This document shows positions 1 to 34,221 of a stretch of DNA of 34,221 bases, in pieces; positions within the stretch are counted from its first letter, which is position 1; every line of letters begins with the position of its first letter. The translations under genes were made by a program, and so were the position numbers. Under the pieces are notes generated by a model, which saw only the letters and a list, made by a program, of their open reading frames with translations, was not told where the DNA came from and made no database searches. This DNA is from Spartobacteria bacterium (lineage in GTDB: Bacteria; Verrucomicrobiota; Kiritimatiellia; RZYC01), in contig RZZM01000012.1 in the NCBI GenBank assembly GCA_009929845.1, positions 1 through 34,221 on the forward strand. The letters are read 5' to 3'.

Positions 1-1341
1 CCACGGGCCATATCACCAGCCGAAAACACACCGGGTTGGCTGGTCATGTTCAGGGCGTCCACCCGAATGTTTCCCCGGGCGTCCTTTTCGAGCCCCAACT
101 GGTCAACCAGCCGGTTGGGTCCGGGACCGGTAAAGCCCATCGCCAGGAGTACCAATTCCGCATCCACCGTAAATTCCGTGCCGGGCCTGGCTTTGCAGCC
201 CATGCGCCCGTCGGCGCCTTTCTCCCATTCCACCTCGACACAGCGCAACCCGGTTAGCCTGCCGTCACGGCCCAGGCATTCCGTGGTATTGACGCACCAC
301 CGCCGTTCGCCGCCTTCTTTGTGGCTGCTGGATTCACGCAGCATGAGCGGCCATTCCGGCCAGGGGGTGCTTGCCGAACGGGTTTCCGGCGGTTTGGGCA
401 TGATCTCAAACTGGTACACCTTTTTGGCGCCCTGGCGCAGGGCTGTACCCAGGCAGTCCGAGCCGGTATCACCGCCGCCGATCACTACCACATTTTTGCC
501 TTCGGCGGAAATCTCTCCGGCTGGATCGATCGTCTCACCGCCCACCCGCATATTCTGCTGCACCAGGAAATCCATCGCAAAATGGATTCCGTCCAACTCA
601 CGCCCCGGCACGGTCAGATCACGCGGCGCCTGGGCGCCGCCCGTCAGCAATATCCCTTCAAACCGATTCTGGATGTACCGCAACGAGATATCTTCACCGA
701 CCCGCACGCCGGTTTCAAAAACGACGCCTTCGTCCTTCATCAACTGCACGCGGCGTTCCACTACCCATTTTTCGAGTTTAAATTCGGGGATACCATAGCG
801 CAGCAGTCCGCCGGGGTACTTGTTGTTTTCATAGACCACCACGGGGAACCCCGCGCGATTGAGTACGAACGCGGCGGCCAAACCTGCCGGCCCGGAACCA
901 ATGATGGCCATAGGTTCCGCACGCCGTTCCTTCGGCGGTTCCGGCACGAGGTAACCGCGTTGGAAGCCTTTTCCCACAACCGCCAGTTCGATCTGCCGGA
1001 TGGTTACCGGATCGTCATTGATCCCGAGTACACAGGAGCCTTCACAGGGCGCGGGACAGATGCGTCCCGTAAATTCCGGAAACGGATTCGTATACAGGAG
1101 GATATCCAGCGCTTCCTTCCAACGCTTATTGCGGACATGATCATTGAATTCGGGAATCACGTTAAGCAGTGGACAGCCGCACCCGTGGCAGAACGGTATG
1201 CCGCAATTCATACAGCGCATCGCCTGCTGATAGATATCGTCATCGGTCGCCATCAGTTCAACCGCCTTGAAATCCTGCAGCCGCTGTTCCTTCGGACGAT
1301 AGCCCGGTTCTTTTCGTTTATACGTTAAAAATCCTCGTTCA

Positions 1342-1349
<8 letters not shown>
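1..1349 (-). CDS. gltD: Glutamate synthase small (beta) subunit, 3' end cut by window edge
   Basis: This is the NADPH-oxidising flavoprotein subunit of glutamate synthase, which passes electrons to GltB for reductive transfer of glutamine amide nitrogen to 2-oxoglutarate. It is missing from the ORF track because it runs off the left edge; I read it on the minus strand. About 449 codons are present, against roughly 480-490 in the family, so only the C-terminal tail is missing. N-terminal Cys clusters for 4Fe-4S centres are visible (CMNCGIPFCHGCGC near residue 46; CPAPCEGSC near 98). Next come a FAD-type Rossmann motif (IIGSGPAGLAAA, about 144) and an NADPH-type motif (VVIGGGDTGSDC, about 285). 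The ATG lies inside the end of gltB (ATGACTGA, 8-bp overlap), implying translational coupling. Confidence 0.96.
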
Positions 1350-5901
<4,552 letters not shown>

Positions 5902-5933
5902 GTGCTTACCTTACTTCACCAGAGAATTCAGCA

Positions 5934-5963
5934 GCGCTCCCGGACACAAGTGCCCGGGAGCGC
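5934..5963 (-). terminator. GC-rich stem-loop between glnN and gltB
   Basis: A perfect 10-bp stem (GCGCTCCCGG / CCGGGAGCGC) extends by three more pairs past one mismatch and lies in the 98-bp glnN-gltB gap. No U-tract follows it on the minus strand. It may be a partial terminator, attenuator or RNA-stability element rather than a strong intrinsic terminator. Confidence 0.45.
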
Positions 5964-5999
5964 GCATTATAGTACTATCATACAGGGCGCTGCGTTCAC

Positions 6000-8102
6000 T
6001 CAGCTCATAAACATCATTTCCGCGTAGGAGGCCAGCGGCCACATATCGTATGGCACCTGCGTTTCCAGATGGTCCACCGCTTCGCGCAGTGTCAACATCG
6101 CCGCGAGCATATCGTCCGTGGACTTCTTTTCAAGCTGGGATTCGAGTTCCTTGATCCCGGCGAAGATCGCCTCGGTCGTGTCACACAGGTCGGCCAGCAG
6201 TTCCTTGCTTCCGGTCATTTCTTTTCCGGCCACGCTGCTTACGGCATCAATGCTGGCGGCCACATCCTGTTGGTAGGCCATCGCCACGGGCACAATCATC
6301 GTCCGCGCGATGTTCAGCGCGCACCGCGTCTCGATAGCGATTACTTCCTCGTATTCCTCGCGGTAGATTTCGTAACGCGATTGCAGTTCGCGCTTCGAAA
6401 GCACCTTGTAGCGCTCGAAGAGTTCAATCGTCTCATCCTTGAGCAGGTAGGCCAGCGCGGCGGGCGTTTTCTTGAGATTGAGCAGCCCACGTTTTTCGGC
6501 CTCGTCCACCCATTCCTGCCGGTAGTTGTCGCCATTGAACAGTACGCGTTTGTGCTTGATGATGATATCCTGCAGGATCGGCTGCAAGGCCTCGCCCAGC
6601 TCCTTGCCGGCGGCCACTTCCGCCTCGAGGGCCGTGCAGATTTCATCCATCGCCGACGCCACAATGGTATTGAGCACCACATTGGCCCCGGCGCAGCTCT
6701 GGTTCGAGCCGACCGCGCGGAATTCAAACTTGTTGCCCGTGAAGGCAAAAGGCGAGGTCCGGTTACGGTCCGTCGCGTCGCGCGGCAGTTCCGGCAGGGA
6801 GGAGACGCCGATTAGAATGGAACCGCCCGACTTGGAACTGGTGGCCTTGCCCTTTTCGATCTGTTCGACCACATCATAAAGCTGTTCGCCCAGGAAGATG
6901 GAGATGATCGCCGGCGGTGCTTCATTGGCGCCCAGGCGATGATCGTTTCCGGCCGTCGCGACTGTCGCGCGCAACAATCCGGCATAGGTATCCACCGCCT
7001 TGATCAACGCGCAAATGATCGTCATGAACTTCGCGTTTTCGTGGGGGCTGTTGCCCGGGGTCAGCCAATTCTTACCGTCCGGACCGGCAATCGCCCAGTT
7101 GTTGTGCTTGCCGGAACCGTTCACGCCCGCAAAGGGCTTTTCGTGCAGCAGACAGACCAGGCCATGCCGGTCGGCGACTTCACGCAGCACCTCCATCGTG
7201 ATCATGTTGTGGTCCACCGCGAGGTTCAACTCCTCAAACATCGGGGCGATTTCAAATTGTGCCGGACAAACCTCGTTGTGCCGCGTCTTCGCGGGAACAC
7301 CCAGACGCCACAATTCGTGGTCCAACTCCGCCATGAACGCCATCACACGGCTTTTGATCGCGCCGAAATAATGATCGTCCAACTGCTGGTGCTTCGCCGG
7401 CTTCATGCCGAAAAGCGTCCGTCCGGTCTGCATCAGGTCCAACCGGCTTTCATAGAACCGCTTGTCGATCAGAAAATACTCCTGCTCCGCGCCCATCGTG
7501 GCCACCGCGCGACCGCCCCCCTCGATACCGAACAGTTTGCCCAGGCGGCAAATCTGTTTGGATACCGCGTCCATGGAACGTAGCAACGGCGTTTTCTTGT
7601 CCAGCGCTTCGCCATTGTACCCGCAGAAGATGGTTGGGATACAGAGGGTCGCCGACCCGCCAAAGTCCTTGATGAACGCCGGACTGGTCGGGTCCCACCC
7701 GGTATATCCGCGCGCCTCAAACGTCGCGCGCAGCCCGCCGGAAGGAAAACTCGACGCATCCGGTTCCCCCTTGATCAGCTCGCTGCTGGAGAACTGGTAG
7801 ATGGCGCCGCCCTCCCGGTCCGGCATCAGAAAAGAGTCATGCTTCTCCGCCGTCGCGCCCGTCAACGGCTGGAACCAATGCGTGTAATGGGTCGCCCCTT
7901 TGCTGAGCGCCCAGGTCTTCATCGCCTCGGCCACCTCTTCAGCAATACTCGCATCCAGCATGTCCCCGTTGCGTATCGTCGCCGCCAGCGACCGGTACGC
8001 CGGTTCGTTCAGGTAATTGCGCATGACCTTCAAACTAAAGACATTTTCACCAAAAATCGACGCGGCATCATCGCCCGTCATCTGTTTATGTGTCGCACTC
8101 AT
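6000..8102 (-). CDS. glnN: Type III glutamine synthetase
   Basis: This ATP-dependent enzyme makes glutamine from glutamate and ammonia in the cytoplasm. At 700 aa it fits the GSIII (GlnN) family and is much longer than GSI (about 470 aa). Diagnostic segments are the N-terminal GSIII region (MRNYLNEPAYRSLAATIRNG), the active-site loop FAGVNGSGKHNNWAIAG and the GSIII-type NDHRLGANEAPPAIIS, followed by the long GSIII C-terminal extension. The ATG follows AAAGGAAGTACG. The gene sits directly upstream of gltBD, so both halves of the GS-GOGAT cycle are adjacent. A near-perfect sigma-54 promoter precedes it by about 70 bp, indicating activation by a nitrogen-responsive enhancer-binding protein. That activator gene is not in the window. 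Confidence 0.97.
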   Translation of the reverse strand: MSATHKQMTGDDAASIFGENVFSLKVMRNYLNEPAYRSLAATIRNGDMLDASIAEEVAEAMKTWALSKGATHYTHWFQPLTGATAEKHDSFLMPDREGGAIYQFSSSELIKGEPDASSFPSGGLRATFEARGYTGWDPTSPAFIKDFGGSATLCIPTIFCGYNGEALDKKTPLLRSMDAVSKQICRLGKLFGIEGGGRAVATMGAEQEYFLIDKRFYESRLDLMQTGRTLFGMKPAKHQQLDDHYFGAIKSRVMAFMAELDHELWRLGVPAKTRHNEVCPAQFEIAPMFEELNLAVDHNMITMEVLREVADRHGLVCLLHEKPFAGVNGSGKHNNWAIAGPDGKNWLTPGNSPHENAKFMTIICALIKAVDTYAGLLRATVATAGNDHRLGANEAPPAIISIFLGEQLYDVVEQIEKGKATSSKSGGSILIGVSSLPELPRDATDRNRTSPFAFTGNKFEFRAVGSNQSCAGANVVLNTIVASAMDEICTALEAEVAAGKELGEALQPILQDIIIKHKRVLFNGDNYRQEWVDEAEKRGLLNLKKTPAALAYLLKDETIELFERYKVLSKRELQSRYEIYREEYEEVIAIETRCALNIARTMIVPVAMAYQQDVAASIDAVSSVAGKEMTGSKELLADLCDTTEAIFAGIKELESQLEKKSTDDMLAAMLTLREAVDHLETQVPYDMWPLASYAEMMFMS

Positions 8103-8172
8103 CGTACTTCCTTTCTGTTATTACAAATCTGTCCAGTCCGCCTACGGCTTCTATATCAGCAGTACACTTACA

Positions 8173-8189
8173 TGCAAACACCGTGCCAA
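8173..8189 (-). promoter_or_regulatory. Sigma-54 (-24/-12) promoter of glnN
   Basis: The minus strand reads TTGGCACG, four bases, then TTGCA. This matches the sigma-54 consensus TGGCACG-N4-TTGCW at every defined position, with the invariant GG and GC correctly spaced. The predicted transcription start is near 8162, giving a leader of about 60 nt before the glnN ATG. The surroundings are strongly AT-rich, unlike the flanking genes. Confidence 0.85.
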
Positions 8190-8258
8190 CTTTTTATAAA
8201 AATATTTAAATGTTTGCATAGCAACATAATATAAATTCCACGCCAGAAGATTACCGCT

Positions 8259-8289
8259 TTTACGGCAAGCCGTAAATACATTTTTGTAT
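8259..8289. promoter_or_regulatory. Two adjacent dyads upstream of the glnN sigma-54 promoter
   Basis: TTTACGGC-AA-GCCGTAAA (8259-8276) is a perfect 8+8 dyad. ATACA-TTTT-TGTAT (8276-8289) directly adjoins it. They lie about 70-100 bp upstream of the -24 element, where enhancer-binding-protein sites typically sit. Neither matches the classical NtrC site, so the binding factor is unknown. Confidence 0.45.
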
Positions 8290-8359
8290 GTTTCTGCCCG
8301 ATATACCTACAAAATTGGCAAATTCTCAATAACATTTCCATCTGATCGGGTATGTCGTA

Positions 8360-8560
8360 TCCTCTGCGGTTGGGGTGACCGGGGCTCTGACGGGGAGGAA
8401 GCTGGAAATTATCAAGCCGCTCAAGCTTGAGCAGCATCGCCCGCGCAGCCATGTCCTTCACACGCCCCTTCTCGTTACGCCAGCCCCATCGCTCGCACAG
8501 CTCCCATAAGCCCAATGTCCAATGCCGTAACACAACGCCCTTGTATGTGGCGGAGGCCAT
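8360..8560 (-). pseudogene. Relic of a DUF4338 / DruA-like gene
   Basis: The minus-strand frame from the ATG at 8560 encodes LWELCERWGWRN, then VKDMAARAMLLKLE, then FQLPPRQ. This is the characteristic N-terminal signature of DUF4338 proteins (the Druantia DruA family), where 'LC..W.W...NG..KDMACR.LLLKL...G...LPPR' is typical. Intact members run to several hundred residues. Here about 67 codons are recognisable. The usual segment between the YKG start and LCERW is shortened, and after about 8360 the frame loses all resemblance and runs into the AT-rich glnN promoter region. The ORF-track entry 8168-8656 contains this relic but is not a functional gene. The family assignment is from memory of the motif. 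Confidence 0.6.
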
Positions 8561-8662
8561 AATGAGAATTGCTGGGGATAAAACTTGACGCCTCCACAAG
8601 GAAATATTACACGAAAAAATGGCGACACGCGGCAAAAGGCCAGTGCACAGGGACAAGGAATT

Positions 8663-9748
8663 ATGACAGAAGATTTACAATCGGCGCGGCGCACGCGCCT
8701 GCGACAGAAAATATTGCTTTGCATTGCCAGCATCTTGTTGGTGCTTTTCATGGCGATACTACTGGGTGAATTGTACTGCCGGAACCGGTATGGAATGCTC
8801 AACGACATCCTCAATGGACAGGCAAATAAAGGGGATTACTTTATGTATGACTCCGAACTGGGATGGAAGGGCAGACCGAATGTCTCGGGTTTGCATGTTA
8901 GCGGATCGCATATAACGCATAATGACAGGGGATATCGTGACACACCCTGGGATATTGACACAACGAAGAAAAGGGTGCTGTTGTTGGGCGACTCTAATAT
9001 GTGGGGGTATGGGGTCGAGGATGATGAGCATCCCGCGGCATTGCTGAATGAAAAGCCCCCCCATATACGCTGGTTTAATGCCGGAATGAACGGATACGGG
9101 ACGGATCAGCAATACCTCACATTCTTGCGGATTGCCCCGGAACTGAAACCGGATTGGACAGTGTTGGTTGTATGCGGAAATGATCGGAAAGAGAATCAGC
9201 ACCGACGGATCCGGGGCTATGACAAACCCTATTTTTCAATTAATGAAGGCGCGCTTGTGTTATCCAACGTCCCGGTGCCCAAACCGGAAATTGACCACGA
9301 TCTGCCCCTAGCAACCCGGGCGTTCAAGAAAGTCCACTCCTATCTGCTATATCATATCGCACAGGCGATTGACAGCCGCGCCAATACAGAAGCAAACCAG
9401 CTTGTTCGGGATACAGAAGACCCGACCGAGTTGATCGTCAAGGCGTTATATGATGCCGCCGAAGGACGGTTGCTGGTCTGCCCCATGGTGGCGGACCGGC
9501 AACTGCTCGGTTTCTGCCGTGAAGCCGGCATCCCTGTTGCGGATATGAGCGCGACGGACGCCGCGCAACCAGGACCGCTGCAGTATCCGGGAGGCGCCCC
9601 GAAGCACGGGCACTGGACCCCGGAAGGGAATCGGGTGGCTGCGGAATTCATTTTTTCTTCACTACGCCCTTATCTGTTCAGTGAAGATGCCGATACAGAT
9701 AAACCCGCCGGTACAGATCATACAGATCGTAAAACCCCTCCACTTTAA
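8663..9748 (+). CDS. Membrane-anchored SGNH/GDSL-family hydrolase
   Basis: This 361-aa protein has one N-terminal membrane helix (about residues 17-36, ILLCIASILLVLFMAILLGE) and would present its catalytic domain outside the cytoplasm. The SGNH nucleophile motif is RVLLLGDSNMWGYG (Ser111). An oxyanion Gly/Asn block lies near NAGMNGYG, a further Asn in VVVCGNDRKEN, and the C-terminal His block is KHGHWTPEGN (about 314-323). In glycan clusters such proteins often add or remove acyl groups on polysaccharide; that role here is inference. The ATG at 8663 follows AAGGAA and is preferred over the ORF-track start at 8585. It is the only plus-strand gene of the cluster and overlaps the convergent deacetylase by 71 bp. 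Confidence 0.8.
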   Translation: MTEDLQSARRTRLRQKILLCIASILLVLFMAILLGELYCRNRYGMLNDILNGQANKGDYFMYDSELGWKGRPNVSGLHVSGSHITHNDRGYRDTPWDIDTTKKRVLLLGDSNMWGYGVEDDEHPAALLNEKPPHIRWFNAGMNGYGTDQQYLTFLRIAPELKPDWTVLVVCGNDRKENQHRRIRGYDKPYFSINEGALVLSNVPVPKPEIDHDLPLATRAFKKVHSYLLYHIAQAIDSRANTEANQLVRDTEDPTELIVKALYDAAEGRLLVCPMVADRQLLGFCREAGIPVADMSATDAAQPGPLQYPGGAPKHGHWTPEGNRVAAEFIFSSLRPYLFSEDADTDKPAGTDHTDRKTPPL

Positions 9749-10568
9749 GGGCAAAATTCGTCCCTGCGTCCTTTTCGTAGACGGTCAGTCGTGGAAGCGA
9801 AAAAAGGTTTTCGCTTTTTCGAATAGAGCGGGCGGCGGTAGTCATCGCCGTGTGCAATCCAGCGGCTTGACACAACGCCATGTCCCGCTCAGTAAAGTCT
9901 TTCTTTGCGCCATACGGGTAAGAAAAGTGGGTTACGGACCGTTCAATAACCGACACAAGCGCACGTATGGAATCGCGAATCTCTGCATCAGCGGTCTCCG
10001 CGGGCAGGCGCGCAAGTCGTTGATGCGTGACCGTATGCGCCCCTATGCTCATTCCCTCCGTCGCTGCGAGTTCTTTAATCTGCGCAGAAGACATAGGCAT
10101 ATAATACTTAACGGCGGTTGATTTGTCGCACGTGATCCAGGGAAAGGGCGTCGCCGAGTCAATATAGGCGGTTGAAATGAATATACAAGCCTTGAGCCCT
10201 GCGTCCCGCAGAATGGGCAGGGCATACTCATACGTGTTCCGATAGCCGTCATCGAAGGTCAATAAGACCTTCTTTCGTGAAGACGGAGTGCGGATCACCT
10301 GCGCTATATCCTCTGGGCTGATGGTCTCATACCCATTGTCAACCAGCCAACGCATCTGCGCCCTGAATATATTCAGCGTAATATTAAAACGGCCATTGTG
10401 CTCCGTTGCGGGATCAGGACAGATACTGTGGTAGAGCAATATTGTTAACCGCGGGCGAGGGAGAGGAAGCCGTGCGACCCATTGAGCCCACATCCCATAA
10501 CTCGGGTAAGGCCGGAAGAAATCAGGATTCCGCCTTGCCCCTTCCCGATCAGGTCGCGTTTTCACCAC
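9678..10568 (-). CDS. Polysaccharide deacetylase (NodB-homology, CE4)
   Basis: The 296-aa protein carries the NodB motifs: TFDDGYRN (Asp106/Asp107, base and metal ligand), HTVTH (H178, H182, metal ligands) and FSYPYG. The family removes N- or O-linked acetyl groups from polymers such as poly-GlcNAc, chitin oligomers or peptidoglycan using a divalent metal. No signal peptide is visible, so it may act in the cytoplasm on lipid-linked intermediates or cross by another route. It starts at the first of two GTG codons, seven bases after AGGAGG. It lies 56 bp behind the methyltransferase and probably shares its transcript. The exact substrate cannot be read from the sequence. Confidence 0.88.
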   Translation of the reverse strand: MVKTRPDREGARRNPDFFRPYPSYGMWAQWVARLPLPRPRLTILLYHSICPDPATEHNGRFNITLNIFRAQMRWLVDNGYETISPEDIAQVIRTPSSRKKVLLTFDDGYRNTYEYALPILRDAGLKACIFISTAYIDSATPFPWITCDKSTAVKYYMPMSSAQIKELAATEGMSIGAHTVTHQRLARLPAETADAEIRDSIRALVSVIERSVTHFSYPYGAKKDFTERDMALCQAAGLHTAMTTAARSIRKSENLFSLPRLTVYEKDAGTNFALKVEGFYDLYDLYRRVYLYRHLH

Positions 10569-10624
10569 TATAAGGCCTCCTGTTTATGCCCGAATGCTGC
10601 ATCGCTGAACGAGTAAAACGCCCG

Positions 10625-11449
10625 TTATGCATCCATGGATTTCACGACCTTGACAATGTAGCCTGAGGCCATAAACATGGACATGCTGCTCCGGTGCAAT
10701 TTCTCCAGCTTTACCGCCATCTGTGTCCCTTTCCCGCCCAACAGGTATTCGAAAGGCGCAGGAAGAATGTAGTAATGGAAGTAGGCCTGGGCCACTTTTT
10801 TAAAGCCGATGGCCGCAAGCGTCCGGCAAAAGGCGTTGGGGGCATGTTTCTTATACCAGATGCCATCCCGGAACTTCTTGTCGAGATATGCCTTCCCTCC
10901 ATACAATCCAAATTTCGCCAACATCGCTCGTATGTTTTTGCGCAGTGGAATGAATGCATCCCATAAGCGAAACAAGCACATTTTATTGCGGATTGAGATA
11001 ACCAGTGTGCCGCCAGGCTTGAGAACCCGCCATAACTCCGACAGTGCCTTGTCATCTTCCCTGAGATACTCGACAACGCCTATGCAGGCAAGGGAGTCAA
11101 ACTGATGGTCCTCAAAGGGAAGCTTCTCTATGTCCCCCTGAAGAAAATGTGGTTGCGAGGCGTCAAGTCCTGCGTCCGAAATATTCTTTTTCGCTCGCTC
11201 CAGCATCTCTGGAGAAATATCCATACCTGTAATATCCCAGCCCTTTTTCAACAAAGGTATAATCGTGTATCCGGGGCCACAACCCACATCAAGATGCTTG
11301 CAGGGTCCATCCCCCAGCATCTCGATAATATAGCGCAAACGGTATTCTTGCATGGGATAATGCTTCATATCGTGCCGCTGATGCTCGTATGTCGGCGCTT
11401 CACATGTCCAAAATTCCGCTAAGCCATCCGGATTAAGTGGTTTACTCAT
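10625..11449 (-). CDS. Class I SAM-dependent methyltransferase
   Basis: The 274-aa protein has the SAM-binding motif I HLDVGCGPGYT (about 52-62), an acidic motif II GMDISPEML, and the post-motif SLACIGVVEYL. The C-terminal half is basic with several aromatic stretches, which suggests a lipid or lipid-linked substrate. I choose the ATG at 11449, preceded by AAAGGAAACAGGCACC, over the ORF-track start at 11479, which has no ribosome site. A TTGACA promoter lies just upstream, so this gene and the deacetylase may form their own unit. The context suggests modification of a sugar or carrier lipid, but the methyl acceptor is unknown. Confidence 0.85.
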   Translation of the reverse strand: MSKPLNPDGLAEFWTCEAPTYEHQRHDMKHYPMQEYRLRYIIEMLGDGPCKHLDVGCGPGYTIIPLLKKGWDITGMDISPEMLERAKKNISDAGLDASQPHFLQGDIEKLPFEDHQFDSLACIGVVEYLREDDKALSELWRVLKPGGTLVISIRNKMCLFRLWDAFIPLRKNIRAMLAKFGLYGGKAYLDKKFRDGIWYKKHAPNAFCRTLAAIGFKKVAQAYFHYYILPAPFEYLLGGKGTQMAVKLEKLHRSSMSMFMASGYIVKVVKSMDA

Positions 11450-11501
11450 GGTGCCTGTTTCCTTTCGTCTTTTCGTCAAAAATGTGCCTTTCGTGCGGGG
11501 G

Positions 11502-11529
11502 AGTCTATCGGTGAAGGGGGAAATGTCAA
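11502..11529 (-). promoter_or_regulatory. Candidate sigma-70-type promoter for the methyltransferase gene
   Basis: The minus strand reads TTGACA, a 16-bp spacer, then TAGACT in the 96-bp gap after the flippase gene. The -35 hexamer is perfect and the -10 matches four of six positions. Confidence 0.45.
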
Positions 11530-11545
11530 ATCTTGTTGTCGACTT

Positions 11546-13030
11546 TTATTTGCCCCGCCTGATCGCCTTCAATTCATTAATGGTCCACAGGCGGACCAGC
11601 AATCCGCATGCAAGAAAGGCCAAACACGCCAACGGCAATTCCACCAGTGAAAAGTGTCCGATTGCCCGACGCATCAACAGGGCCGTCCCCGCCATCGCCA
11701 GTGCGCTTACCGCCAGGCGACCAATGCGCAGTTCCGCCAGCTTGAAGTACGGGAGCAGACGACTCATTGCCATCGTGCATGTCAACAGGGCCACATAGGA
11801 TACCGTGGTCGCCAGGGCCGCGCCCTCAATGCCCATTTGCCTGACCAACACAACATTCAGAAAAAGATTGAGTACAGATGCCGCCAGGATGGAATTACCG
11901 ACGCGCAGAGTTTTTCCGTCCAGCGAAATGGCAAATTGGAAAATACTGGTGAAAGCAATAACCGGCACAACCGGCGCCATGACCGGAAATACAACGGAGG
12001 AATGGCTGAAGGAGCTGCCGGCAAGTATCTCCACGATATCCTTGCCCCACAGCAACAGTCCGACCATCAGCGGAATACTGGTCAATAGCGAAAGACGCAG
12101 CGTCATATGAAAATGCTCGGAGGCTTTGCCCGTACACCCCGGTTGCCCCCGCGTCACATTCGCATTCCAGGCTTCAGAGATGTGCGGCAACATGAACTCC
12201 AGGAAGTAACTGGTTTCCGCGGCAAAAAACACCAGCGTGGCGGCCACGGTGTAAAGCGCCACCTCTTCGGCGCCAATAACGGCCAGGATCACAAAGCGGT
12301 CGGCCAGCCGGAACAGCGCCAGCGCAAAATAACGCGGCAGCATGGGTACCCCATAGCGCAATCCGTCACGCATAACCTGTAGGCGCGGGGTGGCGAAAAT
12401 GCTCTTCCCGATTTTGACCATTACGATCCATGCGGTTAACCCAAGCGTAATAGCCAATCCCAGGACCCAGAGCCAGGCCATCATCTCCACGCTGTTGTTC
12501 CCCAAAAGAATGACCGGCAGGGCCAGGAACAACCACAGGCAGGTCATGGAAAAATTCAATACCCGGTACCGGACAAATTCACCCACCGCCAGAATATAGC
12601 CCTGCCCCAGATTGGCCAACGCGTACAGCAGGATGTACACCGCTCCGCTCAGAATGAGCAGGGACGAAAAATCGGCGGTAAGGCTTGGGACCGTATGTCC
12701 GGCGACCACAAAAGCCACTCCGATCAGAGCGCTCACGGACAGGGTCAACACAAAACAGGATACCAGGTACCCCCCCTGCTCGTCTTTTGTTTTGCCGGGC
12801 AGGACATAGATCAGGAACTGACGCAATCCCAGCGCGCCCACAAATCCCAACGACGCGGCAGCGATGCTCAACAAACTGAACAGTCCATAATCCGCCTTCG
12901 CGAGCGAACGGGTAAGAATGGCCATCCGTACCGGGGCAATGAGTACAGTCAGCAAGACAAACCCCATCGATATCCACCCCTGCAGGGCGATTCTGCTGCT
13001 GCTCGATTTTTCTTCCGAATCGTCTGTCAT
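11546..13030 (-). CDS. Oligosaccharide flippase (Wzx/MOP superfamily)
   Basis: The 494-aa, very hydrophobic protein has about a dozen predicted membrane helices. It starts with the GWISMGFVLLTVLIAPVRMAILTRSL and ADYGLFSLL segments typical of polysaccharide transport proteins of the MOP superfamily. It would move undecaprenyl-linked glycan units across the inner membrane. A short cytoplasmic acidic/serine N-terminus (MTDDSEEKSSSSR) precedes helix 1. Its ATG overlaps the stop of the upstream glycosyltransferase (ATGA, 13027-13030), so the two are translationally coupled. No Wzy polymerase is clearly recognisable in the window, so the export route is not settled. Confidence 0.88.
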   Translation of the reverse strand: MTDDSEEKSSSSRIALQGWISMGFVLLTVLIAPVRMAILTRSLAKADYGLFSLLSIAAASLGFVGALGLRQFLIYVLPGKTKDEQGGYLVSCFVLTLSVSALIGVAFVVAGHTVPSLTADFSSLLILSGAVYILLYALANLGQGYILAVGEFVRYRVLNFSMTCLWLFLALPVILLGNNSVEMMAWLWVLGLAITLGLTAWIVMVKIGKSIFATPRLQVMRDGLRYGVPMLPRYFALALFRLADRFVILAVIGAEEVALYTVAATLVFFAAETSYFLEFMLPHISEAWNANVTRGQPGCTGKASEHFHMTLRLSLLTSIPLMVGLLLWGKDIVEILAGSSFSHSSVVFPVMAPVVPVIAFTSIFQFAISLDGKTLRVGNSILAASVLNLFLNVVLVRQMGIEGAALATTVSYVALLTCTMAMSRLLPYFKLAELRIGRLAVSALAMAGTALLMRRAIGHFSLVELPLACLAFLACGLLVRLWTINELKAIRRGK

Positions 13031-13932
13031 TTATTGATATCCGGATTTTCCAGCAATGATTTCACGCCCCCGGCAATGGCCGTGCGACGCAGAAAATAGA
13101 ACACCCATATGGCCGGCCACACATGAAGATATTTGCGCCAGGACGGATTCTCGACAAAGACCCGGGTCGCCTGCTGCACGGCCTTGAACGGCGTCCACGC
13201 CAAAAATAACCACGGAAAGCGCCAAAGCTTCTTCCGGGTCTGCCAGTCATAAAAGTCCGGATGGCGCTCAATGAGCGCGACGCCGGCGCGTCCGTAAATG
13301 CCCGCATGACGACAGAGCCATTTAAAGGTCCCCTCGTCGGGCAGATGATCGACGACACTCCGGGGTTCAAAATATATGCGGTGACCAGCCTTCAAGAGCT
13401 TAATGGCCAAATCGTTGTCCTGTCCGCCCCGAAACGTCTCGTCAAACCCACCCAGGTCAAGGAGCACATCCTTCCAAAGCCCCATGTTGCCGCCACCCAC
13501 CCGGTTGTCCACTTCGCCGGCGGGGGTTTCCGGGGAGAGGTTGTGCAAAATGGCCATGTTGTCACCGGTTACCCAGTAGTTGGTCTTCGGGAAATCAAAC
13601 GCGCCGCCAACCATCTTGTACCCCTCGTCCAACCGCTTGCCCATCACCTCAATCCAATCGGCATTGCATCGGCAGTCCGCGTCGGTGAACAACAAAAAAC
13701 GCCCCTGCGACTCCCGTATGCCGATATTGCGGTTCGCCCCCGCGGAAAGCGGCGTCTCCGTCTCAATAAAACGGATGTCATCGCGCTGCTGACACAAGCC
13801 GCTGTCATCACGTCCAATCACAATGACCTCATAGGCATAGTCGGTCTGCTGGGCCGCCAAACTATCCAATGTCGTTGTTATCAACGACGAATTGACATTT
13901 GGGATAATGACCGAAATATCAATGGTTTTCAT
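13027..13932 (-). CDS. Family 2 glycosyltransferase
   Basis: The 301-aa GT-A fold protein has the N-terminal strand ISVIIPNVNSS and the metal-binding FTDADC (DxD equivalent). GGGNMGLWKDVLLDLGGFDE and GGQDNDLAIKLLKAGH form the acceptor-side GT2 blocks, the latter holding the ED-like catalytic base region. A short hydrophobic stretch near the C-terminus (WPAIWVFYFL) may associate with the membrane. The ATG follows GAGGATTATTTAT. It is coupled by a 4-bp overlap to the flippase. A 106-bp AT-rich gap with a weak CGATTTTT/AAAAATCG hairpin separates it from the upstream GT-C gene. Its donor and acceptor are unknown. Confidence 0.9.
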   Translation of the reverse strand: MKTIDISVIIPNVNSSLITTTLDSLAAQQTDYAYEVIVIGRDDSGLCQQRDDIRFIETETPLSAGANRNIGIRESQGRFLLFTDADCRCNADWIEVMGKRLDEGYKMVGGAFDFPKTNYWVTGDNMAILHNLSPETPAGEVDNRVGGGNMGLWKDVLLDLGGFDETFRGGQDNDLAIKLLKAGHRIYFEPRSVVDHLPDEGTFKWLCRHAGIYGRAGVALIERHPDFYDWQTRKKLWRFPWLFLAWTPFKAVQQATRVFVENPSWRKYLHVWPAIWVFYFLRRTAIAGGVKSLLENPDINK

Positions 13933-14038
13933 ATAAATAATCCTCTAAAAAATGCTTTTTTGATGTCGAAGGCTACTCTATGCCACGATTTTTTCCGTTT
14001 GTCTCTAAAAATCGGAAACCCGCAACCCTTCGCCTATC

Positions 14039-16024
14039 CTAATCGCACTCTTTCCGCACCGGATGGAGCCACCAGGTGACGCCGAGATGAACATCATTTT
14101 CACATCGGGGGCAGTAGCCTTCTTCGTAGACGATGTAGTCCATGTGGTCAGGAAAGGGTTGCTGACGGATCAGGTATGGGATCAGGGGAATGACGCGGCG
14201 TGTCATACCGGGACCGAAAAACGGATATTCGTACCGGTCGACCGGGGCGACCAGCCCCACCGTGGCGTCCGGGGGGACAAGGGTTTCATAGGCGCGCAGG
14301 GCGTCAAGTTCCCAGGGACGATTGCTCATCAGTTGCGCGTGGCGGTCCTGCGAAAATACCGACCGGCTTTTGTAAGCGGGCCAGTCCACGGTGATCAAGG
14401 CGCGCTGGTCCCGAAAGGTTACGGCGCTCAGCGCGGTGATGATGGCCACCCACACCACCACCTGCAGGTAGAGATAGACCCAACGTTTCCGGGTGGTCAT
14501 GAGATATCCGGCCAGCGGGGCGCCGAATGCCGCCGCGGCAGTGAAATACCTTCCACGCCAGGGATCATAGGGCCCGATATAGCCTTGCAGCGCCCAGAAC
14601 ATGAAAAAGCCGATCGATAACCAACGCATATCCCATCCGGGAAGGATGAACAGCACGCTCAACAACGCTACCATCCAAATGAACGCGAAGCCTGTGATGC
14701 CCCAATACGAGCTGTCTTCGTGCGGTCGGAGCGGTCGCAGGTATGCAAACGGGGCCCGGCACTCCTGTGTGTCTTCCAGGTCAAGTCCCGTGGAGGCCAT
14801 GACGGCCCCGATCAGCCTGCGCGATGCGTTTCTGCATTTCAGTACGGGCGTCGCCGGGGGCAGGGATTCAAGGGAAGCGGCATCCACGCCGAAGCGCAGC
14901 ACATTCTTTGTGCCGAATTTCAGCCGGTGCGAAAGGGTTCCTCCTTCAAAAGAATGGGCGGCGCGTACATCCTCCGGTCCTACCGGGTGCCCGTACAAAC
15001 GGATATTGGCGATGTACCCCGACGGCGCGGTCCAGAGCAGCAGGGCTCCCAACAGCATACCGGCAAACACCACCAGGACGCGAACACGTTCGGCCACGGC
15101 GACGCCTTCCCGGGCAAGAACAACATATACAAAAATCAGACCCAACGCGGGGCCCACCAACAGAAAGGAGACCTTGGTTCCCAACCCCAGTCCAATGGCC
15201 ATGGCCGCCAGCCAGAGATAGCGCCTGGAAGGGATCGTCTTGAAACGAAACAGCGCGTACACCGCGCAGCAGGCCAGGGCGGCAAGGAGCAGATCATTCT
15301 GCGTGGTGGTGGCCTGCATAAGCGCGGAGATGAACAGTCCGAAACAACCCGCGGCGAACAAACCGGCGGCGTCTTTTTTGAATACCTCCCGGGCAATGCC
15401 GAACAGCGCCACCACGCAGGTCCAGTACGCCACAAACTGCGGGGCCTGCATCCAGTTTTCCCGGCATCCGGAAGCCAGCCAGGAAAAAATCAGCATCACC
15501 GCGCTGTTCCGCGGATGGGCGACCTGGGCCCAGTAGTTGGCGTCGTAATGCGCCAGGGACCCCTGCTGCAAAAAGTAGGCGACACGGGCAAGATGATAGG
15601 TCATGCTGTCCCAGTTATGCGGCGCGCAACGCAACACGATCAACCCGTTAATAATCCCCAGGCCAAACACCGTTGCCCAGAGCGGCGCGAGCAACCCGCA
15701 TTCGCGGCGCGTCAGGCCGCGGCATAACTCGACCATCCGACGAAAAAACCAGGGCGGCGAGGGCCATTGCCACATCCGCGCGCGGGCCCGCGTACTGAAG
15801 AAGGCCACCACAAGCAGGACGACCAGCAAGACCCCTTCCAGGACAATCCAGCACCCCATCTGATCAAGCCGGTTCAGCCAGGAGCAAAGATACCCGACCA
15901 ACACAACGTGCCCCATCGCCATCACCGGCAGGCAGACGGCCTTGTCCAATCCGCGTGTGGGAAAGAGCAGCGCGGCCAGCCACCAGGTATTCACGGCACA
16001 CAGAATCAGCAGGAGCCAGTTCAC
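14039..16024 (-). CDS. GT-C fold membrane glycosyltransferase-like protein (GT39/PMT-type)
   Basis: The 661-aa protein has about ten or more membrane helices, then a soluble C-terminal part with a Cys pair (YCPRCEND). An acidic Asp in the first large external loop (CAPHNWDSMTYHLARVAYFLQQG) is typical of GT-C enzymes using polyprenyl-phosphate sugars. I revise the start to the GTG at 16024: its GTGA overlaps the stop of the GT4 gene, GAGGAC precedes it, and it puts the first helix (NWLLLILCAVNTWW) at the N-terminus. The ORF-track ATG (16123) would overlap the upstream gene by 103 bp and add a low-complexity tail. The substrate is unknown; a polymerase or ligase role is also possible. Confidence 0.75.
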   Translation of the reverse strand: MNWLLLILCAVNTWWLAALLFPTRGLDKAVCLPVMAMGHVVLVGYLCSWLNRLDQMGCWIVLEGVLLVVLLVVAFFSTRARARMWQWPSPPWFFRRMVELCRGLTRRECGLLAPLWATVFGLGIINGLIVLRCAPHNWDSMTYHLARVAYFLQQGSLAHYDANYWAQVAHPRNSAVMLIFSWLASGCRENWMQAPQFVAYWTCVVALFGIAREVFKKDAAGLFAAGCFGLFISALMQATTTQNDLLLAALACCAVYALFRFKTIPSRRYLWLAAMAIGLGLGTKVSFLLVGPALGLIFVYVVLAREGVAVAERVRVLVVFAGMLLGALLLWTAPSGYIANIRLYGHPVGPEDVRAAHSFEGGTLSHRLKFGTKNVLRFGVDAASLESLPPATPVLKCRNASRRLIGAVMASTGLDLEDTQECRAPFAYLRPLRPHEDSSYWGITGFAFIWMVALLSVLFILPGWDMRWLSIGFFMFWALQGYIGPYDPWRGRYFTAAAAFGAPLAGYLMTTRKRWVYLYLQVVVWVAIITALSAVTFRDQRALITVDWPAYKSRSVFSQDRHAQLMSNRPWELDALRAYETLVPPDATVGLVAPVDRYEYPFFGPGMTRRVIPLIPYLIRQQPFPDHMDYIVYEEGYCPRCENDVHLGVTWWLHPVRKECD

Positions 16025-17313
16025 CGCACCGGGTCCTCGTCGGGCCGCACCAGCCCCCGGTACTTCAGACGCAACAGTCGGCTGTGCATCCATAAGGGGT
16101 CCAACCATCGCAAGGCCCCCCACCCTCGGGAAACTGATGGGGACGCCCCGCCGGAACCAGCGGCTCGCTTTGTAACGCTTTCATAGAAGGACAACAACCG
16201 GCGCGTGTTGCTCTCGGCGTCAAAATGCGCCTGGGCGAAAGCGGCCGCGGCGGCGCCCATCCGCGCGGCTTTGTCCGGGTTCATGAAAAGTTCGATACAG
16301 CGCCGCGCGATTTCCTCGGAGGTTCCCTCCCGCAGCAACAGGACGTCCCGGTCATCCTCCAGCAGGTCGGCGATGTTGGCGTCAGGAATAATCACCGGAC
16401 GACCCGCGGCCAGAAACTGCGGAATCTTTGAGGGCAACCGGTAGCGGTTGAACATGTCCAGCCGCCCCGGTTGCACCAGCACATCCGCCAGGGCCATCAG
16501 GCGCGGCACCATATCCTTGTCCACATAACCCGCCACATGGACATACCGCCGCAGCGAGGGGTCCACCTGCCCGATGAATTCATCCGCGTGCGGACCGGTC
16601 TGGATAAGGTGACAGACCAGGCCCTGCCGGTTAATCATCGGCAAGGCCTGGAAAAGGAGCAACAGGTCATCCCTGTTCATACTATTGACGCCACCGGGAT
16701 AGTAAATCAGCCTCGCGTTTTCCGGGATATCAAACATCCGGCGCAAGGCGGGATCGGGGGGCATGGGACGGAACATTCGTACATCCACACCGGGGAGCAC
16801 GGACTGCACAGGAATGCCCTCCGGCACGAAATCCGCCAGCGAAGGCGTGATCACCGTCACCCCGTCGGCCTGCCCCAGGAACGCCGCTCCATGATGCGGA
16901 TGCATGCAGTGCGGCGGAACCAGATAGGCGCATTCGCGCGGCGAACAACCGAGCAGTTGCCGGTAAGGCACGCCCGCGGTGCGCGCGGTGATCCATTGTT
17001 CGTTGTCCTCAAGATGCAGCACCAGGCGGGCGTCGGGATAACGCCGTAACGCAGGCAGCACGGCCCGCCGAACGCATTCTCGCGGGGTCCACGCGTGAAT
17101 AATATCCGGCGACGCGTCTTCTCCGAAGAGCGGAAGGCCGTTGATTACGTGGTCGTACCCGACAAGACGCAGCGAGACACCACGCCCCGATTCTTCTTCC
17201 GGCAGCGCAACCGTACAGGAATGGCCCAACGCTTCAAGCGCGCCCGCGAAGCCGAAGATATGCTCGATGCTGTTGGAACGGAGTCCGCCATAATTCACAA
17301 ACAGGATATTCAT
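16021..17313 (-). CDS. Family 4 glycosyltransferase
   Basis: The 430-aa protein begins MNILFVNYGGLRSNS, the N-terminal beta-strand and glycine loop of GT-B enzymes. The C-terminal Rossmann half includes ARLIYYPGGVNSMNRDD, HVAGYVDKDMVPRLMALADVLVQPGR and LLREGTSEEIARRC, where the GT4 E-x7-E and nucleotide-sugar contacts lie. I choose the ATG at 17313 because it forms an ATGA overlap with the stop of the upstream GT2. The ORF-track start 15 bases earlier lies inside that gene. It sits between GT2 and GT-C genes joined by 4-bp overlaps at both ends, a tight three-gene translational unit. A cytoplasmic retaining transferase is expected; the donor is unknown. Confidence 0.9.
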   Translation of the reverse strand: MNILFVNYGGLRSNSIEHIFGFAGALEALGHSCTVALPEEESGRGVSLRLVGYDHVINGLPLFGEDASPDIIHAWTPRECVRRAVLPALRRYPDARLVLHLEDNEQWITARTAGVPYRQLLGCSPRECAYLVPPHCMHPHHGAAFLGQADGVTVITPSLADFVPEGIPVQSVLPGVDVRMFRPMPPDPALRRMFDIPENARLIYYPGGVNSMNRDDLLLLFQALPMINRQGLVCHLIQTGPHADEFIGQVDPSLRRYVHVAGYVDKDMVPRLMALADVLVQPGRLDMFNRYRLPSKIPQFLAAGRPVIIPDANIADLLEDDRDVLLLREGTSEEIARRCIELFMNPDKAARMGAAAAAFAQAHFDAESNTRRLLSFYESVTKRAAGSGGASPSVSRGWGALRWLDPLWMHSRLLRLKYRGLVRPDEDPVR

Positions 17314-19034
17314 TCGCGTCGCTCCCACAGCCCGCAGGTAACGGCGCGGTCCGCGCTCAATGGCCGATAACGCAACCGCCCCTGTTCGTGCTCCAACGCC
17401 CGACTGTAATACGGGTCGCGCCCTTCCGGCAACATCGCAAGCGTGTCCGCCTCCACGTCAAGGACCGCGCGCTGCCCTTTCGTCTCCACCGCCTCGCAAT
17501 CCGGCAGCAAGACATGCCGATACCCCTGCGCCAGGGCCCGCAGACAAAAATCCGTTTCACACGATAGGCGCGCCGCGCGCATGCCCCCCAGCGCCTCGAA
17601 CACCGACTTTTTGAGCATCATCCAGCCCAGGGGCAGGACGCCGACATTCTGCGTCAGGCGCAACCGGTTAAAATAGCCGGGGGCCTGTTCCGGCAGACCA
17701 TGATACGCCAGACGCATCCGGTGCTGTTCATCAATCAGCCCCCCATAGGCATGGATGTGTCGGTCCTGGGTCAGGAGTCGTCCGCCCACCCCAGCGACAC
17801 CGTCAAGCTGTGCAACCCCCAACATACGCTGCGCCCAGCCCTTTGTCCGTAAATGAACAGACGCCGCCGTCAGCGCCAGATAGTCCCCCTTCGCCATGGC
17901 CACCGCCTGGTTGATGGCCGACGCCGGGGAATCCGTCGCCGACACCGCGCACACGCGCACATCCTCCGGCGGGGCCTCGCCGTCGGACGGGGCAATGACG
18001 ATATATTCCACGTTCGCGTAGGCCACACTGTCCCGCGCCGCGCGCAGGCAGGCCTCGCATTCACGGCGCGTCGCGGACGATAGAACAATCACGGACATCA
18101 ATGGTGTATTTTCTACATCGTAACGCACCTGGTAGTGATTCGGCAGACCGGCGCCGTCAACGGTGGCGGCCTGCCCCCGGCGCTTCAGGGCTTCCTCGAC
18201 CGCGCGGCGCCCGGCGTCATCGGTCTGCGCAGCGCCCGCGGCCCGGCGGCTGACGGATGTCGGGACATACCGCCAGTGATAGAGCACTTTGCGCAGATGA
18301 CCGATGCGCTTCGCCGCTTCGGTCAGTCGCAAGGCCAGGTCGTAATCCTGCGCCCCGTCGAATTCCGGACGCAGCCCCCCGACCTGCTCGATCAGCGACG
18401 CGCGCGCGAAGAGCGGATGGGTGATGTAGTTATGCGAGAGCAACAGTTCGGGCGAAAAATCCGGCTTGAAATGCCCATGCAGGAAACGCCCCTCGCAGGT
18501 AACGGTGTCCTCGTCGGCATACAGCACATCCGGGTCATGCACCATGATGGCCTTGACCGCCTCGAACAGCGCATCCGGGGTCAGCTCGTCATCATGATCG
18601 AGCAAAGTGATGTACTCGCCGGTCGCCAGGCCCCGCGCCCTTTCTGTCGCCCCGGAAATCCCAAGGTTGGTTTCCAGACGCTCAAAGCGCACGCGCTTGT
18701 CGTTCAACCCCTCGACAAAAGTTCGAACCTCGTCCGATGGAGAACAATCATCCACGATACAGAGTTGCCAGGCCGGATAGAGCTGGTCCTGGACCGACCG
18801 CACCGCCCGCTTCAGCCAACCCGCGTCGCCCGCATGAACCGGCAGCAAAATCGAGATTACCGGGTGCGCGGGAAACTGGTGAATCGTCTGTCGAATCGCC
18901 TCCCGGTCCAACCGGTCATCATAGACATAGCGATAACCCTGAAGGTAGTCCTGCAGCCTCGACCAGCCATACGACCAGCCCATCTCGCGCGCGTCGGCCC
19001 GCCATGCGCCCAGCCGCTTGCGCAACAACACCAT
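17310..19034 (-). CDS. Two-domain family 2 glycosyltransferase, second domain degenerate
   Basis: The 574-aa protein has a complete N-terminal GT2 domain (about 59-270): VISILLPVHAGD, IVDDCSPSDEV, the metal-binding TLLDHDDELTPDA, and GAQDYDLALRL. A second GT2-like domain starts near 313 (MSVIVLSSATRREC), but its DxD position reads YLALTAASVH, so it probably lacks metal binding. LSCETDFCLRALAQG keeps the later GT2 block. The start is uncertain. The ORF track uses a TTG (19070) inside the palindrome array; I prefer the ATG-GTG-TTG-TTG run from 19034 after AAGGAT. It is the first gene of the GT2-GT4-GT-C unit, and the palindromic array lies directly upstream. Confidence 0.85.
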   Translation of the reverse strand: MVLLRKRLGAWRADAREMGWSYGWSRLQDYLQGYRYVYDDRLDREAIRQTIHQFPAHPVISILLPVHAGDAGWLKRAVRSVQDQLYPAWQLCIVDDCSPSDEVRTFVEGLNDKRVRFERLETNLGISGATERARGLATGEYITLLDHDDELTPDALFEAVKAIMVHDPDVLYADEDTVTCEGRFLHGHFKPDFSPELLLSHNYITHPLFARASLIEQVGGLRPEFDGAQDYDLALRLTEAAKRIGHLRKVLYHWRYVPTSVSRRAAGAAQTDDAGRRAVEEALKRRGQAATVDGAGLPNHYQVRYDVENTPLMSVIVLSSATRRECEACLRAARDSVAYANVEYIVIAPSDGEAPPEDVRVCAVSATDSPASAINQAVAMAKGDYLALTAASVHLRTKGWAQRMLGVAQLDGVAGVGGRLLTQDRHIHAYGGLIDEQHRMRLAYHGLPEQAPGYFNRLRLTQNVGVLPLGWMMLKKSVFEALGGMRAARLSCETDFCLRALAQGYRHVLLPDCEAVETKGQRAVLDVEADTLAMLPEGRDPYYSRALEHEQGRLRYRPLSADRAVTCGLWERRE

Positions 19035-19062
19035 ATCCTTGAAAAAAGCGATACAACACTCC

Positions 19063-19254
19063 TTTTCCAACCATTGGAAACTTTTTTAGCGTTTTTTCCA
19101 ACCATTGGAAAATTCTTAGTCATTTTTTCCAATCATTGGAAACTTTTTCGCCGTTTTTTCCAATCATTGGAAACTTTTCAGCGGTTTTTTCCAATCATTG
19201 GAAACTTTTCAGCGGTTTTTTCCAATCATTGGAAACTTTTTCCAATGATTGGAA
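19063..19254. repeat. Array of seven palindromes, six at 31-bp period
   Basis: Cores of TTCCAAYCATTGGAA lie at 19065, 19096, 19127, 19158, 19189 and 19220 (starts), each exactly 31 bp apart. A seventh core at 19240 is in the opposite orientation (TTCCAATGATTGGAA). The two leftmost cores carry AACCATT and the next four AATCATT. The 16-bp linkers are also related: the two right-hand linkers are identical (ACTTTTCAGCGGTTTT) and divergence grows to the left. A 31-bp unit is not a multiple of three, so the array is not coding. It occupies the leader of the glycosyltransferase operon; the first core ends at its AAAAGGAG sequence. Confidence 0.95.
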
Positions 19255-19353
19255 AAACGATTTTGAGCCCCAGGCCGGAACCCCACAGCACCCGTCATTG
19301 CCGTCAATGCGGTCAATACGGTCAAAAACACGCCCCCCCGGAGCGCACATCCA

Positions 19354-19380
19354 CGGGGCGGGCGCATCGCGCCCGCCCCG
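19354..19380 (-). terminator. GC-rich hairpin after the small secreted-protein gene
   Basis: A perfect 12-bp stem CGGGGCGGGCGC / GCGCCCGCCCCG with an ATC loop lies 14 bp beyond the stop at 19395. No U-tract follows on the minus strand. Its position and stability suggest a transcription terminator or 3'-end protection hairpin. Confidence 0.6.
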
Positions 19381-19394
19381 CGCATAAGATGTTA

Positions 19395-19934
19395 TCACTC
19401 GCAATGGATCAGGTAGTAGCGCGCGATATTGGTGGCGGAGCTAACGTTGAACCACACCGTGGTTTCGGCGCCGGCCAGTCCCTGCCCCTCGAATGCGGCC
19501 ACAGCCACATTAGTGAAGGCATGCTGTCCGAGGACCAGGCCTCCTTCTTCCTCGGTGACGTAGCGCACCTCGTATCGATTGCTATTGATTACGTAGAAGG
19601 TAACACCCATTTCGTTGGTGCCCATCTGGACATCCGCCAGGTCGGCCGGGTACAGGGTACAGGCGTCTTCCGCCTTCCAGAACCCGTTTTCGACCTGGTC
19701 GAGGTTGGCATTGGTGCAGATCAGGATCATCCCGCCCTGTCCCAGGGAACCTCCCAGCTTGATGGTATCCGCGGCATTGGTCGCGAACCCGCACCCGCCG
19801 GCATTGAGGCTTTCGTAGATGATGTCCGCGTCACCGCCCAGCCGTTCGCCGAGGGTAGAGCCCGTCAGCGCACACGCCAGGAGAACGCCCAGTGAGACGG
19901 CCATCGCATAGTGCATTTTTTTTGTCGGTGTCAT
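19395..19934 (-). CDS. Small secreted protein of unknown function
   Basis: I do not recognise a named family. The 179-aa product has a clear signal peptide (KKMHYAMAVSLGVLLACALTG, cleavage near residue 28-30). It then has a Gly/Ser/Asn-rich stretch (LNAGGCGFATNAADTIKLGGSLGQGG) and a beta-strand-rich remainder. Three or four Cys residues remain after cleavage, including the penultimate residue. It begins after GTAAGGAGGCGTCGCC, 21 bp behind the large secreted fibre-like gene, and is followed by a strong hairpin. It is therefore probably the last gene of a two-gene secreted-protein operon. The segment before and after SLGQ resembles short repeats common in PVC exoproteins, but this is a weak impression. 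Confidence 0.7.
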   Translation of the reverse strand: MTPTKKMHYAMAVSLGVLLACALTGSTLGERLGGDADIIYESLNAGGCGFATNAADTIKLGGSLGQGGMILICTNANLDQVENGFWKAEDACTLYPADLADVQMGTNEMGVTFYVINSNRYEVRYVTEEEGGLVLGQHAFTNVAVAAFEGQGLAGAETTVWFNVSSATNIARYYLIHCE

Positions 19935-19955
19935 GGCGACGCCTCCTTACTTGCA

Positions 19956-21908
19956 TCAGTCAAACCAGGAATTGGGCAACATGGGGAAAGTTCCTTGGTG
20001 TTCCGTATTATTGGCGGCGTCCGCCCCGGTCCCCATACCGGCCTGCGTCCACCCCGGGCCTGGCCCGCCCATATTGTTGATTGTCCCATAGACAATATTG
20101 TTGGCGTAAAACTGCGCATGTCCGGAAGTACCCACATCGCCTTGCACGGTGTTCTGCACAAAGCAGATGGTCGGGCCGGTGCCGCCGGCCAGGGGGTCCA
20201 CAACAGCGGACAGTCCCATGCCGGCCTCGGGTCCCTTGATATAGTTGTGCGTATAGAGGTGGACCGGCATAATTGGGCCGGGTTCAGCATCTTCGATAGC
20301 GGCATAGCCTCCGATGTTGGCCACTTCGCAGTAGGTCAGCTCGAAGGGGGTTACGCCCAGGTTGACCTGCAACGCGGCCATGGTGGCGGAGTTGTTGAAG
20401 ATGGAGGAATTATAGATGGCGATACTCTGGATATTGTTGATGCCGTCGCCAACCACCAGCCCATTACCGTCCATAGCTTCCGCATAGCAGTCCTGCACTT
20501 CCACCCGAGGGCCAAAGATATGCAGCGCACCGGCGAAGCGTGAATTATGGAACTTCACATCGCTGCCCAGGTCCGCGGCCACAATGGCAAGCCCCAGCAC
20601 AACGATATTTTCCACGCGCTGTTTTCCAGAAATATTTTTAGCGCCGCCCGCGACCTGCAACAGGCCCAGTTGCGGCCGTCCGAACCCGAGCACGTGCACG
20701 CTGCCCTTATTCATATTGAGGCCGCCGTAATTCCCGGAACAAATGACGACCGTGGAGGGCCCATTGGTATACTTCAGCGCCGCCAGGTCATAACCTGATT
20801 GCGGGTCGGGCAAGGGATCATCCACCGTCCCGCGGGCATTGAGTTTGCCGTTGGTGGCCACCCAGACGATGCAGTCGAGTTCGACGGGCAGATTGGTCAG
20901 GCCATGGCCGTCGCCGAAATACCTGCCGTTATGGATGGCATTATAGGCCATGTCAATATCCCCGCCCATCGTGAACCCGACGGCCTGGTTATTGGTCCAG
21001 ACCGGATCAGACTCCACATACACCGGCGTGCCGGTCGAGTAATCGGACATATCCGAACCCAGGATCATGGTGCGCGACGTTTCGTCATACATACCGGTGA
21101 CCACGCCGGACACGGACAGGTTGGTCGCGCCGGTGTCGACCGTCCAGGCCGCCGGGGCATTGGTCATGGTGGACAGGTCAAGTCCCGCGGCGTAGTCGGC
21201 GGTCCAGACCGGGTCCGACTCGACATACACCGGCGAGCCGGTGGCCAGGACGCCATTCGCCAGGTCGTTGGTATAGATCGGGTCCTGCTCGACAAAGACC
21301 GTGGCCGCGTTTGTCCAGGCCGCTCCGTTAAAGGTGAGCACTTCGCCGGACGCCGGCGCCTGGGCGCCTACATGAATCCCCTGCAGGTCGATAATGCGAT
21401 TATTGTGCGCCGGACCGCGGACATCTCCGCCGAGGGTCACGCTGTTGGTGGCAGCGGAAACCAGATCCGCCGCGTCAAAGCCGTCCAGCAAATCCGCATT
21501 GATCGCATACGGGGAGCTGACCAGTTTCTGGGAAGGAAGCATTTCATTGAAGGTGACATCATCGGTACTGAACCAGACACGCAGGTACAGATCATTGCCG
21601 TTGTTGAAAATATCCTTGTCGATCGGATTCATGGTCGCGTCGCCCAGCGTAAAACTGAAGACGCCGTTGTAGACCGAACCGGTAATGGAGGACGCCGGTT
21701 CCAGGGACACGGAACCGTCATTGGACCAGTAGTTGGTGGTGCTCAGCTCATCGGCGATGGCCACCTTGAAATACCCCGGCCCCGTAAACGGCAGGTCACT
21801 GATCAGCACCTTGCCCTGGTAGTCGAGTTCGGTAACGGGGTCCGCCCCGACCGACAGCACACATGCCAGACACACGCACGCAAAACAGAAAAATACCCTG
21901 ACGTTCAT
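19956..21908 (-). CDS. Secreted fibre-like / beta-helix surface protein
   Basis: The 650-aa protein starts at the ATG at 21908 (AGGAGGCAAGGA upstream), giving a clean signal peptide (VRVFFCFACVCLACVLSVGA). The ORF-track start lies 117 bp upstream in leader sequence. Residues about 25-130 form a 'YQGKV ... QKLVSSPYAINADLLDG' domain seen in many bacterial secreted and fibre-like proteins. Three near-repeats follow (EQDPIYTN, then VYVESDPVWT twice), as in phage-tail-fibre-like stalks, then a YFGDGHGLTNLP linker. From about 340 on, Asn/Gly-rich strands fit a right-handed parallel beta-helix. It is probably exported to the surface; any ligand or enzymatic activity is unknown. It is co-transcribed with the small secreted protein. 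Confidence 0.8.
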   Translation of the reverse strand: MNVRVFFCFACVCLACVLSVGADPVTELDYQGKVLISDLPFTGPGYFKVAIADELSTTNYWSNDGSVSLEPASSITGSVYNGVFSFTLGDATMNPIDKDIFNNGNDLYLRVWFSTDDVTFNEMLPSQKLVSSPYAINADLLDGFDAADLVSAATNSVTLGGDVRGPAHNNRIIDLQGIHVGAQAPASGEVLTFNGAAWTNAATVFVEQDPIYTNDLANGVLATGSPVYVESDPVWTADYAAGLDLSTMTNAPAAWTVDTGATNLSVSGVVTGMYDETSRTMILGSDMSDYSTGTPVYVESDPVWTNNQAVGFTMGGDIDMAYNAIHNGRYFGDGHGLTNLPVELDCIVWVATNGKLNARGTVDDPLPDPQSGYDLAALKYTNGPSTVVICSGNYGGLNMNKGSVHVLGFGRPQLGLLQVAGGAKNISGKQRVENIVVLGLAIVAADLGSDVKFHNSRFAGALHIFGPRVEVQDCYAEAMDGNGLVVGDGINNIQSIAIYNSSIFNNSATMAALQVNLGVTPFELTYCEVANIGGYAAIEDAEPGPIMPVHLYTHNYIKGPEAGMGLSAVVDPLAGGTGPTICFVQNTVQGDVGTSGHAQFYANNIVYGTINNMGGPGPGWTQAGMGTGADAANNTEHQGTFPMLPNSWFD

Positions 21909-21987
21909 TCCTTGCCTCCTATCGTAGACTAACTCATTCATCTCTCGTACACATTTCATCGCGGCCCGATTAACCGCGCACATGATG

Positions 21988-22015
21988 ATTCCAACATATA
22001 CATAAATAATGTCAA
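21988..22015 (-). promoter_or_regulatory. Weak candidate promoter for the fibre-like gene
   Basis: A perfect -35 hexamer TTGACA, a 16-bp spacer and TGGAAT (four of six matches) lie in the AT-rich gap between yoeB and the fibre-like gene. A leader of about 70 nt would result. Confidence 0.3.
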
Positions 22016-22045
22016 TAAATATCACCCCAAAAAGACGCGGGTCGC

Positions 22046-22300
22046 TTAGTAATGATATCGTGCCTGTGCAATAAGCAGAGAATTGCCTTCAATAGAATAA
22101 ACGAGACGATGTTCATCTGTGATCCTTCTTGACCAATAACCGGATAAGTCATGTCTAAGAGGCTCTGGTTTTCCAATACCGTCAAAAGGATCCCTTTTTA
22201 TATCTTTGATTAGCAGAAGAATGCGTTTTGCAATTTTTCTGTCATTTGCAACCCAGTATGATACGTCTTCCCATCCTTGATCGGAGAATATAATTTTCAC
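22046..22300 (-). CDS. yoeB: YoeB-type toxin (ribosome-dependent mRNA endonuclease)
   Basis: The 84-aa protein has the same length as E. coli YoeB and closely follows its pattern: [27 protein letters not shown] and the C-terminal RYHY. The family's catalytic residues are visible (Glu46 in KPEP, the Arg of EHRLVY, and terminal His83-Tyr84), so the toxin looks intact. YoeB cleaves mRNA in the ribosomal A site and is neutralised by YefM. Its ATG overlaps the yefM stop by 4 bp (ATGA). GC content is clearly lower than in neighbouring genes, consistent with horizontal acquisition. Confidence 0.97.
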
Positions 22301-22554
22301 ATTAACTCCGGTAACGGTCGCTCAATACCTGCACCAGACCGCAACTGTTCAATAGAAAGTCGGAGACGTTTTGCATTCTTTGGACTTCGTAAAAGGTATG
22401 CGGTCTCTTCAAGTGCTTCATAATCATCTAACGACATCATGACAACAGCCTGATTACGATTACGCGTTATAATGACGGGATCGCGGTCGTCGCACACATG
22501 TTGCATAGTATTAGCGAGATTCTGTCTTGCTGTAGTATATGTTATAGCTTTCAT
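22297..22554 (-). CDS. yefM: YefM-type antitoxin (Phd/YefM family)
   Basis: The 85-aa protein matches YefM throughout: [14 protein letters not shown] (N-terminal DNA-binding and dimer region), [39 protein letters not shown], and a flexible C-terminal tail that in the family wraps the toxin. It should bind its own operator and repress, with YoeB as co-repressor. The ATG at 22554 has no Shine-Dalgarno sequence. The predicted -10 (TATGTT) lies only six bases upstream, which suggests a leaderless mRNA. The pair sits 43 bp behind recR. Confidence 0.96.
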
Positions 22555-22589
22555 ATGTACAACATAGTGTACATCTGCGACCCTTTCAA
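22555..22589 (-). promoter_or_regulatory. yefM-yoeB promoter and paired TGTACA operator
   Basis: The minus strand has TTGAAA (22589-22584), a 17-bp spacer, then TATGTT (22566-22561). Two TGTACA hexamers (22556-22561 and 22568-22573) lie 12 bp centre to centre within ATGTACA-N6-TGTACAT. They overlap the -10 and the end of the spacer. Paired TGTACA motifs at 12-bp spacing are the known YefM-YoeB operator pattern in E. coli. Confidence 0.8.
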
Positions 22590-22597
22590 GCTTTTTT

Positions 22598-23209
22598 TTA
22601 CCGCTGAGCAGCGAGTGTGGCTGGATGGCGGCCCTGGAGGGCGCGGGCGAGGCTGACGGGGTCGGAATAGGCGATGCCGCTGCCTGCGGGGAGGCCGGAG
22701 GCGAGGCGGGATATTTTTACGGGGGTTTGGGCGAGGTGTTCGGCGAGGAAGGCGGCGGTGGCGTCGCTTTCGACGTCAGTGTTAAGCGCAAGGATAATTT
22801 CGGTGATTTTTTCGTCCTCGATGCGCTTTTTGAGGGCGTCGATCTGCGCGACGGTGATCTGCTGGTTACGCGCGGGGGAGAGTTTGCCCATCACATGGTA
22901 GCGTCCGCGAAAGGCGTCGGCTTTTTCGAGCTGCATGATATCACCGATGTCTTCGACGATGCAAAGGAGGTGTCCGTCGCGCCGCGAATCGGTGCAGAAG
23001 GCGCAGGGATTCCTGGAGGTAAGGGTTACCGCGCCGCAGCGTGAACACGCGCAGGTCTCCTTTTCGAAGGCCTCGAGGGCCAGGCGAAGTTCCTGGAGAA
23101 TCCCCTTCGGGTTGCGGGCCAGGGCGATGGCCATCCGTTCGGCGGAGCGCCGTCCCACGGAGGGCAGTTGTCCCAAGGCCTTAATCAGACGTTCCATCGG
23201 TGGCACCAT
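22598..23209 (-). CDS. recR: Recombination mediator protein RecR
   Basis: RecR works with RecO (and RecF) to load RecA on SSB-coated single-stranded DNA. The 203-aa protein has the N-terminal helix-hairpin-helix (LIKALGQLPSVGRRSAERMA) and the Cys4 zinc finger (C55-x2-C58 ... C69-x2-C72 in CSRCG ... PCAFC). The Toprim domain follows (LCIVEDIGDIMQLEKA and LALNTDVESDATA), then the C-terminal LASGLPAGSGIAYSDPVSLARAL. It starts at the ATG at 23209, eight bases after AAAGGAGGG and 15 bp behind ybaB. It is last in the SRP RNA-dnaX-ybaB-recR order common in bacteria. The Walker-like hinge LPAGSGIAY is slightly unusual (LPVGGDLEY is common). Confidence 0.98.
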   Translation of the reverse strand: MVPPMERLIKALGQLPSVGRRSAERMAIALARNPKGILQELRLALEAFEKETCACSRCGAVTLTSRNPCAFCTDSRRDGHLLCIVEDIGDIMQLEKADAFRGRYHVMGKLSPARNQQITVAQIDALKKRIEDEKITEIILALNTDVESDATAAFLAEHLAQTPVKISRLASGLPAGSGIAYSDPVSLARALQGRHPATLAAQR

Positions 23210-23224
23210 GACGGCAGCCCTCCT

Positions 23225-23554
23225 TTACATCGGGAATCCGCCCATGCCGCCGGGCAGGCCCATGCCCGCGGTGAGTTTGCCCATTTCTTCGGTCGATTTT
23301 TCCCGCGCTACGCGCAGGGCGCCGTCGACGGCGGACAGAACGAGGTCTTCGAGCATCTCCACATCGTCCGGATCGACCACTTTGGGGTCAATTTTGACGC
23401 TTTTGATGGTCATTTCGCCGGTGGCGACCGCCGAAACCATACCACCGCCGCTGGTGAACTCAAATTCGCTCTCGGCAAGTTCCTGCTGGATACGCACCAT
23501 ATCTTTTTGCATGGAAGCCGCCTGTTTCATCAATTTCATCATATTCGGGGCCAT
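23225..23554 (-). CDS. ybaB: YbaB/EbfC nucleoid-associated protein
   Basis: This 109-aa DNA-binding dimer of the YbaB/EbfC family has the amphipathic N-terminal helix MKLMKQAASMQKDMVRIQQELAE, the central beta-hairpin SGGGMVSAVATGEMTIKSVKIDP, the helix MLEDLVLSAVDGALRVARE and a Gly/Met-rich tail (GLPGGMGGFPM). It lies between dnaX and recR, its usual place. It probably shapes chromosome structure or assists recombination and replication; the molecular role of the family is only partly known. A 226-bp repeat-bearing gap separates it from the dnaX tau extension, so it may have its own promoter. Confidence 0.96.
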   Translation of the reverse strand: MAPNMMKLMKQAASMQKDMVRIQQELAESEFEFTSGGGMVSAVATGEMTIKSVKIDPKVVDPDDVEMLEDLVLSAVDGALRVAREKSTEEMGKLTAGMGLPGGMGGFPM

Positions 23555-23580
23555 TTTTACTCCTTTTTTTCTTATTTTTA

Positions 23581-23751
23581 GACAGGATTAACAGGATATA
23601 CAGGATTTTCACGACAGCAGCAAACAGTCGAGGAAATGTAAAAAATTTTAAAAATTCTATTACACAGTCTTTCAGCCTGCATTTCTGCTCGTGTTATAAT
23701 CTTATCGCATTTCCTGTGATCAACAGGATAATTCATCCTGTTCATCCTGTC
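23581..23751. repeat. Terminal inverted repeats built from ACAGGAT units
   Basis: GACAGGATTAACAGGAT (23581-23597) and ATCCTGTTCATCCTGTC (23735-23751) are inverted copies matching at 16 of 17 positions, about 137 bp apart. Extra ACAGGAT units occur near 23600 and 23723, the latter forming a hairpin AACAGGAT-N5-ATCCTGTT with the right arm. The AT-rich interior has no ORF. It fills most of the dnaX-ybaB gap. Confidence 0.85.
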
Positions 23752-23780
23752 AAAAAAAACTGCTATTGAGAAGTCAGATT

Positions 23781-24380
23781 CTACTCTCTTACATCAATAA
23801 TGTCACCGTTAAAAATCTCCAAGGCCCTGCGGACGGCTGGATTTTTCTGCCAAGTTTTCTTTACTTGGGCTGAAAAACTGGATTTTCCGGTCAACACAGG
23901 GATAATTTTGTCGTCTGCCGCGGGATTTTTCACTTCCTGGACCATTTTTACGTCGCCGGGAAGGGTACTTTTCGCGTCCAGCACACTGAAAACAACGTTC
24001 ACCTGCCTACCTAAAAGATCACTGATGGCTTTTTGCAAGGCCTTTTTGTTGTGCGGGTAGTCAATTTTGTCTTTTTCGTTGGCAAATTCAGGGTCGAACC
24101 CGATCCGCACTTGGTCCGCGTCCACGGCAATAGGTTTGGTATCGAGCAGGTAGCTGCGAGCAAGGTGGGCGGTCTGCCCTACCCGATCAAGGATTTCATG
24201 CCAACGGGTGACGAGCATCTGCAATTCGTCGGCGGGCGGCATGGACGGCTTTTGGGGCGCGGCGTCCGCGGGTCCGGATGCGGGCTCAGGGGATGCAGGG
24301 GGAGCGTCGGGTGGCGTGGATTCAACCGGCGGCGGTGGCTTCGCGTCCGGCGGGGGCGGCGTCACGGGTGTTTTTTTTTT
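23781..24380 (-). CDS. dnaX: Tau-specific C-terminal extension of DnaX (reached by slippage)
   Basis: This frame continues dnaX after a -1 shift (or one added A) at the A10 run and would give a 592-aa tau. It encodes a proline-rich linker (TPPPPDAKPPPPVESTPP), then an alpha/beta domain (ELQMLVTRWHEILDRVGQTAHL ... VRIGFDPEFANEKDK ... KALQKAISDLLGRQVNVVF). That matches the DnaX C-terminal domain that binds the replicative polymerase alpha subunit. The ORF track shows it as a separate 194-aa ORF from a GTG (24365), but there is no ribosome site and it lacks an AAA+ domain. I therefore treat it as part of dnaX and not as an independent gene. Confidence 0.88.
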   Translation of the reverse strand, partial: KKKTPVTPPPPDAKPPPPVESTPPDAPPASPEPASGPADAAPQKPSMPPADELQMLVTRWHEILDRVGQTAHLARSYLLDTKPIAVDADQVRIGFDPEFANEKDKIDYPHNKKALQKAISDLLGRQVNVVFSVLDAKSTLPGDVKMVQEVKNPAADDKIIPVLTGKSSFSAQVKKTWQKNPAVRRALEIFNGDIIDVRE

Positions 24381-25558
24381 ACGGACGCGCTGTCCTCGGG
24401 GGCCTGGCCGTCTTCAAACGCCTTTTTGAGGGTTGCAATCTGACCGATGATCTGTTCGACCGAAGCGACGGTGGCGGCGCGGGCGGCCTTGATGACAGCC
24501 ACTTCGAGGAGGGTGCGCTGCGAGAGCGCGTAGCGCATGCGGCTGTCGGCATCGGTCAGGATTTCGATGATGCGGAGCACGCGTTCGGCCTCCGTGGATT
24601 CGGCCTGTTTTTTAAGGACCTCGACCTGGTTGGCGGTGACATCCAGCGAGGACGGGTTGCCCTTGGTATAGATAAGAATCATGATATTGCGGAATGACTC
24701 GATAAGTTCGACATTCAGGCGGGGCAGGTCTTTTCCGGTATCGACCAGGCTGGAGACCGTGGTCAGGGCCTGGGGAACATCACCGGCAAGGATCGCGCTC
24801 ACCAGTTCTTCGAGGGTGCGGCGCGCGACGAGGCCGAAGACCGACATTACGTCCTGCTCCCGGATGGTTTTGCCCTGGAACGCGATCAACTGGTCCATGG
24901 CCGACTGTGCGTCGCGCATGCCGCCCTCGGCGCCGCGAGCGACCGCCAGGAGGGCGTCTTCATCAATATCAATACCCTCCGCCCTGGCGATTTCCGCGAG
25001 GCGGCCCACGATGCGCGCGGCGGCGATCGGCCGCAAATCAAAGCGTTGAACGCGCGAAAGGATGGTGGCCGGGATTTTCTGGGGTTCGGTGGTGGCGAAA
25101 ATGAATTTTACATGGGGCGGGGGCTCTTCAAGGGTCTTGAGCAGGGCATTGAACGCGCCGGCGCTGAGCATGTGAACTTCGTCGATGATATAGACCTTGA
25201 ACGGTCCGCGGGCGGGCGCGTACATGGCATTTTCGCGCAATTCGCGGATGTAATCCACGCCGGTATTGGACGCGGCATCCATTTCGATGACATCGAGGCT
25301 TTTGCCGCTCATGATTTCGCGGCAGGCGTCGCAGGCGTCGCAGGGGGTGGGCGTGGGGCCTTTGACGCAGTTGAGGGCCTTGGCCAGGATGCGGGCCGTA
25401 GTGGTCTTGCCGATGCCCCTGGGGCCGACAAAGAGATAGGCGTGGGCGACCCGTTCCGCTTCGATGGCATTTTTGAGTGTGCGGGTCACATGCTCCTGTC
25501 CGACGACATCGTCGAACTGTTGCGGTCGCCACTTGCGGGCAATCACTTCATAAGCCAT
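24362..25558 (-). CDS. dnaX: DNA polymerase III subunit DnaX (gamma form in zero frame)
   Basis: DnaX is the AAA+ ATPase of the clamp-loader complex. The 398-aa zero-frame product has Walker A GPRGIGKTT (45-53) and four zinc ligands C64, C73, C76 and C79 at the same positions as in E. coli. Walker B is YIIDEVHML (D126-E127), followed by sensor 1 FIFATTEPQKIP, the arginine finger LSRVQRFDLRP, and the collar domain III. It stops eight codons after the slippery run begins, leaving a tail VKKKHP. The ATG follows AAGGAGCAGAAAG, just downstream of the SRP RNA gene. Confidence 0.97.
   Translation of the reverse strand: MAYEVIARKWRPQQFDDVVGQEHVTRTLKNAIEAERVAHAYLFVGPRGIGKTTTARILAKALNCVKGPTPTPCDACDACREIMSGKSLDVIEMDAASNTGVDYIRELRENAMYAPARGPFKVYIIDEVHMLSAGAFNALLKTLEEPPPHVKFIFATTEPQKIPATILSRVQRFDLRPIAAARIVGRLAEIARAEGIDIDEDALLAVARGAEGGMRDAQSAMDQLIAFQGKTIREQDVMSVFGLVARRTLEELVSAILAGDVPQALTTVSSLVDTGKDLPRLNVELIESFRNIMILIYTKGNPSSLDVTANQVEVLKKQAESTEAERVLRIIEILTDADSRMRYALSQRTLLEVAVIKAARAATVASVEQIIGQIATLKKAFEDGQAPEDSASVKKKHP
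24371..24397 (-). promoter_or_regulatory. dnaX slippery site: A10 run with upstream SD-like GAGGAC
   Basis: The minus strand reads GAGGAC (24397-24392), 11 bases, then ten consecutive A (24380-24371) in the zero frame GTA AAA AAA AAA CAC CCG TGA. The heptamer A AAA AAA permits -1 ribosomal slippage; an A-run of this length can also cause transcriptional slippage, as in Thermus dnaX. The SD-like element spacing resembles the E. coli dnaX stimulator. Confidence 0.8.
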
Positions 25559-25593
25559 CTTTCTGCTCCTTCACTCACTTATCTTCCGGGCGA

Positions 25594-25621
25594 CCGATCC
25601 GGTGGACATCCACCGGATCGG
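25594..25621. terminator. Perfect 13-bp dyad between SRP RNA and dnaX
   Basis: CCGATCCGGTGGA and TCCACCGGATCGG are exact reverse complements around a 2-bp centre. The dyad lies about 10 bp beyond the SRP RNA 3' end and 36 bp before the dnaX ATG. There is no U-tract, so it could be a terminator, a processing hairpin or both. Confidence 0.55.
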
Positions 25622-25631
25622 CAGCAAAACC

Positions 25632-25930
25632 AGCGGTCGTGCACCCTTGGTCGACAGCCCGCCGATCCGTGCGAAATCCGCATCCAAACTCAAGCCAGGT
25701 TGACCTACGGCACCCGAAAAACATGGCTTACCGCTGCTACCTTCCGGTCCTGACGGGGTTCACCCGTCCTCGTTGCATAGGGCCCAACTTTCAACATTCT
25801 TCAACGGCTCGCGCCGGTCCGGCATGCCTGCCTCGCAAGGGAATTCAACCCTGCTACAGCGGGTTGCAGGTCACTCCGGCAAAGCCGAAGCTCAAGGCAC
25901 CGCTACCTCCTCGTCTAGCACGACCGTTCG
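25632..25930 (-). ncRNA. ffs: Large bacterial signal recognition particle RNA (with Alu domain)
   Basis: The S-domain apical loop core is plain on the minus strand: GTCAGGACCGGAAGGTAGCAGC (consensus GUCAGGUCCGGAAGGAAGCAGC), framed by CCTATGCAACGAGG and GGGTGCCGTAGGTCAACCTGG. About 150 nt upstream is the Alu-domain signature GACGAGGAGGTAGCGGTGCC, with ACCTGCAACCCGCTGTAGCAG and GAATTCCCTTG as in B. subtilis scRNA. The ends pair (CGGTCGTGC with GCACGACCG), so I place the gene at about 299 nt; the ends are approximate. Location just upstream of dnaX is common. It begins about 20 bp after the Agl23-like gene, so its promoter probably lies within that gene's 3' end. Confidence 0.93.
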
Positions 25931-25950
25931 ACGACCCTACAGAGAGTCCT

Positions 25951-28152
25951 TCAAAATGGCAAGACGTGAAATAGATTATTCGTGATAAATGATTCGGGCG
26001 CGTTGGGAGGCCGCCATTTGAGCTGCATCACGGCGCCGTAATAGGCGTCAAAATAGCGGACGGTCATGGGATGGTAGCCTTTGGCCAGCCAGACGGTCTG
26101 GCTTTGGCGGCGTTGGGCATGTTCGCCGCCGTTGTCGACCACGAGCCGGTCGCCCAGGTATATCCAGGAGCCGTCATCCGAGATGGTGATAAGGGTATAG
26201 CGTCCCGCTTCGGGGGCATGGAGGAGGCCTTTCCATTCCATGCTCAAGGGGGCCCGGCAGGGTTTAGCGGCCTCGTCGGGCCAGTTGATGTCAATGGTGG
26301 TATCGACCTGATTTCGCAACGAGCGGCCCGCGAAAAATGCGCCCCGGTACAGGTGGCCGACCAACCCGGGAGCGATTTCCTGCCCCGGATGCAGCGCCAG
26401 GGTATTTGTAAAGGTGAAGCGGTCCTGCTGAACTTCGTCGGGGAGCGCGCGATGATAGAGCAGCAGGGGGGCGCCGGGGCGCAGGGTGAAATATTCCTTG
26501 TTGTAGCGGTCTTTCAGGCGCATTTCGACATCATCTTGCTGGTCGGCCTTGGCAAGGATCATGGGGGCGTTGAGGTCATCGATCAACTGGCCATACCACA
26601 ACACACCGGGGTAAAACCGGAAATACCAGGGCAGCGGCCAGTAATCCGGCGTGACGCTGATGATGGGCGTGGAAACGCCATCGTAGGCCTCGGCCAACTC
26701 GAAGATGCGTTCAATCATGCGTACGGCGTCGCGCGTGGTCTGCACGTATACGAGGGATTCGCCGTCGTCGTCATACTGCTCGAAGGACAGCGCATAGGCC
26801 AGCGTCCCCTGGCGTATGCACACCGCCGCCAGCAGCAGGAGCGCCACCGCGCGGAGCGCCCGTTTACGAAAGCGGGACAGGACAATCTCCACAAAGACCC
26901 CGCCCAGCAGGGCAAACGGCAACAGGATATTCAACACCAGCCAGGGGGTTTTGTAGGGGATCAGCGAATACACCAGCAGCAGGGCCAGCGCCCACACGGC
27001 GACAAAACAGGTCACCGAACGCCCGCGGCGGCAGCCGAAGAGTATCCCGCCGATGCCGAAGAGCAGCACAGGCGCTTCGTAGCGCAACATGATTTGCAGG
27101 AAGTAGACAAAGGGTTTGTTGTGCTGCGAGGCCACGGTCCCGGTGGTGAACCACAGTTCAAACGCGCGGAAAAACGCGGCGACGCCCCCACTCCACTGGA
27201 AGAACGTGGTGAACAGCACACTGATGACCAGAAAGAACAGCAGCACGCTGAAGATCACATGGCGCAGGCGTTCGCGCAGCGTGGCAAAGACGGACGCAAA
27301 CAGGATACAGCACATCATGACCACGCCGCCCTTCAGGAGCAGTGATGTGGCCCAGGACTGACGCAACCGCTGTTCCACAAAGGCCGGCGCCACCAGCCAC
27401 GCGACCAGCAGCACCACGGAAATGAGCACGCAGGACAGCGGCGCCGGCAGGATCATGACGCCCCCCACCCGCTTCAGCAGCCTTTGCAGGTCGCGCCGCC
27501 ACGCCGACGGTCCGGCGCGACACAGGTACCCGGACAAACTCACCACCCCCAGCGCCCCGCCCCATGCCGCCACGGTCAGAATCGCCGTTTCCTTGAGCGC
27601 GAACATACCGGCCAGCCCGAGCCCGATGCCATAGAGCCATCCGGCCCGCTTCGTGAGATAGAACCGATACCCCGCCAGGAACGTCAGCAACGTGAAGAAC
27701 AGCAGGTAGATTTCGTGGATATTGTCGCGTGAATAGTAGAGGAAAGCGGGCGAGACCGCCAGAAGCAACATGGCGAAGAGGACCCCGGCCCGGCCCATCC
27801 ATTTGCGAAAGGCCGGGATCAGGAGGATCAGCAGCGCCCCGAACAGGGCCGGCATGACCCGAAACGAAACATCGCCGACCATCGAATCCGGCGCAATGGG
27901 ATAGAGCGAAGACTCCATACCCATCACCGAAAGGGGCATCCAGGTCAAATAGTACAACAACGGCCCATGATAGTTGCAGGGATCATACTGGTAGGTTTGC
28001 CCCTTGAATATCTGCGTCATGAAATGGGTGTTGGCCCCTTCGTCGTGATGCAGCGGACGTCGGCCCAGATCATAGAAACGGGCCGAGGCCGCCAGTAGCA
28101 CGATCAGCAGCAGGGCGAGGCCGTAGAGGATGGAGGTTCGCGTTATCTTCAT
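25951..28152 (-). CDS. Agl23-like (TIGR03663) membrane protein with C-terminal PA14 domain
   Basis: The 733-aa protein is a GT-C-like polytopic membrane protein. The first external loop has the acidic motif RRPLHHDEGANTHFM, and YSRDNIHEIYLLFFTL and KTPWLVLNILLPFAL are typical of TIGR03663 ('flippase activity-associated protein Agl23'). After about 12 helices, the last 150 residues fit a PA14 domain (LSMEWKGLLHAPEAGRYTL, SDDGSWIYLGDRLVVDNGG, MTVRYFDAYYGAVMQLKW), a carbohydrate-binding beta-barrel facing outside. I choose the ATG at 28152 because it overlaps the upstream stop (ATGA); the ORF-track start lies inside that gene. The specific reaction is not known. Confidence 0.82.
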   Translation of the reverse strand: MKITRTSILYGLALLLIVLLAASARFYDLGRRPLHHDEGANTHFMTQIFKGQTYQYDPCNYHGPLLYYLTWMPLSVMGMESSLYPIAPDSMVGDVSFRVMPALFGALLILLIPAFRKWMGRAGVLFAMLLLAVSPAFLYYSRDNIHEIYLLFFTLLTFLAGYRFYLTKRAGWLYGIGLGLAGMFALKETAILTVAAWGGALGVVSLSGYLCRAGPSAWRRDLQRLLKRVGGVMILPAPLSCVLISVVLLVAWLVAPAFVEQRLRQSWATSLLLKGGVVMMCCILFASVFATLRERLRHVIFSVLLFFLVISVLFTTFFQWSGGVAAFFRAFELWFTTGTVASQHNKPFVYFLQIMLRYEAPVLLFGIGGILFGCRRGRSVTCFVAVWALALLLVYSLIPYKTPWLVLNILLPFALLGGVFVEIVLSRFRKRALRAVALLLLAAVCIRQGTLAYALSFEQYDDDGESLVYVQTTRDAVRMIERIFELAEAYDGVSTPIISVTPDYWPLPWYFRFYPGVLWYGQLIDDLNAPMILAKADQQDDVEMRLKDRYNKEYFTLRPGAPLLLYHRALPDEVQQDRFTFTNTLALHPGQEIAPGLVGHLYRGAFFAGRSLRNQVDTTIDINWPDEAAKPCRAPLSMEWKGLLHAPEAGRYTLITISDDGSWIYLGDRLVVDNGGEHAQRRQSQTVWLAKGYHPMTVRYFDAYYGAVMQLKWRPPNAPESFITNNLFHVLPF

Positions 28153-30389
28153 TGGTTCACCGCCGGGGCCGCCGGCGCGTCGGGAAACGGCATTCGCCGA
28201 TAGATACTGACCCCGGACGCGCTGTATACGCAATCCATGATCTCCTCAAACTTCCGCAACCCATGGTCGGCGTACTCCTCGCGTTCGGGCGGGCCGATGA
28301 CCACATATTCGACATTATACACATCCATGAGCTGAAGGGCGCGGTCGGCGGCGGTCGTACGGTAGATTTGATCCATATCATTGCGTCGCTTCAATACCTC
28401 CTCGTAGGAATCGCGCCAGCCCGCCTCGTGATTGAACCAGCCCATAACACCCGGCAGTCCGGTGAAGGTGGAAATCCTTCCATTCCAGCAGTAGGCATAG
28501 CCTGGCGCCTCCAGCACCACCGGACGTCCGGTAATGTGCGTATTCATCCAGTCGATCGCCCGACAGTCGGCGGGATGCAGAACACGGTTGAAGGCCATAC
28601 CATCAAGTGTAAAGCGCTGCGCGAACCCGCGGGTCCGGGCCCAGGTGCCCGCCACGGGATACACCAGCCCCGCCAAGAGCAGGAGGAACAACGCGACCCG
28701 GAAACCCCACCTCGCGTACCAATGCGGGGAGCGCTTCAGGGTCTCCCCGATCAGATAGATCGTAAACACGCCGCCCATCGCCCAGATAAACCAGATTTGC
28801 AGGTAAACCTTGAAGACCGTATTCTGCCGTTCCAGCAACCCGGTGTACAAATCATTCACATACAGGAATTCACAGACCAGCGCGTAAAGCCACGGAAGCG
28901 CTGTCATCGCGATCACAAAAAATGAAATCGACGATGGCGCCGACCAGGAAGCGGATTTCTCGTCCGACGCCTTTCGCGACCATACCTCGTCAAAGAGTAC
29001 CCAGAGTGTTCCCGCCGCCAAACAGGCCAGGGCCACAAAATAGAGGTAGGCGGTCTGTCGGAACAGGCTGATGGCGGTGACAAACACGAACATGATCAAC
29101 ACCGATTTTCCCTGTCGTTTGGACGTCGAGGGCGTGCGCACGACAACCATCAGCCAATAGACCAGGATCGGCAGGATAAACAGCCCGAAGAGCTGAAGGA
29201 AATCTGTAAACAGGGAACGGCCCTCGGATACCAGCCGAATGGAACGGTGTTGCTGAAAGACGCGCAGATACGGAAAATAGGCGAATATCCCCGCCATGAA
29301 ATAAACGGCCGCGAGCCCCAGGGACGACAGCAGCCTTCTGACACGCCGGCCGGTCGGCGCGAACAGCGGGCCGACGCACATGGCCAGCAGCAGCACCACG
29401 AAATACGCGGGATAATCCCAGGTATTGACCGCGATGAGCGACCCGCCGAGGATCGCCCACAGCACGACCTGCAAGAGCCGGTTCGCGCGCGGACGGGGGC
29501 CGCCCGAACCGTCCGGCGGCGCACACTCGAACAGGTGATTGAGCGCAAAGGCAAAGACAATGAAGACGATGGGGAACGCCAGCATATACGGATGCAGATC
29601 ACCCCACAGAAAACTGAACCAGGGAAATTCATTGATCGTACCGGGGATGACGCGCGAACAGCCGAACCAGTCCAGCGCCGCAAACGGCGTTCCTGACGTG
29701 AGCTGGACCAGGGCGTTGATATTCCCGAAAAACAAGACCATGCCGACCGCCAACGCGCCGTAGCGATGGCGGCGCGTGAAATTATAGCCGCACCCGTAGG
29801 CCCCGATGAGTACCAGCGCGTAGATGAGCGCCACCGCCCCGTTGAAAAAATAAGGCAGCGCCAGGCCGGTCACCTTCTGCAGAATACCGACGATGACATA
29901 GCCGAAATAATAATAGTTCACAAAAAAACCCGAAAGCCAGATATCCTGCTGCGGGAACGACGAGGTCTTGAGCACCCCCTGCAGCATGGCCATATCCATC
30001 ATACGTTCGCTGTCGGGATCAATCGCGCCGTTAAAGCCGGTCAGCCAGAGAAAAACCCCCAACCCGACAAAAAACAGTGTCTCGACAGCAAACAGGTAGC
30101 GCCCGTTCTCGCGAACATACCGGCGCAGCGCCGTCCATTGGCGGGAGGCGATGGCCAGGTTGGCCGCCAGGAAAAGTAACATCACGCCACCGATCAGCCA
30201 CGTTCCGAACGACACGCCCAGGTGCGCCGCCAGCCAACTGAGGTAGGCCACCAGAATCATTCCGCCATAGCGCGCGACCGAATAGCCCCGGTCCGGCAGC
30301 CTGTGGAATGTCACGAAAAAAAGCGGGAACCCCACCACTCCGATCAGCGTGGCGGAAAGCCACATCAGACTGTAAACGATAAAAAACAT
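28149..30389 (-). CDS. DUF2298 / 'Chlor_Arch_YYY' membrane protein
   Basis: The 746-aa protein has about 14-16 predicted membrane helices. It carries the diagnostic YYY motif (WLSGFFVNYYYFGYVI) and the surrounding NGAIDPDSERMMDMAML and PGTINEFPWFSFLWGDLHPY segments of TIGR03662/DUF2298. The C-terminal soluble part (AIDWMNTHITGRPVVLEAPGY, GWFNHEAGW) resembles the periplasmic domain of GT-C oligosaccharyl or mannosyl transferases. TIGR03662 and TIGR03663 genes are known to co-occur, and here they overlap by 4 bp. A transferase using polyprenyl-phosphate sugars is the likely role, but no reaction is established to my knowledge. Confidence 0.85.
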   Translation of the reverse strand: MFFIVYSLMWLSATLIGVVGFPLFFVTFHRLPDRGYSVARYGGMILVAYLSWLAAHLGVSFGTWLIGGVMLLFLAANLAIASRQWTALRRYVRENGRYLFAVETLFFVGLGVFLWLTGFNGAIDPDSERMMDMAMLQGVLKTSSFPQQDIWLSGFFVNYYYFGYVIVGILQKVTGLALPYFFNGAVALIYALVLIGAYGCGYNFTRRHRYGALAVGMVLFFGNINALVQLTSGTPFAALDWFGCSRVIPGTINEFPWFSFLWGDLHPYMLAFPIVFIVFAFALNHLFECAPPDGSGGPRPRANRLLQVVLWAILGGSLIAVNTWDYPAYFVVLLLAMCVGPLFAPTGRRVRRLLSSLGLAAVYFMAGIFAYFPYLRVFQQHRSIRLVSEGRSLFTDFLQLFGLFILPILVYWLMVVVRTPSTSKRQGKSVLIMFVFVTAISLFRQTAYLYFVALACLAAGTLWVLFDEVWSRKASDEKSASWSAPSSISFFVIAMTALPWLYALVCEFLYVNDLYTGLLERQNTVFKVYLQIWFIWAMGGVFTIYLIGETLKRSPHWYARWGFRVALFLLLLAGLVYPVAGTWARTRGFAQRFTLDGMAFNRVLHPADCRAIDWMNTHITGRPVVLEAPGYAYCWNGRISTFTGLPGVMGWFNHEAGWRDSYEEVLKRRNDMDQIYRTTAADRALQLMDVYNVEYVVIGPPEREEYADHGLRKFEEIMDCVYSASGVSIYRRMPFPDAPAAPAVNQ

Positions 30390-30396
30390 GAAGCCC

Positions 30397-31560
30397 TCAT
30401 CCAGTATGAACGGTCAGGTTATGGGGCGAGAGTTTCATGTTGTCAACCAGGGTATCCACAACGGTTTCAGCCGCATGCGGGAAAGCCAGTTCCAGCGCCG
30501 ACATTTTCATGGCGGCCATCCGCGGTTCGTCCTGCAGCAGCTTGTCGACCTTGTAGGGAAGGGTCAGGATTTCGCTGCATTTGATGGCCGCGCCGAACTC
30601 CAGGAGATGATCGCTGTTGTGCTCTTCCTGTCCGGGAATCGGCTGATAAATGGCCATGGGCAGTCCACTGGTCATGGCCTCGGCGGTGGTCAGGCCGCCC
30701 GGTTTTCCGATAAACAGATCGGCCATGGCCATCCACTCATGCATCGCCTCGGTATAGCCCTCGATGCGGTATATCGGGTAGTCGCATGCGCTCTTGTCCA
30801 CAAACGTCTGTAAGCGTTCACGCAGCTCAGTGTTCTGTCCGCAGACCACCGCAACCGTCACTTTGGTCTGAAGGCGTTTCATCATCCGCACGACATCCTC
30901 GGCGGAATCGAGTCCGAAGGCGCCCGCGGAAACAAGGATCAGCGGCAGGTCCGGACGGATACCGTAGGCCGCGCGCAGCGCGGCCGGATCATGTGTTTCG
31001 GTAAAGACCGGATCAATGGGAATCCCCGAGACCGTGACCCGTTCCCCTGGAAAGCCCAGCATTTCGAGGTGCGCGCGCGACTCCTCGTGGGCCACGAAAT
31101 AGCGATGAAAGATACGGGAGAGCCACATCGCGTGCACATAGAAATCGGTAACCACAATGGCCAGTCGCGTATCCACCAGGCCTTTGCTGATGATGTGCGA
31201 GATGATCTCCGCCGGCAGGAAATGGGTACAGACCGCGATATCGGGTTTTTCATCGGTGATGCGTTTCACGAGGTCCTGCAGATTCAGCTTATCAAGCATC
31301 AGACGCATTTTATCGCTCTTCCACGGCTCGTTACTGGTCTCGTACCACATGCCCCACAGGTCCGGCGTACGGGTCACCATCTGCTCATACATTCCGCTGT
31401 AAAACTCCCGAAAGATGGCATTGGTATAGTCCAGCGCGTCAATATTGATCACTTCGCCGACCCGCGGATGCCGCGCGGCCACCTTGGCGACCGCCTCCGC
31501 CGCGCGCGTGTGCCCGCTGCCCGACGTCGCATGCAATATCATCATTTTCGACACACTCAT
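30397..31560 (-). CDS. GT28-family glycosyltransferase (MGDG synthase/UgtP-like)
   Basis: The 387-aa protein begins MMILHATSGSGHTRAAEAVA, the N-terminal motif of the MGDG-synthase/diacylglycerol glucosyltransferase group. It ends with the GT28 donor-binding region DLFIGKPGGLTTAEAMTSGLPMAIY and PGQEEHNSDHLLEFGAA. The family moves a sugar from UDP-glucose or UDP-galactose to diacylglycerol or a related lipid at the membrane face; a MurG-like lipid acceptor is possible. I choose the ATG at 31560 (GGTGATGAC upstream) because the ORF-track start adds 30 residues without family similarity. It leads a tight operon: DUF2298 follows after 7 bp. The exact acceptor is unknown. Confidence 0.88.
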   Translation of the reverse strand: MSVSKMMILHATSGSGHTRAAEAVAKVAARHPRVGEVINIDALDYTNAIFREFYSGMYEQMVTRTPDLWGMWYETSNEPWKSDKMRLMLDKLNLQDLVKRITDEKPDIAVCTHFLPAEIISHIISKGLVDTRLAIVVTDFYVHAMWLSRIFHRYFVAHEESRAHLEMLGFPGERVTVSGIPIDPVFTETHDPAALRAAYGIRPDLPLILVSAGAFGLDSAEDVVRMMKRLQTKVTVAVVCGQNTELRERLQTFVDKSACDYPIYRIEGYTEAMHEWMAMADLFIGKPGGLTTAEAMTSGLPMAIYQPIPGQEEHNSDHLLEFGAAIKCSEILTLPYKVDKLLQDEPRMAAMKMSALELAFPHAAETVVDTLVDNMKLSPHNLTVHTG

Positions 31561-31660
31561 GTCATCACCCGCTTTCCGAATAAAACTCAACTTATGTCTA
31601 TACCATACCCCGCCATTGAAACATACCAAGGCCATACAGGGCAATATCAAAGATACCCAT

Positions 31661-31706
31661 GATTCGTGATCCGTCTACGCATGCTGAAAAAATCTGATCA
31701 CGAATC
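31661..31706. repeat. Inverted repeat with CACGAAT units
   Basis: GATTCGTGATC (31661-31671) and GATCACGAATC (31696-31706) are perfect reverse complements separated by 24 bp. A further CACGAAT follows in direct orientation (CACGAATCGCACGAAT). Confidence 0.8.
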
Positions 31707-31858
31707 GCACGAATGGGTCGATTTTCTGGAAAACAACACCCTCCTTTGCACAAAATCTCCCATTTTCCACCAAAAAACCATTTTCATCCAAAAAAAAACG
31801 CCCATTTTTAGGCCTTTTACGCATTTTTCCATCGGGAAATGGCCATTTTGCCTATTAT

Positions 31859-31947
31859 TCCTCTGCGCCTCTGCGCGATTTATCCCCGCCCACTTCCCCG
31901 TGCCCTGCCCAGCCCCTGTCTTGTTTATCGCGCAGAAGCGCAGAGGA
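31859..31947. repeat. 21-bp inverted repeats of CTCTGCGC units
   Basis: The arm 31859-31879 (two tandem CTCTGCGC octamers) and the arm 31927-31947 are inverted copies matching at 20 of 21 positions. They enclose a 47-bp, C-rich interior without coding potential. The layout resembles a miniature mobile or REP-type element. Confidence 0.85.
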
Positions 31948-32132
31948 GAATGCGGGGACAGAGACGGTGTAAATTTCCATTTTTTGGCATGAAAATGACA
32001 AAGAACAGGGAAATAGCGACGCTTCCCACAAAAAAGTCGGAACGAAAACTTGTACAAGCGAGGGTGACTTTGCTAAGCAGTTGCCTTCAAATATGCATGA
32101 CCGCTAAACGAAGGTATTGAAAGGAAACAACC

Positions 32133-33773
32133 ATGGCAATCAGTCCCCTGGCAGGCAAGCAGGCGCCCAACGAACAGTTGTCGGATATTCCGAAGCTGCT
32201 TGAGCTGTATGCGCGTAACAAACCGGACCTCAGCCATCCGGAACAACAGGTAACGTTCGGCACCTCCGGGCACCGCGGCACGTCCCTGAACAGCACCTTC
32301 ACGGAAACACACATCATGGCCATTACCCAGGCTATCTGTGACTACCGGGCGCAAGCCGGTATCACCGGCCCCCTGTTCCTCGGCAAGGATACCCACGCGC
32401 TCTCCACCCCGGCCACCCGCACCGCCCTGCAGGTCCTGGCGGCCAACGGTGTCATGACGATGATTGACCAGGATGACGGCTTCACCCCCACCCCGGTCAT
32501 CTCGCATGCCATCCTGACCTATAATGATGGACGCGCGGACGGCCTGGCCGACGGCATTGTGGTCACCCCATCGCATAATCCACCGGATAATGGCGGCTTC
32601 AAGTACAATCCATCCAACGGCGGGCCGGCGGACACCGACATCACCGGATGGGTCGCCAAACGCGCCAACGCCCTGATTGCCGACGGCAACACCGGGGTCC
32701 AATGCATGGCCTATGAAGACGCCCTCAACGCGAAAACCACCGTCCGTTACGATTACATCACCCCGTATGTGAACGACCTGGAGAACGTGATCGACCTCGC
32801 CGCCGTAAGCAAGGCGGGGATCAAGATATGCGCCGACGCGCTGGGCGGCTCGGGGCTGGCCTACTGGCGCCCCATTGCCGAACGTTACAACCTGGATATC
32901 ACCATCCGAAACGCCGTGCCCGACCCGACCTTCAGCTTTATGACCGTCGACCGGGACGGAAAAATTCGCATGGACTGCTCGTCCCCCTATGCCATGGCCG
33001 GGCTCATTGACCTGAAAGATGAGTTTGATATCGCCTTCGGCAACGATCCCGATTTTGACCGCCACGGCATTGTCACCAGAAGCGCCGGGCTGATGAACCC
33101 GAATCACTATCTCGCGGTGGCGATCCACTACCTTTTCAGCAATCGCGCCGGTTGGCGCCAGAACGCCGCCGTGGGCAAAACCCTGGTCAGTTCCTCGATG
33201 ATCGACCGGGTGGCCGGCGACCTCGGGCGCGCCCTGTGCGAAGTGCCGGTGGGATTCAAATGGTTTGTCAGCGGCCTGGAGGACGGCTCGTACGGCTTCG
33301 GCGGGGAAGAGAGCGCAGGCGCATCCTTCCTGCGCAAGAACGGAAAGGTCTGGAGCACCGACAAGGACGGCATCATCATGGCGCTGCTCGCCTGTGAAAT
33401 CCTCGCGGTCACAGGCAGGGACCCGGGCGAGCATTACACCGCCCTGACCGAAAAATTCGGCGCGCCGGTATATGCCCGCATGGATGCCCCGGCCAACCGG
33501 GAGGAAAAGGCCCGCCTGGCGGCGCTCTCCCCCGAGCAGGTCACCGCCGAACAGATGGCCGGGGAACCCATCACCGCCAAACTGACCCACGCCCCCGCCA
33601 ATGGCGCGCCCATAGGCGGCCTGAAGGTCTGCACGGAAAACGGCTGGTTTGCCGCGCGCCCGTCCGGCACCGAGGATATTTACAAGATTTATGCCGAGAG
33701 TTTCAAGGGCGAGGCCCACCTCGAACAAATCCAGACCGAAGCCCGTAACATCGTACAGGCCGCGCTGGCATAA
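32133..33773 (+). CDS. pgm: Alpha-D-glucose phosphoglucomutase
   Basis: The enzyme interconverts glucose 1-phosphate and glucose 6-phosphate, linking glycolysis to UDP-glucose and envelope glycans. At 546 aa it equals E. coli Pgm in length and keeps all four active-site loops: the phosphoserine loop [13 protein letters not shown] (Ser147), the metal loop [10 protein letters not shown], the sugar loop GGEESAG and the phosphate loop [12 protein letters not shown]. The N-terminal [10 protein letters not shown] is typical of the family. The ATG follows GAAAGGAAACAACC. It is divergent from the GT28 operon and leads into kpsF 52 bp downstream, probably co-transcribed. Confidence 0.98.
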
Positions 33774-33825
33774 CATCAGGACCGCGCCGCCGACGGCGTC
33801 GCGGAGGTCAAAAGGAGTTTCGGAC

Positions 33826-34221
33826 GTGAAGTATATCAATCGCGCAAAAGAAGTGATTCAAATCGAGATCGACGCCCTGCAGTCCGTCAGCGCCAACCTG
33901 AACGGCGGGTTCAGCGATGCCGTCCGGTTGATCCTGGAAACCCTGGGCAAAGGCGGGAAAGTGGTCGTCACCGGCATGGGGAAGAGCCTGCACATCGGGC
34001 AGAAAATCGCGTCGACGATGACCAGCACCGGCACCCCGGCCACCGTGTTGCACCCCTCCGAGGCCATGCACGGCGACTTGGGAATACTGCGCGCAAACGA
34101 CATTTTGCTGGCCCTGAGCTACAGCGGAGAATCGGATGAACTGATCGCGCTGCTCCCGATCATCAAGCGGCGCAACATCCCGGTGATTGCGGTGACCGGC
34201 AATCCGGACTCGTCCCTGGCC
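33826..34221 (+). CDS. kdsD: KpsF/GutQ (KdsD)-family sugar-phosphate isomerase, 3' end cut by window edge
   Basis: I read this gene from a GTG at 33826, eight bases after AAAGGAG; it is not in the ORF track because it runs off the edge. The 132 visible codons form the first part of a SIS domain: KVVVTGMGKSLHIGQKIAST, HPSEAMHGDLGIL and LLALSYSGESDEL. These are the hallmark stretches of D-arabinose-5-phosphate isomerases that supply the Kdo pathway. A C-terminal pair of CBS domains is expected beyond the edge. Together with pgm it points to LPS or other Kdo-containing glycan synthesis. The symbol reflects the family; a KpsF or GutQ paralogue cannot be excluded. Confidence 0.92.
   Translation, partial: MKYINRAKEVIQIEIDALQSVSANLNGGFSDAVRLILETLGKGGKVVVTGMGKSLHIGQKIASTMTSTGTPATVLHPSEAMHGDLGILRANDILLALSYSGESDELIALLPIIKRRNIPVIAVTGNPDSSLA

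What the first reader, a model, noticed from the sequence alone, without database searches (positions are those of the whole stretch)
8165..8295. Perfect sigma-54 promoter with unfamiliar upstream dyads for type III glutamine synthetase
The -24/-12 element matches consensus at all defined positions. The dyads TTTACGGC-AA-GCCGTAAA and ATACA-N4-TGTAT sit at enhancer distance but do not look like NtrC sites, so GSIII here may answer to an unusual activator.
Basis: partly seen in the sequence, partly recalled or inferred. Interest (0 to 1): 0.5.

Follow-up and report, generated by a model that had tools for sequence, protein, structure and literature searches.

The report
NifA-type switch for ammonia assimilation
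The control region in front of this glutamine synthetase gene carries a paired DNA docking site, shared across a whole bacterial phylum, that most likely binds a relative of the nitrogen-fixation activator NifA used here to switch on ammonia assimilation in bacteria that do not fix nitrogen.

Summary
The sigma-54 promoter is real: TTGGCACGGTGTTTGCA, minus strand, 8173-8189, no mismatch. Similar promoters precede GSIII in many Kiritimatiellae, and the genome encodes rpoN. The two dyads are not equal. TTTACGGC-AA-GCCGTAAA (8259-8276) is unique in the genome and not conserved; I found no function for it. The second, TACA-N4-TGTA (8277-8288), is the enhancer: ACA-N4-TGT lies upstream of 29 of 37 GSIII sigma-54 promoters (1.8 expected). 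It usually comes as two copies about 31 bp apart; the window's partner is degenerate (8308-8319). Searching 57 related genomes for the pair gave 45 places, 38 beside GSIII, GSI, amtB-glnK, gltB, a PurF-like amidotransferase or one conserved activator gene. In this genome the only other pair lies between amtB-amtB-glnK and that gene, a NifA-like GAF-AAA+-Fis-HTH protein. Presence of the gene and the pair correlate across the phylum (p about 1e-6). A family that kept the protein but replaced its DNA-binding domain has no pairs. The core TAC-N6-GTA equals the published AnfA consensus, yet this genome has no convincing nifH. Best reading: a NifA/AnfA-type activator runs ammonia assimilation. Binding and signal sensing are untested.

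The parts
6000..8102 (-). glnN, type III glutamine synthetase (700 aa)
   Evidence: Pfam GSIII_N 1.6e-76, Gln-synt_C-ter 6.4e-41
1342..5901 (-). gltB, glutamate synthase large subunit, probably co-transcribed with GSIII (same strand, about 100 bp gap; same order in relatives such as L049-L051, L053, L055)
   Evidence: Pfam GATase_2, Glu_synthase, GXGXG; gene order in relatives
8173..8189 (-). sigma-54 -24/-12 promoter TTGGCACGGTGTTTGCA; transcription start expected near 8162
   Evidence: 0 mismatches; sigma-54 matches recur upstream of GSIII orthologues far above shuffles
8277..8288 (.). enhancer site 1, TACATTTTTGTA; centre about 95 bp upstream of the -24 GG
   Evidence: only copy in window; conserved motif upstream of GSIII sigma-54 promoters
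8308..8319 (.). enhancer site 2, degenerate TACAAAATTGGC (one half-site intact), 31 bp from site 1
   Evidence: sister genome G001 has approximate sites at the same two positions, -95 and -126
8259..8276 (.). TTTACGGC-AA-GCCGTAAA dyad; not conserved, function not supported
   Evidence: no other exact copy in genome; absent from the same position in the sister genome; 3.8% of shuffles reach an arm of 8

Best explanation
The GSIII-gltB operon is transcribed from a sigma-54 promoter (8173-8189, minus strand). A NifA/AnfA-type enhancer-binding protein activates it by binding a tandem pair of TACA-N4-TGTA palindromes about 31 bp (three helical turns) apart, roughly 95-126 bp upstream of the -24 element, probably as two dimers that assemble into the active AAA+ oligomer. 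The activator is most likely the 520-aa GAF-AAA+-Fis-HTH protein encoded at C758:9920-11479, divergent from amtB-amtB-glnK, whose shared intergenic region carries the genome's only other pair. Together these promoters form an ammonia-assimilation regulon (GSIII, GSI, AmtB-GlnK, GltB, a PurF-like amidotransferase, and the activator itself) found across Kiritimatiellae and other classes of the same phylum. Shown by computation: the promoter, the site, its spacing, its targets and its link to the activator's DNA-binding domain. Inferred: direct binding, and control by nitrogen status through the GAF domain (2-oxoglutarate) and/or GlnK.
For: Unbiased dyad counts upstream of 37 non-redundant GSIII sigma-54 promoters: ACA-N4-TGT in 29 (expected 1.8) and TACA-N4-TGTA in 17 (expected 0.07), top of all half-site and spacer combinations tested. 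Copies often come in pairs 31-32 bp apart at similar distances from -24. Searching 57 genomes for the pair without regard to genes: 45 distinct places, 38 beside GSIII, GSI, amtB-glnK, gltB, PurF-like or the NifA-like gene, most with a sigma-54 match about 85-135 bp away; the reversed control pattern gives 9 strand-hits against about 66. Own genome: the relaxed pair occurs only at the window and between amtB and the NifA-like gene. The pair lies directly upstream of the NifA-like gene in eight of the 57 genomes and between divergent GSIII and NifA-like genes in other classes; in a Spirochaetales contig the order is NifA-like, pair, sigma-54, GSIII. Co-occurrence in 241 genomes of the phylum: pair in 34 of 139 with the orthologue, 3 of 102 without, Fisher p=1.3e-6. 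Family f2 keeps GAF-AAA+ but has a different HTH, and all five genomes lack pairs. The HTH shares the T-x-R-x3-Y pattern of proteobacterial NifA, not of this genome's response regulators. Published AnfA sites are two TAC-N6-GTA dyads (PMC7294313).
Against: No binding or expression data exist. The window's second site is degenerate (half-site mismatches). The own genome encodes about a dozen EBPs, so another could bind. Many genomes with the orthologue show no exact pair under the strict pattern (105 of 139), so the consensus is loose or spacing varies. Genome G017 has a pair before GSI but no full-length NifA-like match. Genomes are related, so Fisher p-values overstate independence.
Confidence: 0.85

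Rival explanations
1. The sites are bound by a different activator of the genome, for example an NtrC-type response regulator with a diverged site, and the NifA-like gene is merely a neighbour and target.
For: The genome has about a dozen EBPs, most with receiver domains. NtrC is the standard regulator of amtB-glnK and glnA in Proteobacteria (general knowledge).
Against: The pair co-occurs with the NifA-like orthologue, adjoins it in many genomes, and is absent where its HTH is replaced. The core equals the AnfA consensus.
Confidence: 0.1
2. The TTTACGGC-AA-GCCGTAAA dyad is the site of a second, lineage-specific regulator (or of looping or repression) acting on GSIII or on the divergent gene, in addition to the enhancer pair.
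For: It is a perfect 8-bp-arm dyad next to enhancer site 1; only 3.8% of shuffles reach this arm length.
Against: No second exact copy in the genome and fewer near-copies than the reversed control pattern. Absent at the same place in the sister genome. No other dyad is comparably enriched in relatives.
Confidence: 0.15
3. The TACA-N4-TGTA pair is a repressor operator (GlnR-, AmtR- or NtcA-like function) and not a sigma-54 enhancer.
For: Several bacteria regulate glnA and amtB by factors binding short palindromes near the promoter (general knowledge).
Against: The sites lie far upstream at similar distances from -24/-12 elements, often in tandem, and do not overlap the promoter, as enhancers do. 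Sigma-54 promoters need an activator.
Confidence: 0.04

Closest known systems
AnfA and its anfH enhancer, Rhodobacter capsulatus (PMC7294313)
   Same: GAF-AAA+-HTH activator; two palindromic sites with consensus TAC-N6-GTA upstream of a sigma-54 promoter
   Different: AnfA controls Fe-nitrogenase; here the targets are ammonia-assimilation genes, the inner A and T next to the core are also conserved (TACA-N4-TGTA), and nifH is not convincingly present in the genome
VnfA of Azotobacter vinelandii (PMC9542535)
   Same: NifA paralogue; motif GT(T/A)C-N6-GTAC in pairs of similar spacing, thought to be bound cooperatively
   Different: outer G and C positions are not conserved here; nitrogenase regulon
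NifA
   Same: closest named protein model (TIGR01817, 523.9 bits against a cut-off of 528.85); shares the T-x-R-x3-Y recognition-helix pattern
   Different: NifA binds TGT-N10-ACA (PMC7294313), found in only 4 of 37 promoters here; NifA drives nif genes
DVU1949 single-component EBP, Desulfovibrio vulgaris (PMC4641369)
   Same: predicted sigma-54 activator of a nitrogen metabolism and transport regulon; one-component
   Different: its motif was not available to me, and homology with the present protein was not tested
NtrC regulon of enterobacteria
   Same: sigma-54 control of glutamine synthetase and amtB-glnK
   Different: NtrC is a two-component response regulator with a different binding site; the protein here has a GAF domain and no receiver

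Membership tests
sigma-54 (-24/-12) promoter | TGGC and TTGC elements with correct spacing | tested here: met
   0 mismatches to YTGGCACGNNNNTTGCW
sigma-54 (-24/-12) promoter | rpoN and EBPs in the same genome | tested here: met
   rpoN; about 12 EBP domains
sigma-54 (-24/-12) promoter | mapped transcription start | not testable with these tools
   no RNA data
NifA/AnfA/VnfA family activator | GAF + sigma-54 AAA+ + Fis-type HTH, no receiver | tested here: met
   Pfam GAF_2, Sigma54_activat, HTH_8
NifA/AnfA/VnfA family activator | matches the NifA equivalog model above its cut-off | tested here: not met
   523.9 against 528.85 bits: close, below
NifA/AnfA/VnfA family activator | groups with NifA rather than with response-regulator EBPs | tested here: inconclusive
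   a FastTree of the AAA+ domain places it with NifA, but deep supports are low
NifA/AnfA/VnfA family activator | regulates nitrogenase genes | tested here: not met
   no nifH above cut-off in the own genome; 1 of 57 genomes has one; targets are assimilation genes
AnfA-type enhancer | two TAC-N6-GTA dyads upstream of the sigma-54 promoter | tested here: inconclusive
   in the window site 1 is exact and site 2 keeps only one half-site; exact pairs are common in relatives
AnfA-type enhancer | bound by the activator | not testable with these tools
   needs footprint or EMSA
NtrC regulon | activator with receiver domain and NtrC-like site | tested here: not met
   the enriched dyad is ACA-N4-TGT; the linked activator has no receiver

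The most novel reading that the evidence does not exclude
NifA-type activators with TAC-N6-GTA sites were originally general regulators of ammonia assimilation, as still seen in non-diazotrophs of this phylum and perhaps beyond (Planctomycetes, Spirochaetes), and were later recruited to nitrogenase genes, with the binding register shifting to TGT-N10-ACA in proteobacterial NifA.
Probability: 0.2. Interest if true: 0.8.

Novelty: new variant of a known kind. Interest (0 to 1): 0.6.

Why it matters
It gives a concrete, testable answer to how large groups of Kiritimatiellae and other members of their phylum control ammonia assimilation. NtrC does not seem to fill the role; a NifA/AnfA-type activator with a defined tandem site does. 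It enlarges the known role of the NifA family from nitrogen fixation to general nitrogen assimilation. It also offers a natural experiment (HTH replacement with absence of the sites) and a search pattern usable in many uncultured genomes. The papers searched (open-access library only) contained no description of this regulon.

Tried and rejected
TTTACGGC dyad as a regulon-wide site: rejected, no further exact copies and not conserved. NifA-type TGT-N10-ACA in these promoters: only 4 of 37 regions. Test of which site type precedes nifH in genome G031, which has both a nif-linked NifA-type gene and the assimilation activator: inconclusive. A first query for the upstream ORF fragment was out of frame and was repeated. 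The motif of D. vulgaris DVU1949 sits in supplementary data that could not be read here (supplement look-ups capped at 0).

Full report
What is there. The window belongs to a 5.6-Mb Kiritimatiellae-like MAG (contig C417; the closest GSIII relatives are Kiritimatiellae and Verrucomicrobia). GSIII (6000-8102, minus) is followed by gltB (1342-5901, minus), an order kept in several close relatives. Upstream of GSIII is an exact sigma-54 element TTGGCACGGTGTTTGCA at 8173-8189. rpoN and about a dozen enhancer-binding proteins are in the genome.

The promoter is conserved. Within 330 bp upstream of GSIII orthologues, 36 of 106 sequences have a -24/-12 match of at least 11 of 13, against 0.64 expected from dinucleotide shuffles; 9 match at all 13, 0 expected.

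Which dyad matters. I counted every palindromic half-site (3-5 bp) with every spacer (0-12) upstream of 37 non-redundant GSIII sigma-54 promoters. One motif dominates: ACA-N4-TGT in 29 of 37 (expected 1.8), and TACA-N4-TGTA in 17 of 37 (expected 0.07). The central four bases are nearly always A or T. Copies often come in pairs with centres 31-32 bp apart, mostly 84-147 bp upstream of -24. The window has site 1 at 8277-8288 (exact) and a degenerate site 2 at 8308-8319, 31 bp away. The sister genome G001 has one-mismatch sites at the same two positions, -95 and -126. The TTTACGGC dyad between site 1 and the promoter is absent there, has no other exact copy in the genome, and approximate copies are rarer than for a reversed control pattern. 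I treat it as unexplained, possibly chance (3.8% of shuffles reach such an arm).

Gene-blind test. The pair pattern TACAN4TGT-N19-24-ACAN4TGT, searched over 57 related genomes, gave about 66 strand-hits against 9 for the reversed pattern. Collapsed to 45 places, 38 adjoin GSIII, GSI glnA, amtB-glnK, gltB, a PurF-like class-II amidotransferase or a NifA-like activator gene; most have a sigma-54 match about 85-135 bp from the pair centre (two places assigned from coordinates). The motif was derived from GSIII promoters only, so recovery of the other targets is an independent confirmation. In 241 genomes of the phylum a stricter pair occurs in 37 genomes; 20 of the 25 loci examined adjoin the same gene set, including three where the pair lies between divergent GSIII and NifA-like genes.

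The activator. In the own genome the relaxed pair occurs at one other place, C758:9807-9848, with a sigma-54 match (C758:9691-9706), between amtB-amtB-glnK and a divergent gene for a 520-aa GAF-AAA+-HTH_8 protein. That protein scores just under the NifA cut-off. It is conserved in most of the 57 genomes, and the pair lies directly upstream of its gene in G000, G005, G007, G015, G020, G028, G039 and G041. Across 241 genomes, pairs occur in 34 of 139 with the orthologue (E at most 1e-145) and 3 of 102 without; Fisher p=1.3e-6, not corrected for relatedness. In family f2 (G003, G022, G033, G044, G054) the protein keeps its GAF and AAA+ parts but its HTH is replaced by a different one, and none of the five genomes has a pair. 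A Spirochaetales contig (L119) shows the order NifA-like gene, two sites, sigma-54 promoter, GSIII. Two Planctomycetaceae GSIII promoters also carry such sites (L097, L105).

Comparison with the literature. R. capsulatus AnfA binds two TAC-N6-GTA dyads, NifA TGT-N10-ACA (PMC7294313). A. vinelandii VnfA uses paired GT(T/A)C-N6-GTAC sites (PMC9542535). TACA-N4-TGTA contains TAC-N6-GTA exactly. Laid on a common centre, the three known sites and this one are overlapping parts of one half-site TGTACA (my inference). The recognition-helix region of the new protein shares T-x-R-x3-Y with NifA and not with the genome's response regulators. nifH above the family cut-off is absent from the own genome and present in 1 of 57 genomes, so the regulon is for assimilation, not fixation. 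No paper found describes it; the D. vulgaris one-component regulator DVU1949 is the nearest functional precedent (PMC4641369).

Mechanism. Shown: promoter, tandem site, spacing, target set, genetic link to the NifA-like HTH. Inferred: two dimers bind one face of the DNA three turns apart, oligomerise and contact sigma-54 RNA polymerase by DNA looping; nitrogen status is sensed by the GAF domain and/or GlnK. The protein has no cysteine before residue 129 and none between residue 428 and the C-terminus, so none in the linker before the HTH; the iron-sulphur or redox control known for AnfA, VnfA and class II NifA is therefore unlikely (inference).

Noticed in passing
window 8172-8180 and 8211-8219: A 9-bp inverted repeat ATGCAAACA / TGTTTGCAT flanks the promoter, one arm overlapping the -12 element; could be an operator or chance (arms found).
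   Followed up: no
window 8168-8656, minus strand: Orphan ORF upstream of GSIII with no Pfam match; related fragments occur at three places in genome G016, suggesting a mobile-element remnant.
   Followed up: partly
own genome C57, C485 and C184: Three rpoN hits, one full-length and two partial at contig level, suggesting two rpoN copies.
   Followed up: no
L288-L292 (genomes G054, G003, G022, G044, G033): NifA-like protein whose Fis-type HTH has been replaced by a different HTH while GAF and AAA+ are kept; these genomes lack the TACA-N4-TGTA pair.
   Followed up: partly
L294 (genome G031, contig C8): A relative with true nifH and a second NifA-type gene on the same contig besides the assimilation activator; its site type could separate the two roles.
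   Followed up: partly
L244 (genome G014, contig C5): A pair with a weak sigma-54 match precedes a circularly permuted ATP-grasp gene, a possible extra regulon member.
   Followed up: no
L246, L247, L249, L267: Pairs precede a PurF-like class-II amidotransferase gene located next to gltB, an unexpected member of the regulon.
   Followed up: partly
own genome C149:14927-14942 and C707:20258-20273: The two other exact sigma-54 cores of the genome; targets not examined.
   Followed up: no
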